Shown: positions 1-64,000 of the stretch, one piece after another
Layout of the letters: every line of letters starts with the position of its first letter
Numbering within the stretch: the stretch's first letter is position 1
Source: Rhodanobacter lindaniclasticus
GTDB lineage: Bacteria > Pseudomonadota > Gammaproteobacteria > Xanthomonadales > Rhodanobacteraceae
NCBI RefSeq assembly: GCF_004799035.1
Contig: NZ_MWIO01000003.1
Coordinates: forward strand, 1-64,000
Length of the DNA: 64,000 nucleotides
Direction: 5' to 3'
Position numbers and translations under genes: made by a program
The notes under the pieces: model-generated
Told to the model about the DNA's origin: nothing
The model's database searches: none
Seen by the model: only the letters and a program-made list of their open reading frames with translations

Positions 1-368
1 TCGACCGCCTGATGGGCGAAGCCGGCTACCAGGCGGTCGACGTGATCAGCCTCGCACCCGATCATCCCGACCGCGCCGCCCTGCGCCAGAAGTTCCTCAG
101 CGAACACACCCACAGCGAAGACGAGGTGCGTTTCTTCGTCGCCGGCTCCGGCCAGTTCACCCTCCACCTGGGTGACAAGGTCTACGACGTGCTGTGCGAG
201 AAGGGCGACCTGATCGGCGTGCCCGACGGCACGCGCCACTGGTTCGACATGAGCGAATCACCCTGCTTCGTGGCGATCCGCCTGTTCACCAACAAGGAAG
301 GCTGGGTCGCCAACTTCACCGGCGACGACATCGCCACCCGCTTCCCCCGCATGCAGCCGAACCCGTAG
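1..368 (+). CDS. mtnD: Acireductone dioxygenase, 5' end outside window
   Basis: Methionine salvage enzyme that oxidises acireductone to the 2-oxo acid precursor of methionine (Fe form) or off-pathway (Ni form). The reading frame is open to the window edge, so the N-terminal third (the family is about 180-190 aa) is missing. The cupin metal ligands are visible: the HTHSEDE stretch gives His-x-His-x3-Glu, and a fourth histidine lies 42 residues later in GTRHWFDM, which matches the known spacing of ARD ligands. mtnC follows 79 bp downstream, so they are probably one salvage operon. Oddity: the TAG stop codon is the GTAG start of a palindromic repeat (365-390). Confidence 0.95.
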
Positions 369-390
369 GAGCCCGCTCGCGGGCGATGCC
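365..390. repeat. GTAG-type REP element, single arm
   Basis: A copy of the palindromic repeat beginning GTAGGAGCCCGCTCGCGGGC and ending GATGCC lies between mtnD and mtnC. It has an internal CCCGC/GCGGG stem. The same 25-bp word forms a perfect inverted pair at 54983-55076 and recurs at 60762. Here only one arm is present, followed by a degenerate spacer with one CCCGAATC copy. Its first four bases overlap the mtnD stop codon. Confidence 0.85.
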
Positions 391-447
391 TTTTCCAACC
401 CCCGCATCCAGCGTCCCGAATCTGTCGAAGGCCCGAGTCCCGTCCCC

Positions 448-1140
448 ATGATCGAAATCCGCGCCATCGTCACCGACATCGAGGGCACCACCAGCTCGAT
501 CGACTTCGTCCGCGACGTGCTGTTTCCGTTCGCGCGCAAGCGGCTGCCCGCGTTCGTGGAGACCCATGGCGACCATCCCGACGTGCAGCACTGGCTGCAC
601 GAGGCCGCCCGCGAAGCGGGGATGATCGAGGCCGGGCGCCAGGAAGTGGTCGAACTGCTGCTGCAATGGATCCGGCAGGACCGCAAGTCCACCGCGCTCA
701 AGGCGTTGCAGGGAATGATCTGGAAGGAAGGCTACGAAAGCGGCGCCTACCGCGCCCACGTCTACCCCGAAGTGGCCGCGCGCCTGCGGGCCTGGCGCGC
801 CGACGGCCTGCGTCTGTACGTGTATTCCTCCGGTTCGGTGCCGGCGCAGCAGCTGTTCTTCCGTTACTCGGAGGCCGGCGACCTGACGCCCTTGTTTGCC
901 GGCTATTTCGATACGGAAACCGGCCCCAAGCGCGAGGTGGAGTCCTATCACCGTATCGCCGAAGCCGTCGGCGAGGAACCGCGCCACCTGCTGTTCCTTT
1001 CCGACATCGTCGAGGAGCTGGATGCGGCGCGCGCCGCCGGTTTCCACACCGGCTGGCTGGTACGCGAGCCGCAGCCGCTGCCGGAGCCCGCAAGCCATCG
1101 GGTCTACCGCGACTTCGATGCGATCGAGCCGGCCAGCTGA
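448..1140 (+). CDS. mtnC: Enolase-phosphatase E1
   Basis: Bifunctional HAD-family enzyme of methionine salvage: it enolises 2,3-diketo-5-methylthiopentyl-1-phosphate and then dephosphorylates it to acireductone, the substrate of MtnD. It is 230 aa, normal for the family. The HAD nucleophile motif is VTDIEGTT (Asp10, Glu12), motif II is YSSGSV and the acidic motif III is LFLSDIVEELDAAR. It follows mtnD on the same strand, and the next gene starts one base after its stop codon. Cytoplasmic. Confidence 0.97.
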   Translation: MIEIRAIVTDIEGTTSSIDFVRDVLFPFARKRLPAFVETHGDHPDVQHWLHEAAREAGMIEAGRQEVVELLLQWIRQDRKSTALKALQGMIWKEGYESGAYRAHVYPEVAARLRAWRADGLRLYVYSSGSVPAQQLFFRYSEAGDLTPLFAGYFDTETGPKREVESYHRIAEAVGEEPRHLLFLSDIVEELDAARAAGFHTGWLVREPQPLPEPASHRVYRDFDAIEPAS

Positions 1141-1141
1141 G

Positions 1142-2149
1142 ATGCGTCGGGGCCTGCGTACCCTGCTCACCATCGCGGCGGCACTCAGCGCCGGCGTGGC
1201 ACTGGCCGCGTGGCTTCCTGTCGACCGTCTCCCCGATGCAGCCGACACGCCGTCGGCAACCTTGCCTCAGGTCGAAACACCAGTCGAGCCGGCAGCGGTG
1301 TCCGACGCCTGGCCGGCCTCCGCACCCAGCCCGGAGCAGGTGCTCTACGCCCAGCCGCAGATGCTGCGCGACGCCCTGGCCCGGTTGACGCCGCGGGTGG
1401 CAGGCAAGCCCAACCTCTACCTGCTGACGTTTGCCGGCGACGGCGGCGAGGACGTGTTCCGCAACGAGGCCGAGTATGCCGCGAGGCTGTTCGGTTCGCG
1501 CTTCGGCCCCTCCGTCCACAGCCTGGTACTGGAGAACAACCCCGCCACGCTGACCACCCGCCCGCTGGCCAGCTGGAGCAACCTCGAAGCGGCGCTCGAC
1601 GGTATCCAGCAGGTGATGCGACCGGACCAGGACATCCTGGTGCTCTACATCACCAGCCACGGTGGCGAGGACCACACCTTGCTGGTCGACATGGACCCGC
1701 TGCCGCTGGACCAGATCGGCGCGCAGGACCTCGCCGACATCCTGGCCGCACGCCACTTCAAATGGAAGGTGGTGGTGGTCAACGCCTGCTACTCCGGTGG
1801 CTTCGTGCCGCCGCTGCGTGGCCCCGGCACCATGGTGCTCACCGCCGCGCGCAGCGACCGCAGCTCGTTCGGCTGCGGCAGCGATTCGGACGTCACCTAC
1901 TTCGGCAAGGCCTGGCTGGTCGACGCACTGAACCACACCGACAACTTCGTCGACGCGTTCAAGCAGGCACGCAGTGACATCGCCACGTGGGAAAAGCAGG
2001 ACGAGCTCACTCCGTCCGAACCGCAGATCGACATCGGCAGCGGCATCGCCGCGCAGCTGGCGGCATGGCGCAACCATGTCGTGCCCGGCCCGGCGGTATC
2101 GTTCAAGCCGGCGGTGTCGGACGCGGCCCGCGCGCCGACGACACCCTGA
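1142..2149 (+). CDS. Caspase-fold (peptidase C13/legumain-like) protein
   Basis: A 335-aa protein beginning one base after the mtnC stop; the open frame extends further upstream but that part overlaps mtnC. Residues 1-24 form a signal peptide or membrane anchor, followed by a Pro/Ala-rich linker and a cysteine-peptidase domain. The His-Cys dyad is visible as His173 in ITSHGGED and Cys216 in VNACYSGG, both after hydrophobic strands as in clan CD peptidases. C13 homologues occur in many proteobacteria as envelope proteins of unknown substrate. Tight spacing suggests co-transcription with methionine salvage, but no functional link is known to me. Confidence 0.85.
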   Translation: MRRGLRTLLTIAAALSAGVALAAWLPVDRLPDAADTPSATLPQVETPVEPAAVSDAWPASAPSPEQVLYAQPQMLRDALARLTPRVAGKPNLYLLTFAGDGGEDVFRNEAEYAARLFGSRFGPSVHSLVLENNPATLTTRPLASWSNLEAALDGIQQVMRPDQDILVLYITSHGGEDHTLLVDMDPLPLDQIGAQDLADILAARHFKWKVVVVNACYSGGFVPPLRGPGTMVLTAARSDRSSFGCGSDSDVTYFGKAWLVDALNHTDNFVDAFKQARSDIATWEKQDELTPSEPQIDIGSGIAAQLAAWRNHVVPGPAVSFKPAVSDAARAPTTP

Positions 2150-2156
2150 TCGCGGC

Positions 2157-2564
2157 TCAGTCCCTCGGCCAGCGCCACGCGCAAACCACGATCAGCAGCG
2201 AGAGCGCTACTTCGATCACGCCCAACGTGATGTAGAACCACCATGCGCCCGGCATTGTCAACAACATGACGGCGGCATAGAACAGGCCGAGCACGATGTT
2301 CGCCCAGCGGCACAGCCGCGGCGACAGGGCCAGCGACAGGAAGACCATCAGTCCCGGCATCGCCAGCAGCAGCGCCGTCATCACCAGCGACGCTTCGCTC
2401 ACCGGGCCGACCGGGCCTTCGCCGTCCAGCATGCCCTTGAGCTTGCCCGGCACGTACAGGCCGAAATAGTCGCCGTAGACGTAGCAGAACATCAGGGCCG
2501 CCCACAGCGCCGACAGCTTGAAGCGGACGTGGATCCGGATGTCGCTCAACCTGGACGTCGTCAT
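2157..2564 (-). CDS. DUF6326-type small membrane protein
   Basis: A 135-aa protein with four likely transmembrane helices (LSALWAALMFCYVYGDYFG, the VMTALLLAMPGLMVFL segment, and two near the C-terminus). The start MTTSRLSD was chosen because it overlaps the stop of the upstream gene by an ATGA junction; the frame continues further upstream only through that gene. The sequence resembles the DUF6326 family, whose function is unknown. It is translationally coupled with the DUF4386 protein. Confidence 0.8.
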   Translation of the reverse strand: MTTSRLSDIRIHVRFKLSALWAALMFCYVYGDYFGLYVPGKLKGMLDGEGPVGPVSEASLVMTALLLAMPGLMVFLSLALSPRLCRWANIVLGLFYAAVMLLTMPGAWWFYITLGVIEVALSLLIVVCAWRWPRD

Positions 2565-3271
2565 GCCTGGCCTCCTTCGATCATCCTCGCCTGCCCGCCG
2601 GCAGTGCGCACGCCCATCACCAGCAGCCACAGGCAGGTGCCCACTTCGCCCACTGCCGCCGGCAGGTGCACGACGTCGGAGAATGCCGCCCGTGCGTAGC
2701 CTTCCAGCAGCAGCATGCCGAAAACGTCGACCAGATAGCCGGCGCCGCCCAGCATCAGCAACACGCCGAGCGCGCGCGGAAGCTTCCCGCAGCGCACCAC
2801 CAGCCAGCCGAACGGAAACAACCACAGGCCCCAGAACAAGCTGGCCACGAAGATGGCATGGCCGTACGACTTCAACGACAGCCATGCCATCGCATGGGCG
2901 ATGTCGACCGGCAGACTACCCGCGTCCGTCAGCAGTTGCAGCGCGTCCAGCCGATGCGCGACGCCGAGCACGGCAATCGGCACGCCCGCAAACGCCAGCG
3001 CCACCATCGCCACTGCCGCGTGGCGATGAACTCCGCCGAGCAACCGGAACAGCAGCAACGGCAAGGCCAGGAACGCCACCTGCTCGACCAGGAACGCGGC
3101 AACGCCCGCGCGGAACAAGCCCTGCTGCGACACGATGTTGGTGAGCACGGCTTCGTGATTGCCCGCCGCGGCGAGCTGCCCCGGAACATAGCCGAGGCTG
3201 AAGAAGCCGGTCACGACCACCACCAGATAGACCAACCCCGCGCAGCGCGCGAGCCTGCTTTCATTCGTCAT
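2561..3271 (-). CDS. DUF4386 family membrane protein
   Basis: A 236-aa polytopic membrane protein with about six hydrophobic helices and the DUF4386 look (start MTNESRLARCAGLVYLVVVV, GYVPGQL motif, YGHAIF segment, closing near GEVGTCLWLLVMGV). An in-frame ATG 18 bases upstream (3289) is an alternative start. It is the first gene of a two-gene unit with the DUF6326 protein. The family has no established function. Confidence is high for the gene, lower for any role. Confidence 0.85.
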   Translation of the reverse strand: MTNESRLARCAGLVYLVVVVTGFFSLGYVPGQLAAAGNHEAVLTNIVSQQGLFRAGVAAFLVEQVAFLALPLLLFRLLGGVHRHAAVAMVALAFAGVPIAVLGVAHRLDALQLLTDAGSLPVDIAHAMAWLSLKSYGHAIFVASLFWGLWLFPFGWLVVRCGKLPRALGVLLMLGGAGYLVDVFGMLLLEGYARAAFSDVVHLPAAVGEVGTCLWLLVMGVRTAGGQARMIEGGQA

Positions 3272-3307
3272 GGATAACCCCGGACCCATCGGCTCCTCCC
3301 GCGGAGC

Positions 3308-3372
3308 GCAGGGGCAGTGTCCCTGCCGAGCCGAGCTGCCATGAGTGCCGGAAGTAACGCGGCACTCATGGC
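3308..3372. other. Two inverted repeats in divergent intergenic region
   Basis: Between the divergent DUF4386 (-) and DUF4232-MliC (+) genes there are two hairpins. A small one pairs GCAGGG (3308-3313) with CCCTGC (3321-3326). A larger one pairs GCCATGAGTGCCG (3338-3350) with CGGCACTCATGGC (3360-3372): 13 perfect base pairs and a 9-nt loop. Neither has a T-tract, so an operator or RNA structure is more likely than a terminator. Role unknown. Confidence 0.6.
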
Positions 3373-3444
3373 GCCAGGCGGCTTCACGAATTTCACGCAC
3401 CGCGCCTGTTAGCGTCAGCGACTCCTTCCCCGCGGGAGACCCGA

Positions 3445-4287
3445 ATGAACGTCCGCTGCGGCCGCTGGGTCGGACTCGCCACGCCGAGTCGCTTGCGCAG
3501 GATATTCATGCAGCCATGGTGGCTCGCCATGGCGCTACTGCTGGCGCTGTCGGCCTGCTCGCCGCAGCCGTCGGCGACGCGCCCGGCGCAGGCTTCCGGT
3601 CCGGCGGCCTGCATGCCCGCGCAGCTGAGCCTGCAACTGGACGACGGCAATGGCCGCTTCAACGGAATGTCACATTCCGGCACCATGCTGGTCGTGCGCA
3701 ACGCGGGCACGCTCGCCTGTTCGATCGCCGTCATGCCCTCGCCGAGGTTGCAGGACGCCCGGCGCCAGACCCTGGCCATCACCGCGCAGGTTCCGCCCTC
3801 ACCGGCAGGCCAGCCAGCGCGACTCATGCTGGCGCCCGGGGCCAGTGTGGATAGCGACATGCGCTGGGTGTCGGGCAACGTCTACGACGACGGTCATTGC
3901 GAGTCGCCGGCCTTCATCACGCTGGCCCTCGGCACGGGAACCGTGACGGCGCCATTCCACGGCCAGCTTTGCGGTGCCGGCGGCAAGCCATCCACGTACT
4001 CGATCACGCCGTTCCGCGAGGCGGCGATGGGCGCCGCCATCCGCCTCACCTACACCTGCGACGACGGCCGCACGGTGCGGGTGACCTACCCGGACACGCA
4101 GACCGCCGTGCTGGACTTCGACGCGCAGACCCACCGACTGCACACCGCCATCTCGGCGGATGGCGCGCGCTACGTGGGCGGGCACTGGCAATGGTGGAGC
4201 AAGGGCATGCACGACGCCTGGCTCGCCGAACTCAAGCCCGGCGAAAAGATCGCCTCCGCAGCCGGCGTGGCCTGCCGCGCTCCCTGA
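3445..4287 (+). CDS. DUF4232 plus MliC-like domain, predicted lipoprotein
   Basis: A 280-aa predicted envelope protein. Two starts are possible: ATG 3445, preceded by a GGGAG ribosome site, and ATG 3508 (MQPWWLAMALLLALSACS), which gives a compact lipoprotein signal with lipobox LSAC. After lipidation comes a DUF4232-like beta domain (about residues 55-180; AGTLACSI, DMRWVSG). The C-terminal 80 residues match the MliC lysozyme-inhibitor pattern: YTCDDGRTVRVTYPD, a GARYVGGHWQWWSKGMHDAWL block and a final Cys. MliC proteins inhibit C-type lysozyme; the activity here is inferred. It ends 17 bp from the convergent hisIE. Confidence 0.85.
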   Translation: MNVRCGRWVGLATPSRLRRIFMQPWWLAMALLLALSACSPQPSATRPAQASGPAACMPAQLSLQLDDGNGRFNGMSHSGTMLVVRNAGTLACSIAVMPSPRLQDARRQTLAITAQVPPSPAGQPARLMLAPGASVDSDMRWVSGNVYDDGHCESPAFITLALGTGTVTAPFHGQLCGAGGKPSTYSITPFREAAMGAAIRLTYTCDDGRTVRVTYPDTQTAVLDFDAQTHRLHTAISADGARYVGGHWQWWSKGMHDAWLAELKPGEKIASAAGVACRAP

Positions 4288-4304
4288 TCCGCAGCGGTTG
4301 TGCG

Positions 4305-4940
4305 CTACCCCGCGCTGGCGGGGCGGTGCCGGTCGGCAAGCACCGCCACCACGTCGGCCAGCGACAAGCCGCGAGCCCGCAGCGCCACGACGAGATGGAA
4401 AACCAGATCGGCCCCTTCGCCCAGCAAGGCGTCGTCGTCCTGCACCACCGCCGCCAACGCCGTCTCCACACCCTCCTCCCCGACTTTCTGCGCGATGCGG
4501 CGGATGCCGCTGTCGAACAACTTCGTGGTGTAGCTGCCTGCGGGGCGTTCCGCATCGCGCCGGGCCACCAGGGCGTCGAGTTCGGCCAGGAAACCCAGCG
4601 GCGCACGCACCTCGGCGCGGTCACCGAAGCAGCTGAAGCTGCCGGTATGGCAGGTGGGCCCCTGCGGGTCGGCTTGTACCAGCAAGGTGTCGCCATCGCA
4701 GTCGACGCGGATGGACTTCAGCACCAGCACGTGGCCCGAACTCTCGCCCTTGGTCCAGAGACGCTGCTTGCTGCGGCTGTAGAACGTGACATGGCCGCTG
4801 GCTCGCGTCTGTGCCAGCGCATCGGCGTTCATGTAGCCGAGCATGAGCACTTCACCGCTGGACCAGTGCTGCACGATCGCCGGCAACAGGCCATCGCCCT
4901 TGGACCAGTCGAGACGCCCGGTATCGGTGTTGTCGCTCAT
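4305..4940 (-). CDS. hisIE: Phosphoribosyl-AMP cyclohydrolase / phosphoribosyl-ATP pyrophosphatase
   Basis: Bifunctional enzyme of 211 aa for the second and third steps of histidine synthesis. The N-terminal HisI half has the metal-binding residues in RVDCDGDT and TCHTGSFSCF; the C-terminal HisE half has the helical pattern KLFDSGIRRIAQKVGEEGVE. ATG 4940 was preferred over ATG 4946 because AGGA then lies at a normal distance. It is the last gene of the his operon, 16 bp after hisF. Confidence 0.97.
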   Translation of the reverse strand: MSDNTDTGRLDWSKGDGLLPAIVQHWSSGEVLMLGYMNADALAQTRASGHVTFYSRSKQRLWTKGESSGHVLVLKSIRVDCDGDTLLVQADPQGPTCHTGSFSCFGDRAEVRAPLGFLAELDALVARRDAERPAGSYTTKLFDSGIRRIAQKVGEEGVETALAAVVQDDDALLGEGADLVFHLVVALRARGLSLADVVAVLADRHRPASAG

Positions 4941-4956
4941 CGTCATTCCTCGTGGC

Positions 4957-5727
4957 TTACCGGCGTACCGGTACGCCGTGTTCGTGCAGATAGCGCTTGA
5001 GAGCGGGGATCGCGATCGCGCCGGAGTGGAACACGCTGGCCGCCAGCGCGCCATCCACGTCGGCCTCGACGAAGGCATCGCGGAAGTGTTCGGGAGCACC
5101 CGCGCCGCCGGAGGCGATCAACGGCACGCGGCAGATCGCCCGGGCGACCGACAACTGATCCAGGTCGTAACCGCGGCGCACGCCATCGCTGTCCATGCAG
5201 TTGAGCACGACCTCGCCGGCACCGCGCTGCTGCACCTCCTCCATCCAGTCCAGCGTGCGGCGCGGCAGCGCCTGCATTTTCGAGGGATCACCGGTGTACT
5301 GGCGCACGCGCCATTCACCGTCGGTCTCGCGCAACGAGTCGATGCCGACCACCACGCACTGCACGCCGAACGCGGCGGCCAGTTCGTCGATCAGGGCGGG
5401 CCGCGCCAACGCAGGCGAGTTCACCGAGATCTTGTCGGCACCCGCATGCAGCACCGCGCGTGCTTCGTCGACAGAACGGATGCCGCCGGCCACGCAGAAC
5501 GGGATGTCGATCACGCGGGCGACTTTCTCCACCCAGGCGCGGTCCACGCTGCGCCCCTCGGGACTGGCGGTGATGTCGTAGAACACCAGCTCGTCGGCGC
5601 CTTCGTCGCGATAGCGCAGCGCGAGGTCCACGATCCCGCCCATCACCACGTGATCACGGAAACGCACGCCCTTGACCACTTGGCCATCGCGCACGTCGAG
5701 ACAGGGAATGATGCGGCGGCTCAGCAT
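4957..5727 (-). CDS. hisF: Imidazole glycerol phosphate synthase, cyclase subunit
   Basis: A (beta/alpha)8-barrel of 256 aa that forms imidazole glycerol phosphate and AICAR from PRFAR, using ammonia from HisH. The catalytic aspartates are visible in [13 protein letters not shown] (Asp11) and VVVGIDSL, and the phosphate-binding loops in FCVAGGIRS and ASGGAG. It overlaps the end of hisA by 7 bp, so the two are translationally coupled. Confidence 0.98.
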
Positions 5728-6449
5728 GCCAGCGCCTCCGCCACGGTGAAGCGCTCTTCCAGCAGGGCACGGCCGAGGATCACCGCCTTTGCGCCGGCGT
5801 CGCGCGCGGCACGGATGTCGTCCAGCGAGCGCACGCCGCCGGACGCCTGCAATGCCAGCTGCGGCACGCTGGCGGCGAGGTGGCGATACAGATCGAGATT
5901 GAAACCGGCGAGCATGCCGTCACGATCGATGTCGGTGCACAACAGATGGCGCGCGCCGTGCGTCGCGTACCACGGCGCCAGTTCATCCAGCGTGCGCGCC
6001 TCGACCTCGGTCCAGCCCGCACTCGGCAGGACCCAGCGACCGTTCGTGTTGCGCGTGTCCAGCGCGAGGGTCAGCCGTTCCGCGCCGTACTTCGCCAGCC
6101 AACCGGCCACGCGCGCGGAATCGCGGATCGCCACGCTGCCCAGCACCACGCGTTGCACGCCGGCATCGAACAATCGCTGCACGTCGGCCTCTTCGCGCAC
6201 GCCACCGCCAGCCTGGATCGCCATGCCGTCGGCGGCGATCGCGGCGATCACCGCGAGGTTGCCCGGTTGTCCCGAACGCGCGCCGTCCAGGTCGACCAGA
6301 TGCAACCAGCGCGCGCCGGCATCCGCGTAGCGCCTGGCCAGCTCGCGCGGGTCGGCCGCATAAGTCGTCTGCTGCGCGTAGTCGCCCTGCCTCAGGCGCA
6401 CCACCTGGCCGCCGCGCAGGTCGATGGCGGGTATGACGTCGGAGTTCAT
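5721..6449 (-). CDS. hisA: ProFAR isomerase
   Basis: A (beta/alpha)8-barrel of 242 aa that isomerises ProFAR to PRFAR, the HisF/HisH substrate. The start [19 protein letters not shown] places the catalytic Asp at residue 10; the second one is in [10 protein letters not shown]. The frame is open far upstream, but this start forms an ATGA overlap with the hisH stop. Length is normal. Confidence 0.98.
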
Positions 6450-7036
6450 AGCTCGAGAAAATTCCTGAGCAGCTTCGCGCCGACGGTCCCGGAGCGCTCG
6501 GGATGAAATTGCAGGCCGTGGAAATTGTTCCGGGCGATCGCTGCGGAGAACGTCTCGCCGTGGTCGCTGGCGGCCAGCGTCCAGTCGCCCGTCGGCACCG
6601 CGTAGCTGTGCACGAAGTAAGCCTGCTCGCCCTCGCCGAGGCCGGCCAGCAGCGGATGCTCCCGCAGGATCGACAGGCCGTTCCAGCCCATGTGCGGCAC
6701 GCGCAGACCGGGGGCTTCGGTGAAGCGGCGCACCAGCGCGGGAATCAGGCCAAGGCATTCGGTATCGCCCTCCTCCGAGTGCGTACACAGCAGCTGCATG
6801 CCCAGGCACACGCCCAGCACCGGTTGGCGCAAGGACCGCAGGACCTCGACCAGGCCGAGCTCGCGCAGCCGCGCCATGCCCGGGCCGGCCGCACCCACGC
6901 CGGGCAGGATCACCTTGTCGGCGGCGCGGATCGTCGCCGCGTCGGAAGTCAGCGCAGCGTCCACGCCGAGCCGCTGCAACGCATAACGCACCGAGCCGAT
7001 GTTGGTGCCACCGGCGTCGACCAGCACCACGCTCAT
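6446..7036 (-). CDS. hisH: Imidazole glycerol phosphate synthase, glutaminase subunit
   Basis: Class I glutamine amidotransferase of 196 aa that feeds ammonia to HisF. The catalytic triad is visible: Cys in LGVCLGMQLL, and His and Glu in LQFHPERSG. The start MSVVLVDAGGTNIGS was chosen over the open upstream frame because it opens the conserved first strand and has a G-rich ribosome site. A 52-bp gap separates it from hisB, the longest gap in the operon. Confidence 0.97.
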   Translation of the reverse strand: MSVVLVDAGGTNIGSVRYALQRLGVDAALTSDAATIRAADKVILPGVGAAGPGMARLRELGLVEVLRSLRQPVLGVCLGMQLLCTHSEEGDTECLGLIPALVRRFTEAPGLRVPHMGWNGLSILREHPLLAGLGEGEQAYFVHSYAVPTGDWTLAASDHGETFSAAIARNNFHGLQFHPERSGTVGAKLLRNFLEL

Positions 7037-7088
7037 GCGCCCCCCCAATTGTCCAGAAGTCCGCTCGCGGCGGCGGGGGAATACGGCA

Positions 7089-8156
7089 TCACAGCGCACC
7101 CTTGGTGCTGGGCAGCTCGCTGCCCTCACGGCGGATCGCCTGACGCAGCGTGCGCGCCACCACCTTGAAACAGGCTTCGACCATATGGTGCGCATTGTCG
7201 CCGCGCACTGCCAGGTGCAGGTTCGCACCGAGCGTCTCGCACAGCGAACGAAAGAAGTGCGGCACCAGCTCGGTCGGCACCTCGCCCACGCGCTCGCGCG
7301 GAAAATTGCCTTCGAACACGAAGTACGGGCGACCGGACAGGTCCAGCCGTGCGTCCGCCGCGCTTTCGTCCATCGGCAGCGCAAAGCCATAGCGACCGAT
7401 GCCACGCTTGTCGCCGAGCGCCTGCTTCAAAGCCTGGCCCAGTGCCAACGCGCAATCCTCGATGGTGTGGTGTTCGTCGATATGCGTGTCGCCGTCGCAG
7501 TCGAGTTCCAGCGCAAAACCGCCGTGCTTGCCGATCTGTTCCAGCATGTGATCGAAGAAACCCAGTCCGGTGCGTACCCGCGGCTCGGCCACGCGGTCCA
7601 GATCGACCCTGACGGTGATGCCGGTCTCCCTGGTGTTGCGCACCACGGTGGCGGTGCGTGGTGCATCGAGCAGCTGGTGCGCGATCTCACCCCAGTCCAT
7701 GCCCTGCGGACCCACCCGGAAGCCGCGCACGCCAAGGTTCGCGGCAAATTGCAGGTCGGTCTCGCGGTCGCCGACCATCGCCGAGGCGGCGCGGCTCCAG
7801 CCGTCGTCGGCCAGGTAATGGCGCAACATGCCGATGCCCGGTTTGCGCGTGTCCAGACCTTCGTGCGGAAAGCTGCGGTCAATCAACACTTCGCGGAAAT
7901 GGATGCCTTGCGAGGCAAGGATGCGCAGCAGCAGCTCGTGCGGGCCACGGAAATCGGACTCGGGATAGCTGTCGGTGCCCAGGCCGTCCTGGTTGCTCAC
8001 CATCACCAGTTCATGGCCGGTCGCCACGAACCGCTGCAACGCAGCGATCACACCCGGCAGCAGCGCGAGCTTCTCGTAGCTGTCGATCTGCTGGTCGGCC
8101 GGCTCCTCGATCAGGCAGCCGTCGCGGTCGAGGAAGAGGATCTTGCGGGTAGTCAT
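7089..8156 (-). CDS. hisB: Histidinol-phosphatase / imidazoleglycerol-phosphate dehydratase
   Basis: Bifunctional HisB of 355 aa, as in enterobacteria and xanthomonads. Residues 1-165 are a HAD phosphatase ([12 protein letters not shown] with Asp10 and Asp12; [13 protein letters not shown]; later MVGDRETD). Residues 168-355 are the dehydratase with the metal-binding [17 protein letters not shown] and a second histidine cluster near the C-terminus. The start overlaps the hisC stop (ATGA). Confidence 0.98.
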
Positions 8157-9220
8157 GCGAGGACTCGATCCGAAGCCAGCACCGCCAACACCCGTGCGTT
8201 CTCCTCGGGCGTGCCGATGGTGATGCGCAGCGCATTGCCCAGACCCGGATAGCGGCGGACGTCGCGCACCACGATGCCGGCGGCAAGCAGGCGCTGGTAT
8301 GTCGCGCCGGCGTCGTCGAAGCGCACGGCGAGAAAGTTGGCCTGCGACGGCAGCACCTCGCGCACGCCTGGCAACTCGCGCAATGCCTGCTGCATGCGCA
8401 CGCGTTGCGCGCGCACGATGCCGATGCGCTCGCGAGCATTCGCCTGGCCCGGACCGGACAAGGCCCGCAGCGCCGCGTCCACGCACGGCAACGGCAACGG
8501 ATACGGCGCCATGATCCGCCGCAGCAAGGCGATCACCTCGGCATTCGCCAACAGGCTGCCGATGCGTGCCCCAGCGAGCGCCCAGGCCTTGGACAAGGTA
8601 CGCAGCACGGCGAGGTTGTCATGACGATCGATCAGGTCGACCACGCTGCCCTCGTCGGCGAACTCCACGTACGCCTCATCCACCACCAGCAGCGCGCGGC
8701 CGGACAGCGCCCGCACCAGCCGTTCGATCGCCGCACGCGGCGCCGCCAGGCCCGCAGGATTGTTCGGCGTGCAGACAAAGACGAGCTTCACCGCCGGGGT
8801 CAGTGCCGCGAGCACGGCGTCCACGTCCAGCGTGAAATCCGCTGCCAGCGGTGCCTCGACGACGGTCGCGCCCTGCACCCGCGCGCAAACCGCGTACATG
8901 CCGAAGGTTGGCGGCTGAATCAGGATCGCGTCGCGGCCGGCGTTGCAGAAAGCACGCACCAGCAAGTCGATCACCTCGTCGCTGCCGCGCCCGACCAGCA
9001 GCTGTTCGCCCCGCACGCCATACAGCGTTGTCAGCGCATCGACCAGGGCGGCGGGCTGCGGTTCCGGATAGCGGTTGCAACCGAGCCCGTCATCGCCCAC
9101 GGGAACCCACGCCGACTCGTTGGCATTGAGGAAAACCTGCCCACCACTGGCTTCCATGCGCGCCGAAGAGTACGGCTGCATCGCACGAAGCTCCGGCCGC
9201 GCCAGGTCGAGCACGCTCAT
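8153..9220 (-). CDS. hisC: Histidinol-phosphate aminotransferase
   Basis: PLP-dependent class I/II aminotransferase of 355 aa making histidinol phosphate from imidazole acetol phosphate. The PLP lysine is in [14 protein letters not shown], the cofactor-stacking Asp and Tyr in [12 protein letters not shown], and the substrate loop in CTPNNPAG. Start [12 protein letters not shown] overlaps the hisD stop by ATGA. Length is normal. Confidence 0.97.
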
Positions 9221-10530
9221 GCCAGCGCCTCCAGCCGCAAGGTCACGGCACGGCGGTGCGCCTCCAATTGCTCGGCCGCCGCCAGCGTGGCGGTGCACGG
9301 GCCGATGTGGCGCAAGCCCTCGGCGCTGACTTCCTGCACGCTGATCTGCTTCTGGTAGCTGGCCACCGACACGCCGCTGTAGCTGCGCGCGTAGCCGTAG
9401 GTCGGCAGCACGTGGTTGCTGCCGCTGCAGTAGTCGCCCACCGATTCGGGGGCCCACGGGCCGAGGAAGATCGATCCGGCGCTGTCGATGCCCTCGAGCA
9501 ACGCGCGCGGTTCGGCCACCTGCATGATCAGGTGCTCGGGGGCGTAGCGGTTGCTCACCTCGACCGCCTGCGCCAGGGAGTCGACCGCAATCAACCGGCT
9601 CTGCGCCAGTGCCTGCCGCGCAATGTCCGCGCGCGGCAGGGCGGCGCACTGCCGTTCGACCTCGCGCTCCACGCGCTCGATCAGCTGCGCCGAATTGCTG
9701 AGCAGGATCACCTGCGAATCCGGTCCGTGCTCGGCCTGCGACAGCAGATCGGCGGCGACGAACACGGGATTCGCACCGGCATCGGCGATCACCAGTATTT
9801 CCGAGGGTCCGGCCGGCATGTCGATCGCCGCGCCGTCCGGGTCGGACGACACCTGCAGTTTCGCCTCGGTGACCCAGGCATTGCCGGGGCCGAACAGCTT
9901 GTCACACTTCGGTATCGACTCCGTGCCGTAGGCCATCGCGGCGATCGCCTGCGCACCACCGAGCTTGAACACCCTGTGCACGCCGACGAGGCGCGCAGCG
10001 TACAGCACCGCCGCGTCGCAGCGGCCGTCGGCACGCGCCGGCGAGCACAGCACCACTTCGCGGCAACCGGCGATGCGCGCCGGCACGCCCAGCATCAGCG
10101 CGGTCGACGGCAGCGGCGCGCTGCCGGCCGGCACGTACAGGCCCACCCGGCTGACCGGTCGCAGCATGCGCTCGACCCGCACGCCGGGCGCCGTATCGAC
10201 CACCACCGGCCGCGGCGCCGCCGCGCGATGGAACAACTCGATGCGTGCGGCCGCCTCGCGAATCGCCGCTTTCAATTCGGGATCGAGCGCCGCCTCGGCA
10301 GCGTCGAACTCGGCCCCGCTGACCTCGATCGCGTCCAGCGTGCAGCGATCGTATTTCGTGCTGAGCTCGCGCAAGGCGGTGTCGCCATCGTGGCGCACGG
10401 CCGCGATGATGCGTTCGACACCACGGCGCACCTCGTCCGCACGCGACTGCGCCGGCCGCGCCAGCGCCTGGCGCCGGCCGGCCTCGTCCAGGGCGCTCCA
10501 GTCGAGACTCTTCATGCCAACCTGGTTCAT
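9217..10530 (-). CDS. hisD: Histidinol dehydrogenase
   Basis: Zinc and NAD dependent enzyme of 437 aa that oxidises histidinol to histidine in two steps. Conserved features are VGLYVPAG, the Rossmann-like [16 protein letters not shown], zinc-site residues in [12 protein letters not shown] and the C-terminal [11 protein letters not shown] block. ATG 10530 forms an ATGA overlap with hisG; an in-frame ATG five codons later is the only real alternative. Confidence 0.98.
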
Positions 10531-11420
10531 GCCAACATTTTCTCCACCGGCAACACGAACATCTCGCGCGCACCGGCCTTCTTGATTTCTTCCAGCTGTC
10601 GCCAGCTCACCTCACCGGCGCACAACGCCTGCAGCATCAGCTGGTCGGTCTGGCCGGCCACCGCCAACAGCGTTGGTTGCGGGCCGCCCGGCAGCAGACG
10701 GGTAACGGCCTCCAGCGAGTGGCGCGAGGTCTGCAACAGCAGCAGCCGCGATTCGCGCACCTGGATCACGCCATCCAGTCGCTTCAGCAGCAGCTCCAGC
10801 ATGTCGCCGCGCTCGTCCGCCGGCAGCGTGGTCGGCCCGGCCAGCACCGCCTCGCTCTCCAGCAGCACCTCGGTTTCGCGCAACTGGTTGGCCACCAGGG
10901 TGCCGCCGCTCTGGACCAGATCGCAGATCGCGTCGGCCGTGCCCAGTTTCGGCGCAATCTCGACCGAGCCGGCCAGGGTCACCACGGCGGCATCGATGTC
11001 CCGGGCGCGCAGCCATTCGCCGAGCAGGCCGGGATACGAGGTGGCGATGCGCCGGCCGGCCAGATCGCCCGACGAGGCGTAATCCAGCTCCTGCGGCACG
11101 GCGATGGACAGCCGGCAGCGACCGAAGCCGAGCGGCCGCAATTCGGCCAATGGCTCGCCATCGCGCCCGGCGGTGAGCTGGAACTCGCCCAGCACGTTGC
11201 GCCCCACGATGCCGACGTCGCACACGCCTTGCGCGATGAGGCCGGGGATGTCGTCATCACGCACCAGCAGCAGATCGACCGGCTCACCCTCGCCGAAGCA
11301 GAACAGCTTGTCGCGACTCTGCCGGAAGGTGAGACCGCAACGCTTGAGCAGGTCCAGCGCCGGCTCGGTCAGCCGTCCGGACTTCTGCATCGCGATGCGC
11401 AGGCGATCGCGCGGCTTCAT
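10527..11420 (-). CDS. hisG: ATP phosphoribosyltransferase, long form
   Basis: First and committed step of histidine synthesis. At 297 aa it is the long, HisZ-independent form: an N-terminal periplasmic-binding-like catalytic pair of domains ([21 protein letters not shown], the PRPP-type loop around [14 protein letters not shown]) and a C-terminal ACT-like regulatory domain (about residues 225-297, including [15 protein letters not shown]) that in the family binds histidine for feedback inhibition. It overlaps the regulator gene upstream by ATGA. Confidence 0.97.
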
Positions 11421-11752
11421 GCCCTCTTCCTTGCTGTCTGGGCCTGCCGCCGCGCCGCGCGAGCCGCGGCCGCAAGATAACCGCCGCTACCCTGGTTGAG
11501 GTAGCGCGCGACCCGCCCGATCGTGGTGATGCTGACCGCGGTGCGCTCGTGGATCTCCCGGTAGGAGACGCCCTCGAGCAGATAGGGCACCACTCGCCAG
11601 CGATCCACCAGCACCTCGAGTTCCGCCGGGGTGCACAGGTCGCTGAGAAACGCGCCCACTTCCTCGACGTTCTTCAGTGACAGCAGAGCCTCGTACAGAC
11701 TCTGCTCGGCGGACTCGACGGGGGTTTCGGGATCAAGCGATCGTCGCTTCAT
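11417..11752 (-). CDS. TrpR/YerC-family regulator, candidate HisR
   Basis: A 111-aa TrpR-superfamily protein of the YerC type. The helical body is SLYEALLSLKNVEEVGAFLSD, the CTPAELEVLVDRW segment matches TrpR, and the recognition helix-turn-helix is SYREIHERTAVSITTIGRVAR. It is the first gene of the his operon, joined to hisG by ATGA. From its position, and from the described role of YerC-type HisR proteins as histidine-biosynthesis repressors, it probably controls this operon using histidine as corepressor. A palindrome resembling a TrpR-type operator ends three bases before its start codon, where a ribosome site would be expected. Confidence 0.88.
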   Translation of the reverse strand: MKRRSLDPETPVESAEQSLYEALLSLKNVEEVGAFLSDLCTPAELEVLVDRWRVVPYLLEGVSYREIHERTAVSITTIGRVARYLNQGSGGYLAAAARAARRQAQTARKRA

Positions 11753-11754
11753 AA

Positions 11755-11774
11755 TGTACTAACGCATTAACACA
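11755..11774 (-). promoter_or_regulatory. Palindromic operator upstream of his operon (candidate HisR box)
   Basis: The 20-bp word TGTACTAACGCATTAACACA has dyad symmetry of the form TGTnnTAAnGCnTTAnnACA (14 of 20 positions). The left half contains GTACTA, the outer half-site of the classic TrpR operator, which suits a TrpR-family repressor. It lies downstream of a TATGAT -10 box and covers about +3 to +22 of the predicted transcript, blocking the first gene. That the adjacent regulator binds it is inferred. Confidence 0.75.
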
Positions 11775-11783
11775 ATGGAGCGC

Positions 11784-11789
11784 ATCATA
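11784..11789 (-). promoter_or_regulatory. -10 box of the his operon
   Basis: On the minus strand TATGAT (five of six consensus bases) lies about 32 bases before the regulator start codon. A weak TTGCGG sits 16 bp further upstream. The predicted 5' leader is only about 25 nt and has no Shine-Dalgarno sequence, because the operator occupies it. Confidence 0.55.
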
Positions 11790-11844
11790 CACCCGTGACG
11801 CGCCGCCGCAAATCCCCCCTTTCCACGCCCGCCCCGATGCCCGG

Positions 11845-11873
11845 AAAAACAAAAACCCCCGCCGGAGCGGGGG
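11845..11873 (-). terminator. Rho-independent terminator of the bTHX gene
   Basis: Read on the minus strand, a CCCCCGC/GCGGGGG stem (7 bp) with a TCCG loop is followed by a T-rich tract interrupted by one G. It lies about 30 bp after the bTHX stop and upstream of the his promoter, insulating the two. Confidence 0.9.
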
Positions 11874-11903
11874 TTCATGGCAACACGGGAAAGCCGTGTC
11901 GAC

Positions 11904-12065
11904 TCAGGCGGACTTCTTGCGCGGGGCAGCCTTGCAGGCCGCCGGCGCCTTGGTCACCGTCGGCTTGGCGCCGGCCACGGCCGGGGCCAGCGCGTGCGCA
12001 CGCGAATTGCCGTAGCTGCTGCGGTAGATCTTACCGCGGCGGGTCTTGCGATCGCCCTTGCCCAT
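11904..12065 (-). CDS. Small ribosomal protein bTHX (Thx)
   Basis: A 53-aa basic protein whose first 20 residues, MGKGDRKTRRGKIYRSSYGN, are the signature of bacterial 30S protein THX, which sits at the top of the 30S head. The typical protein is about 25-30 aa; here an Ala/Pro/Lys-rich tail of about 30 residues ends in APRKKSA. An AAGGAG ribosome site lies six bases before the ATG, and a strong terminator follows. A TATGAT -10 box at 12102-12107 is a plausible own promoter. Confidence 0.92.
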   Translation of the reverse strand: MGKGDRKTRRGKIYRSSYGNSRAHALAPAVAGAKPTVTKAPAACKAAPRKKSA

Positions 12066-12101
12066 GGGGAACTCCTTGATTCGATGGATGTACGGCCGTC
12101 C

Positions 12102-12107
12102 ATCATA
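12102..12107 (-). promoter_or_regulatory. -10 box for bTHX gene
   Basis: TATGAT on the minus strand, 37 bases before the bTHX start codon. The -35 region is not clear. The leader contains a small inverted repeat (GATGGAC / GTACATC). Confidence 0.4.
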
Positions 12108-12158
12108 GCAGCGCGACAGGCAACGCCATAGGCCATTCGCGCCCCGCGTCCAGCAGCC

Positions 12159-12590
12159 TCAATGCGCACATTGCGGGCCGTGCACGTGGAGCTGGACAGG
12201 ACGGTCGCGACGCAGGTTGATGAAGTGCGCGGTGGCCAGCAGCAGGCCGCCCGTAGTGACCAGCCCGCTGTGCACCAGGACCAGCCCGCCCTCGGCCCAC
12301 GTGACGCCGGAAATCAACAGGATCAACCCCGGTACGGCCAGCAGCAACGGCAAGGGTTTCTGGTGGCGCCGAAAACCGCGCACCAGGGCGACCACCGCCA
12401 GCACGCAGGCAAACGCCACGAAACCGCGCTCGAAACGATGATCGGCCAGAAACTCCAGCCCGACCAGCGGCAACGCAGCCAGCACGAACGGCAACAGCGC
12501 ACAGTGGATCGCGCACAGGAACGAGGCGATCGCACCAAGGCGATCGGCGCTCTGCCACCCACGCGATGTGTCTGCCTGCCTGGATTGCAT
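12159..12590 (-). CDS. MerC-domain membrane protein, probably Zur-regulated
   Basis: A 143-aa membrane protein with four hydrophobic segments of the MerC type. The pair CAIHC in the first helix (FLCAIHCALLPFVLAALPLV) is the characteristic metal-binding motif, and the C-terminus HVHGPQCAH is also His/Cys-rich. An upstream in-frame GTG (12662) was rejected because it lies before a perfect TATAAT and inside a Zur-box region; ATG 12590 gives a leader of about 48 nt. Because it sits next to zur behind a Zur box, zinc handling (perhaps uptake under zinc limitation) is more likely than mercury transport; this is inference. Confidence 0.85.
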   Translation of the reverse strand: MQSRQADTSRGWQSADRLGAIASFLCAIHCALLPFVLAALPLVGLEFLADHRFERGFVAFACVLAVVALVRGFRRHQKPLPLLLAVPGLILLISGVTWAEGGLVLVHSGLVTTGGLLLATAHFINLRRDRPVQLHVHGPQCAH

Positions 12591-12638
12591 CTGCCTGCCT
12601 GCTGTCGCCGCGCCGGGCGGCCGGGGAACCTGGTCGCA

Positions 12639-12653
12639 TGTTACATTATAACA
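12639..12653 (-). promoter_or_regulatory. Zur box overlapping a perfect -10 box
   Basis: The 15-mer TGTTACATTATAACA (plus strand) is a 7-1-7 palindrome with one mismatched pair, matching the TGTTATA-type Zur/Fur-family consensus. Read towards the MerC gene it contains TATAAT (12645-12650), so a bound repressor would cover the -10 element. It lies between zur and the MerC-domain gene. Confidence 0.8.
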
Positions 12654-12684
12654 ACCAGTCACGCCACTGCATGGTGGCTCCCGT

Positions 12685-13200
12685 TCAGGCTTTGCGGCAG
12701 GCCCGGCACAGGCCGTGGACTTCCAGCGTCTGCGCCTGCGGCCGGAAGCCCAGCGCGCGGGCCTGCGCCTCGATCAACTCGGCCACCCGCTCGTCGCAGA
12801 CCTCCTGCGCGCTCGAGCATTTGTCGCAGATCAGGAACGGCACCTGATGCGCTTCAGTCGGGTGGTGGCAGGAGACGAAGGCGTTGATCGACTCCAGCTT
12901 GTGGATGAAGCCGTTCTCCAGCAGGAAATCCAGTGCGCGATAAACCGTGGGCGGGGCCGCGTTGCCATGCTGCTCGCGCAGCTGGTCGAGCAGGTCGTAG
13001 GCCTTGACCGGCTTGCGCGAAGCCGCGATCAGTTCCAGCACTTCCTTGCGCAGCGGCGTCAGGCGCAGGCCACGCTCCTCGCTGGCGTGCTCCACCGCGC
13101 GCACGAAACCCTTCGCGTCATGATGGTGATGCGGGTGGTGCGCGTGCGTGTTGTCGGCAACATCGTGGTTCAAAGCATTCACCTCGCCTCGATCATACAT
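12685..13200 (-). CDS. zur: Zinc uptake regulator, Fur family
   Basis: A 171-aa Fur-family repressor of the Zur type. It has a His-rich N-terminus (HAHHPHHHHD), a winged-helix DNA-binding domain (RLTPLRKEVLELIAAS, APPTVYRALDFLLENGFIHKL) and a dimerisation domain with the zinc ligands: CHHPTEAHQVPF, CDKC and CRAC. The two CxxC pairs form the structural zinc site. ATG 13200 was used; a GTG six codons later is possible, since TATGAT at 13194-13199 could be a promoter. A Zur box lies just downstream, before the MerC-domain gene. Confidence 0.92.
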   Translation of the reverse strand: MYDRGEVNALNHDVADNTHAHHPHHHHDAKGFVRAVEHASEERGLRLTPLRKEVLELIAASRKPVKAYDLLDQLREQHGNAAPPTVYRALDFLLENGFIHKLESINAFVSCHHPTEAHQVPFLICDKCSSAQEVCDERVAELIEAQARALGFRPQAQTLEVHGLCRACRKA

Positions 13201-13215
13201 CCGCCGCCCGCGGGC

Positions 13216-13494
13216 TCAGCGCGGTATCGGAGGGGGTTTCACGGGTGGCTTGCCGCGGGGCTTGCACAGGATCACGACCCAGCCTATCGGCCCCAGCACC
13301 CAGGACCACAGGACCGCTTCCAGCACGCGCCTGCGCCACCAGCCGAGCAGCAGGCCCACGGCAACGAACAGCAGGTTCCACCAGAACATGGCCGCCCACG
13401 GCACCATATTCAACAGGTTGAGGAAAACGTGCCAGAACGCGCCAGGGGCGTCGAGATCGACGCCCTGGGTGGCGCGGGCCAGCAGCTCACCCAC
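13216..13494 (-). CDS. Small membrane protein of unknown function
   Basis: A 92-aa protein starting with GTG, with two hydrophobic helices (VFLNLLNMVPWAAMFWWNLL and VLWSWVLGPIGWVVIL), a basic WWRRR loop between them and a proline/lysine tail. It sits 35 bp after gltX and 15 bp before zur on the same strand, so it may be carried on a common transcript. I do not recognise the family. Confidence 0.7.
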   Translation of the reverse strand: MGELLARATQGVDLDAPGAFWHVFLNLLNMVPWAAMFWWNLLFVAVGLLLGWWRRRVLEAVLWSWVLGPIGWVVILCKPRGKPPVKPPPIPR

Positions 13495-13529
13495 GGCGAG
13501 ACCGGCGCCGGCCGCGCCGTGCCGCCGAC

Positions 13530-14930
13530 TCAGGCATGGGCCATGGCCATCGCGGCGTCGATGCGGCGGATCGCTTCCTCGCGCCCGGTAAGATAGATCG
13601 TGTCCTCGATCGAGGGCGAGACCTGGGTGCCGGTCATCGCCACCCGCAGCGGCTGCGCCACCTTGCCCATGCCCAGCTCAAGCTGCACCGCCAGCTGTTC
13701 GATGACCTGGTGGATCGCCGCCGGCTTCCACTCGCACGCCGCCAGCAGCGCCCTGGCCGCCTCCAGCACGCCCGGCGCACTGGCATTGCCGAGATGTTTC
13801 GCCACGGCCTTGTCGTCCCATGCGGTGATCGGGCCGTACCAGATCTTCGCGCGCTCGGCCATTTCCTTCAGCGTGTGCACGCGTTCGCGCAGCGCCGCGA
13901 TCACCTCGACCGGTGCGGGGCCCTTCGTGATGTCCACGCCAACACGCTGCAGGTGCCACTCGAACTCGGCGACGAACGACTGCGGCTCGTCCGTCTTCAG
14001 GTAGTGCTGGTTCAGCCACGCCAGCTTCTCGGTATCGAAGCGCGAGGCCGCCTTGTTGACGTCGGCGATGTCGAACAGCGCGATCATCTCCTCGCGCGAG
14101 AAGATCTCCTGGTCGCCGTGCGACCAGCCCAGCCGCACCAGGTAGTTGAGGATCGCGTGGGGCAGGAAACCCTGCTCGCGATAATCCATCACACTGACCG
14201 CGTTGGTGCGCTTGGACAGCTTCTTGCCCTCCTGGTCCAGGATCATCGGCAGGTGCGCGAACTCCGGCACCGGCGCGCCGAGTGCGTGGTAGATGTTGAT
14301 CTGCCGCGGCGTGTTGTTGACGTGGTCGTCGCCGCGGATCACCTCGGTGACGCCCATGTCGATGTCGTCCACCACCACGGCGAAGTTGTAGGTCGGCCAG
14401 CCGTCGGAGCGGAAGATCACCAGGTCGTCCAGCTCGCTGTTGGCGATCTCGATGCGGCCCTTGACCTTGTCCTCGAACACCACCGAGCCCTCGGCGGGAT
14501 TGCGGAAGCGGATCACCCGATTCGGGTCGTCACGGAAAGGTTCGTTGCGGTCGCGGTAGTAGCCGTTGTAGCGCGGCTTCTCGCCCGCCTGCATGGCGGC
14601 CTCGCGCATCGCCTCGATCTCTTCCTTGCTCTCGTAGGCGTAGTAGGCCTTGCCGGCGGCGACCAGTTCGTCGGCCACCTGCTTGTACCGGGCCAGCCGC
14701 TGCGTCTGGTAGAACGGGCCCTCGTCGGCATCGAGGCCGAGCCAGTGCATCCCGTCGAGGATCGCCTGCACCGCCACGTCGGTGGAGCGCTCGCGATCGG
14801 TGTCCTCGATGCGCAGGATGAACTGCCCGCCGCGACGACGCGACTCCAGCCAGCAATACAGCGCGGTGCGCGCCCCACCGATATGCAAAAAGCCGGTGGG
14901 GCTGGGAGCGAAGCGGGTACGTACGGTCAT
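13530..14930 (-). CDS. gltX: Glutamyl-tRNA synthetase
   Basis: Class I synthetase of 466 aa charging tRNA-Glu. The HIGH motif appears as [13 protein letters not shown] at the N-terminus and KMSKS as KKLSKRT near residue 240. The [20 protein letters not shown] block and the C-terminal anticodon-binding helices are present and length is normal. Cytoplasmic, essential. Confidence 0.98.
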
Positions 14931-15009
14931 CGGTAGTCGGCGGCGTCAGGGCGAAGCTGCCCATTTTAGCCGATCTGCCGCCGACCACCCGCCCGGCTCC
15001 GGGCCGCGC

Positions 15010-15441
15010 TCATTTCACGTGGATGGTGATCTTCTTCGATACCAGCGCCGGCTCGAACGGCACGTGGTTGGCGTCGCCCAGTTCCAGTTGCAGGGTGTGG
15101 GTGCCCGGGGTCAGCTTCAGCGTGGCCTGGGTCTGGCCACCGCCGAAATGGATGTGCTGCGCATCAGCCGGAATCGGCTGGCCGGCGGCGGGAAGATCCT
15201 TCACGTCGACCAGCAGGTGATGGTGGCCGGTGTTCTCCTTCACCACGCCGGCCGGCGCCACGCCCATGCCTTTCAGGCCGAAGCGCACGGTGACCTCCGG
15301 ACCGACGGTGGCGCCATCGGCAGGCGAGATGATGTAGACCTCGGCGCCGGCCGGCGCAGCCGTGGTGGGCAGCGCAGGCGCCGCGGCCATCGCCGTGGTG
15401 ACCAGACCGGCCAGGGCGAGCGCGAACAAAGTGCGTTTCAT
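15010..15441 (-). CDS. DUF4399 periplasmic protein
   Basis: A 143-aa protein with a cleavable signal peptide (MKRTLFALALAGLVTTAMA) and a DUF4399 domain: YIISPADGATVGPEVTVRFGLKGMGVAP, the histidine cluster TGHHHLLVD, and PGTHTLQLELGD. The frame is open far upstream, but TGGAGG precedes this ATG and the signal peptide fixes the start. Function unknown; the histidines suggest metal binding, which is inference. Confidence 0.9.
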   Translation of the reverse strand: MKRTLFALALAGLVTTAMAAAPALPTTAAPAGAEVYIISPADGATVGPEVTVRFGLKGMGVAPAGVVKENTGHHHLLVDVKDLPAAGQPIPADAQHIHFGGGQTQATLKLTPGTHTLQLELGDANHVPFEPALVSKKITIHVK

Positions 15442-15580
15442 CGTGGAACCTCCAGCGCAACGAAAAGGCCAGTGTACGCAAACTGCCGCTCCGCGTGCCG
15501 CGGCGGCGGAGCCGGCACCAACCCGCGCAAATTTTGCCCACGCCGTAGACGCTCCCTTTGCGGTCAAGCAGATAGGCATC

Positions 15581-15741
15581 TTGTCCACAGGCTTTGCGCG
15601 ACATGCTCCACACCGGCTGTGGAGAACTGCCGCACCGCTGCGCAGGAAATCATCAACGCGAGGCAAGTGGCTGTCGGCAAAGGACGCTGCCGGGGTTGTC
15701 CACAGGCTTGTACAACGGCGACGCACAGAAGCTGTGGAAAA
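15581..15741. repeat. Duplicated inverted-repeat unit with TTGTCCACAG words
   Basis: TTGTCCACAGGCTT occurs at 15581-15594 and again at 15696-15709. Each copy is followed by the inverted word TGTGGA (15618 and 15733). Both words recur with exactly 115 bp offset, so this is a partly diverged tandem duplication in which each unit has a TCCACAG/CTGTGGA inverted repeat. The 9-mers TTGTCCACA (twice), TTCTCCACA and TTTTCCACA resemble DnaA boxes. In the first unit CTCCACA also pairs with TGTGGAG across 5 nt. Confidence 0.65.
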
Positions 15742-16120
15742 CCCGGGACTGGAACGGTGGTGCCGCCTGCGAGGCGACATCGTGCCTTGCCAAGCCATCA
15801 TCATTCCGAAAATGGCCGTCCATTCGTCCCGCGTCGTGTAGGTGCATCCCGCCATCACGCCAGGCGCGAACCCGGCACGGCGTAGGCGAACACGGGCGTG
15901 CGGGTTGCCATGCTTATCGTCGTGCACCTCTCCGGAAACACCGGGGCATTTCCGCGTGTGTGCATGGAAAACCCTTGCCACAAGGAGTTTTGCCGCCACG
16001 AAACAGCGGCGAACCATCTTCAAGGATCGACACAAAAACCGCCGGTTCGTCATGCGCGATGCGTTCGTTTCAACGTGAAACAGATCACGCAACACCGGAA
16101 ATTTTCTTAGACCGGATCGG

Positions 16121-16149
16121 TTGACGGTGCGCATGTCGCACCGGATCAT
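16121..16149 (+). promoter_or_regulatory. Candidate promoter of the virB operon
   Basis: TTGACG (16121-16126) and GATCAT (16144-16149) are separated by 17 bp. The spacer holds a perfect inverted repeat GGTGCG-catgt-CGCACC (16126-16142), well placed for a regulator. The first gene, virB7, starts about 310 bp downstream. Support is by sequence only. Confidence 0.4.
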
Positions 16150-16466
16150 GAAAAAGCGTTCGGTCAGGGGGACCGAACTGCATGTTCCGGTGAATCGCTG
16201 CATCACTCCAGCGCATTGACACCGGGAGCCCGGGAAGTACAGGCGCTGCGTTTCGCGGGATTTCTCCGCAACGCAAGTGATTCACGACAGCGGATTGTTG
16301 GTGTACTCGAATGGATTGCAGGGGAACACAGGAGCCCATCCCTTTCATGCCCGGAAGGACAGCCGCGCACCAGCGCGGACTGCCCTCCGATGCGCACCCA
16401 CAGCCCGTTGCAACGCCGGCGGCAGGCCCGACCGGCGGCACGCTCCTTCACCATGCCTGGATCGAC

Positions 16467-16937
16467 GTGAAACAGAAAACGCCCAGCCGGATCGCCTCCG
16501 GCGCGCTCACCCTTGCCTGCCTTCTTCTCGCCGCCTGCGGCACGCCCACGGCAAAGGACTTCAAGGGCAGCTGGCGTCCGGTCAACCATTTCCGCACCGT
16601 GCCCACCGAGATACCGCTGCACCGCCATTACGTCTACTTTGCCGCGCCGGTCGACGGAACACTGAAGTCGATGCTGGCGCGCTGGGCCCATGACACCGAA
16701 CGTAGCCTCGACTACCAGCTCAGCTACGACGTGACGCTGTACCAAGCCGTGGCCACGCTACGCACCCCGGACATCGAAGCGGCCGTCGGCGAGCTCAATG
16801 CAGTCTACGCCGCACAGGGCGTACGGGTGGCGGTGCAGTCGGGCGAGATCCTGGTGACATCCAGAGACCGCCACGCACCCTCGTCCGCACCGGCCGCGAG
16901 CGGCAATGGTCCGAAGACCGAGGCGGCCACGCCATGA
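16467..16937 (+). CDS. virB7: VirB7 with extra N0-like domain (X-T4SS outer-membrane lipoprotein)
   Basis: A 156-aa lipoprotein with GTG start, signal and lipobox LLLAACG. Unlike the short VirB7 of classic conjugation systems it continues into a folded domain: WRPVNHFRTVPTEIPLH, then a DGTLKSMLARWAHD block and an AVYAAQGVRVAV strand. I recognise this pattern from X. citri VirB7, whose N0-type domain decorates the outer-membrane core and marks the interbacterial-killing T4SS subfamily. It would form the core with VirB9 and VirB10. The frame is open further upstream but only the GTG start gives a proper lipoprotein signal. Confidence 0.9.
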   Translation: MKQKTPSRIASGALTLACLLLAACGTPTAKDFKGSWRPVNHFRTVPTEIPLHRHYVYFAAPVDGTLKSMLARWAHDTERSLDYQLSYDVTLYQAVATLRTPDIEAAVGELNAVYAAQGVRVAVQSGEILVTSRDRHAPSSAPAASGNGPKTEAATP

Positions 16938-16980
16938 TTGCCCGGGGCTTCTTCCGCGTATCGCCACGGGGAATCTCCTG

Positions 16981-17838
16981 ATGGCGAGGAAACCCACATC
17001 CGGCAGCGCGATAGAGCGCAGCATCGCGCAGTCAACCCGGTTCGAGCTGACCATCGCCGAGCTGGCGCGACGCAGCGAGCGTCGAGCGTGGTGGGTGGCC
17101 TGGACAGCCGTTGCGCTGGCGCTGGCCCTCTCCGGTGGCTACTACTTCATGCTGCCGCTGAAGCAAAGAGTGCCCTATCTGGTGATGGCCGATGCCTACA
17201 CCGGCACCGCCACGGTGGCGCGGCTGGACGGCGACTTCGCCATGCGCGGGATCACCACGCGCGAAGCGGTCAACCGCAGCAACGTGGCGCATTTCGTGCT
17301 GGCGCGCGAGTCGTACGATCTGGAGCTGGTCAATCTGCGCGACTGGAAGACGGTGCAGACGATGGCGTCGGCCGGGGTCAAGGCGCCCTACGTGCAACTG
17401 TTTGCCAACAGCAATCCCGACAGCCTCATCAAGCAGTTCGGCAAGGACCAGGCGATCCGCATCAAGCTGCTGAGCATCCAGCTGGTCGGCGGCGGTCCCG
17501 GCAAGACGCCGCGCGGCGCGACCGTGCGATTCCAGCGCAGCCTCTACAACAAACAGAACGGCGCAACCCGTCCGCTGGACAACAAGATCGCCACCATCGC
17601 CTTCACCTACAAGCAGAACCTGGAAATGGACGACCAGAGCCGGGTCGAGAACCCGCTCGGCTTCTGGGTCACCAGCTACCGGGTGGACGACGACTACGCC
17701 ATGGCGCCGCCGCCGGAAGTGTCCGTATCGCCGGCAACGACGCAGCCGGCACCGGCCATGGCTGCCGCGTCTGCGCCCGCAGCGGCGCCACCGGCCGCCG
17801 CTGCCACCGACACTCTCCCTGGAGCAGGTCCCCGATGA
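16981..17838 (+). CDS. virB8: T4SS inner-membrane protein VirB8
   Basis: A 285-aa bitopic protein: cytoplasmic N-terminus, one helix at about residues 37-57, then the periplasmic NTF2-like VirB8 domain (PYLVMADAYTGTATVARL, WVTSYRVDDDY near its end). A long Ala/Pro-rich tail follows, longer than in typical VirB8. It bridges the inner-membrane complex and the core. It lies 43 bp after virB7 and overlaps virB9 by ATGA. ATG 16981 was preferred to an upstream frame start because it gives the usual short cytoplasmic segment. Confidence 0.95.
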   Translation: MARKPTSGSAIERSIAQSTRFELTIAELARRSERRAWWVAWTAVALALALSGGYYFMLPLKQRVPYLVMADAYTGTATVARLDGDFAMRGITTREAVNRSNVAHFVLARESYDLELVNLRDWKTVQTMASAGVKAPYVQLFANSNPDSLIKQFGKDQAIRIKLLSIQLVGGGPGKTPRGATVRFQRSLYNKQNGATRPLDNKIATIAFTYKQNLEMDDQSRVENPLGFWVTSYRVDDDYAMAPPPEVSVSPATTQPAPAMAAASAPAAAPPAAAATDTLPGAGPR

Positions 17839-18599
17839 ACCGAACAAGCATCTGGTGGCTCGGCGCCGCCCTGTGCACCGCCGCTGCTGCCGCACACCCG
17901 CAAGGCGCGGAGCAGGTGCTGACCCATTACGAATACGCCGCCGACGTGATCTACCCGGTACGCACCGGCCTGGGCATCACCACCCAGATCGAGCTGAGCC
18001 CGAGCGAAAAGATCCTCGACTACAGCACCGGCTTCAGCAGCGGCTGGGACCTCACGCGTCGGGAAAACGTGTTCTACCTGAAGCCGCGGAACGTGGACGT
18101 GGACACCAACATGATGGTGCGCACCGCCACGCATTCGTACATCTTCGAACTCAAGGTGGTGGCGACCGACTGGAAAACTCTCGCCGAGGCGCGGCACGAC
18201 GGCGTGCAGTACAAGATCACCTTCACCTACCCGGCCGACACCAGTTTCTCCCACGAAAAGAAGCAGCTGAAAGTTCCCGCGCAGGACAGCGATCTGCTGC
18301 CCGACCGCAGCTACAACTTCGACTACGACTACGCCACCAGGAGCAAAGCCGCGCCGTGGCTGGTACCGGTCAACGCCTACGACGATGGCCGCTTCACCTA
18401 TCTCAAGATGAGCGACCTCAAACAGTTCCCCAGCGGCGATTTCCCCGCCGTGTACATGCGCGAGCAGGCGCACGGTGAGGACTCGCTGGTGAACACCACC
18501 GTCGAGGGCAACACCATCATCGTCCACGGCACCTACAACTATCTGGTCATCCGCCACGGCAACGACGTCGTGGGCCTGCGCAGGAACACGCCCAAGTGA
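17835..18599 (+). CDS. virB9: T4SS core protein VirB9
   Basis: A 254-aa periplasmic/outer-membrane core subunit with a signal peptide (MNRTSIWWLGAALCTAAAAA). It has the N-terminal beta domain (YPVRTGLGITTQIELSPSEKI), the linker with NYDYD-like aromatic repeats (RSYNFDYDYATRSKAAPW) and the C-terminal VirB7-binding domain ending YLVIRHGNDVVGLRR. Overlaps virB8 (ATGA) and virB10 (GTGA), so translation of the three core genes is coupled. Confidence 0.97.
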   Translation: MNRTSIWWLGAALCTAAAAAHPQGAEQVLTHYEYAADVIYPVRTGLGITTQIELSPSEKILDYSTGFSSGWDLTRRENVFYLKPRNVDVDTNMMVRTATHSYIFELKVVATDWKTLAEARHDGVQYKITFTYPADTSFSHEKKQLKVPAQDSDLLPDRSYNFDYDYATRSKAAPWLVPVNAYDDGRFTYLKMSDLKQFPSGDFPAVYMREQAHGEDSLVNTTVEGNTIIVHGTYNYLVIRHGNDVVGLRRNTPK

Positions 18600-19780
18600 A
18601 CAACCATCAGCATCCCGGCGACGAACGCGCCGACGACGAGCACGCGGGCGGCGCGCACGGGAACCGCGAGCCGCTCGCCGGCAATCCTTACGCCAGCCAC
18701 ATCCAGCGCGGCCACGAGCCGGATCTGGATGCCAACGCGCCGCAGCTGCGTGCGGTCGAGCTGCGCCGGATGAACCGGCGGGCCTTGCTGCTGCTGGGTG
18801 CGGTGGTGTTGCTGCTGATGTTCGTTGCCTACTGGATGTTCACCGGCGCGGGCAGCCGCCGCGAGCAACCGAAACCACGCGAGGAGAAGGTCACCGTCGC
18901 CGAGGCCCCGAACACCCTGCGAGTGCCGCAGTTGCCTCCTTCCCCGACGGTGCCCAGCCAGCCGCCGACACCGCCCATTCCGGTATTGCCCGCCAGCGCG
19001 GTCCCATCGCTTCCCGCCACGACGGTACAGCCACCGATGGCGCGCGGCCCCACCCTGCTGCAGCGGCGCATCGCCGCCAGCGGCGCGGAGACACAGGACC
19101 CGTCCGCCAATGCGCACGGCCTCCCGAGCGGCACCGATGCGCGGCTGCCTACCGGCGAGCAGACCGGCCCGACCAGCGCCCAGGCCCTGCCTCACGCCGA
19201 CACCTTGATGCAGCGCGGCACCTATATCCGCTGCGTGCTCGAAACGCGCATCGTCTCCGACGTGCCCGGCTTCTCCACCTGCCTGGTCACCGAGCCGGTG
19301 TACTCGTTCAATGGTCACACGCTGCTGCTGCCCAAGGGATCGAAGCTGCTCGGCGCCTACAACCACAAGCCGACCGGCAACCGCATGGAAGTGGTGTGGG
19401 ACCGCATCATCACGCCCACCGGCATCGACGTGAATATGGCGAGTCCCGGCATGGACAACCTGGGCGGTGCCGGCCTGCCCGGCCATTACGACGCCCACTG
19501 GGGTCAGCGCGTCAGCTCGGCGCTGCTGATCAGCCTGCTCAGCGACGCGTTCAAGTACGAAGCCGCCGAACACGGTCCGCGCAACAGCACGGTCGGCAAC
19601 GGCTTCGTCACCCAGACGCCGTTCGAAAGCAATACCGCGCAGACCGTGCAGCAGCTGGCCGATCAGGCCGTGCGCGAAGCGGCCAACCGGCGCCCCACGG
19701 TCACCATCAACCAGGGCACCGTCATCTATGTCTACGTCGCCAAGGACGTGGATTTCAGCGGCGTGGTTGCCCGCTTCTGA
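18596..19780 (+). CDS. virB10: T4SS core protein VirB10
   Basis: A 394-aa TrbI/VirB10 protein spanning both membranes. After an acidic cytoplasmic tail there is one helix (about residues 62-82, ALLLLGAVVLLLMFVAYW), a proline-rich periplasmic stretch (about 105-150) and the C-terminal beta-barrel with antenna (GTYIRCVLETRIVSDVPG, KGSKLLGAYNHKPTGNRMEV, QGTVIYVYVAKDVDF). It senses ATPase activity and gates the outer pore in known systems. GTG start overlapping the virB9 stop. Confidence 0.97.
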   Translation: MNNHQHPGDERADDEHAGGAHGNREPLAGNPYASHIQRGHEPDLDANAPQLRAVELRRMNRRALLLLGAVVLLLMFVAYWMFTGAGSRREQPKPREEKVTVAEAPNTLRVPQLPPSPTVPSQPPTPPIPVLPASAVPSLPATTVQPPMARGPTLLQRRIAASGAETQDPSANAHGLPSGTDARLPTGEQTGPTSAQALPHADTLMQRGTYIRCVLETRIVSDVPGFSTCLVTEPVYSFNGHTLLLPKGSKLLGAYNHKPTGNRMEVVWDRIITPTGIDVNMASPGMDNLGGAGLPGHYDAHWGQRVSSALLISLLSDAFKYEAAEHGPRNSTVGNGFVTQTPFESNTAQTVQQLADQAVREAANRRPTVTINQGTVIYVYVAKDVDFSGVVARF

Positions 19781-19803
19781 ATGCCCTGAAGACTGCCAAC
19801 GCC

Positions 19804-20835
19804 ATGGACGACGTGAACGCACAGGTTTCCAGTGATTTCCTCGACTACCAGTACGAGGTGCTGGGCGTGCGCGAGCACATGGCCAATGCCGAGGTCACCG
19901 AGATCTGCATCAACCGGCCTGGCGAGATCTACGTGGAGAACCGCCAGGGCTGGCAACGCATCGAGGTGCCCTCGCTGACTTTCGAGCGTGCGCGGCAGTT
20001 CTGCACGGCGGTGATCAACGAGAGCAACACCGGCCAGCGCATCACCGACATCGACCCGGTCGTTTCGCTGACCTTTCCCACCGGGCAACGCGCACAGCTC
20101 GTGATACCCCCCGCATGCGAGGCCGATCGCGTCTCGATCACCATCCGCCTCCCCTCGCGGCAGCGCCGGACCCTGGCGCAGTACGAAAGCGACGGCTTCT
20201 TCGACAAGGTCGTGGAAGTGGACCACGGGCTCAGCGAGCTGGACAGCGAGCTGCTCGAACTGCGCAGCGCGCGCAACTACGCGGAGTTCTTCCGCAAGGC
20301 CGTGCTGAACAAGAAGAACATCGTCGTCGCCGGCGCCACCGGCAGCGGCAAGACCACGTTCATGAAGTCGCTGGTCAACCACATCCCCGACGACGAGCGC
20401 CTGGTCACCATCGAAGACGCGCGCGAACTCTTCATCGACCAGCCCAACGTGGTGCACCTGCTGTATTCCAAAGGCGGCCAGAGCACCAGCCACGTCACCG
20501 CCAAAAGCTGCATGGAAGCATGCCTGCGCATGAAACCCGACCGCATCATCCTGGCCGAGCTGCGTGGCGACGAGTCGTTCTACTTCATCCGCAATTGCGC
20601 CTCCGGTCATCCCGGCTCGATCACCAGTTGCCATGCCGGCAGTACCCGGCAAACCTGGGATCAGCTCGCGCTGATGGTCAAGGCATCAAGCGAAGGCGCA
20701 GGCCTGGAGTTCAACACCATCAAGCGCCTGCTGAAAATGACCATCGACATCGTGGTGCACATCAGCGCGCATGCCGGCAGCCGCCACATCACCGGCATCG
20801 ACTTCAACCCGCAACGTGAAGCGGCGGAATCCTGA
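19804..20835 (+). CDS. virB11: T4SS ATPase VirB11
   Basis: A 343-aa hexameric traffic ATPase. The Walker A motif is GATGSGKTTF, followed by the Asp box (VTIEDARELF), Walker B-like region (RIILAELRGDESF) and His box (GHPGSITSCHAGS). Start MDDVNAQVSS was chosen 23 bp after virB10; the open frame further upstream overlaps virB10. The stop overlaps the virB1 start by TGATG. Confidence 0.97.
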   Translation: MDDVNAQVSSDFLDYQYEVLGVREHMANAEVTEICINRPGEIYVENRQGWQRIEVPSLTFERARQFCTAVINESNTGQRITDIDPVVSLTFPTGQRAQLVIPPACEADRVSITIRLPSRQRRTLAQYESDGFFDKVVEVDHGLSELDSELLELRSARNYAEFFRKAVLNKKNIVVAGATGSGKTTFMKSLVNHIPDDERLVTIEDARELFIDQPNVVHLLYSKGGQSTSHVTAKSCMEACLRMKPDRIILAELRGDESFYFIRNCASGHPGSITSCHAGSTRQTWDQLALMVKASSEGAGLEFNTIKRLLKMTIDIVVHISAHAGSRHITGIDFNPQREAAES

Positions 20836-21794
20836 TGCTGCCCGAGATGGAAATGCTCGCCTGTCCCAACCTGGCCGTATCGCCACAGGTGATGCAGCAC
20901 ATCGTACAGGTCGAATCCGGCGCCAACCCCTACGCGATCGGCGTCGTCGGCGGCAAGCTCGCACGCCAGCCACGCAACATGGAAGAAGCGCTGGCCACCG
21001 CGCGCATGCTGGAGAACAGGGGCTACAACTTCTCCGTCGGCATTGCCCAAGTCAACCGGGCCAACCTGGGCCGCTACGGACTGGATTCCTACCGCAAGGC
21101 CTTCAACGCGTGCGACAACCTGGCCGCGGGCGCGCAGATTCTCGCCCGCTGCCACGACAGCGCCCACGGCGACTGGGGCAAGGCCTTCAGCTGCTACTAC
21201 TCCGGCAACTTCACCACCGGCTTTCGCGACGGTTACGTACAGAAGGTATACGCCTCAATGGACCGCGCAGCCGAAGCCGGACTGGCGGTCACCACGCCCG
21301 CTTCCAACGTCCCGACCGTTGTACCGACACGCACGCAACCCACCGCGGAAGTCACTGCCGGCAGAAGCGCCGTGCCGCCACTGGTGGTCCATCCCGGTGA
21401 CAACGCCCACTACCGGATCGCACTGCGCAGCATGTCGATGGCAGCCGTCACGACGGCGCCCGCATCACGGCTGAGTCCAGCCACGCCCGGCAACGTAAGC
21501 AACGAATCCGCGCTGGCGGCAACTCCCGTGGCGGGCTTCCCCAACGCCAGCACAAGCGCCACCGCCCAGTTGCAGCACGACGATACGCGGCCGCCATCAT
21601 CGAACGCGCCAACCCGCCAGCCCGCTCCGCCCGAGTTCGTCGGCACGACGGCCGACGGCGTGTTCGAGCCGCAGGTGCGCAGCCCCGGTGATCCGGCCGT
21701 GGCTTCAGCCACCCCAACCGCGGACACACCCACCCCACGGCACGACCGTGCCGACTTGCGCATGGAGCAGCGTGATGCCGCCTTCGTCTTTTGA
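20835..21794 (+). CDS. virB1: VirB1 lytic transglycosylase
   Basis: A 319-aa protein with a SLT-type lysozyme-like domain in the first 150 residues (catalytic Glu27 in QVESGANPYAIG; NFSVGIAQVNRANLGRYGL; a SCYYSGNFTTGF core) and a long Ser/Thr/Pro/Ala-rich C-terminal tail. It opens peptidoglycan for T4SS assembly. No classical signal peptide is visible, as in several VirB1 homologues. Start overlaps the virB11 stop. Confidence 0.95.
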   Translation: MLPEMEMLACPNLAVSPQVMQHIVQVESGANPYAIGVVGGKLARQPRNMEEALATARMLENRGYNFSVGIAQVNRANLGRYGLDSYRKAFNACDNLAAGAQILARCHDSAHGDWGKAFSCYYSGNFTTGFRDGYVQKVYASMDRAAEAGLAVTTPASNVPTVVPTRTQPTAEVTAGRSAVPPLVVHPGDNAHYRIALRSMSMAAVTTAPASRLSPATPGNVSNESALAATPVAGFPNASTSATAQLQHDDTRPPSSNAPTRQPAPPEFVGTTADGVFEPQVRSPGDPAVASATPTADTPTPRHDRADLRMEQRDAAFVF

Positions 21795-21978
21795 CGCCAA
21801 TCGCTGGAGCGGTACCGCGGCATGGCGTGCCGCCAATGCACAGAACCGTGCCCCCGAGACGACGGCGCATCGCCTGCCTTTCGCGTCACCGACACCACCG
21901 CGCAACCCTTTCGGTCGCTTCCCGCGGCCAGCTCCCGGCAGTCATCCAGCGATGACCGCACTCCACTGCAACTCCTGA
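21775..21978 (+). CDS. Possible small proline-rich protein between virB1 and virB2
   Basis: A 67-aa ORF starting inside the end of virB1, with GGAG seven bases before its ATG, and ending just before the virB2 ribosome site. It reads MPPSSFDANRWSGTAAWR and continues Pro/Arg-rich (PTPPRNPFGRFPRPAPG), with no membrane segment. It fills what would otherwise be a 198-bp gap in a tightly packed operon. No family is recognised; it could be spurious because GC-rich sequence opens frames easily. Confidence 0.35.
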   Translation: MPPSSFDANRWSGTAAWRAANAQNRAPETTAHRLPFASPTPPRNPFGRFPRPAPGSHPAMTALHCNS

Positions 21979-21992
21979 CAAGGAACCCCGTG

Positions 21993-22400
21993 ATGGCCAC
22001 CACCTCCCTCGGCAACGAAAGCATCCTCACCTCCTCGCGTACGCGCTGGTTCACGTTCCTCTGCGCAGCCATGCTGCTGGCATTGGTGCTGCCGAACCTC
22101 GCGCTCGCGCAGGACGCCACCGGCACGATCGACACCACCTGCAAGTTCGCCACCAACATCAACATGATCCTCAACGCGATCTCGGTCGTGGTGGTGACAA
22201 TCGCCATCGTGTTCTCCGGCTACCAGATCGCCTTCGCCCACAAGCGCATCGGCGATGTCGCCCCGGTGCTGATCGGCGCGGTATTGATCGGCGCGGCGGG
22301 GCAAATCGCCAAGATGTTCCTTGCCGGCAGCACGACCGACGCTGGCGCCACGCAGTGCACCGCCAGCGTGCTCGTGCACGCGCTCCACTTCTATGCATAG
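21993..22400 (+). CDS. virB2: VirB2-like pilin/major subunit
   Basis: A 135-aa protein with a long signal sequence ending NLALAQ (cleavage near residue 39), then two hydrophobic helices (ILNAISVVVVTIAIVFSGYQ and APVLIGAVLIGAAGQIAKMF) separated by a short basic loop (HKRIGD). This is the VirB2/TrbC arrangement. AGGA precedes the ATG by eight bases. It overlaps virB3 by eight bases. Confidence 0.93.
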   Translation: MATTSLGNESILTSSRTRWFTFLCAAMLLALVLPNLALAQDATGTIDTTCKFATNINMILNAISVVVVTIAIVFSGYQIAFAHKRIGDVAPVLIGAVLIGAAGQIAKMFLAGSTTDAGATQCTASVLVHALHFYA

Positions 22401-22701
22401 AAACGCGCTGTTCCGCGGTTGCACCCGCCCGCCCATGTTCATGGGCGTGCCTTACGTGCCGTTCTTCATGGCAGCGGGCGGGTGCTTCCTCGTGGCGGTG
22501 TACACCAACTTCCTCTACCTGCTGTTGCTGCCGCTGGTCATCTTCGTGATGCGCCAGATGGCACGACGCGACGAAATGATCTTTCGCCTGCTGGGGCTGC
22601 GCCTGCAGTTCCGCACCAGGATGAGGAACCTCGGCGACAACGATGGCATGTGGGTGTTCACCCCCAACCACCATCGCGGCCAGCGCAACGACAAGTCGTG
22701 A
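22393..22701 (+). CDS. virB3: VirB3 inner-membrane protein
   Basis: A 102-aa protein of VirB3 length with two adjacent hydrophobic segments (VPFFMAAGGCFLVAVYTNFL and LLLPLVIFVMRQMA), preceded by the conserved RGCTRPPMFMGVPY motif. It works with VirB4 at the inner membrane. The start lies inside the end of virB2. Confidence 0.93.
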   Translation: MHRNALFRGCTRPPMFMGVPYVPFFMAAGGCFLVAVYTNFLYLLLLPLVIFVMRQMARRDEMIFRLLGLRLQFRTRMRNLGDNDGMWVFTPNHHRGQRNDKS

Positions 22702-22754
22702 TGTGACGCGATCCCCGCAGCCGCGATGCCGCTGAATCTGCAGGACTCGAAACC

Positions 22755-25244
22755 ATGCCCAAGCCAAAACCCGAATTTGCCCCGGACACGTCCATTGCCG
22801 AATTCCTGCCTCTGTCGACGCACGTGTCGCCGACCGTGCTCAAGACCACCGGTGGCGATTTCCTGCTGGCGTGGCGCCTGGGCGGGCTGCCCTTCGTGGG
22901 GCGTGAAGAGTGGGAGATCGAGCACCGCCACAACACCTTCAATCGCCTGCTGCAAACCCTGCGCGCACCCGATTTCGTCAATGTGGCGTTCTGGATCCAC
23001 GACGTGCGTCGGCGCCGACGGCTGGATGACCACAGTCGTTTCACGCAGCCCTTCAATCAGGACTTGTCCGACGATTACTACAAAGGCCTGTCTGCGCAAA
23101 AACTGATGCAGAACGAGCTGTACCTCACACTCATGTATCGCCCCATCGTGACGGGCAAGCGCTTCGTGGAGAAGTCGGCCGACCTGTCGCGGCTGGAGTC
23201 CGAACAACGCGACGCGGTGAGCGCCGTACTCGAGCTTGCGGGGAACATGGAGGCCGTGCTGAAGGACTACGCACCCTGCCGACTGGGCATGTACGAGGCG
23301 GCCAACGGCGTCGTGTTCTCCGAGGCGCTGGAGTTGTACGGCTACCTGCTCAACCGCATCGACGAACCGGTACCGGTGCTCAGTGCGCCCGTGTGCGACT
23401 ACCTGCCGGTCAGCAAGCAGCGTTTCTCGGCTAAGACCGGCGACTACGTGATCACCACGCCTGATGGCGTCAATCACTTCGGCGCCATCCTCAACATCAA
23501 GGAATACACCGACGGGACCTATCCGGGCATTCTCAACGGCCTGAAGTACCTCGACTTCGAATACGTCATCACCCATTCCTTCAGCCCCATGGGCCGGCAG
23601 GATGCGCTCAAGGCGCTGGATCGCACCAAGGGCATGATGATCTCCTCCGGCGACAAGGCCTTCAGCCAGATCGCCGAGCTCGACCACGCCATGGACCAGC
23701 TGGCCTCCGGCAACTTCGTGCTGGGCGAGTACCACTTCTCGATGGCCATCTACGCCGCCAGCCAGAAGGCATTGGCGCAGCAGATCGCCAGCACCCGCGC
23801 CGAGTTGTCGAACGCGGGATTCGTCTCTGTCAAGGAGGACCTGGCCGTCACCGCGGCGTTCTACGCGCAGTTTCCGGGCAACTGGAAGTACCGGACGCGC
23901 CTGGCCAACGTCAGCTCGCTCAACTTCCTCGGCCTGTCGCCGTTGCACAACTTTGCCACCGGCAAGAAGGAGAACAACCCCTGGGGCGACTGCGTCACCA
24001 CCCTGCAGACCACCAACGGACAGGCGTACCACTTCAATTTCCACGCCACCCATCCGGCGGAGAATTCACTGGGCGAGAAGGCCATCGCCAACACCATGGT
24101 CATCGGCAAGTCCGGCACCGGCAAGACTGCGTTGATCAACTTCCTGCTCAGCCAGGTGCAGAAGCTGCAGCCATCGCCGACGATCTTCTTCTTCGACAAG
24201 GATCGCGGCGCCGAGATCTTCGTGCGCGCCTGCGGCGGCAACTACCTGGCCCTGGAAAATGGCAAGCCCACCGGCTTCAACCCCTTCCACTGCGAACGCA
24301 ACGAAGCCAACGTGCAGTTCCTGGCCGAGCTGGTCAAGGTGATGGCCGGCAAGAGCACCTACAGCTCGCGCGAGGAAGAAGACATCTTCCGCGCCGTGGA
24401 GAACATGCTCGACACGCCCATGCCCCTGCGCACGCTGACCAACTTCCAGAAGAGCCTGCCCAACATGGGTGACGACGGCCTGTTCATCCGGATGCGCAAA
24501 TGGACGGCCGGAAATTCGCTGGGATGGGTATTCGACAACCCGATCGACACCATCGACCTGGAAAAGGCCAACATCATCGGCTTCGACTACACCGAGCTGA
24601 TCGACAACCCCGAAGCACGCGTGCCGGTCATCAACTACCTGCTGCACAGGCTGGAGGCGCTGATCGACGGACGCCCGCTGATCTACGTGATGGACGAGTT
24701 CTGGAAGATCCTCGACGGCAAGGGCGGACTCAAGGAATTCGCCAAGAACAAGCAGAAGACGATCCGCAAGCAGAACGGCCTGGGCATCTTCGCCACGCAA
24801 AGCCCCGAGGACGCGCTGGCCAGCGACATCGCCGCGGCGCTGATCGAGCAGACCGCAACGATGATCCTGCTGCCCAACCCGAATGCCAGCCGCGGGGATT
24901 ACGTCGACGGCCTGAAACTGACCGACGCCGAATACCAGGTCGTGGTGAGCCTGGATGAGCGTTCGCGCTGCTTCCTGGTCAAGCAGGGGCACGCCAGTGC
25001 GGTCTGCCAGTTGAACCTGCGTGGCATGGACGACGCGCTCGCCGTCATCTCCGCGTCCACCGACAACATCGAGATCATGCACGAAGTACTGCGTGAATGT
25101 GCCGCCGCCGAAGGCATCAGCGTCGACGCGCTGCAGCCGGAGCAATGGCTCACGCGGTTCTACGAGAACCGCAAGGGCAGCGGCAAGCCGATGCCCGGCA
25201 GATCCCCGCAACCTTCCATCCCGCCCCGTTCGGCCAGCATGTAG
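22755..25244 (+). CDS. virB4: T4SS ATPase VirB4
   Basis: An 829-aa AAA+ ATPase, the largest T4SS subunit. It has the CagE/TrbE/VirB N-terminal region and the C-terminal motor with Walker A GKSGTGKTALINF (near residue 450), Walker B PLIYVMDEFWK (near 645) and TQSPEDALAS. It powers assembly and substrate transfer. It lies 53 bp after virB3, and virB5 follows after 35 bp. Length and motifs look intact. Confidence 0.97.
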   Translation: MPKPKPEFAPDTSIAEFLPLSTHVSPTVLKTTGGDFLLAWRLGGLPFVGREEWEIEHRHNTFNRLLQTLRAPDFVNVAFWIHDVRRRRRLDDHSRFTQPFNQDLSDDYYKGLSAQKLMQNELYLTLMYRPIVTGKRFVEKSADLSRLESEQRDAVSAVLELAGNMEAVLKDYAPCRLGMYEAANGVVFSEALELYGYLLNRIDEPVPVLSAPVCDYLPVSKQRFSAKTGDYVITTPDGVNHFGAILNIKEYTDGTYPGILNGLKYLDFEYVITHSFSPMGRQDALKALDRTKGMMISSGDKAFSQIAELDHAMDQLASGNFVLGEYHFSMAIYAASQKALAQQIASTRAELSNAGFVSVKEDLAVTAAFYAQFPGNWKYRTRLANVSSLNFLGLSPLHNFATGKKENNPWGDCVTTLQTTNGQAYHFNFHATHPAENSLGEKAIANTMVIGKSGTGKTALINFLLSQVQKLQPSPTIFFFDKDRGAEIFVRACGGNYLALENGKPTGFNPFHCERNEANVQFLAELVKVMAGKSTYSSREEEDIFRAVENMLDTPMPLRTLTNFQKSLPNMGDDGLFIRMRKWTAGNSLGWVFDNPIDTIDLEKANIIGFDYTELIDNPEARVPVINYLLHRLEALIDGRPLIYVMDEFWKILDGKGGLKEFAKNKQKTIRKQNGLGIFATQSPEDALASDIAAALIEQTATMILLPNPNASRGDYVDGLKLTDAEYQVVVSLDERSRCFLVKQGHASAVCQLNLRGMDDALAVISASTDNIEIMHEVLRECAAAEGISVDALQPEQWLTRFYENRKGSGKPMPGRSPQPSIPPRSASM

Positions 25245-25279
25245 TTCCCACCCACGACGCCCCCCTGGAGGAAATTGCC

Positions 25280-26059
25280 ATGAACCATCGGACCCGGAGC
25301 AACTTTGGCCGGCGCAACGCATGCAAGGTGGTGCTCATTCTTGGCATCGGCGCCGTTTGCGGCACGGCCGGCACCAGCAGTCATGCCCAGGTCGTCACCA
25401 TCGACCCGGCCCATATCGCCCAGGACGTCGCCGACTTCGCCAAGACAATGGCGCAGTATGCCAAGGAGATTGCGCACTATCAGGCGGTCGTACAGCACTA
25501 CCAGCAGCAACTGATTCGCCTGACCCACATGGATTTCAGCCTGCCCACCATGCAGAACAACTACGAAGAAATCTCCCAGTCGGATGCGCGGGATCAAGTT
25601 GAGCGCGCATGCCCCAGCGCCAACGGGGACGGCGTGGCGGGGGCGGTCTCCGGTTTGCTGCAGGTGTTCACCCCCGACGTGAATGCGTCGATCCTCAGGA
25701 ACCAGCAGGTCATCTGCGAACAGATCAAGTTCCGCGAGATCAACAAATACAACCTCACCGTCAAGATGATGAAGCGGCTCCAGGATTACTCGAACAAGCT
25801 GAAGTCACTGCAAAAGCAGCAGGATGACGGCGGGTCCAGCGAAGGCGCCCTTGCCGGAACCATGTCGAACATGCAGATGAACAGCCTCGCACTCGACAAC
25901 GAAATGCAGACCTGGAAAGGCCAGATCAACGCCGACGACCAGATGATCAGCTACCTGCAAGGCCAGAAGAGCGTGCAGGCTCGGGAACTCCTCGACGGCA
26001 GTCATACCGCCCTCGGCAGGGTGATCCAGGCGGGCATGTTCGCCGCTGCGTTCCACTGA
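25280..26059 (+). CDS. virB5: VirB5-like minor pilus subunit
   Basis: A 259-aa secreted helical protein with a signal peptide ending TSSHAQ (near residue 36), a GGAGG ribosome site, and long amphipathic helices (DVADFAKTMAQYAKEIAHYQ at the N-terminal end; KMMKRLQDYSNKLKSLQKQQ in the middle). This is the VirB5/TrbJ fold pattern, and its place between virB4 and virB6 supports the call. Sequence similarity in this family is low, so the assignment rests on layout. Confidence 0.8.
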   Translation: MNHRTRSNFGRRNACKVVLILGIGAVCGTAGTSSHAQVVTIDPAHIAQDVADFAKTMAQYAKEIAHYQAVVQHYQQQLIRLTHMDFSLPTMQNNYEEISQSDARDQVERACPSANGDGVAGAVSGLLQVFTPDVNASILRNQQVICEQIKFREINKYNLTVKMMKRLQDYSNKLKSLQKQQDDGGSSEGALAGTMSNMQMNSLALDNEMQTWKGQINADDQMISYLQGQKSVQARELLDGSHTALGRVIQAGMFAAAFH

Positions 26060-26124
26060 CGCGAACTTGCGCGACGGGCAATCGAAATCGACTGCCTCAT
26101 CACACTGAACAGGGATCGGGCACG

Positions 26125-27189
26125 ATGGGCTTCGTCTATTTCGTATTGATCTACAACTGGTTGAGCAACCAGATCAATACCTTCGGCATGGATCTGATGG
26201 CCAACCTGATGACCTGGGCCAGCGGAATTGCCCTGGTGCTGGTGACCCTGTGGATCATGATTCAGGGCTACCGCATGATCACCGGTCAGTCGCGCGACTC
26301 CATGATGGCGTTGGTGATGAGCATGACCCGGGTCGCCATCATCGTCACCGCCGCCACCACGATGAGCATGCTTGGCGCGAACCTGCACCACTTCCTGACC
26401 ACCGATCTCAGCACCGAGGTCAACCAACTCTTCACCGGTGACAACAGCACCGCAGCGCAAACCATCGACGAGAACCTCGCCTGGACACAATTGGCACTGC
26501 AGGCCATCGATGCCGTGCAGATCTCCCCGGGCGACACCGACCTGGCCCAGACCAAGCAGAACGCCCTGCTGATGGCCGGCTTCGGCACCGCCGCCCCGCC
26601 GATGGCCGCGGCTGCCATGCTGCTGATGTACCAGTTCGCCCTGGCCCTCTTCATCGGCCTCGGGCCGCTATTCATCCTCTGCCTGATCTTCGAACAAACC
26701 AAATCACTGTTTCAGCGCTGGCTGCTGTACGGCATCGGCACCGTGTTCTCGATGGCCGTTCTTGCTTTCGTCAGCTCACTGGTGCTGCAGCTCACCCTGC
26801 GCGTGGCCGCGGCGCTGTGGACATCCAATCTCATCAACAACATCACGGGCAACGGCGCCGAGGGCCTGTCCAGGCAGGCCCTGCAACAAGGTGGCCTGGG
26901 CCTGCTGATGACCGTGCTGATCGTCTCCGTCCCGCCCATGGCCGCCATGTTCTTCCAGGGCACGCTGGGCAACTTCATGCACTACTCGGCTTTCGCGGGT
27001 CCAGCCAGTGCACCCGGCCCCCAGGGGCAGCCGCCAGGAAGTTACGCGAATGCGCCGCTACTGCATGGTCTCGGTAATCCCGCTACCGGTACCGCCATCC
27101 TCAATACGGGTAACGGTCTCCACCGCACCACCGTTGCAACCGTCGTCGCAACCGATTCCATCAAGCCCTCAGCGACCGGAAGGCACTGA
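26125..27189 (+). CDS. virB6: VirB6/TrbL polytopic membrane protein
   Basis: A 354-aa inner-membrane protein with about six helices: two N-terminal ones (ALVLVTLWIMIQGYRMITGQ is typical of VirB6), a periplasmic loop, a central block with GLGPLFILCLIFEQTKSLFQ and WLLYGIGTVF, and a Gly/Ala-rich C-terminal tail. It forms part of the inner-membrane channel. The DUF4189 gene starts 2 bp after the stop. Confidence 0.93.
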   Translation: MGFVYFVLIYNWLSNQINTFGMDLMANLMTWASGIALVLVTLWIMIQGYRMITGQSRDSMMALVMSMTRVAIIVTAATTMSMLGANLHHFLTTDLSTEVNQLFTGDNSTAAQTIDENLAWTQLALQAIDAVQISPGDTDLAQTKQNALLMAGFGTAAPPMAAAAMLLMYQFALALFIGLGPLFILCLIFEQTKSLFQRWLLYGIGTVFSMAVLAFVSSLVLQLTLRVAAALWTSNLINNITGNGAEGLSRQALQQGGLGLLMTVLIVSVPPMAAMFFQGTLGNFMHYSAFAGPASAPGPQGQPPGSYANAPLLHGLGNPATGTAILNTGNGLHRTTVATVVATDSIKPSATGRH

Positions 27190-27191
27190 CC

Positions 27192-27737
27192 ATGACGTCG
27201 ATTGCATCGCGATGGTTGCTGATCGGCTTGCTGCTCATGGCCGCCCCCATCGCTCACGGTGAAAATGGCTGTCCGACGGGCTTTCTGCCAACCGGCGGCG
27301 CGCCCAGCGCGCAAGATCCAGGCGCCTGCAGACCCATGGCGAGCTACGAGCAACAGCAAGCGCCACGCAGTCCCCCGCCACCACCGCCACGCCCTGTTCC
27401 ACCACTTGAATGGAAGCCCGATTGGGGAGCCATCGCGTGGGATGACGAACGCCGAACCATCGGCTCAGTTGTCGAAGCTCCGACCGAGAATGAGGCGAAA
27501 GAAGGTGCAATGAAGGACTGCCAGTCCAAAGGCGGCGTGGACTGTCGGTTGGTACTTGCATATGAAAACGGCTGTGGCGCATTCGCCATAAGCGACGCGG
27601 CATGGGGCGTACAGGCCGATGCCACGGAAATCGGAGCTGAGGTCTACGCCGTCAGGGCTTGCACCAAAACCGGGCACCAGGAATGTCACGTGCTGTTCAA
27701 GGATTGCAGTCGCCCCAACGGGTTTGCCACGCCATGA
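27192..27737 (+). CDS. Secreted DUF4189 protein, T4SS-linked
   Basis: A 181-aa exported protein starting 2 bp after virB6. It has a signal peptide (cleavage near AHG-EN), a proline stretch (about residues 58-70) and a C-terminal DUF4189 domain: WGAIAWDDERRTIGSVVEAP, NEAKEGAMKDCQ, RLVLAYENGCGAFAIS, and several cysteines likely to form disulfides. The placement fits a periplasmic accessory or an immunity protein guarding against envelope-targeting effectors; this is inference. Confidence 0.8.
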   Translation: MTSIASRWLLIGLLLMAAPIAHGENGCPTGFLPTGGAPSAQDPGACRPMASYEQQQAPRSPPPPPPRPVPPLEWKPDWGAIAWDDERRTIGSVVEAPTENEAKEGAMKDCQSKGGVDCRLVLAYENGCGAFAISDAAWGVQADATEIGAEVYAVRACTKTGHQECHVLFKDCSRPNGFATP

Positions 27738-27902
27738 CGCGTACTGCGAAGTCAACTCGACACCGGTTTTCCTGCAGCCACCGATCAACAACGGATTCAC
27801 CTGTGGCTGCCATCCGAGGAGCAACGCCGGAATCGTTCCTGGCCCGGCGCACGCCCTCTGAAAATCCGCACCAGCAATCACCTCATGCATCGGAGACATG
27901 CC

Positions 27903-28226
27903 ATGAAGCCAACCATGCTGCTCGCGACCCTGACCATGGGCATCGCCACCCTGCTCACAATCGCGCCTGCACGCGCACAAAGCATCGACCCGTGCGCTGT
28001 CTATACCTGCATGGCCGGCATGTCCGGTGATGGTGCCACCGGCGGTGCCGCCTGCGCGCCTGCGACCACGTTCTTCTTCAGTCTGGTGGTCTTCGACCCG
28101 TACTTCGACGCGCCCGCAACCTCCCAACTGCGTCGGCGATACCTGATGACCTGCCCAGGCGCCAACACCGGCACCAACGCCGCCATCCTGAACGCCATCA
28201 TCGCCGAATGGGGAACGGTGCCCTGA
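27903..28226 (+). CDS. TrbM/KikA/MpfK family secreted protein
   Basis: A 107-aa exported protein (signal cleaved near ARA-QS, residue 25) with the TrbM/KikA pattern: DPCAVYTCMAGMSG, a GGAACAPATTFFFSLVVFDPYF block and four conserved cysteines. Such proteins accompany conjugation systems (pKM101 KikA, RP4 TrbM) and help pilus or core assembly. GGAG lies before the ATG. It stands 165 bp after the DUF4189 gene and closes the T4SS block. Confidence 0.85.
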   Translation: MKPTMLLATLTMGIATLLTIAPARAQSIDPCAVYTCMAGMSGDGATGGAACAPATTFFFSLVVFDPYFDAPATSQLRRRYLMTCPGANTGTNAAILNAIIAEWGTVP

Positions 28227-28335
28227 GGCACATCTGCCACGCGCCCGTGAGAAGTTCTTGAGGATCTCGACCTGCGGCATCCCGTCATGCGGAGCGAGAA
28301 CCTCGTCGCTGCACCGGTCTTGGCGACTCGCAAGA

Positions 28336-28572
28336 ATGGATTTGGATCACATCAGCCAGATCGTCCTCAGCGAAAATGGCACGCGTGCATTCGCGCTCGA
28401 ATACGGGGCCGCTGCCCGAATGGCGCAGGTGCAGATCGCCGGTGCCGTGCAGACCCTGATCGCGGACAACGGCGCCGCACGAGCTCAAGCACGCGAACAG
28501 GCAGCAGGTTACTGGTCGACTGCGCGACCTGTGGCGCTGCGGCCGGCCGAACCGCGGGTAGTCTGGCGCTAG
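28336..28572 (+). CDS. Small orphan protein with XVIPCD-like segment
   Basis: A 78-aa ORF after the T4SS genes. Its first 50 residues (MDLDHISQIVLSENGTRAFA, then a AQVQIAGAVQTLIADN block) resemble the 'IDHV..s.dg..lFAVQG ... a.Vd.a.Av..p.eqs' pattern of XVIPCD, the C-terminal secretion domain of X-T4SS effectors. The GLxRIDHV and FAVQG motifs are only partly kept and no toxin domain precedes it, so it may be an effector remnant, a small adaptor, or chance. Ribosome site weak. Its stop codon overlaps the stop of the convergent DUF455 gene (CTAG). Confidence 0.45.
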   Translation: MDLDHISQIVLSENGTRAFALEYGAAARMAQVQIAGAVQTLIADNGAARAQAREQAAGYWSTARPVALRPAEPRVVWR

Positions 28573-29435
28573 TTCATCCCGGCTGGGCTGCGCGATCGCG
28601 ACGGCGGAGTTGCATCACCCGACGGACGTGAGCTTTCGGCCAAGCGAGTGAGCCGATCCAGTTCTTCCGGGGAAAACCCCGCCTCCATCCGCGCCGGGCG
28701 ATTGAACGGTCCACGCAGGTCGACGCCCATGTAGTCGCGGATCAGGCCGAAGAAGGTTTCCACCGGCTCGATGCCGTCGCGTTCGCAGCAGTGGAGATAC
28801 CAGCGCGTGCCGGCGGCGACGTGGGCGACCTCCTCGCGCAGGATCACTTCCAGGATGGCGACGGTGGCTTCGTCGCCCAGTTGGCGCAGGCGCTCGATCA
28901 TGCCCGGGGTGACGTCCAGCCCGCGCGCTTCGAGCACGCGCGGCACCAGCGCCATGCGTGCGGTGTCGTTGCCGGCGGTTTTCTCGGCCATCTGCCACAG
29001 GCCGTCGTGGGCGTCGAAATCGCCGTAGGCGTGGCCAAGCCCGGCCAGCCGCGCGGACAGCATGGCGAAGTGGCGCGCCTCGTCGTGGGCGCAGCTGGCC
29101 CAGTCGCGGTAGTAGTCGTGCGGTTTGCCGCGGAAGCGGTAGACCGCGTCCCAGGCCAGGTTGATCGCGTTGAACTCGATGTGCGCCACCGCATGTACCA
29201 GGGCGACGCGGCCTTCGGCACTGCCCAGTCCGCGCTGCGGCAGCTGGCGTGCGTTGACCAGCCGCGGCCGCGCCGGGCGCCCCGGCGGGCCGATCGGTTC
29301 GGGCGGAGGCGACGACGGATCGGCCTGCAATTCGCCGCGCCGGAAGGCCTGCCAGGTTTCGTGCGTCAGGCGCAGCTTTTCGGTCGGCTCGGTGGCGTCG
29401 AGGCAGGCTTTGGCGGCGGCATGCAGATCGGACAT
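28569..29435 (-). CDS. DUF455 ferritin-like protein
   Basis: A 288-aa helical protein of the DUF455 family (ferritin-like fold, related to the tRNA hydroxylase MiaE). Diiron-type ligands are visible as Glu/His in HAVAHIEFNAINLAWD, CAHDEARHFAML and REEVAHVAAGTRWY. Cytoplasmic oxidative enzyme of unknown substrate. A GTAG-type repeat pair separates it from purF upstream. Confidence 0.9.
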   Translation of the reverse strand: MSDLHAAAKACLDATEPTEKLRLTHETWQAFRRGELQADPSSPPPEPIGPPGRPARPRLVNARQLPQRGLGSAEGRVALVHAVAHIEFNAINLAWDAVYRFRGKPHDYYRDWASCAHDEARHFAMLSARLAGLGHAYGDFDAHDGLWQMAEKTAGNDTARMALVPRVLEARGLDVTPGMIERLRQLGDEATVAILEVILREEVAHVAAGTRWYLHCCERDGIEPVETFFGLIRDYMGVDLRGPFNRPARMEAGFSPEELDRLTRLAESSRPSGDATPPSRSRSPAGMN

Positions 29436-29443
29436 GGGGCTTC

Positions 29444-29527
29444 CTGCAGGAGCGCACTCGCGCGCGATGCTCTTCTTTGGAATCCCGAATCCCGACAGAA
29501 AGCATCGCGCACCAGTGCGCTCCTGCG
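29444..29527. repeat. Inverted pair of GTAG-type REP elements
   Basis: Arm 1 (29444-29474) reads CTGCAGGAGCGCACTCGCGC then GCGATGC; arm 2 (29499-29527) is its imperfect reverse complement with GCATCGCGC and GTGCGCTCCTGC. The spacer contains GAATCCCGAATCCCGA, the same heptamer found in the other copies. It fills the gap between purF and the DUF455 gene and could form a large hairpin at the 3' end of purF mRNA. Confidence 0.85.
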
Positions 29528-29529
29528 GT

Positions 29530-31005
29530 TTACATGATGCGCCGTGCGGCCTTGGCGTCGTCGGAACGCAGCATCTGGATCTGTTCCAGGTACTGGTCGT
29601 CCAGGCCGGTGACGTATTCGCCGGAGAAGCACGAGGAATCGAAATGCCTGAGGTTCTCGTTGCCGTCGCGCACCGACCATTCGAGATCCTTGAGATCCTG
29701 GTAGATCAGCCAGTCGGCGCCGAGCAGCTTTTCCACCTCCTGCTCGGTGCGGCCGGCGGCGACCAGTTCGCTGGCCGACGGCATGTCGATGCCGTACACG
29801 TTGGGATAGCGCACCGGCGGCGCGGCGGAGGCGAAGTAGACGTTCCTTGCGCCGGCCTCGCGCGCCATCTGGATGATCTGCTTCGAGGTGGTGCCGCGCA
29901 CGATCGAATCATCCACCAGCAGCACGTTCTTCTTGTTGAACTCCAGGCCGATCGCATTGAGCTTGCGGCGCACCGATTTCACGCGCTCGCCCTGCCCCGG
30001 CATGATGAAGGTGCGGCCGATGTAGCGGTTCTTGACGAAGCCCTCGCGGAACGGCACGCCGAGCGCGCCGGCCAGCGCGCTGGCGGCGGTGCGCGCGGTG
30101 TCGGGGATCGGGATCACCGCGTCGATGCCGTGGTCGGGGCGCTCGCGCAGGATCTTCTCGGCCAGCTTCTCGCCCATGCGCAGGCGCGCCTTGTACACCG
30201 ACACGTCCTCGATCATCGAGTCAGGCCGCGCCAGGTAGACGTACTCGAAGATGCATGGCGAGTGCACCGCGCCCTCGGCGCAGCGACGGCTGTACAGCTG
30301 GCCCTGGTCGGTGATGATCACCGCCTCGCCCGGCATCACGTCGCGCAGCCGCTTGAAACCCAGCACGTCCAGCGCCACCGATTCGGAGGCCACGGCGTAC
30401 TCGTGCCCTTCGGCGGTGACGCGCTCGCCCAGCACCAGGGGGCGGATGCCGTGCGGGTCGCGGAACGCCACCAGGCCGTAGCCCAGCAGCAGCGCGATGC
30501 AGGCGTAGCCGCCGCGGGCGCGCGCGTGCACGCCGGCCACGGCCTTGAAGATGTGGTCCGGGGTCAGCTCCATGCGGTCCTGGATCTGCAGCTCGTGCGC
30601 GAGCACGTTCAGCAGCACCTCCGAATCGGAATCGGTGTTGATGTGGCGGCGATCGCCCTCGAACATCTCGCGCCGCAGCGTGTCGGTGTTGACCAGGTTG
30701 CCGTTGTGCGCGAAGGCGATGCCGTACGGCGAGTTGACGTACAGCGGTTGCGCCTCGGCCGACCCTTCCGAACCGGCGGTGGGGTAGCGGCAATGGCCGA
30801 TGCCGATGCGCCCGCGCAACTCGCCCATCGCACGCTGGCCGAACACGTCGCGCACCAGGCCGTTGCCCTTGTGCAGGCGCAGGCGCGAGCCGTCCACCGT
30901 GGCGATGCCGGCGGCGTCCTGGCCGCGGTGCTGCAACACCGTCAAACCGTCATAAAGCGCCGATGCCACTTCCGTGGTACCGACGATGCCGATGATTCCG
31001 CACAT
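29530..31005 (-). CDS. purF: Amidophosphoribosyltransferase
   Basis: First committed step of purine synthesis: PRPP plus glutamine to phosphoribosylamine. At 491 aa it has the N-terminal Ntn-hydrolase glutaminase with catalytic Cys2 (MCGIIGIVG), conserved [11 protein letters not shown] and AHNGNLVNT, and the C-terminal PRTase with the PRPP loop [14 protein letters not shown]. No long propeptide. It lies 30 bp after cvpA in the classic cvpA-purF order. Confidence 0.98.
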
Positions 31006-31035
31006 GATGGATGGCCTGTTTCGGGAATGCTGATT

Positions 31036-31743
31036 CTATGGTTGCCGCGCGGGAGGCGACGTGCTGGCGGCGCTGGCCGGCGCAGCGGGAGCGCCTTGCC
31101 GTCCGGAAATGGGGGCGTGCAGCTTTCCGCTCAAGCCGTCCACCTGCTTGAGCAATTCGGCCGGCGCCACCCGATCGAGCAGGCTCGGCGCCGTCGACGA
31201 GCCGGCGGGCCCGTGCGGCAACGCCGGCGCCGACTTGAGCTTGTCCAGCATCGCATCGGGATGCAGATGATCGCCCACGCTGGCGGGGATGTTCTGCCCC
31301 AGCCACGCCGCGGCGACCTGGAACTGCGGCAGCAACATGGATTGCTGCCACCACGGCTCGCGCGTCACCGCCGTGAGCCCGACCAGGAACACCAGGATGG
31401 TGACCACCAGCGCGCCGCGCACGAAACCGAACAACACGCCCAGCAGGCGATCCATGCCGGTCAGGCCGGTGCTCCAGATCAGCCGCCGGGCGGCGAAGCG
31501 CACGAGCATGCCCAGCAGCAGGACGCCGAAGAAGCAGATCGCATAGCCGAGGCCGATGCGCGCCATCGGCAGCGAGATCGAGTTCTCGAACAAGGCCGCC
31601 ACGTCCGGCCCGAACACCGCCGCCACCCAGAACGCGGCGATCCAGGTGACCAGCGACAGCACCTCCGCCACCAGTCCGCGCATCAGGCCGATCAGCACCG
31701 ACAGCGCGAGGATGCCCAGGATGATTCCGTCGAGCCAGTTCAT
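31036..31743 (-). CDS. cvpA: CvpA family membrane protein
   Basis: A 235-aa protein with four transmembrane helices in its first 165 residues (NWLDGIILGILALSVLIGLM; LVTWIAAFWVAAVFG; a LGYAICFFGVLLLGMLV helix; LFGFVRGALVVTILVFLVG) and an Ala/Pro-rich cytoplasmic tail. CvpA was named for colicin V production and lies beside purF in many bacteria. Start MNWLDG was preferred over an upstream frame start (31776). Confidence 0.95.
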   Translation of the reverse strand: MNWLDGIILGILALSVLIGLMRGLVAEVLSLVTWIAAFWVAAVFGPDVAALFENSISLPMARIGLGYAICFFGVLLLGMLVRFAARRLIWSTGLTGMDRLLGVLFGFVRGALVVTILVFLVGLTAVTREPWWQQSMLLPQFQVAAAWLGQNIPASVGDHLHPDAMLDKLKSAPALPHGPAGSSTAPSLLDRVAPAELLKQVDGLSGKLHAPISGRQGAPAAPASAASTSPPARQP

Positions 31744-31854
31744 CCTTTGGACCGATTCGCGCGGTTGGCATGACACGGCAGCGATACGCGTGCGCCGACG
31801 TCGCGATGATCACGCCACGCGTGCCCGCAAACGCCGGGTGCGTGACGGCGCACG

Positions 31855-32880
31855 TCAGGGCACCGAGACGACATTGCCATCCATGCCCAGCTTGGCCTTG
31901 ATCTGATCGTGCACGCGCTGGGCGTCGGCACGCTGGGTCTGCGGACCGGCGCGCACGCGCCACAGGGTGCGGCCGCCGGACTGCACGGAGTCGACGAAGC
32001 CGTCGAAGCCGGCTGCGCGCAACTTGTCGCGCAAGGCGATCGCATCGGCCTGGCTGCTCACCGCCGCCAGTTGCACCGCCCAGCCGCCAGCCCTGGCGGT
32101 GTGTGTGGTCGTGGAGGTGGTGGGCGTCGAGGTACCCGAGACATCGGCGTCCTGCTCCACCTTGGCCGGCACGCCGGGAATTGCCTGGGTGATCTTCAGA
32201 CGTGCCGCCTCGGCCGCCGTGCGCGTCTCGAAGGGCCCGGCGGTGACCAGCGTGCGCGACTGCCCGGCCCGCGTGATCACGCGACCCGACACCGGGTAGC
32301 CCAATGCGCGCACCCGGCTCTGCAACTTGGCCGCGCCACTGGCGCTGGCGTAGGCGCTGAGGTTGATCGTGTAGCTGCCATGTGCTGCGGATGCCGCGAC
32401 GGTCGCCGGCGTCAGTTCGGCCGGTTTGGCTGCCGGCTTGCTCGGTTCGCTGGCCGGTGCGGGCTTCGCGGCGGCAACGGCCTTCGGCGTCGCCGCCGTG
32501 CCGGTGTCGCGCTGCGGAATCACCGGTTGCGCCGGCGAGGTGCCGCTGCCAGTCGTCACCGTGGTCGGCGCGGGCGTCCGGCCCGCCTCCGGGTCGAGTT
32601 CCACGTCGCGTGGACGGTTCGAGTCGATGGTGACCGTGGCGATGCGGTCGCCCGACACCGCGGCGCCCGCCGCGGTCGTCGCGCCGGCCGGCACGCTGGC
32701 GGCGGCGGACGGGTCGAGGCTCATCGTCCTGGTCTGCAGGTCGCGGTCGGGCGCAGGCGGAATGGCCAGGCTCACCGACTGGTCACCGCCGGGGGTGGGC
32801 GGGCTGTCGGTGAAGAACATCGGCACAAAAATGACCGCCAACGCTATCAGGACGGCAGCTCCCAGCAGGCGTGTTTTCAA
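31855..32880 (-). CDS. DedD-like SPOR-domain protein
   Basis: A 341-aa protein: an N-terminal anchor (LLGAAVLIALAVIFVPMFF), a long Ala/Pro/Thr-rich linker and two SPOR-like repeats, about residues 168-245 (SYTINLSAYASASGAAKLQS) and 268-341 (GWAVQLAAVSSQADAIALRD). SPOR domains bind denuded septal peptidoglycan, so a cell-division role like DedD is likely. Start codon appears to be TTG, with GGGAG eight bases before it. It lies between folC and cvpA as dedD does in E. coli. Confidence 0.9.
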   Translation of the reverse strand: MKTRLLGAAVLIALAVIFVPMFFTDSPPTPGGDQSVSLAIPPAPDRDLQTRTMSLDPSAAASVPAGATTAAGAAVSGDRIATVTIDSNRPRDVELDPEAGRTPAPTTVTTGSGTSPAQPVIPQRDTGTAATPKAVAAAKPAPASEPSKPAAKPAELTPATVAASAAHGSYTINLSAYASASGAAKLQSRVRALGYPVSGRVITRAGQSRTLVTAGPFETRTAAEAARLKITQAIPGVPAKVEQDADVSGTSTPTTSTTTHTARAGGWAVQLAAVSSQADAIALRDKLRAAGFDGFVDSVQSGGRTLWRVRAGPQTQRADAQRVHDQIKAKLGMDGNVVSVP

Positions 32881-32956
32881 GTTTTCGCTCCCAGGCGGCG
32901 AACGCGATGCGCAATGCGGCGATTATACCTGCCGACGCCGGGTGCCATGCGGCGGC

Positions 32957-34231
32957 TCACGGCGCGTGTTCAGCCATCACCGCGCTGGCGACGAAAAACG
33001 AGCCGAACGCCAGGATGCAGTCACCCGGCTGCGTGGCCCGGCGTGCCGCAGCGAGTGCGGCGGCCACGTCGGGATGGGCGTCGAACGACGCCTGCGGCAA
33101 GGTGGATTGCAGCTTTTCCGACAGCGCCGCCACGTCCATCCCGCGCGGCGATGCCTGTTCCAGCCCGGCCAGGTGCCAGTGCGCAATGCGCGCACCGAGC
33201 GCGCCGATCACCCCGGCCACGTCCTTGTCCGCCAGCGCGCCGTAAACGGCATGCACCGCGCCGTGCGTCGATGCGTCCAGCCACTCGGCCAGCACCCGCG
33301 CGGCCTGCGGGTTGTGGCCCACGTCCACGAACACCGGGGGCTCGCCGCCCAGCGCCTGCAACCGCGCGGCGATCCGCACGTCGTGCAGGCCGGCGCTGGC
33401 CGCGGCAAACAGGGTGCTGGGCGAGAACGCCTCGTCGCCCAGCGCATGCAACGCGGCAATCGCGGCGGCGGCGTTGGCATGCTGTACCGGCGCGGCGAGG
33501 TACGGATCGGGCAACTCCATCGCACTGCCGTCGCGATGGCGCCAGCGCCAGCCGTCTTCGTGGCGTTCCACGCTGAAGTCGATGCCGGCACGCTCGACCT
33601 GCGCGCCACGTTCGGCCAGCGCTGCAAGCAGGCCGTCGGGCGGATCGAGCTGGCCCACGATCGCCGGCCGACCGCGGCGCGCGATGCCGGCCTTCTCGCG
33701 GCCGATGCTGTCGCGGTCGGGGCCCAGCCATTCCGTGTGGTCCAGATCCACGGTGGTGATCACGGCCACGTCCGCATCGATGATGTTGACCGCGTCGAGC
33801 CGGCCGCCCAGCCCCACTTCGAGCACCGCCACGTCGACACCGGCGCGGGCGAACAAGTCCACCGCCGCCAGCGCGCCGAACTCGAAATAGGTCAGCGGAA
33901 TCTCCGCGCGCGCCGCCTCGATGCGTTCGAACGACCCAATCAGCGCGGCATCGGTGACCGGCACGCCGTCGATGCCGATGCGCTCGTTGTAGGCCAGCAG
34001 ATGCGGCGAGGTGAAGGCGCCGACGTGCCATCCGGCCGCCTTCAGCATCGCCCCCAGCAGCGCCACGGTCGAACCCTTGCCATTGGTGCCGGCCACGGTG
34101 ATCACCCGTGGCGCCGGCCGCGGCGCGCCCATGCGTTGCCATACCTCGCGCACGCGATCGAGGCCCAGCTCGATGCTGTGCACGTTGACGCGATCCTGAT
34201 AACTCAACCACTCGGCGAGGGTGCGGGGCAT
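32957..34231 (-). CDS. folC: Dihydrofolate synthase / folylpolyglutamate synthase
   Basis: A 424-aa Mur-ligase-type enzyme that adds glutamate to dihydropteroate and to folates. The P-loop is VAGTNGKGSTVALLG; TSPHLLAYNERIGI and the LEVGLGGRLDAVNI block are family signatures, and the C-terminal ligase domain contains VFVDVGHNPQAA. First gene of the folC-dedD-cvpA-purF cluster. Confidence 0.97.
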   Translation of the reverse strand: MPRTLAEWLSYQDRVNVHSIELGLDRVREVWQRMGAPRPAPRVITVAGTNGKGSTVALLGAMLKAAGWHVGAFTSPHLLAYNERIGIDGVPVTDAALIGSFERIEAARAEIPLTYFEFGALAAVDLFARAGVDVAVLEVGLGGRLDAVNIIDADVAVITTVDLDHTEWLGPDRDSIGREKAGIARRGRPAIVGQLDPPDGLLAALAERGAQVERAGIDFSVERHEDGWRWRHRDGSAMELPDPYLAAPVQHANAAAAIAALHALGDEAFSPSTLFAAASAGLHDVRIAARLQALGGEPPVFVDVGHNPQAARVLAEWLDASTHGAVHAVYGALADKDVAGVIGALGARIAHWHLAGLEQASPRGMDVAALSEKLQSTLPQASFDAHPDVAAALAAARRATQPGDCILAFGSFFVASAVMAEHAP

Positions 34232-34322
34232 GAACGGGTTGCTCGATGGACAGGCGAGGGAGATCGCCCATTGTCGCCGAAGCCGGCGCAGGAACGCACC
34301 GATCAGACCGCCAGCGGCCCCC

Positions 34323-36854
34323 TCACAACCTCACGCCTCGCAGCCGCAGCGCATTGCTCACCACCGACACCGAACTCAGGCTCATCGCCAGCGCGGCGAT
34401 CATCGGCGACAAGGTGATGCCGAACCACGGATACAGCACGCCGGCCGCCAACGGCACGCCGACGGTGTTGTAGACGAAGGCGAAGAACAGGTTCTGGTGG
34501 ATGTTGCGCACGGTGGCCTGCGACAGCTTGCGCGCACGCACGATGGCGCCGAGCTCGCCCTTGACGAGGGTCACCTGCGCGCTCTCCATGGCCACGTCGG
34601 TGCCGCTGCCCATCGCCATGCCGACATCGGACGCGGCCAGCGCAGGCGCATCGTTGATGCCGTCGCCGGCCATCGCCACGCGGCGGCCTTCGGCCTTGAG
34701 CCGGTCCACCGCCGCAGCCTTGTCGGCCGGCGAGACGTCTGCATGCACCTCGTCGATGCCCAGCGTTCGCGCCACCGCCTGCGCGGTGGTGGCGTTGTCG
34801 CCGGTGAGCATCACGATGCGCAGGCCGGCCGCGTGCAGCGCCTTGATGGCCGCGGGCGTGTCGGGCTTGATGCGGTCGGCCACCGCCAGCAGCGCGGCGA
34901 GGGCGCCGTCGACGGCGAGGAACATTACCGTGGCGCCGTGTTGACGCAGTTGTTCCGCGCGAGCGTTGGCAGCGTCGCTGATGGCGGCACGCGACTCGGC
35001 CATCAGCCTGGCATTGCCCAGCGCCACCGTGCTGCCCTCCACCGTCGCGCTGACGCCCCTGCCGGTCAGCGAGCGGAACGCCGTGGCCGCCAGTAACGCC
35101 ACGCCTTCGGCATCGGCGGCAGTGACGATCGCGCGGGCCAGCGGATGCTCGCTCGGCCGCTCCAGTGCGGCGGCCAACGCCAGCAAGTGTTCGCGTGGCT
35201 GGTTGCCGAGGACCACCAGTTCGGTCAGTGCCGGCTTGCCCTCGGTCAGCGTTCCGGTCTTGTCCACCACCAGGGTGTCGATGTCGCGCAGGGATTCGAT
35301 CGCGCCGGCGTCCTTGAACAGCACGCCGTGCTGCGCGCCGCGCCCGCTGGCGACCATGATCGAGATCGGCGTGGCCAGGCCCAGCGCGCAGGGACAGGCG
35401 ATGATCAGCACCGACACCGCGGCGATCAGTGCATGCGTCAGGCGCGGTTCCGGCCCCACCATCGCCCACACGGCGAAGGCCAGCACGGCCGCGACGACCA
35501 CCGCAGGCACGAACCACGCCGCGACCTTGTCGGCCACGCGTTGCAGCGGCGCGCGGCTGCGCTGGGCGGCCGCCACCAGCGCCACGATCTGCGCCAGCAT
35601 GGTTTCGCCGCCGACTTTCTGCGCGCGCATGGTCAGTGCGCCATCCTGGTTCACGGTGCCGCCGGTGACCGCATCATCCTTCGCCTTGACCACCGGCATC
35701 GGTTCGCCGGTGAGCATCGACTCGTCGACGTGGCTCTCGCCCTCGATCACCACGCCATCGACCGGCACCTTCTCGCCGGGACGCACGCGCAGCACGTCGC
35801 CGGCCTGCACTTGCTCAAGCGGCACGTCGGCCTCGCTGCCATCGGCGGCAATCCGCCGCGCGGTCTTCGGCGCCAGCCCCAGCAACGCCTTGAGCGCCGC
35901 GCCGGTGCGCCGCCGCGCGCGCAGCTCCAGGAAATCGCCCAGCGTGACCAGGGTGACGATCACCGCCGCCGACTCGAAATACACCGCGACGCGGCCGTGC
36001 ATGTCGCGGAAGCCGTCGGGAAAGATGCCCGGCAGCACGAACGCCACCGCGCTGTACAACCACGCCACGCCAGTTCCCAACGCGATCAGCGTGTACATGT
36101 TCGGCGACCACGGCTTCAGCGAGCGCCAGCCGCGCACGAAGAACGGCGCGCCGCCCCACAGCACCACCACGCTGGCCAGCGCCGCCTCGCCCCACACGGC
36201 CACGCCATCCCACGGCGCGGGCAGATGCCAGCCGAGCAGATGCGGCCCCATCGCCAGCGCAAACACCGGCAAGGTCAGCGCCACCAGCCACCAGAAACGC
36301 CGCGTCATCGCCCGCAGTTCGCCGCCGTCGTCCTCGTCCAGCGAGGGCATCATCGGCTCCAGCGCCATGCCGCATTTCGGGCAATGGCCGGGGCCGACCT
36401 GCTGCACTTCCGGATGCATCGGGCAGGTGTAGACCGTGCCGGCTGGCGCGGCCGGCGCGGGTTTGCGTTCGCCCAGGTACGCGGCCGGATCGGCCACGAA
36501 CTTCTCGCGGCAGCGCGCGGAGCAGAAGTGGTACGGGCGGCCGTCGTGTTCGGCGCGATGCTGCGCGTTATGCGGATCGACGCTCATGCCGCAGACCGGG
36601 TCCTTCACCAGGTGTGCGCCATGCGCATCACCGTGCGCGGCGTGGTCATGCTCATGGGCGGCAGGTGCGGCCAGATAGCGCGCCGGCTCCGCCTCGAACT
36701 TCGCCTTGCAGCCGCCGCAGCAGAAATGGAAGGCCTGCCCGTCGTGCACCGACTGATGTTTCGACGTCGCCGGATCGACCGACATGCCGCACACCGGATC
36801 GGTCGCCGACGAAGGCGTGCTGTCGCCACCGTGGCCGCAGGCATGCGCGTTCAT
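34323..36854 (-). CDS. Heavy-metal (Cu+) P1B-type ATPase with two YHS domains
   Basis: An 843-aa copper-exporter-type ATPase. Instead of HMA domains it begins with a His/Cys segment (NAHACGHGG), two YHS domains ([20 protein letters not shown], near residues 15-55, and [20 protein letters not shown]) and a metal-binding zinc-ribbon-like module ([20 protein letters not shown]). Then come eight helices with CPC ([11 protein letters not shown]), phosphorylation [17 protein letters not shown], and [14 protein letters not shown] in the last helix, typical of Cu(I) pumps. It overlaps the upstream MerR gene by ATGA, so both share the promoter at 37283-37314. Confidence 0.93.
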
Positions 36855-37276
36855 GCCGACACCTCGTCGCCGCCCAGCGCGCGCAGGATCGGACATTCCT
36901 CCGGCTTGCCATGCCCGGGGCACGAGGCGACCAGTTCCGCCAGGCCATCGCGCACGCGCTGCAGCTCGGCGATACGCTGCTCGATCGCCGCCAGTCGCTT
37001 TTCCGCGCGCCGCTTCACCGCCTTCACCCCGCGCTGGCGATCCGCCGAGAGCGCCAGCAATTCGCGGATCTCCTCCAGCGTGAAGCCCAGATCCTTGGCA
37101 CGGCGGATGAAGCGCAGCTGCGTCACCGCGCCCTCGCCGTAACTGCGATAGCCCGAGGCGCGCCGCTGGGGCTCGGGCAGCAGCCCTTCGCGCTCGTAGT
37201 AACGGATCGTGTCGATCGCCACGCCAGCGCGCCTGGCGACGGCACCGATGGTCAGGGAGGAAGTTTGCGTGTTCAT
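36851..37276 (-). CDS. MerR-family metal-responsive regulator (CueR/PbrR-like)
   Basis: A 141-aa MerR protein from ATG 37276: winged helix [40 protein letters not shown], a long dimer helix and a C-terminal metal loop [10 protein letters not shown]. The loop with two cysteines eight residues apart suits a monovalent or soft divalent metal. An ATG two codons earlier (37282) abuts the -10 box and would lie upstream of the predicted transcription start, so the leaderless start at 37276 is preferred. It controls, and is co-transcribed with, the ATPase. Confidence 0.92.
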
Positions 37277-37282
37277 GGGCAT

Positions 37283-37314
37283 AGTCTAGACCCTTGATCA
37301 AAGTCAAGAGTCAA
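37283..37314 (-). promoter_or_regulatory. MerR-type promoter with 20-bp spacer
   Basis: On the minus strand TTGACT (37309-37314) and TAGACT (37283-37288) are 20 bp apart, the overlong spacing that MerR activators correct by distorting DNA. The spacer contains the TTGATCAA palindrome. A second TTGACT (37302-37307) is also present. The expected start point is the A of ATG 37276, giving a leaderless message. Confidence 0.65.
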
Positions 37315-37356
37315 GCGCCCGGCTGGCTCGCCCACCTGCCGGGGAGCCCAGCGCAT

Positions 37357-39165
37357 TCAGGTCGGCGGCACGAAGCCCTCCCCGCTCCATCCCTCGCTGC
37401 CCACGCCGTGGTGGACGAAGAACAGGCCATCGGGATCGTAGCGGCGCTTCACGGCGAGCAGCTTCGGGTAGTTGGTGCCCCAGAACGCCGCCTGCCAATC
37501 GCGCCGGAAATAATCGCTCTCGGAGACGTAGGCGCCCGCGTTCGGGGCGACCTTGCGCAGGGCGGCCATCGACTTGCCGATGCTGGCGGCGGCACGCCGC
37601 GCTTTCGCCAGGTCCGGTTTCGGCATGCCGGGAAAGGCCGGCGCGCCCGCACCGGCGATGATCGCCAGCGCAAACGCGTCGAGCACTTGCGGGTTGGTCG
37701 CGGTGTCTTTGGCCGCGGCGATTTCCGCCGCCGGCGCGCCGGCCAGCCCCTTGTTGAAGTGCAGGCCCACGCTCCATTCGCGCGCGGCTTCGAACAGCGC
37801 ATCGACCAGCGCGTCCTGCCGGTCCTTGTGCAGCAGCGTGGCCGGCAACCATGCCGACTGGTAGGCGTGCAGGAACCAGGCGGCCTCCCCCACGTTCGTC
37901 GCCCAGTAGGCATGGTGCTTCGGCGCGCCGGGCCGGTTGTCCGTCACCATCACGCCGGGCGCATTCTGGCGCATGAAATCCACGTCCCACATGTGCTGCG
38001 CCGGCATCGCGAAGATCTTCATCGGATCGGCGAAGCGATATTCCGCGCGCGCCTTCACCCACTCAAGGAACGGAGCCCAGACCTGCTCCATCTGCGCCTG
38101 GTCCAGCCCGTGGCACAGCATGCTCAGCTCCAGCTTGCGGTCACTGAAGCCCATCTGCTCGCCCCAGTGCGGATTGAACAGGCTGCCGTGGTAGAACGCG
38201 ATCGCCTGCGCGATCAGCGCACGATACGCAGCATCGGTGGTGGCCTCGATCGTGCCGAACACGCCGCCGAAATACGTCGGCAACTCGCGCGTGCGCAGGG
38301 TCAGGCGCGTGACCACGCCGAGGCTGCCGCCGCCACCGCCCTTGAGGCCCCAGTACAAGTCCGGATTGGTGCAGGCATTGGCGATGCGCACCTGGCCGTC
38401 GGCGGTGACGACTTCGGCTTCGAGCAGACCCGCCGCCGCGGTGCCGTAATGCTTGGAGAAGCTGCCGAAGCCGCCGCTCTGCACCAGCCCGGCCACGCCC
38501 ACCGTGGTGCAGCCGCCGCCCTGCACGTAGCGGCCGCCCCTGGTGGTCACCGCGTCGTAGGCGTCGATCCACATCGCGCCTGCGCCGATGCTCACCGCCG
38601 GCTGCGCGGCCTGCTTGCCCGCGCAACCGTGGCCGATGAAGGCATCGTGCAGGGTGATGTCATGCATGTGCCGCGTCCACACCAGCAAGGAGTCGGGCGC
38701 ATTCGAGGTGCCCTGGTAGCTGTGGCCGCCGCCTTTCACGACGAGCCGCAGATGATGCTGACGGGCGAAGTTGACCGCAGCGACCACGTCGGCCGTGCTC
38801 TCGGCGGCCACGCCATAGGTGCTGGGCTGCGAGGCCCAGGCATCCAGCCAGCCGCTGGTCTGGGTCAGCGCAGGGTTGTCGCTGAGGTAGAACGGATTCT
38901 TGATCTGCGCCAGCGCCTCGGCCCGGGCGGCGGCAGTCGCTCCCGGCGCGAACGGCGACTGCAGTTTCAGCAGGCGGCCGCCGACTTGCTGCCTCAGCGT
39001 TTCCCATGCGCCGGCATCGGGCCACGCCGGATCGCCCGGCCGCACCCGGCGCAACAGTCGGGAAAGGCGGTTGCGGGTACCGGCCATTGCCCGCCCGACC
39101 GGTGACAGCGCCAGCGGCAGGAGCGATGCGGCGACAGCGGCCTTGAGCAGATCACGGCGATTCAT
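37357..39165 (-). CDS. Tat-exported FAD-linked oxidase, berberine-bridge type
   Basis: A 602-aa oxidoreductase. A twin-arginine signal (MNRRDLLKAAVAASLLPLAL) directs folded export. The PCMH-type FAD domain has VVKGGGHSYQGTSNAPDS (His for covalent FAD) and QGGGCTTVGVAG (Cys for the second bond), suggesting bicovalent flavin. The C-terminal BBE motif is NYPKLLAVKRRYDPDGLF. Homologues oxidise sugars, alkaloids or other alcohols; the substrate is unknown. The frame is open upstream, but the Tat signal fixes the start. Flanked by the MerR promoter and a divergent LytTR gene. Confidence 0.92.
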   Translation of the reverse strand: MNRRDLLKAAVAASLLPLALSPVGRAMAGTRNRLSRLLRRVRPGDPAWPDAGAWETLRQQVGGRLLKLQSPFAPGATAAARAEALAQIKNPFYLSDNPALTQTSGWLDAWASQPSTYGVAAESTADVVAAVNFARQHHLRLVVKGGGHSYQGTSNAPDSLLVWTRHMHDITLHDAFIGHGCAGKQAAQPAVSIGAGAMWIDAYDAVTTRGGRYVQGGGCTTVGVAGLVQSGGFGSFSKHYGTAAAGLLEAEVVTADGQVRIANACTNPDLYWGLKGGGGGSLGVVTRLTLRTRELPTYFGGVFGTIEATTDAAYRALIAQAIAFYHGSLFNPHWGEQMGFSDRKLELSMLCHGLDQAQMEQVWAPFLEWVKARAEYRFADPMKIFAMPAQHMWDVDFMRQNAPGVMVTDNRPGAPKHHAYWATNVGEAAWFLHAYQSAWLPATLLHKDRQDALVDALFEAAREWSVGLHFNKGLAGAPAAEIAAAKDTATNPQVLDAFALAIIAGAGAPAFPGMPKPDLAKARRAAASIGKSMAALRKVAPNAGAYVSESDYFRRDWQAAFWGTNYPKLLAVKRRYDPDGLFFVHHGVGSEGWSGEGFVPPT

Positions 39166-39307
39166 GGGCGTTCCGAGGATGGGGTCGAGGGGCCATCTTG
39201 CGGCGCCGCGGGGCGCACTGTCGCCCGCCAGGTGACATATCGACCCGTCACGGGGACGAATGGCGGGGTTGCGGGACGGGTCGCGGGGCTTTGCGTAGAA
39301 TCGCCGG

Positions 39308-40159
39308 ATGAATGAACGCCCCGGCCTCAGCTTCGACGATTTCCAGCGCTGGCGGCGACCCATCGAAGTCGGCTTCTGGGTGGCCCTGGTCATCCTCAAC
39401 GCCGGATTCAATGCGCTGGTTGCGCAGACCGACCACCCCGACGTGGACGCGTGGAAGCCCTGGGTGTGGGAGTTCAGCAGCGCCCTCCTAATCCTTGCGC
39501 TGATCCCCTTCGTGATCGCGCTGGAGCGCCGTTGGCCGTTCCGCGTCGACACTTGGCGGCACAGCCTGCCGCGACATCTGCTGGCCACGCTTCCGTTCAG
39601 TTTCATCCACGTCACCGGCATGGTGGCGCTGCGCCGGCTCTGTTATGCGCTGGTCGGTTCCCACGACCAGTTCGGCGCGCACTATGGCTACGAGTATCTG
39701 AAGGACATCCGCACCTATTTCGTCATCATCGCGCTGCTGTGCCTGTCGCGCCTGTGGCTGATCCGCTGGCAGGGCGAGGCGCGCCTGCTGGCCGCCCCCG
39801 ACGAAGGGCAGCCGGCCGAACCGGTCGAGCGGCCCGAGCGCTTCCTGGTGCGCAAGCTGGGCCGGGAATTCCTGCTCAATGCCAGCGAAGTCGAGTGGCT
39901 GCAGGCCTCGGGCAATTACGTGAACCTGCATGTGCACGGCCGCGACTACCCGCTGCGCAGCACCATGGCGGCGATCGAGGAGCGGCTGGACCCGGCGCGT
40001 TTCGTGCGCGTGCACCGCGGCTATTTCGTCAACCTCGACTACCTCGCCCAGATCGAGCCACTGGACACCGGCGACGCCCGCCTGACCTTGCGCGATGGCA
40101 CCACGATCCCCTGCAGCCGACGCCACCGCGCCGCCTTGCGCGAGCGTTTCGGCAGCTGA
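39308..40159 (+). CDS. Membrane-bound LytTR-type transcription regulator
   Basis: A 283-aa protein with four N-terminal transmembrane helices (IEVGFWVALVILNAGFNALV, SSALLILALIPFVIAL, the LLATLPFSFIHVTGMVAL segment, and YFVIIALLCLSRLWLI) and a C-terminal LytTR DNA-binding domain from about residue 178 (FLVRKLGREFLLNASEVEWL; RVHRGYFVNLDYL; CSRRHRAALRERF). Membrane-anchored LytTR proteins are common in xanthomonads. TAGAAT at about 39290 is a possible -10 box. The signal sensed is unknown. Confidence 0.92.
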   Translation: MNERPGLSFDDFQRWRRPIEVGFWVALVILNAGFNALVAQTDHPDVDAWKPWVWEFSSALLILALIPFVIALERRWPFRVDTWRHSLPRHLLATLPFSFIHVTGMVALRRLCYALVGSHDQFGAHYGYEYLKDIRTYFVIIALLCLSRLWLIRWQGEARLLAAPDEGQPAEPVERPERFLVRKLGREFLLNASEVEWLQASGNYVNLHVHGRDYPLRSTMAAIEERLDPARFVRVHRGYFVNLDYLAQIEPLDTGDARLTLRDGTTIPCSRRHRAALRERFGS

Positions 40160-40212
40160 TCGCAGCGGGAATCGCGCCCGGTCAGCCCGGGAGATGAAGA
40201 AACTGCAATCGC

Positions 40213-40488
40213 TCAGCCAAGCAGGCCGAGGTATTCCGGATGCTTCTGCACCCAGGCGGCGGCGTAGGAGCACGCCGGCACCACCTTCCAGCCTTCCGCA
40301 CGCGCCGCGTCCATGGCTGCCCGCACCAGTGCCGAGGCGATGCCGCGGCCGCCCACCTCGGCAGGCACCTCGGTATGCGTGATCGTCATCACGGCTGAGG
40401 CCAGACTGTACTCGAGCACGCACGGCACGCCATCCACTTCGGTGTGGAAACGGCGGGCGGGGCGATCGTGCCGGATGGCAAACGGCAT
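40213..40488 (-). CDS. Small GNAT-like acetyltransferase (NATD1/YjdJ type)
   Basis: A 91-aa single-domain protein with the short GNAT fold: beta strands RRFHTEVDGVPCVLEYSL and MTITHTEVP, the acetyl-CoA loop VGGRGIASALVRAAMDAAR, and the terminal WVQKHPEYLGLL. Such proteins are predicted N-acetyltransferases with unknown targets. Start MPFAIRHDR was chosen because upstream sequence lacks a conserved look. Confidence 0.9.
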   Translation of the reverse strand: MPFAIRHDRPARRFHTEVDGVPCVLEYSLASAVMTITHTEVPAEVGGRGIASALVRAAMDAARAEGWKVVPACSYAAAWVQKHPEYLGLLG

Positions 40489-40638
40489 GGGCGTTCCTGG
40501 CAGTCGGACAAACCGCGAGCATAAGGCCGGCGTGGGGCAACTGCATGTGAACCCGCATCGTCGTTTCGTTCGCACCGACTGCATGGAGCGTGGCGCAGGA
40601 TGCCCGCTTGTCCGTCACCGTTGCGCAGGAGAATCCCG

Positions 40639-41064
40639 ATGAAGAAATCCGCATCCGCCCACTGGTCCGGCGGCATCAAGGACGGCCAGGGCACGATCTC
40701 GACCGAGACCGGCGTGCTGAGCGAAGCGCCTTACGGCTTCAAGTCGCGTTTCGAGGACGGCCCCGGCACCAATCCGGAAGAACTCATCGGCGCGGCGCAC
40801 GCCGGCTGCTATTCGATGGCAATGTCGCTGGAACTGGGCAACGCCGGGCTCACCGCCACCAGCATCGACACCAAGGCCGTGGTGACGCTGGAGAAGGATG
40901 GCGCCGGCTTCACCATCACGGCGGTGCACCTCAGCTGCGAGGCCAGGGTGCCCGGCGCCGACGCGGCCACGTTCGACCGGATCGCGCAGGCGACCAAGCA
41001 GGGTTGCCCGGTCTCCAAGGTGCTGAAGGCCGAGATCACACTGGACGCGCGCCTGCTCTCCTGA
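40639..41064 (+). CDS. osmC: OsmC-family peroxiredoxin-like protein
   Basis: A 141-aa thiol peroxidase of the OsmC class, reducing organic hydroperoxides in the cytoplasm. The two catalytic cysteines are Cys57 (HAGCYSMA) and Cys123 (KQGCPVSKVL), with the conserved TNPEELIGAAHA. GCAGGAG precedes the ATG. It converges with aroG; the two stop codons are one base apart. Confidence 0.95.
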   Translation: MKKSASAHWSGGIKDGQGTISTETGVLSEAPYGFKSRFEDGPGTNPEELIGAAHAGCYSMAMSLELGNAGLTATSIDTKAVVTLEKDGAGFTITAVHLSCEARVPGADAATFDRIAQATKQGCPVSKVLKAEITLDARLLS

Positions 41065-41065
41065 T

Positions 41066-42151
<1,086 letters not shown>

Positions 42152-42187
42152 GGCGGCTCTCCTGGAGGTTTTCCCGGTGGCGGCCAT

Positions 42188-42213
42188 AAAAAAACCGCCC
42201 TGGAATGGCGGTT
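42188..42213 (-). terminator. Attenuator terminator upstream of aroG
   Basis: On the minus strand AACCGCC pairs with GGCGGTT (7 bp, loop ATTCCAG), followed by a run of T. It lies between the aromatic leader peptide and the aroG start, where a terminator only makes sense as an attenuator. GGCGG repeats at the end of the leader-peptide codons could pair with its CCGCC arm to form the antiterminator. Confidence 0.9.
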
Positions 42214-42235
42214 CGGTGTGGTTGTGTCGATCAGT

Positions 42236-42319
42236 TCAAAACGATCGCGTCCGCGCCGCCGCCGTTGGCTTCGGGTAGCCGTAAAACCAGAAATACAGGC
42301 GGGCGGTGAGGGAGGACAT
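42236..42319 (-). CDS. Aromatic-rich leader peptide of aroG
   Basis: A 27-codon ORF (start MSSLTAR, end RTRSF) with LYFWFYGY in the middle: seven of eight consecutive residues other than Leu and Gly are aromatic (three Tyr, two Phe, one Trp). The stop codon lies 23 bp before a terminator hairpin ahead of aroG. Ribosome stalling when charged Tyr, Phe or Trp tRNA is scarce would favour an antiterminator and aroG expression, as in the classical phe and trp leaders. No strong ribosome site is visible. Assignment is by layout and codon content. Confidence 0.88.
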   Translation of the reverse strand: MSSLTARLYFWFYGYPKPTAAARTRSF

Positions 42320-42384
42320 GCCGCCATTGATAACACAATGGACGTCCAAATCAAACCTCCGCGTCCAGGCGATAGACTGCAGGC

Positions 42385-43296
42385 ATGCCCTCGCCCATCG
42401 ATGTGCTGCGCCAACCGATCCGCCACTGGGTGCTGCGCGCCTTCCCGCGTGCCGGTTCCGACGGCCCCGACTACGACCACCCGCATGGCGATCCGGGCCT
42501 GTTCGGGCCGGAAAGCGCCACCTGGCGCGTGCACTCGGATTTCCCCGGCATGCTGGCCGGCGGCCTTGCCGCGCTGACCTTGCAGACGCTGCACCCGCTG
42601 GCGCTGGCCGGGGTGTGGGACCACTCCAATTTCCGGGGCGACCTGGTCGGTCGGCTGCGCCGCACCACCGCCTTCGTCGGCGGCACCACCTACGCGCCGC
42701 GCGCGCAGGCCGAAGCCATGATCGCGCACGTGCGGATGATCCACGGCCACGTCAGCGGACACGGCGAAGACGGACGTCCCTACAGCGCCGACGATCCCGA
42801 CCTGCTGACCTGGGTGCACGTCAGCGAGGCGTACTGCTTTTTGCAGGGCTACCGCCGCTACAGCCACATCGCGATGCCGCCCGGCGCGGCCGACCGCTAC
42901 TACGACGAGGTGCGGCGGATCGCCGAGGCGCTCGGCGCGCGCGGCGTGCCGGCGTCGGAACGAGAGGTCGGGGATTACTTTCGCCGCATCCAGCCCGAAC
43001 TGGCCTTTACCGAACGCTCCCGCGTCGTGCTCGGCCTGCTCGGGCGGGTGCGCCTGCCGGTGCCGGCAGCGGGGCTGTCACGCGACCTGTTCCTGCGTGC
43101 CGGCCATGCCCTGCTGCCGGACTGGGCGCTGGCGGCGCTCGGCCACACGCCACGGCAACGGCGCCAGGCGCGACTGGCCGCGCGTGCGCTGTGGTCGATC
43201 GCGCCGGTGTTCCGTGCCGCCCTGCAGGACGGCATTGCCAGCCGCGCGTGCCGGCGCGTGGACGTGACGCCCGAGCAGTTGTCGCGCTGGGGGTAG
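42385..43296 (+). CDS. DUF2236 (MpaB-like oxygenase family) protein
   Basis: A 303-aa alpha-helical protein of the DUF2236 family, related to fungal MpaB and latex-clearing oxygenases, some of which bind haem. Recognisable blocks are SDFPGMLAGGLAALTLQTLH, DHSNFRGDLVGRLRRTTAFV and LTWVHVSEAYCFLQGYRRY. Histidines in HVRMIHGHVSG and HVSEAY could serve as cofactor ligands; that is inference. Divergent from the aroG leader, 65 bp apart. Confidence 0.9.
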   Translation: MPSPIDVLRQPIRHWVLRAFPRAGSDGPDYDHPHGDPGLFGPESATWRVHSDFPGMLAGGLAALTLQTLHPLALAGVWDHSNFRGDLVGRLRRTTAFVGGTTYAPRAQAEAMIAHVRMIHGHVSGHGEDGRPYSADDPDLLTWVHVSEAYCFLQGYRRYSHIAMPPGAADRYYDEVRRIAEALGARGVPASEREVGDYFRRIQPELAFTERSRVVLGLLGRVRLPVPAAGLSRDLFLRAGHALLPDWALAALGHTPRQRRQARLAARALWSIAPVFRAALQDGIASRACRRVDVTPEQLSRWG

Positions 43297-43340
43297 CTCC
43301 ACGCCGTCAATCAGCATTGACAGCGTCACCCTATCGGCTA

Positions 43341-43357
43341 ACGTCACCCGGTGACGT
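43341..43357. promoter_or_regulatory. Perfect 8-1-8 palindrome upstream of the helicase gene
   Basis: ACGTCACC, one C, then GGTGACGT: a perfect 17-bp dyad ending 15 bp before the GTG start of the NERD-UvrD helicase, next to its ribosome site. It is well placed to act as an operator. No cognate regulator is adjacent. Confidence 0.55.
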
Positions 43358-43372
43358 CAGCCAGGGGCGCCT

Positions 43373-45244
43373 GTGGCAACACTCATCCCAACCCGCAACA
43401 GCTGCCTGCCGCGCATGACCGGTGGCGAGAAGCGCGTTTCCGAACGGCTGGAACAGAAGCTCGAGGACGACTACCTGCTGTGGTACGACGTGCCGGTCGG
43501 GCTGAAGCAGCGCCACCCGGATTTCGTGGTGTTCCATCCGCGCCGCGGCCTGCTGGTGCTGGAGGTGAAGGACTGGAAGGCCGACACGATCCGCCACGCC
43601 GACAGCACCCAGTTCACCCTGGTCACCGAGCGCGGCCTGGTGAAGGAGGCCAACCCGCTGCTGCAGGCGCGCGCGTACGCGCTGGAGATCGGCGTGGTGC
43701 TGGAGCGCGACCCCGCGCTGCGCCACCCGGAAGGCTCGCGCTACGCCGGCAAGCTGATCATGCCGTGGGGCTGGGGCGTGGTGCTGGCCAACATCACCCG
43801 CAAGCAGTTCGACGAGGGCGGACTGGGCGAGGTGTTGCCCGAGCATCTGGTGATCTGCCGCGACGAGTTGTACGAGACGGTCGACGCCGAAGTGTTCCAG
43901 CAGCAGCTGTGGGCGATGTTCCCGCAGGTGTATCCGGTGGCGCTGACCCTGCCCCAGATCGACCGCGTGCGCTGGCACCTGTTCCCGGAATTGCGGGTGG
44001 AAGCCGGCAGCGGCCAGTTCGGCCTGTTCGGGCCGACGGCCGACGCCGTGCGGCCGCTGGAGATCCCCGACCTGGTCAAGGTGATGGATGCGCAGCAGGA
44101 ACAGCTGGCGCGCTCGATCGGCGGCGAGCACCGGATCATCCACGGCGTGGCCGGCTCCGGCAAGACGATGATTCTCGGCTTCCGCGCCATGCAGCTGGCG
44201 CGTGAGATGAGCAAGCCGATCCTGGTGCTCTGCTACAACAAGACGCTGGCCGCGCGGCTGGAACAGCTGATCGGCGAACGCGGCCTGGGCGAAAAGGTGC
44301 AGGTCTACAACTTCCACAAGTGGTGCCGCAAGATGCTGGTGGCCTACCACGTGGAGCTGCCTCCCCAGGGCAGCAAGGACTTCTTCGAGCAGATGGTCGG
44401 GCGCGTGATCGATGGCGTCGACCGCGGCCAGATCCCGCGCTTCCAGTACGGCGCCGTGCTGGTCGACGAAGGCCACGACTTCGAGCCGGACTGGTACAAG
44501 CTGATCGTGCAGATGATCGACCCGGCGACCAACTCGCTGTTGGTGCTGTACGACGACGCGCAGAACATCTACGGCAACACGCACCGGCGCAAGATCAGCT
44601 GGAAGAGCCTCGGCGTGCAGGCGCAGGGGCGCACCACCATCCTCAAGCTCAACTACCGCAACACGCTGGAAATCCTCTCCGTCGCCCGCGCGTTCGCGCA
44701 GGATCTGCTCGAATCGCGCAGCGACGACGACGATGGCGTGCCGCTGGTCGCGCCGGAAAGCGCCGGCCGCCGCGGCGCCGTGCCCGAGCTGGTGCGCACC
44801 GACACCGCCCGCGCGCAGATGGACGTGCTGGTGGCGCGGCTGCGTGACGAGCATGCGCATGGCCGCCCGTACTCCGAGATGGCGGTGATCTATCGCAACC
44901 AGTGGGAAGGCGAAAAGCTGCAGGAAGTGCTCAAGCGCCTGGACATCCCCAGCCGCCTTGCCGACAACGCCGGCAAGCAGACCCTGTTCGTGGTCGAGGA
45001 CAGCGTCAAGCTGGTGACCATGCACTCCAGCAAGGGCCTGGAGTTTCCCTTCGTGATCATCCCCGGCATCGGCGGCCTGCCCAAGGAAGGCCAGGCCGAA
45101 GCCGACGAAGCGCGCCTGCTCTACGTGGCGATGACCCGCGCCACCGAACACCTGCTGCTGATCCACCACGACGACTCGGTGTTCTCCAAACGCATCCGCG
45201 ACTCGATCAACGAGGTTCAGGGCCAGCTGAAAAACGCGCCCTGA
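43373..45244 (+). CDS. NERD-domain UvrD/Rep-type helicase
   Basis: A 623-aa fusion. Residues about 18-135 form a nuclease-related NERD domain with PDFVVFHPRRGLLVLEVKDW (PD-(D/E)xK-like Asp and ExK). Residues about 240-623 form an SF1 helicase: Walker A HGVAGSGKTMIL, Walker B-like AVLVDEGHDFEPDW, LKLNYRNTLEIL, TMHSSKGLEFPFVIIPG, and RLLYVAMTRATEHL. Such proteins are predicted DNA repair or defence-associated enzymes. GTG start with AGGGG upstream. It stands alone with its own palindrome, so no operon partner suggests a role. Confidence 0.92.
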   Translation: MATLIPTRNSCLPRMTGGEKRVSERLEQKLEDDYLLWYDVPVGLKQRHPDFVVFHPRRGLLVLEVKDWKADTIRHADSTQFTLVTERGLVKEANPLLQARAYALEIGVVLERDPALRHPEGSRYAGKLIMPWGWGVVLANITRKQFDEGGLGEVLPEHLVICRDELYETVDAEVFQQQLWAMFPQVYPVALTLPQIDRVRWHLFPELRVEAGSGQFGLFGPTADAVRPLEIPDLVKVMDAQQEQLARSIGGEHRIIHGVAGSGKTMILGFRAMQLAREMSKPILVLCYNKTLAARLEQLIGERGLGEKVQVYNFHKWCRKMLVAYHVELPPQGSKDFFEQMVGRVIDGVDRGQIPRFQYGAVLVDEGHDFEPDWYKLIVQMIDPATNSLLVLYDDAQNIYGNTHRRKISWKSLGVQAQGRTTILKLNYRNTLEILSVARAFAQDLLESRSDDDDGVPLVAPESAGRRGAVPELVRTDTARAQMDVLVARLRDEHAHGRPYSEMAVIYRNQWEGEKLQEVLKRLDIPSRLADNAGKQTLFVVEDSVKLVTMHSSKGLEFPFVIIPGIGGLPKEGQAEADEARLLYVAMTRATEHLLLIHHDDSVFSKRIRDSINEVQGQLKNAP

Positions 45245-45321
45245 GCGCCGCGTCCCTTGACCTCGGGCCGGCACTGGGCTGCCGCCAGGAACAGCGGAGC
45301 CGCGCGTCATCCGATACCGCC

Positions 45322-45954
45322 TCAGCGGCGATAGGGCGACAGCAATTCGGTCGAGTCGAACAACCCCGCCGGTAGCAGGTAGCGCGGCTCGCGGCCGGCA
45401 CCCAGCAACTGGCGGATGCGCGTGGAGGAGATCTCCAGCGGGGTGACCGCCAGCTCGATCACGCGACCGGCAGGCACCAGTTGCAATGCCGCCGCGTCGT
45501 CTACACGGCGGCCGGCGATCTCCTGCTCCAACGCTTGCGGCAGCGGCGCCGGTTCGCCCGGCCGGCTGAGCACGCCGATGTGCGCCAGTTCGAACAACCG
45601 CCGCCATTCATGCCAGTCCGGCAAGCCGGCGAACGCGTCGGCTCCGAGCAACAGGACCAGCGGACGATCGCCCTGCTCGGCGCGCAAGCCGGCCAGCGTG
45701 TCGACCGTGTAGGACGCGCCATCGCGTGCCAGTTCGCGCGCATCCGGAATCAGCCGCGACTGCCCGCGCAACGCCACCCGCAACATCGCCAGCCGCTGCG
45801 CGGCGCTGGCGATCGGCGGCGGACGATGCGGCGGCAGCCCTGCCGGCATCATCAGCACGTCGGCGTCGAGCAGTTCGGCGGCTTCCCATGCCACGCACAG
45901 GTGACCGAGGTGGATCGGATCGAAGGTGCCGCCAAAAATCGCCAGCGGTTTCAC
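45322..45954 (-). CDS. nadD: Nicotinate-nucleotide adenylyltransferase
   Basis: A 210-aa enzyme converting nicotinate mononucleotide to deamido-NAD. The nucleotidyl-transferase motifs are IFGGTFDPIHLGHL and ISSTRIRQLL. GTG start overlaps the end of holA by four bases. Last gene of leuS-lptE-holA-nadD, a common gammaproteobacterial order. Confidence 0.96.
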   Translation of the reverse strand: MKPLAIFGGTFDPIHLGHLCVAWEAAELLDADVLMMPAGLPPHRPPPIASAAQRLAMLRVALRGQSRLIPDARELARDGASYTVDTLAGLRAEQGDRPLVLLLGADAFAGLPDWHEWRRLFELAHIGVLSRPGEPAPLPQALEQEIAGRRVDDAAALQLVPAGRVIELAVTPLEISSTRIRQLLGAGREPRYLLPAGLFDSTELLSPYRR

Positions 45955-46961
45955 GCGAGCGCCTTCGCGGCCCGCGGCTCGGCGATGGCGGCGATCAGCC
46001 GTTCGGCTTCCAGCCACGGATCGCCCTGCTCGCGGCCCTTGGCCATGCGGTCGATCCGTGCCGCGCGCGCCAGGCATTGCAGCCAGTGTTCGCGCGGCGC
46101 ACGGCGCAGCGCCTGGCGGAACATCTGCTCGCGCGCTTGCCACAGGCGCTCGGCCTTGGCCTGCGCGGCGAAGTTCTGCGCATTGGCCAGGCGCAGCGCC
46201 AGCTGCAACTGGTTGACCAGCCAGCCCATCAGCGCGATCAGCTCGTCGCCTTCGGAACGCAGCCCGGCCAGCACGCGCAGCGCGCGCGCGCCGTCGCCGG
46301 CCAGGGCAGCGTCGGTGAGCTTGAATACGTCGTAGCGGGCACTGTCGGCGACCAGGCTCTCCATCTCGGCCGCGTCGATGCGCCCTTCGCCGTGCAGCAC
46401 CGCCAGCTTGTCGATCTCCTGCGCCGCCGCCAGCAGGTTGCCTTCGACCCGCTCGGCCAGCAGCGCCACCGCGTCGGCGCTGGCACCGAGTCCGCGCGAA
46501 GCCAGTCGGGCACCGACCCAGGCGTTCCACTCGTGTGGCCGCGGCGCGTTGAACACCACCATGCTGTGCTCGGCATCGAACTTCCTGCTCCAGGCACCGT
46601 CGTGCTTGCTGCTCCACTCCATCGCGGTGACCAGCAAGGTGACGTCCGGCGGCGGGTCGGCACAGAACGCCGTGATTGCCTTGGCCCCCTCGACTCCCGG
46701 GCGTCCGGTCGGCAAGCGCAGGTCGATCAGGCGGCGACTGGCGAACAGCGACATGCTGGCACCGGCGCGGGCGACGTCGTCCCAGTCGAAATGCTGGCCG
46801 ACCTCGAGTACCTCGCGCTCGGTGTAGCCAAGCCGTCGTGCCTGCGCGCGCAAGGCGTCGGCAGCTTCCAGCACCAGCAATTCCTCACCCGCCAGCAAAT
46901 AGGCCGCGTCGAGTCGATCCGCCGCCAGCGCCTTCGACCACTGGTTCGGATTGAGTGGCAT
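45951..46961 (-). CDS. holA: DNA polymerase III delta subunit
   Basis: A 336-aa clamp-loader subunit that opens the beta clamp. It has the AAA+-like N-terminal region without a functional P-loop (YLLAGEELLVLEAADALR), the RLIDLRLPTGRPG stretch and the conserved C-terminal helical collar. ATG 46961 overlaps the lptE stop (TGATG); a TTG just upstream is less likely. Confidence 0.95.
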   Translation of the reverse strand: MPLNPNQWSKALAADRLDAAYLLAGEELLVLEAADALRAQARRLGYTEREVLEVGQHFDWDDVARAGASMSLFASRRLIDLRLPTGRPGVEGAKAITAFCADPPPDVTLLVTAMEWSSKHDGAWSRKFDAEHSMVVFNAPRPHEWNAWVGARLASRGLGASADAVALLAERVEGNLLAAAQEIDKLAVLHGEGRIDAAEMESLVADSARYDVFKLTDAALAGDGARALRVLAGLRSEGDELIALMGWLVNQLQLALRLANAQNFAAQAKAERLWQAREQMFRQALRRAPREHWLQCLARAARIDRMAKGREQGDPWLEAERLIAAIAEPRAAKALA

Positions 46962-47499
46962 CAATGCACGCTGGACGCCGCGGCGGGAGCATGGCCGGCT
47001 GCCTGCAGGCGGAACATGATCGCCTGCACCATGTCGTCGTCGAGGCTCTTCTGGATCTGCTCGACCTGCGAGGCGCTGCCTATCGTATTGCTGGCGTCGT
47101 AGCTGAACTCCCGCGACATGTTGATCGTCTGCGGCGACACCAGGATTTGTCCGGATGCATCGGTGACGCGGAATTTCACCGTGTAATGGACCGCGTATTC
47201 GCTGATCCTCGCGTAGCCGCCGGAGGTGAGCGTGTCGGTGCTGAAAGTGGCGGTGGGCACGGAGAATTCGGCGATGCCGGGACCACCGGCGTCCTCGACG
47301 GTGACGCCGGCGCGCTCCAGCGCAAGGCTCAGCTGGCGCTGGAAATTGCTGCTGCCGTGCGCGTCCAGGTGCACCCGCTGCATCGCCGCGGGCAGGGCCG
47401 CGCTCTGGCGCAGATGGAAGCCGCAGGCAGTCAGCGCCAGCGCGGCGAGCAGCAGCGGCAGCAGGCGGATCCGACGCGCGTTGATGAAGCCCATGGTTG

Positions 47500-47503
<4 letters not shown>
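46961..47503 (-). CDS. lptE: LPS-assembly lipoprotein LptE
   Basis: A 180-aa outer-membrane lipoprotein that plugs LptD and helps place lipopolysaccharide at the cell surface. The lipoprotein signal ends [12 protein letters not shown]. Typical blocks are [25 protein letters not shown] and [16 protein letters not shown]. The start overlaps the leuS stop (ATGA); a second ATG three codons later is possible. Confidence 0.95.
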
Positions 47504-50256
<2,753 letters not shown>

Positions 50257-50388
50257 GATTTCGGGAGGCCATGGTGCGGTGGGTGCGCACCGGATCGAAC
50301 CGGCGGCGGTGAACGGGTCAGACTAGCCCAGCGCGGGGTTTCCGCCAAGGCCGCGCGCGCCTCGCCATTCACCCGCCAGCGGCATGGC

Positions 50389-50997
50389 TCAACCCCCGGG
50401 GCAGCTTGCGGACTGGCCGGACGCCAACGCGCGCGCCACTCCCGCCATCTGTTCGGCCAGTTGGTCCAGCGCCTGCTGGTGGCCCTGTACCAGGGCGTCG
50501 TAGCCCGGCCCCACGGTTTCGCTGATGCGGCTGGTGCACGCCTGCGTGGCGAGCTTGCCGTCGTGGCGCCAGCGCAGCTGCCAGGCGCCCTCGATCAGCG
50601 CGTGATCGCCCGGCTGCGAATCGAAGCGGCGCACGTCCAGGCTCACCTGCAGCAGCGGCTTGCCGCTGGCGGCCATGCCGCCGACGTCGCGGCCCGGCAA
50701 GACGCGGGCAAGGTCGGCGGCCAGCGCGCCGCGCACCTCGTCGGCCAGCGGCGCGATCCAGCGCTCGCCCTCCAGCAGGGCCACGCTCTGGCCGCCCTGA
50801 CGCACCACCAGCTGCGGCCGGTCGACCTGGGCCGGCACGTTGACGGTGAGCACCTCGAACGGGATCGCGGTCGCCGACTCGGCTACCGGTGCCGCCGATC
50901 CGGGCAGCAAGGTGTAGTAGTGCAGCGGCGCCGAGGCGCAGGCCGCGAGCAAGGCCGCGGCGGTGACCGCCAGCAACGCGGGGGCGTGACGCATCAT
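50389..50997 (-). CDS. pqiC: PqiC-like ABC-transport auxiliary lipoprotein
   Basis: A 202-aa lipoprotein with lipobox LLAACAS and the PqiC/YmbA domain (HYYTLLPG, AQVDRPQLVVRQGGQSVALL, ERWIAPLADEV). In E. coli PqiC is the outer-membrane partner of the PqiAB lipid-transport system. Its start overlaps the pqiB stop by ATGA. Confidence 0.93.
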   Translation of the reverse strand: MMRHAPALLAVTAAALLAACASAPLHYYTLLPGSAAPVAESATAIPFEVLTVNVPAQVDRPQLVVRQGGQSVALLEGERWIAPLADEVRGALAADLARVLPGRDVGGMAASGKPLLQVSLDVRRFDSQPGDHALIEGAWQLRWRHDGKLATQACTSRISETVGPGYDALVQGHQQALDQLAEQMAGVARALASGQSASCPGG

Positions 50998-52688
50998 GGC
51001 TTGTGCTCCTGTGCCGGGGCCGGCGCTGGTTCCGGTGCGGGCGGCGTGACGGGTCGACTGTCGGGGCGACGCCCGCGCAGCAGCGCTTCGGGATGTCCGC
51101 TGAGGTAATCCGACAGCACGCGCAACGAGCGCGACATGCGCTGCACCTGTTCCAGCGTGGCGCCGAGGTTGCGTTGCAGCGGCGAATCGTCCGACAGCGC
51201 CGCGTCGGCGGTGCCCATGGTCTTCTGCACGCCCTGCAAGGTCTCGGTGAAGGCCGGCAAGGTCTTCCCGTTGACCTGCTTCAAGGTGGTGTCGAGCCCG
51301 GCCAGCACCTGGTCGACGTGCTTGCCGATGCTGTCGAACGGCACCTTGTCGAGCTTGTCGACGATCTCCGCCAGTTGCTCCTGCAACTTGTCGAAACTGC
51401 CGGGCGCGGTGGGGATGGTGAGCGGCTTGACGGTCGGGTCGAAATCGACCTTGGCAGCGTGCGGCACGAAATCCAGCGCCACGTACAACTGCCCGGTGAG
51501 CAGGTTGCCGGTGCGCGCCTGCGCGCGCAGGCCGTGCGCGATCAGCCCGCCCATCATGCGGGCCAGGTCCGGGCTGTGGCCGTTGGCCCTGGTTATCGCC
51601 TCCAGCTTGTCATAGGCGGCGCCAAGGCGCTCCGGGTAGACCACCGCGCCCACCAGCACCGGGAATTTCTGCGTCTTCTCGTCGTAATCCAGACGCACCG
51701 AGACGACCTTGCCGATGTTGATGCCGAGGAACTCCACCGGCGCATCCACCGCCAGCCCGCGCACCGACTGCTCGAAGCGCATGCGCATGTAGTGCGGCTC
51801 GCCGTCGGGCGGCGCCATCGCCGTGGTGCGGTCGCCGAACAACTTGAAGCTGGTGTCCTCCGGGGCCGGCGTGCTGTCGTGCGGACCGGGCGGGTCCTGA
51901 AAGGCCACGCCACCGGCCAGCACCGCAGCCAGCGACTGGGTATTGAGCTTCAGGCCGTTGGCACCGAGCGAGAGATCCACCCCGCTGGCGTTCCAGAACC
52001 GGCTGGAGCGGCTGACGAAGCGGTCGTTCGGGCCGTCGATGAAAATGTGCAGCGACACGCCCTCGCCATCCTTGTCCAGCGTATACGACGCCACCCGGCC
52101 AACCTGGATGCGCCGGTAGTAGACCGGCGAGCCGACGTCCAGCGAGCCGAGGTCATCGCTGTGCAGCAGGAAGCTGCGGCCGAGTTCGCCGTGGCGCACG
52201 GCGGGTGGCGCCTCCAGCCCTTCGAAGTTCTCCTGCCGGTCATCCGATTCGCCCACGTCGGCACCGATGAACGCGCCGGAGAACAGCGTGTCGATGCCGG
52301 ATACCCCGCCGAGCCCGATGCGCGGGCGCACCACCCAGTAGCGCGTGCCCTTGGTGGCAAAGCCCTCGGCGCTCTTCTCCAGCGCCACCGACACCAGCAC
52401 GTGGCTGCGATCGGGGCTGAGCCGGATCTTCTTGACCCGGCCAATCACCACGTTCTTGTATTTCACCGGCGTCTTGCCGGCTTCCAGGCCCTCGGCGCTC
52501 TGCAGGCTGATCACGACTTGCGGACCGGTCTGCAACCAGCTGTGGATCACCAGCGAAAGCCCCACCAGCGCCGCCAGCGCCGGCACCAGCCAGATCAGCG
52601 ACTCCTTGAACCGGCGCTTCTCCACTACCGGCCGCGGCAGCGCGTCGGGCACGGGTGGGCCGGGTTCGGCGCGTTGCTCTTCAGTCAT
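50994..52688 (-). CDS. pqiB: PqiB, MCE-domain lipid transport protein
   Basis: A 564-aa inner-membrane-anchored protein with one N-terminal helix (LIWLVPALAALVGLSLVIHS) and three MCE domains in tandem (GLEAGKTPVKYKNVVIGRVK; GSPVYYRRIQVGRVASYTL; DAPVEFLGINIGKVVSVRL), then a long helical region that in E. coli forms a tube across the periplasm. A start at MTEEQ overlaps the end of the second pqiA gene. Confidence 0.95.
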   Translation of the reverse strand: MTEEQRAEPGPPVPDALPRPVVEKRRFKESLIWLVPALAALVGLSLVIHSWLQTGPQVVISLQSAEGLEAGKTPVKYKNVVIGRVKKIRLSPDRSHVLVSVALEKSAEGFATKGTRYWVVRPRIGLGGVSGIDTLFSGAFIGADVGESDDRQENFEGLEAPPAVRHGELGRSFLLHSDDLGSLDVGSPVYYRRIQVGRVASYTLDKDGEGVSLHIFIDGPNDRFVSRSSRFWNASGVDLSLGANGLKLNTQSLAAVLAGGVAFQDPPGPHDSTPAPEDTSFKLFGDRTTAMAPPDGEPHYMRMRFEQSVRGLAVDAPVEFLGINIGKVVSVRLDYDEKTQKFPVLVGAVVYPERLGAAYDKLEAITRANGHSPDLARMMGGLIAHGLRAQARTGNLLTGQLYVALDFVPHAAKVDFDPTVKPLTIPTAPGSFDKLQEQLAEIVDKLDKVPFDSIGKHVDQVLAGLDTTLKQVNGKTLPAFTETLQGVQKTMGTADAALSDDSPLQRNLGATLEQVQRMSRSLRVLSDYLSGHPEALLRGRRPDSRPVTPPAPEPAPAPAQEHKP

Positions 52689-53334
52689 CGTTGCTCCTGC
52701 CATCCCATATCAAGCGCGGATCGAAACTCATCGAGGCGAGCATGGTCAGCACCACGGTCAGCCCGAAGAAAATGACGCCGGGCAACGGTTCGACCCGGCT
52801 CAACACGCTGAAGCGCACCAGCGCCGTCAGCAAGGCCACCACGAACACGTCCAGCATCGACCAGTAGCCGATGAACTCGACCAGCCGATACAACCTGGCC
52901 CGTTGCGGCCGCGCCCAGTCGCTGCCGCGCTGGCTGCTCACCAGCAGCATGCCCAGCGAGAGGAACTTCAGCATCGGCACCACGATGCTGGCGGTGAAGA
53001 CGATGACGGCCAGGTCCGCCGAGCCGTTGTTCCACAACTCGACCACGCCGCTGATGATGGTGTTGTCGTCGATGTCGTTGAGGCTGGCCGTGCGCATGAT
53101 CGGCAGCACGTTCGCCGGAATGTACAGGAGGAAACCGGCGATCAGCAGCGCCCAGGTGCGCGCGTAGCTGTTGGTCTTGCGCCGGCGCAGCGTGGAACCG
53201 CAACGCGGGCAGGCCATCGCGTCGTCCACGCCGTCGCCGTCGAGCTTCACGTTGCCGGGCACGTTGCGGCAGACCAGGCCGCACATGCGGCAGCCGATCA
53301 GGTCCAGGTCGACCGCACGGGGCAGCGCGTTCAT
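52681..53334 (-). CDS. pqiA: Paraquat-inducible protein A, C-terminal-half paralogue
   Basis: A 217-aa protein with a zinc-ribbon (CRMCGLVC, CPRCGSTLRRR) followed by four helices (WALLIAGFLLYIPANVLPIM, ADLAVIVFTASIVVPMLKFL, the SMLDVFVVALLTALVRF segment and a last one). Canonical PqiA is about 400 aa with two such units; here each unit is its own gene. It overlaps the first unit by four bases and pqiB by eight. Confidence 0.93.
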   Translation of the reverse strand: MNALPRAVDLDLIGCRMCGLVCRNVPGNVKLDGDGVDDAMACPRCGSTLRRRKTNSYARTWALLIAGFLLYIPANVLPIMRTASLNDIDDNTIISGVVELWNNGSADLAVIVFTASIVVPMLKFLSLGMLLVSSQRGSDWARPQRARLYRLVEFIGYWSMLDVFVVALLTALVRFSVLSRVEPLPGVIFFGLTVVLTMLASMSFDPRLIWDGRSNDD

Positions 53335-53978
53335 GCTTTCGGCTCCGGTGTCTGCTCCCACAACTGGCGCATGTCCACGCCGGCGAAAATGGTGATCAGC
53401 AACGTCAGCGCGCCATAGGCGTAGATACCCGGGTCGGCCACCACCTCGAAGTACGTGTGCGCCTTGACGATCGCCACCAGCGCGCCCAGCACGAACACCT
53501 CGCTCATCGTCCACGGCCCGACCCGGTGCAGGGCCACCATCAGCGGCGCGAAACCGGGCGCACGCCGGCCGAGGCGGGCAAACCACAGCAGCCAGCCCAT
53601 CACCAGCATCTTCGTCATCGGAAAAAAGAACAGCGTGGCCGCCGCCAGTACCGCGACCACCTGGGCACCCTGCTCCCACATCGTGACGATCATGCCCCAC
53701 AGCGTGGTAGCGCTGAACTGACCGTTCAGGCCCAGGGTGAAGATCGGCCAGATGTTGGCCTGCACGAACACGATCATGGCAGTGAGGATCAGCGCCAGCA
53801 GCGCATTGGCCGACAGCGCGCGATGGCGATCCAGCTCCGCGCCGCAACGCACGCAGCGGGCCACCTCGCCCCGGGCGAGCGGACGCCGCCGGTAGACGGT
53901 GTCGCAGTGCTCGCAGATCAGCAGCGCATCGGACGAATGCGCATGCAGGCAATCGGTGTTTCGTGCGGCGGTGGCCAT
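53331..53978 (-). CDS. pqiA: Paraquat-inducible protein A, N-terminal-half paralogue
   Basis: A 215-aa protein with a zinc-ribbon (CEHCDTVYRRRPLARGEVAR, then CVRCGAEL) and four helices (ALLALILTAMIVFVQANIWP; VVAVLAAATLFFFPMTKMLV; GPWTMSEVFVLGALVAIVK; ALTLLITIFAGVDM). First gene of pqiA1-A2-B-C. The ATG at 53978 gives the usual short N-terminus; the longer frame upstream is not conserved-looking. Divergent from the thioredoxin gene. Confidence 0.92.
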   Translation of the reverse strand: MATAARNTDCLHAHSSDALLICEHCDTVYRRRPLARGEVARCVRCGAELDRHRALSANALLALILTAMIVFVQANIWPIFTLGLNGQFSATTLWGMIVTMWEQGAQVVAVLAAATLFFFPMTKMLVMGWLLWFARLGRRAPGFAPLMVALHRVGPWTMSEVFVLGALVAIVKAHTYFEVVADPGIYAYGALTLLITIFAGVDMRQLWEQTPEPKA

Positions 53979-54097
53979 CGGGCGATTCTCGCAAATCTTT
54001 GGTGAATGCGCGCGCGGACGCGGGCCGTGCATCCGGTGCTTGATATGCTGGGCGTCGCCCTGATCTGGACATCCAGGACCCACCGCCGGAGCTTTCC

Positions 54098-54967
54098 GTG
54101 ACCGATACCACCCGCCCCAGCCACGTCTTCGACATCGACCAGCAGACCTTCGAGACCGAGGTGCTGCAGGCGTCGATGGACACGCCGATCCTGGTCGACT
54201 TCTGGGCTGCGTGGTGCGAGCCGTGCAAATCGCTGGGGCCGATCCTGGAAAAGCTGGCCGCCGAGTTCAACGGCGCGTTCCGCCTCGGCAAGATCGATGT
54301 CGATGCGCAGCAGGAACTGGCGGGGATGTTCGGCATCAAGAGCATCCCCACGGTGATGCTGGTCAGCCAGGGCCAGGTCGTCGACGGCTTCGCCGGCGCG
54401 CTGCCCGAACGCCAGCTGCGCGAGTTCCTCGGCCGCCACGTGCAGGCGCTGGAAGGCGACGAGAACGACGTGGCGGATGATGACGCTCCCGCCGAAACGC
54501 CCGAGGCGGCGATCAACCGCATCCAGCAGGCGATCGCCGCCGAGCCGGCCAAGGCCGAACTCAAGCTCGACCTGGCGCTGGCGCTGATGCGCGGCGGCCA
54601 GGCGGATGCCGCCAGTGCCGAACTCGATGCCCTCCCCGCCAACCTCGCCACCGATGCGCGCGCCCAGCGTCTGCGCAGCGAACTGGAACTGGCCCGCGCC
54701 GCCGCAGCCGCCCCGGCGGCAGACGCATTGCAACAGCGCATCGACGCCGACCCGCAAGATTGGGAGGCGCGCGACCTGCTCGGCCTGCGCCTGCTGCAGG
54801 AAGGTGACGCCGAAGGCGGCCTCGAACAGTTCCTCGCCATCCTGCAGAAAGCGCGCGACTGGAACGACGGCCAGGCGAAGAAGCGCCTGCTCGCCGCCTT
54901 CGCCACGCTGGACGACGCCGAGCTGGTCGGGCGTTACCGGCGACGAATGGCCTCGATGCTGTTCTGA
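54098..54967 (+). CDS. cnoX: Thioredoxin-TPR co-chaperone (CnoX/YbbN-like)
   Basis: A 289-aa protein with an N-terminal thioredoxin domain (active site WCEPC, Cys40 and Cys43) and a C-terminal TPR-like region (AAINRIQQAIAAEPAKAELK, LLGLRLLQEGDAEGGLEQFL). The layout is that of YbbN/CnoX, a holdase that passes substrates to chaperones. E. coli CnoX lacks one cysteine; this one keeps both, so redox activity is expected. GTG start. Confidence 0.92.
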   Translation: MTDTTRPSHVFDIDQQTFETEVLQASMDTPILVDFWAAWCEPCKSLGPILEKLAAEFNGAFRLGKIDVDAQQELAGMFGIKSIPTVMLVSQGQVVDGFAGALPERQLREFLGRHVQALEGDENDVADDDAPAETPEAAINRIQQAIAAEPAKAELKLDLALALMRGGQADAASAELDALPANLATDARAQRLRSELELARAAAAAPAADALQQRIDADPQDWEARDLLGLRLLQEGDAEGGLEQFLAILQKARDWNDGQAKKRLLAAFATLDDAELVGRYRRRMASMLF

Positions 54968-54982
54968 GGCCGACCATCCCTC

Positions 54983-55076
54983 GTAGGAGCCCGCTCGCGG
55001 GCGATGCCTTTGAGCTTTTGCGAGTCCCGAATCCCGAATCCCGGCGCAAGAGCATCGCCCGCGAGCGGGCTCCTAC
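54983..55076. repeat. Perfect inverted pair of GTAG-type REP elements
   Basis: The 25-mer starting GTAGGAGCCCGCTCGCGGGC (54983-55007) has an exact reverse complement at 55052-55076. The 44-bp spacer carries CCCGAATCCCGAATCCC, copies of the heptamer found in other pairs. The whole could fold into a 25-bp hairpin, each arm also being self-complementary. It sits after cnoX and may stabilise or end its message. Confidence 0.92.
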
Positions 55077-55155
55077 GTGTTCATTCGGCGCGCGCGCGAT
55101 CCATACCGTTACGTATGTTCGGGTAGGATGTTTCTTTTCTCATTCCATCGCCCTC

Positions 55156-55608
55156 ATGCGCGCCTCCACTTTCCGCCGCCTGCTCAACCTGTGGCCGCCA
55201 TTCCTGGTCAACGCCATCCGCGTGCAGTCGCTCAGCGAGGACTACACCGAGGCGACCGTGGTGCTGCGGTTGCGGCCGTGGAACCGCAACTACGTCAAGA
55301 GCCAGTTCGGCGGCAACCTGTTCGCCATGGTCGACCCGTTCTGGATGCTGCTGGCGATGCACCAGCTCGGCAGCGACTACTTCGTGTGGGACAAGGCCGG
55401 CACGATCGACTTCGTGGCTCCCGGCTACGAGGACGTGTATGCGCACTTCAAGCTCGACCCCGTCGTGGTCGATGAACTACGCGCCGCCGCAGCCGGCGGC
55501 GACAAGGTGTTGCGCTGGTTCGAGACCGAGGTGACCACCGCCTCCGGCAAGGTCATCGCCGTCGTACGCAAGCAGATCTACGTCCGGCTCAAGCCCAAGG
55601 CGCGCTGA
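55156..55608 (+). CDS. DUF4442 hotdog-fold protein
   Basis: A 150-aa protein with the DUF4442 / PaaI-like hotdog pattern (NLWPPFLVNAIRVQSLSEDY, then a NYVKSQFGGNLFAMVDPF block, and KVIAVVRKQIYVRL). Members are probable acyl-CoA thioesterases, though the catalytic residue is unclear. Start MRASTFRR was chosen since the frame upstream runs through the REP pair. The leader is short, with TAGGAT at about 55125 as a possible -10 box. Confidence 0.9.
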   Translation: MRASTFRRLLNLWPPFLVNAIRVQSLSEDYTEATVVLRLRPWNRNYVKSQFGGNLFAMVDPFWMLLAMHQLGSDYFVWDKAGTIDFVAPGYEDVYAHFKLDPVVVDELRAAAAGGDKVLRWFETEVTTASGKVIAVVRKQIYVRLKPKAR

Positions 55609-55646
55609 TCGCGGCGGGCGGCGTCCGCCCTGCGCCCAGCGGGTCA

Positions 55647-56318
55647 TCACGCCCGTTCGAAACGTGCGATCTCCTCCAGCTGCCGCGACGCGCCGAGCAG
55701 GTTGCGGCCGCTCATGTCGTCGACGATGCGCTGCAGGAACCGCGAGCGAACCGGCTTCCCCGCAAGACGCCGCGCCAGCCACACGCTGATGCCGATACCG
55801 ACCAGTCCTACCGCCATGGTGGTCCAGATCCACGACTCCCCCGCCGCGTAAAGATCCACACCAGTGAAATCCGCGATGGCCACCAGCGTCACCAGCAACC
55901 ACAGGCACCACCACGGCAGGCCGAGCGCCAACGTGCTGTAGACGCGAAACCGCCGCAGTTGCGCCAGCCACCGCTGCAACACCAGCACCGGCGCATCGAA
56001 CAGGTAGATCCGCGCCAGCAGGAACAGCTGCGTGGCGCACGACCAGATCGCACCGATGCCGTAAACGTGCAGCAGCAGGCCCATCACCAGCAGATGCGGC
56101 ACATGCCGGTGCGCCACCCAGAACGAGGCCGCCCACACCACGAAGACGATCCAGCCGGTCACTTCCAGCCCCAGCCACCACATCGTGCGGCGCATCGAGG
56201 CGCGCGACTTCTCCATGCGTCGATCGCGGAAATCCTGCCGCAGCAGTTCCTCGATGCCGTCCTGGCGGGTTTCCATGCGGGCCCAGGCCTGCTTCATCTC
56301 GTCGAGTTCCATCGTCAT
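55647..56318 (-). CDS. Membrane protein partner of ECF sigma factor
   Basis: A 223-aa protein with a charged N-terminal helix (ELDEMKQAWARMETRQDGIE) and four hydrophobic segments (LGLEVTGWIVFVVWAASFWV; LLVMGLLLHVYGIGAIWSCA; LPWWCLWLLVTLVAIADF; IWTTMAVGLVGIGISVWLA). It overlaps the sigma-factor stop by four bases, so it is probably made with it, and could be the anti-sigma factor or signal sensor; no classical zinc anti-sigma motif is seen. Family not recognised. Confidence 0.8.
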   Translation of the reverse strand: MTMELDEMKQAWARMETRQDGIEELLRQDFRDRRMEKSRASMRRTMWWLGLEVTGWIVFVVWAASFWVAHRHVPHLLVMGLLLHVYGIGAIWSCATQLFLLARIYLFDAPVLVLQRWLAQLRRFRVYSTLALGLPWWCLWLLVTLVAIADFTGVDLYAAGESWIWTTMAVGLVGIGISVWLARRLAGKPVRSRFLQRIVDDMSGRNLLGASRQLEEIARFERA

Positions 56319-56857
56319 GCTCCGGAGGATGCGGTCATCTGGCCGCGCAGTTTCTGCTTGATGCGGCTGATCTTGGTCGCCACGTTGGTTTCACTGATGC
56401 CGAGGACCTCGGCCATTTCGGAGTAGCTGCGGTCTTCCAGGTACAGCAGGATCAGCGCGCGGTTGAGCGGATCGAGCTGGCCGATGAAGGCGTGCAACGC
56501 CTCCACGCGCTCGTCGGGTTCGGCCACCGGCTCGCCGCCGATGGAGTCCAGGTGATGGGCGTCCAGCGCTTCATGGCGGTCCATCGCGGGCCAGCGCCGC
56601 GCCTGCGAGATCGCCACGTTCAGCGCAATGCGGTACAGCCAGGTGGAGAACTTCGCCCGCGCCTCGTCGTAGCGACCGAACGATCGCCAAAGCTGGGCAC
56701 TGATCTCCTGCACCAGGTCCTCGCGGTCGGCCACGCTGCGGCTGTACAACCCGGCCACCTTGAACACGATGCGGCGATGCTCGCGCAGCAGCGATTCGAA
56801 GCGTCGCTGGTGTTCCCGGCTGGTCATCGGCGTGGCGTCTCCGTCGGTTTCATCCAT
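56315..56857 (-). CDS. ECF-type RNA polymerase sigma factor
   Basis: A 180-aa sigma-70 family protein with region 2 (VADREDLVQEISAQLWRSFG, KFSTWLYRIALNVAISQ) and region 4 (DPLNRALILLYLEDRSYSEM, EVLGISETNVATKISRIKQK). Start MDETDGD was chosen over ATG 56902, which lacks spacing for a ribosome site. Coupled with a membrane protein downstream, forming a sensor-sigma pair whose targets are unknown. Confidence 0.92.
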   Translation of the reverse strand: MDETDGDATPMTSREHQRRFESLLREHRRIVFKVAGLYSRSVADREDLVQEISAQLWRSFGRYDEARAKFSTWLYRIALNVAISQARRWPAMDRHEALDAHHLDSIGGEPVAEPDERVEALHAFIGQLDPLNRALILLYLEDRSYSEMAEVLGISETNVATKISRIKQKLRGQMTASSGA

Positions 56858-56998
56858 GATTCGCCGGGCGGCAAAAAAAATCACGGGAACGACTTGCCGC
56901 ATTCCTTCGATCGGAAATCAGGCACTTGACGCCACCCCGCAGCGGAGGACGATACCTGCCCGACGCGGCCAAAGCCGCCGCAACCGTCCGGAGGACCC

Positions 56999-57916
56999 GT
57001 GCAACGTGCCTGGCATCCGCGGTTCTGCATGGCAGTCGCCTTGTCGCTGCTGACCAGCATGGTCTGCGCGCAGAGCACGCTGGAACTCTGGCCCGGCGTC
57101 GCGCCGGGGTCCGAACACTGGACCCAGCGCGAGATCGTGGCGCACGACACCCCGTCCGGCACCGTCATCATCAACGTCGTCAAGCCCACGCTGACCGTCT
57201 ACCTGCCCCGTCCCGACCAGGCCAGTGGCGCCGGAGTGATCGTTGCGCCGGGCGGCTATTGCGTCGCGTTGGCCATCGATCGCGAGGGCAACGAGGTAGC
57301 ACGCTGGTTGCAGCACCGCGGCATTGCCGCCTTCGTACTGAAATACCGCACGCAGCAAAAACGCGAGCAAGGCATACCGAAGGACCTGGACATGGACCAG
57401 GCCTGCCACTACGGCATCGCCGATGCCATCCAGGCGATCGGGCTGGTACGCCGGCATGCACGGGAATGGCGGCTGGCACCGGATCGGGTCGGCATCGTCG
57501 GCTTCTCCGCCGGCGGCATGGTTGCCAGCGGCGCCTTGCTGCAAGCCGATGCAGCGGCCCGGCCCGATTTCGCCGCACTGATCTACGGCGCCCCGTTCGG
57601 CACGATGCCGGCCATCCCGGCGAAGCTGCCGCCCGTGTTCATGGCTTGGGCGCAGGACGATCCGATCGCCCGCGGCGCCGTTGCGCAATTCCGCGATGCC
57701 CTGCTCAAGGCCGGCACGCGCCCGGAGGTGCACGTCTTCAGCGCCGGCGGCCATGGCTTCGGCATGCTGCACCAGGGCACCAGCAGCGACCACTGGATCG
57801 AGGAATTCCGCGACTGGTTGCAGGCCGATGGATTCCTCCGGGTGGAACGGTCGACGCCCGCTCGCGCGCCTCCGGAAGGAACACCCGGAGGCAAGCTCGC
57901 AAGCCATCGGCGATGA
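56999..57916 (+). CDS. Secreted alpha/beta-hydrolase, esterase type
   Basis: A 305-aa hydrolase with a signal peptide (FCMAVALSLLTSMVCAQS). The catalytic Ser is in VGIVGFSAGGMVASG, Asp in WAQDDPIARG, and His in FSAGGHGFGM. This resembles the BD-FAE / acetyl-xylan esterase-like group. GTG start with GGAGG at seven bases. Probably acts in the periplasm or outside on acetylated sugars; the substrate is inferred. Confidence 0.9.
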   Translation: MQRAWHPRFCMAVALSLLTSMVCAQSTLELWPGVAPGSEHWTQREIVAHDTPSGTVIINVVKPTLTVYLPRPDQASGAGVIVAPGGYCVALAIDREGNEVARWLQHRGIAAFVLKYRTQQKREQGIPKDLDMDQACHYGIADAIQAIGLVRRHAREWRLAPDRVGIVGFSAGGMVASGALLQADAAARPDFAALIYGAPFGTMPAIPAKLPPVFMAWAQDDPIARGAVAQFRDALLKAGTRPEVHVFSAGGHGFGMLHQGTSSDHWIEEFRDWLQADGFLRVERSTPARAPPEGTPGGKLASHRR

Positions 57917-57991
57917 AACAGGGGCGCGGCACGCGCGCCTCCTTTCTGGCACAGTGCGGCAATCCGTTGCCACGTTGCCGAAGGGGAAACC

Positions 57992-60748
57992 ATGGCCATG
58001 CCCGCCCGCCGCCTGCCGCTGATCGCCCTGCTGGCATTGGCCAGTTGCAGTGTCTTCGCCGCCACCGATCCGAACGGCTCGATCACCTACGCCCGTGACC
58101 CGGCGCAGCCGATCGACCAGGCGTACACGGCGCAGATCCTGAAGGACACCACCGATGCGCAGTTCAACTCGCCGCTGACCGACTACCTGCCCGCCTCGGC
58201 CACCGTACCCACGCCGCTGAAGGTGCTCGGCCACATCGCCGGCGCACCGGATTACCTGCCCTACTCGACCGACGTCTATCGCTACTTCCGCGCGCTGGCT
58301 GCGGCCAGTCCGCGGGTGAAGGTGTTCACCATCGGCGAGAGCGAGGAGGGCCGCCCGATGATCGCGGTGGCGGTGGCCGACGAGAATCTGCTGGCCGAGC
58401 TGGACGCCAACAACGCGCGCCTGGCCAAGCTGGCCGACCCGCGCACGATCGCCATGGACGACGCTACCGCCGACGCGCTGATCGCCCAGTCCACCCCGGT
58501 CTACTACATCACCGGCACCATCCACTCCACCGAGACCGGCTCGCCCACCGCGCTGATGGAACTGGCCTACCGGCTGGCGGTGGACGACGCGCCGTACATC
58601 CAGCACATCCGCTCGCACGTGATCACCCTGATCACGCCGATCGTCGAGGTCGACGGCCGCGACCGCCAGGTGGACCGCTACAACTGGCACCGCGCCCACC
58701 CGGACCAGAACTATCCGCGGCTGCTGTACTGGGGCCACTACGTGGCGCACGACAACAACCGCGACGCGATGGCGATGACGTTGAACCTCACCCGCAACGT
58801 CGCCGACACCTTCGTCGGATGGCATGCGCAGGTGCTGCACGACCTGCACGAGTCGGTGCCTTTCCTGTACGACAACACCGTCGGCGACGGCCCGTACAAC
58901 GCCTGGATCGATCCCATCCTCACCGGCGAATGGCAACAGCTGGGCTGGGACAACGTGCAGCAGATGACCAAGTTCGGCATGCCCGGCGTGTTCACCCACG
59001 GCGACTTCGACACCTGGAGCCCGGGCTACCTGATGTTCATCGCCGCCATGCACAACGGCATCAGCCGGCTTTACGAAACCTTCGGCAACGACGGCGCCGA
59101 CACCGTCAAGCGCATCCTGGAGCCGGAGGAATACCAGCGCACCTGGTACAAGCCGAACCCGCCGCTGCCGGTGGTGACCTGGTCGCAGCGCAACAACAAC
59201 AACTACCAGCAGACCGGCCTGCTCACCGCGCTGAAGTACTTCTCCGACAACGGCCAGCTGTTCCTGAAGAACTACTACCTGAAGAGCAAGCGCTCGATCG
59301 AGAAGCCGCAGAACGCCGGCCCGGCCGCCTACGTGTTCCCCGCTGACGACGCGCGCCCAGGCTCGCAGGCGCAGTTGCTGCGCATCCTGCAACGCCAGCA
59401 CGTGGAGCTGAGCCGCAGCACCGCAGCGATCAAGATCACGCTGCCGGCGACCAGGGATGAGGACGGCAAGGAAAAGAAGGCTGACACGCGCCGCTTCCCA
59501 GCCGGCAGCATCGTCGTGCGCATGGACCAGCCCTACTCGCGCATCGCCGACACCCTGCTCGATCGCCAGTACTGGTCGCCGAAGGATCCGCAGCAGCACC
59601 CCTACGACGATACCGCTTGGTCGATGGGCGACCTGTTCGACGTGGAGGTGGTGCGCGTCACCGACAATGCCATTCTGAAGGCGCCGATGCGCAAATTGGA
59701 TGCCGTGGTGGACGTGCCGGCGGGGCTGGCCGCGATCGACCTGCCGAACGCGAAACTCCCGCGCATCGCGGTGATGCACACCTGGCTCAGCACGCAGACC
59801 GAGGGCTGGTGGCGCATGGCGCTGGACCGGTTGCAGGTGAAGTACGACTACATCAGCACCCAGGACGTGGCGAAACTCGGCGACCTGCGCGCGAAGTACG
59901 ACGTGATCCTGTTCGGCCCGATCGGCGGCACCGGCAGCCGCCGCATCATCGACGGCCTGCCGATGTGGGGCGAGCCGATGCCGTGGAAGACCACCGAACT
60001 GACGCCCAACATCGGCCGCATCGACAGCACCGACGACATCCGACCCGGCCTGGGCGAATCCGGCGTGGTTAACCTCAAGCGTTTCGTGCACGAAGGCGGC
60101 CTGCTGATCACCGCCGAGGACAGCGCGCGCTTCGCGATCGACGTGGGCCTGGCGCCGGGCGTCTCGATCACGCCGACCGACAAGTTGAAGGTGGTCGGCA
60201 GCGTGCTGCAGGCGCAGTTCGTCGACCGCAAGAGCCCGATCGCCGCCAGCTACACGCGCGACGACCTGGCGATGTACAGCGCCGAGGGGCAATCGTTCAA
60301 GGTGTCCAACCTGATCACCGGCGACCGCGGCCTGCCGACCGCGAAGGATTTCCAGCGCGCCACCGGCCGCGGTGGCCCGCACGACACCGACACGCCCGAG
60401 GGCCGCGCCGCCGTCGAACCCGAGACATTGCCCGACGTCAAGCCATGGCAGGCCACGCCGCTCAACGCCGAGCAGCTGCGCAACAATCCCTGGGTGATTC
60501 CGACGGACCAGCGGCCCAAGGTGATCCTGCGCTTCGCCGCTGCCGACAAGCTGCTGATCGCCGGCCTGCTCGACCATGGCAGCGAGATGGCCGAGCGCGC
60601 CGCCGTGGTGGACGCGCGCTACGGCAAGGGCCACGTGCTGCTGTTCGCCAGCAACCCGATGTGGCGCGGCGAGACCATCGGCAGCTACCCGCTGGTGCTC
60701 AACGCCATCGTCCATTTCGACAAGCTGGATGGGCCCGCGAAACCTTGA
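57992..60748 (+). CDS. Secreted M14 zinc carboxypeptidase-like peptidase
   Basis: A 918-aa exported peptidase (signal MAMPARRLPLIALLALASCS; the ASCS could also serve as lipobox). The M14 domain occupies about residues 90-400: GESEEGRPMIAVAV, zinc HxxE in TGTIHSTETGSP, VDGRDRQVDRYNWHRAHPDQ, and the third ligand region DLHESVPFLYDN. A large C-terminal region carries a class I glutamine-amidotransferase-like fold in such proteins. Likely a peptide-scavenging enzyme, along with the M28 peptidase downstream. Confidence 0.9.
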   Translation: MAMPARRLPLIALLALASCSVFAATDPNGSITYARDPAQPIDQAYTAQILKDTTDAQFNSPLTDYLPASATVPTPLKVLGHIAGAPDYLPYSTDVYRYFRALAAASPRVKVFTIGESEEGRPMIAVAVADENLLAELDANNARLAKLADPRTIAMDDATADALIAQSTPVYYITGTIHSTETGSPTALMELAYRLAVDDAPYIQHIRSHVITLITPIVEVDGRDRQVDRYNWHRAHPDQNYPRLLYWGHYVAHDNNRDAMAMTLNLTRNVADTFVGWHAQVLHDLHESVPFLYDNTVGDGPYNAWIDPILTGEWQQLGWDNVQQMTKFGMPGVFTHGDFDTWSPGYLMFIAAMHNGISRLYETFGNDGADTVKRILEPEEYQRTWYKPNPPLPVVTWSQRNNNNYQQTGLLTALKYFSDNGQLFLKNYYLKSKRSIEKPQNAGPAAYVFPADDARPGSQAQLLRILQRQHVELSRSTAAIKITLPATRDEDGKEKKADTRRFPAGSIVVRMDQPYSRIADTLLDRQYWSPKDPQQHPYDDTAWSMGDLFDVEVVRVTDNAILKAPMRKLDAVVDVPAGLAAIDLPNAKLPRIAVMHTWLSTQTEGWWRMALDRLQVKYDYISTQDVAKLGDLRAKYDVILFGPIGGTGSRRIIDGLPMWGEPMPWKTTELTPNIGRIDSTDDIRPGLGESGVVNLKRFVHEGGLLITAEDSARFAIDVGLAPGVSITPTDKLKVVGSVLQAQFVDRKSPIAASYTRDDLAMYSAEGQSFKVSNLITGDRGLPTAKDFQRATGRGGPHDTDTPEGRAAVEPETLPDVKPWQATPLNAEQLRNNPWVIPTDQRPKVILRFAAADKLLIAGLLDHGSEMAERAAVVDARYGKGHVLLFASNPMWRGETIGSYPLVLNAIVHFDKLDGPAKP

Positions 60749-60761
60749 GCCGGGCACCCGC

Positions 60762-60955
60762 GCAGGAGCCCGCTCGCGGGCGATGCTCCTGAGCCGGGAT
60801 TCGGGATTCGGGATTCGGGATTCGGGATTCGGCAAAAGCAAAAGCCGGCGGGCCGTGCCTGCCCTACGATGCGCGGGTTCCTTGTAGGAGCGCACTCTGT
60901 GCGCGATGCCTTTGCCGCGTGGCCGAAGAGCATCGCGCACAGGGTGCGCTCCTAC
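60762..60955. repeat. Composite GTAG-REP cluster with heptamer repeat
   Basis: Three REP arms lie between the convergent M14 and M28 peptidase genes. One copy at 60762-60786 (GCAGGAGCCCGCTCGCGGGC, then GATGC) is followed by five GGGATTC heptamers (60796-60830). Then an inverted pair follows: GTAGGAGCGCACTCTGTGCG at 60884 and its near reverse complement at 60930-60955. The intergenic stretch holds nothing else that I can see. Confidence 0.9.
60796..60830. repeat. Tandem heptamer (GGGATTC)5
   Basis: Five exact head-to-tail copies of GGGATTC. The same unit, reversed as GAATCCC, appears two or three times in the spacers of the REP pairs at 29444-29527 and 54983-55076, and once as CCCGAATC near 415. 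It is therefore part of the composite repeat and likely to vary in copy number. Confidence 0.9.
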
Positions 60956-60975
60956 AGCAACTAGGCGAAACGTGC

Positions 60976-62658
60976 CTACGGCTTGGCCGGCGGCGCCATC
61001 ATCTTGTCGCGTTTGGCCTTGAACGGGCTGTCGGCATACCAGGCCGGCCACACGCCGGCGTGGCTCAGGTACTGGCCCAGTTCGTACAGCGCCTGGGTGT
61101 CTTCGAGGATGCCCGAGTAATCCCAGGCCGGATCGAATACGTCGTTCGGCGTGTGGTAGCGGTGCGCGGTGTAATCCTCCGCCGCCTTGCGACCGGCCGC
61201 CTCGCCCCCGTCAAGCAAATCCAGGCCCGAACTGGCCAGCATGGCCGGCACGCCGGCGCGGGCGAAATTGAAATGGTCGGAGCGGAAGTAGAAACCGTTC
61301 TCCGGCGTGGTCTCCGGCGAGATCACCCGGCCTTGGCTCTTCAGCACGTCGGCCAGCATGTCCTCCAGTTGCGACTGGCCCTTGCCGATCACCGTCATGT
61401 CGTGCGCACGGCCGATGATCGGCAGCGCGTCCACGGCGATGTCGGCCACGGTGCGGTTGAGCGCGAACACCGGCTGCGCCGCGTAGTACTGCGAGCCGAG
61501 CAGGCCCGATTCCTCCAGCGTGGGCATGAAGAACAGGATGCTGCGCTCGGGCGGCGTGCGCTGCTGCGCGAAAGCGCCGGCGATTTCCAGCAGCATGCTC
61601 AGGCCGGTGCCGTTGTCGATCGCACCGCCGTACACCTTGTGTCCCGGCCGCGACGGATCGGTGCCCAGGTGATCCCAGTGCGCGGTGTAGACCACCACCT
61701 CGTCGGGCTTGTAGTCGCCGGGGATCATCGCCAGCACGTTCTTCGATTCGAAGTGGCCGATCTTGTTCTTCAGGCTGATCGAGGCGGTCGCGCCGAGCGG
61801 CACGGCCTTGAACCCCGGTTTCGCGGCCGCCGCGGCGAGCGCGTCAAAGTCCTTGCCGGCGGCGGCGAACAGGCGCGTGGCGGCGGCATGGGTGAGCCAG
61901 CCGGCTACCGGCAGGCGCGGCGCGGGATCGACGCTGGAGGGCAAGCTCAGCTGCGGACCACGATTGCCGTTCTGCAGCACGGTGAAGGGATAACCCGCAG
62001 CCGCGTCGCTGGTGTGCACGATGAAGCACGCCGCCGCGCCCTGCAACGCGGCCTCGGCATATTTGTAGGTCCAGCGTCCGTAATAGGTCATGGCGCGACC
62101 GTTGAACAATTTCGGATCGCGACTGGCAAAGCCCGGATCGTTGACCAGCACGATCACCGTCTTGCCCTTCACGTCCACGCCGTTGTAATCGTTCCAGTGC
62201 CAGTTCGGCGCATCCGCGCCGTAGCCGAGGAACACCACCGGCGAGTCCTTCAAGTCGACCTGCGCTTTCCCCTGCAGGGTCTGCACCACCATGTCGTCCT
62301 GGTTGGCGAAACTGACGTGCTGCGCACCGGCGGTGATCTGCAGCTTCACCTTGTCGTTGAGCAGCAGGGTGCTTTCCGCCGGGACGGTCTGGAACCACGA
62401 GCCGTGGTTGCCCGGTTGCAGGCCCATGCGCTTGAACTCGCCGATCAGGAAATCCAGCGTGCGCTGCTCCCCGACCGTGCCGGGCTTGCGCCCGCCGAAG
62501 TCGTCGGAACTGAGCGTCTTCTCGTAGCGGGCAAAATCGGTGGCGTTGATCGCAGGCGCCAGCGTTACCGAATCGGCGGCGGGTTCCCCGGCGGCGGCCG
62601 GCGGCGACAGCACGGCCAGGCAAACGGCGACAGGCAGGAAAAAACTCATGGTGCGCAT
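60976..62658 (-). CDS. Secreted M28 aminopeptidase with PA domain
   Basis: A 560-aa exported zinc peptidase (signal SFFLPVAVCLAVLSPPAAAG). A protease-associated domain lies at about residues 130-260 (VVFLGYGADAPNWHWNDYNG, GKTVIVLVNDPG). The M28 core has the zinc ligands in VYTAHWDHLGTDP, GAIDNGTGLSMLLE, PTLEESGLLGSQYY and FRSDHFNFARAGVPAM. Homologues cut N-terminal residues of peptides. An ATG three codons later (62649) is an alternative start. Confidence 0.95.
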   Translation of the reverse strand: MRTMSFFLPVAVCLAVLSPPAAAGEPAADSVTLAPAINATDFARYEKTLSSDDFGGRKPGTVGEQRTLDFLIGEFKRMGLQPGNHGSWFQTVPAESTLLLNDKVKLQITAGAQHVSFANQDDMVVQTLQGKAQVDLKDSPVVFLGYGADAPNWHWNDYNGVDVKGKTVIVLVNDPGFASRDPKLFNGRAMTYYGRWTYKYAEAALQGAAACFIVHTSDAAAGYPFTVLQNGNRGPQLSLPSSVDPAPRLPVAGWLTHAAATRLFAAAGKDFDALAAAAAKPGFKAVPLGATASISLKNKIGHFESKNVLAMIPGDYKPDEVVVYTAHWDHLGTDPSRPGHKVYGGAIDNGTGLSMLLEIAGAFAQQRTPPERSILFFMPTLEESGLLGSQYYAAQPVFALNRTVADIAVDALPIIGRAHDMTVIGKGQSQLEDMLADVLKSQGRVISPETTPENGFYFRSDHFNFARAGVPAMLASSGLDLLDGGEAAGRKAAEDYTAHRYHTPNDVFDPAWDYSGILEDTQALYELGQYLSHAGVWPAWYADSPFKAKRDKMMAPPAKP

Positions 62659-62725
62659 CGGTGGGCTCCCGTGGGCAAAACGATGGTCGTCACAACACGC
62701 GTCACACGCAGGGAGGCCGGCCGAC

Positions 62726-64000
62726 TCACACCAGGCTCAACTGCGCCCCGCGACTCGTCGACAGATTGACCCGGTTGCGGCCTTCGCGCTTGGCCTCGTA
62801 CAGCGCGTCATCGGCATCGGTCATCAGCTGGCGCAGCTCATAGCCCGAGGCTGCCGCTGACGCCACGCCGAAACTGGCCGAAACCGTCACGATCGCGCCG
62901 CCCTCGCCGATCGATACCGCGGCGATCGCCAGGCGCATCTGCTCGACCCGGGCGAGCACCTGATCCGGGCTGCACTCAGGCAGCAGCATGCCGAACTCCT
63001 CGCCACCCAGTCGCCCGAACAGGTCGGTGGAACGCAAGTGCGCCTGGCACGCCGCGACCGCGCGCCTCAACACCCGATCGCCCACCGCATGACCGTGGGT
63101 GTCGTTGACCAGCTTGAAGTGGTCCAGGTCGAGCAGGACCAGGCAAGCATCACGATTGGACTTGCAGCAGTACTGCAGCAACCGCTCGGCCTCGCTGACG
63201 AAATGCTGCCGGTTGAAGATGCCGGTGAGCCCGTCGCGTCGCGCCAGCTTCATGAACTTGAGCTGCGAACGCTTGATCCGGTAGGCGACGAATCCGATGA
63301 AGCCAAGCAGCAGCACCAGCAGGATGATCCACAACCGGCTGGCCTCCATCGCCTTCTTGCCGAGCGCCTGCTGCAGTTGCAGGATCTTGTTCTGCTCGGC
63401 CAGGGTGTCGACCTGCATCTTCGTGGTCAGTACCTGCTGCGCGACCGTCTGATAAGCCAAGGCCTTGGCACTGACAGTATTCAGATAGCCCTTGTTCGCC
63501 GCCATGTACTTTTCGTGCCAGGCAAGCGCCGACGCCAAATCCCCCCGCTGCTTGTCCAGTTCATACAGCAACCGATAGGCAGTAACCAGCGGTTCCGTGT
63601 ACTCGTTTTTTATTCCACTATCGATCGCACTTTGCGCAAAACGCCTCGCCGATGTTTGGTCCCCCACCTTCCAGAACGCCTGCGCAAAGGTTGCATCGAA
63701 GAGAGCGATCAAAGGCGGGTAGTGTGTTTCCTTTACCTCCGCGTATCCCTGCCGAAGGAGCTTGATGGCATTGTCAGGCTTGCCTTGATCCAGCTCGGCC
63801 TTGGCGGCATAGCTTCGGATCAGATTTCCGAAGATCGGCTCGGCTGCTTTCGCACACACCTCGACACCGTCGCGAAATTGTTCGCCAACCGACCGCAACT
63901 GGCCGCTTTTGAAGAGGGCTTCCAGCTTGAAATACCTGCCCCTGCAGGCCCCCTGACCAACCGGATTTTCCGAGAGCAGCTTGTTTGCATAGTCCGTAGC
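62726..64000 (-). CDS. Membrane-bound GGDEF diguanylate cyclase, 5' end outside window
   Basis: The frame stays open to the window edge, so the N-terminus is missing. Visible parts are a helical TPR-like sensor region (DNAIKLLRQGYAEVKETHYP, SARRFAQSAIDSGIKNEY), a coiled stretch, one helix (LWIILLVLLLGFIGFVAYRI) and a GGDEF domain (RRDGLTGIFNRQHF, DLDHFKLVNDTHGHAVGD). The active site is GGEEF, and RSTD five residues before it is the product-inhibition I-site, so it should make c-di-GMP under feedback control. Confidence 0.93.
   Translation of the reverse strand, partial: ATDYANKLLSENPVGQGACRGRYFKLEALFKSGQLRSVGEQFRDGVEVCAKAAEPIFGNLIRSYAAKAELDQGKPDNAIKLLRQGYAEVKETHYPPLIALFDATFAQAFWKVGDQTSARRFAQSAIDSGIKNEYTEPLVTAYRLLYELDKQRGDLASALAWHEKYMAANKGYLNTVSAKALAYQTVAQQVLTTKMQVDTLAEQNKILQLQQALGKKAMEASRLWIILLVLLLGFIGFVAYRIKRSQLKFMKLARRDGLTGIFNRQHFVSEAERLLQYCCKSNRDACLVLLDLDHFKLVNDTHGHAVGDRVLRRAVAACQAHLRSTDLFGRLGGEEFGMLLPECSPDQVLARVEQMRLAIAAVSIGEGGAIVTVSASFGVASAAASGYELRQLMTDADDALYEAKREGRNRVNLSTSRGAQLSLV

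Follow-up and report, generated by a model that had tools for sequence, protein, structure and literature searches.

The DAHP synthase gene aroG of Rhodanobacter lindaniclasticus is, in all likelihood, controlled by a ribosome-mediated transcription attenuator. The window, i.e., the whole stretch of 64,000 nucleotides that was analysed, carries this element on its minus strand, and the case for it is built on what could be computed: its parts and their conservation, the one-to-one association with aroG within the order, the alternative pairings of the RNA, and the spacing of the codons. New are the reach of the element, the strict pairing of element and aroG within the order, the retention of a leader for three amino acids by most lineages, and a start that is probably leaderless; the reach far past Xanthomonadales and the probable leaderless start also go beyond the initial annotation of this DNA, as does a class II DAHP synthase in the same genome.

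The textbook picture of how the first aromatic step is controlled comes from E. coli, which has three isozymes and two repressors for it. If the element works as read here, many Proteobacteria take this decision with one RNA, which probes how a single run of Tyr, Phe and Trp codons is translated. It would then offer a model of how one leader integrates three signals, and an example of an attenuator with leaderless translation; control could be released at this site in strains overproducing aromatics, and a family would be added to those of the Rfam release searched.

The leader and its setting in the genome

A 27-codon leader rich in aromatic residues, a terminator and a GGCGG segment had been described directly upstream of aroG, and all of them were located there, on the minus strand (Table 1). 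Of the defining features of a trp-type attenuator, the following are present: a leader open reading frame with codons for the end products, a terminator, an antiterminator that excludes it, and a gene of the pathway.

Table 1. Elements of the aroG leader region, in positions of the window
Feature	Position	Strand	Basis
Putative promoter: TTGATT, 16-nt spacer, extended -10 TGT-TATCAA	TTGATT 42354-42349; TATCAA 42332-42327	-	read from sequence
Leader peptide ORF, 27 codons + TGA, MSSLTARLYFWFYGYPKPTAAARTRSF	42236..42319, ATG 42319	-	sequence and comparison
Aromatic control codons Tyr9 Phe10 Trp11 Phe12 Tyr13 (Gly14) Tyr15	42275..42295	-	sequence, codon comparison
Segment 1, CCGCCCGCC, partner of segment 2 (anti-antiterminator)	42298..42306	-	minimum-energy structure
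Segment 2, GGCGGCGGCGCGG, alternative partners segment 1 and segment 3 (antiterminator)	42251..42263	-	pairing tests
Segment 3, GAACCGCC, terminator 5' arm; common partner of segments 2 and 4	42207..42214	-	
Segment 4, GGCGGTTT and remaining T-run, intrinsic terminator 3' arm	42186..42199	-	
Intrinsic terminator, stem GAACCGCC/GGCGGTTT, 7-nt loop, T-run	42214-42192	-	terminator scan
aroG (361 codons), encoding a class I DAHP synthase; predicted target of the attenuator	41066..42151	-	TIGR00034 match

Segment 2 (GGCGGCGGCGCGG) lies downstream of the aromatic codons of the leader. The terminator is the sole terminator-like site between 41900 and 42600, where shuffled sequences average 0.4 such sites; a reading of it on the plus strand was rejected by eye, the T-run being 3' of the stem on the minus strand only. 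An AGGAG stands 7 nt 5' of the aroG start codon (ATG 42151).

The product of aroG scores 532 bits against TIGR00034 (cut-off 173) and 541 bits against NF006723 AroG, below the cut-off of that model (568); the closest named relative is Rhodanobacter sp. 67-28, at 88% identity. The search of the genome for the AroG protein gave one match. The class II DAHP synthase is encoded on another contig, and no aromatic leader is evident by eye upstream of it (L100). As for repressors, the TyrR-type HTH model has no match in the genome and no TrpR is found over the cut-off, the single weak match being a YerC/YecD-type protein beside hisG. This TrpR-related regulator (11417-11752, minus strand; TIGR02531, 61.6 bits) overlaps by 4 nt the start of hisG (10527-11420), and it is a candidate regulator of histidine synthesis.

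The divergent neighbour of the leader (42385-43296, plus strand) encodes an MpaB/Lcp-type oxygenase (PF09995) and starts ∼30 nt from the putative -35 box of the leader. Further on, the plus strand encodes a 623-residue protein (43373-45244), for which the best matches to UvrD/Rep-type helicase models fall between residues 250 and 610; its first 250 residues have no match among the NCBIfam stretches listed.

The putative promoter matches the consensus at 8 of 12 positions, below the limit of 9 set for the promoter scan, so that the scan did not report it. The -10-like hexamer of the window ends 7 nt before the ATG of the leader, and the relatives are similar: of 89 dereplicated upstream regions, 68 have their best -10-like hexamer ending 6-9 nt ahead of the start codon, while 100 rounds of shuffling gave a mean of 2.7 and at most 8. 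These 89 derive from 147 rows, of which 3 were dropped (no start or upstream DNA) and 115 of the remaining 144 were kept after dereplication; they comprise all groups but the Burkholderiaceae- and Oxalobacteraceae-type leaders, the grouping being by peptide pattern and not by taxonomy. The position of the -10 box makes it probable that the leader is leaderless, its transcript beginning with the ATG or just beside it. In the Burkholderiaceae-type leaders the -10-like box is found 35-39 nt before the ATG (12 of 14), and no Shine-Dalgarno site is evident by eye; the initiation of the same leader therefore seems to differ between lineages. In the 12 Oxalobacteraceae-type leaders the distance of the hexamer varies.

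Conservation of the element and its reach

Leaders were initially found without any model, by requiring an aromatic-rich reading frame whose start was taken as the last ATG before the aromatic run. Among 99 fetched aroG loci, 79 have an upstream frame with at least four aromatic residues within eight, and in 77 of them a terminator follows. From these 77, 52 leaders were prepared, and 47 of them, aligned as A1, gave the covariance model R1 (L025, L051, L067, L080 and L086 were excluded as divergent). Two further alignments, A2 and A3, hold leaders found with the model, which includes the aromatic codons, and A2 overlaps A1.

R1 matches upstream of aroG in 75 of the 99 loci (E up to 1e-4), and because the element recurs in this way, its occurrence at the present locus is not due to chance. 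The layout of a translation-controlled attenuator, as proposed initially, holds up in this comparison for leader, terminator, antiterminator and target gene alike. By record name, the carriers include Xanthomonas, Stenotrophomonas, Dyella, Bordetella, Burkholderia, Caballeronia, Cupriavidus, Massilia and Janthinobacterium, together with Bradyrhizobium, Mesorhizobium, Rhizobium, Devosia and Phenylobacterium. The model finds no element in the other 24 loci, among them all 7 named enterobacterial ones, Azoarcus, Thauera and Methylotenera; these 24 also include a fragment of aroG (L019) and a contig with only ∼50 nt upstream (L081).

Within the order, the coupling is exact. Strong R1 matches occur in 42 of 200 genomes (E at most 1.2e-15, the next best being 5.8e-5) and in none of the other 158, and a separate search with TIGR00034 found a full AroFGH gene in 42 genomes. 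Both sets are identical, and the matches to element and gene lie on the same contig and strand, separated by 45-139 nt. The conservation in related genomes that the initial annotation asked for is borne out: every one of the 42 full AroFGH genes of the order carries the element. In the genus of the window, full-length aroG is found in 16 of 25 genomes (some incomplete), and 15 of these 16 have the element. The exception, L010, keeps aroG while leader and terminator are missing, and by eye only the last ∼45 nt resembles its relatives; perhaps it is a natural loss of the attenuator. As a side point, class I aroG is patchy in the genus while the present genome has the class II enzyme as well, which may reflect either a loss, or a gain of aroG together with its leader.

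At the level of the phylum (398 genomes), AroFGH is over the cut-off in 225 genomes, and the element stands at aroG in 49 of these; three of these 49, with E values from 2e-5 to 7e-5, are no stronger than unrelated matches and were counted because aroG follows. In the ten families concerned, the genomes with the element relative to those with AroFGH are 1/1, 6/6, 11/11, 6/10, 2/3, 1/1, 2/2, 9/9, 10/10 and 1/1. For the other 176 AroFGH genomes, many with two or three copies of the gene, no comparable match at aroG is among the matches listed (E to ∼0.002). Seen from the sequences compared, the element appears common to many alpha-, beta- and gammaproteobacteria, in front of a DAHP synthase gene.

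Control codons, alternative helices and simulated switching

The 147 R1 matches correspond to 133 distinct DNA sequences, and 132 distinct leaders remain once L059, which has no complete leader reading frame, is set apart. As to redundancy, L128, L137 and L143 were left out of the second match set as copies of genomes in the first, L101 was kept although from the same genome as L018, and L006 and L021 are identical. Phe, Tyr and Trp occur together in 110 of the distinct leaders, Phe and Tyr in 21, and Phe and Trp in 1; counted as 120 distinct peptides, the figures are 98, 21 and 1. At least four aromatic residues within eight are found in all 132, a type of leader that the model search favours.

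In the 11 leaders nearest to that of the window (two with identical DNA; all hand-picked from 17 of the same or a near genus), the aromatic codons 9-13 and 15 vary only synonymously (TAC/TAT) and Trp11 is invariant, whereas codons 2, 3, 4 and some others change the amino acid. More distant leaders of the genus replace single aromatics, with Asn-Leu (L011) or His-Val (L014) within the run. The 132 distinct leaders hold 844 aromatic codons, and 775 of these precede the GGCGG segment by 4-11 codons, as would be expected if this segment has to stay accessible while a ribosome is stalled. In L034 and L041, segment 2 is read in another frame, which points to a constraint on the RNA, and not on the peptide, in these cases.

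With regard to the RNA, the terminator helix is conserved: 93.4% of the cells are paired in A1, where one pair alternates between A-U (24 of the 47 leaders) and G-C (22), and 94.7% in A3, whose matches were fitted to the helix (G-C 47, A-U 21). The antiterminator formed by segments 2 and 3 is outside the model, and its cells are paired in 77.8% (A1), 77.5% (A3) and 77.0% (A2), values that fall to 21-54% when the segments are slid against each other. Its core pairs hardly vary, so that the covariation comes from the flanking pairs. It is clear in A1 and A2, where the score is reached by 0 of 500 shuffles, and weak in A3, where a score of 0.061 is reached by 16 of 500 and a slide of one column scores equally; in this last alignment the paired percentage is reached by 7 of 500 shuffles, and two other measures by 78 and 416 of 500.

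Locus by locus, segment 2 pairs with segment 3 better than shuffled versions of segment 2 do (p<=0.05) in 49 of 77 loci, with a p of 0.010 for the window. The helix between segments 1 and 2 reaches the same level in 23 of 77; for the window its p is 0.116, though the helix is part of the minimum-energy structure. Folded as a whole, the leader RNA has an ordinary energy (z -1.01; 24 of 200 shuffles fold as well), and for this reason the case rests on the architecture and on comparison.

Does a stalled ribosome change the pairing? To simulate this on the RNA of the window, the footprint of the ribosome was masked, at its commonly given size, and the antiterminator pairing was computed with segment 4 absent. 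Stalls at Tyr9, Phe10 and Trp11 give a mean pairing of 0.74, and the value falls to 0.52 at Phe12, 0.40 at Tyr13 and 0.09 at Tyr15; it is 0.02 with the ribosome at the stop codon and 0.06 with no ribosome. When segment 2 is shuffled, 1 of 60 sequences reaches the difference between stall and release, and 6 of 60 reach the stall level alone. The same calculation covered 74 of the 77 loci (L078, L079 and L088 were left out as irregular): in 69 of them a stall gives more pairing than release does, and in 44 the margin is above 0.2. Of the 14 loci for which shuffles were run, eight have a difference that no more than 3 of 60 shuffles attain, and for two the number is 4 and 6; in the other four (L018, L024, L033 and L057) 26-57 of 60 attain it, and the simple model consequently does not explain these. 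With the full RNA of the window at equilibrium, only the stalls at Tyr9 and Phe10 displace the terminator, which still dominates for Trp11, Phe12, Tyr13 and Tyr15; the model therefore rests on folding during transcription.

Mechanism, competing explanations and known systems

The events that we infer from these features are the start of transcription, the translation of the leader, its stalling and the read-through. Transcription would start at or beside the leader ATG, and the ribosome would begin the peptide without a Shine-Dalgarno site. When charged Tyr, Phe and Trp tRNAs are sufficient, the ribosome would reach the stop codon, and segment 2 would then be taken up by segment 1 or by the ribosome itself; segments 3 and 4 would form the terminator, and transcription would end ∼40 nt before aroG. 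When any one of these tRNAs is uncharged, the ribosome would stall in the YFWFYGY run and cover segment 1, leaving segment 2 to pair with segment 3, so that no terminator would form and aroG would be transcribed.

Which of the three amino acids count? That Tyr, Phe and Trp may be sensed together is supported, rather than demonstrated, by the codon content and by the modelled position of the stall. An alternative that we consider possible, if the less probable, is an attenuator of the same kind that reads one amino acid (most likely Phe, or Phe with Tyr), the Trp codon being a bystander. It agrees with the absence of Trp from 21 of the 132 distinct leaders and with the precedent, aroR-aroF of Corynebacterium glutamicum. 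There, in the accessible portions of the two reports, a DAHP synthase gene is under ribosome-mediated attenuation that answers to Phe limitation (PMC11802643, PMC4046766), while the supply of Tyr has no effect although the Phe-Tyr-Phe leader AroR contains a Tyr codon (PMC11802643). As described in those portions, aroR-aroF resembles the present element in having a leader peptide with aromatic codons upstream of the DAHP synthase gene, and differs in being actinobacterial and in its three aromatic codons.

A hint in the same direction comes from Ralstonia solanacearum, where deleting one of aroG1 and aroG2 raises a lacZ fusion to the other ∼11-22 times, with a smaller rise in the double mutant, and where 1 mM Phe lowers the fusions two- to threefold in those mutants and has little effect in the wild type (PMC6379268). 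Both the rise on loss of the other gene and the Phe effect would fit attenuation, should the two genes carry this leader. Annotated plasmids, searched for the leader with one Cupriavidus region, gave no match, a result with no bearing on the chromosomes of Ralstonia. Against a single amino acid speak the retention of all three aromatics in most of the distinct leaders (110) and the invariance of Trp11 in the 11 closest ones, at a position where the simulated stall opens the antiterminator.

Control of leaders by RNA-binding proteins, by T-box-like tRNA binding or by antibiotic-induced stalling is known elsewhere. Such a factor, acting here in place of aminoacyl-tRNA supply at the aromatic codons, is very improbable: nothing in this analysis speaks for it beyond the precedent of other leaders, whereas conservation concerns the aromatic codons and their narrowly set distance to segment 2, and neither the window (41000-44000) nor 13 aroG loci matched a T-box or another relevant Rfam family. 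Least credible of all is a constitutive terminator or processing site behind a fortuitous small reading frame, with no regulation, since the near-chance terminator count of the region scan (1 against a shuffle mean of 0.4) and the ordinary folding energy, which would suit it, are set against the one-to-one pairing of element and aroG (42 of 42 genomes), the covarying terminator, the clustered aromatics of all 132 leaders (favoured as these are by the search) and a segment 2 kept even where it is read in another frame (L034, L041).

The attenuator preferred here shares its layout with the trp attenuators, among them trpL of Sinorhizobium meliloti, and differs from them, as far as the available excerpts go, in that trpL carries Trp codons only and precedes trpE. 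The same excerpts describe a trpL RNA that starts with the leader AUG, and an attenuator RNA and peptide that act in trans (PMC7298713, PMC10117765). For the same class of gene in other lineages, attenuators have been listed or suggested in Vibrio (PMC1173090, Table 7) and Shewanella (PMC2659441); the accessible parts of these papers describe no leader peptide. In the literature searched, which covers few subscription papers, no report of the proteobacterial aroG element was found, nor any mention of six literal leader strings.

The counterpart in E. coli is end-product control of DAHP synthase synthesis as well, and there aroG is controlled by TyrR. The genes aroF and aroH are under TyrR/TrpR control, according to the accessible part of PMC5343134. 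The difference is that these regulators are DNA-binding repressors, neither of which is over the cut-off in the Rhodanobacter genome. A wider conjecture, which we hold tentatively, is that an old, uncatalogued RNA element of the Proteobacteria has accompanied class I aroG in alpha-, beta- and gammaproteobacteria as a leaderless sensor of three amino acids and as the alternative to TyrR/TrpR, and that its terminated RNA of ∼130 nt and its aromatic leader peptide may act in trans; the latter idea is modelled on rnTrpL and peTrpL of Sinorhizobium.

Does the element belong to a family already described? A search of Rfam with positions 41000-44000 of the window and the 13 aroG loci gave no family for it, matches such as mir-4520 and sR32 being below their gathering scores and set aside as chance, and a search of NCBIfam with ten leader peptides gave no model. 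A close known system is Phe_leader (RF01859), the attenuators of pheA and pheST, which also have a Phe-rich leader and a terminator with a competing antiterminator. Phe_leader is not among the matches of the window region up to E 5, and among the 13 aroG loci the highest score is 30.5 bits, where the gathering score is 55.

The loci fetched around R1 matches allow a direct comparison. AroG is present in 78 of 95, and the remaining whole-model matches with E <2.5e-5, six in number, all precede a pheA-type gene (L165, L173, L179) or pheS (L174-L176). Two of these six phe-type leaders, L165 and L174, were compared with Rfam, and each of them matches Phe_leader. The six differ from the aroG leaders in having no Trp (those of pheS have one Tyr) and terminator arms of the GGAGGC type instead of the GGCGG type. 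The aroG element is thus outside the Phe_leader family as Rfam models it.

Two of the pheA-type genes deserve a remark of their own. L165:1667-3667 (plus strand) and L173:459-2408 (minus strand) encode PheA-type chorismate mutase/prephenate dehydratases with a C-terminal part resembling the DAHP synthase of B. subtilis type, which TIGR01361 scores at 271 bits in L165 (over the cut-off) and at 99 bits in L173 (under it). Both lie behind a phe-type attenuator, a second way of placing a DAHP synthase under a leader peptide.
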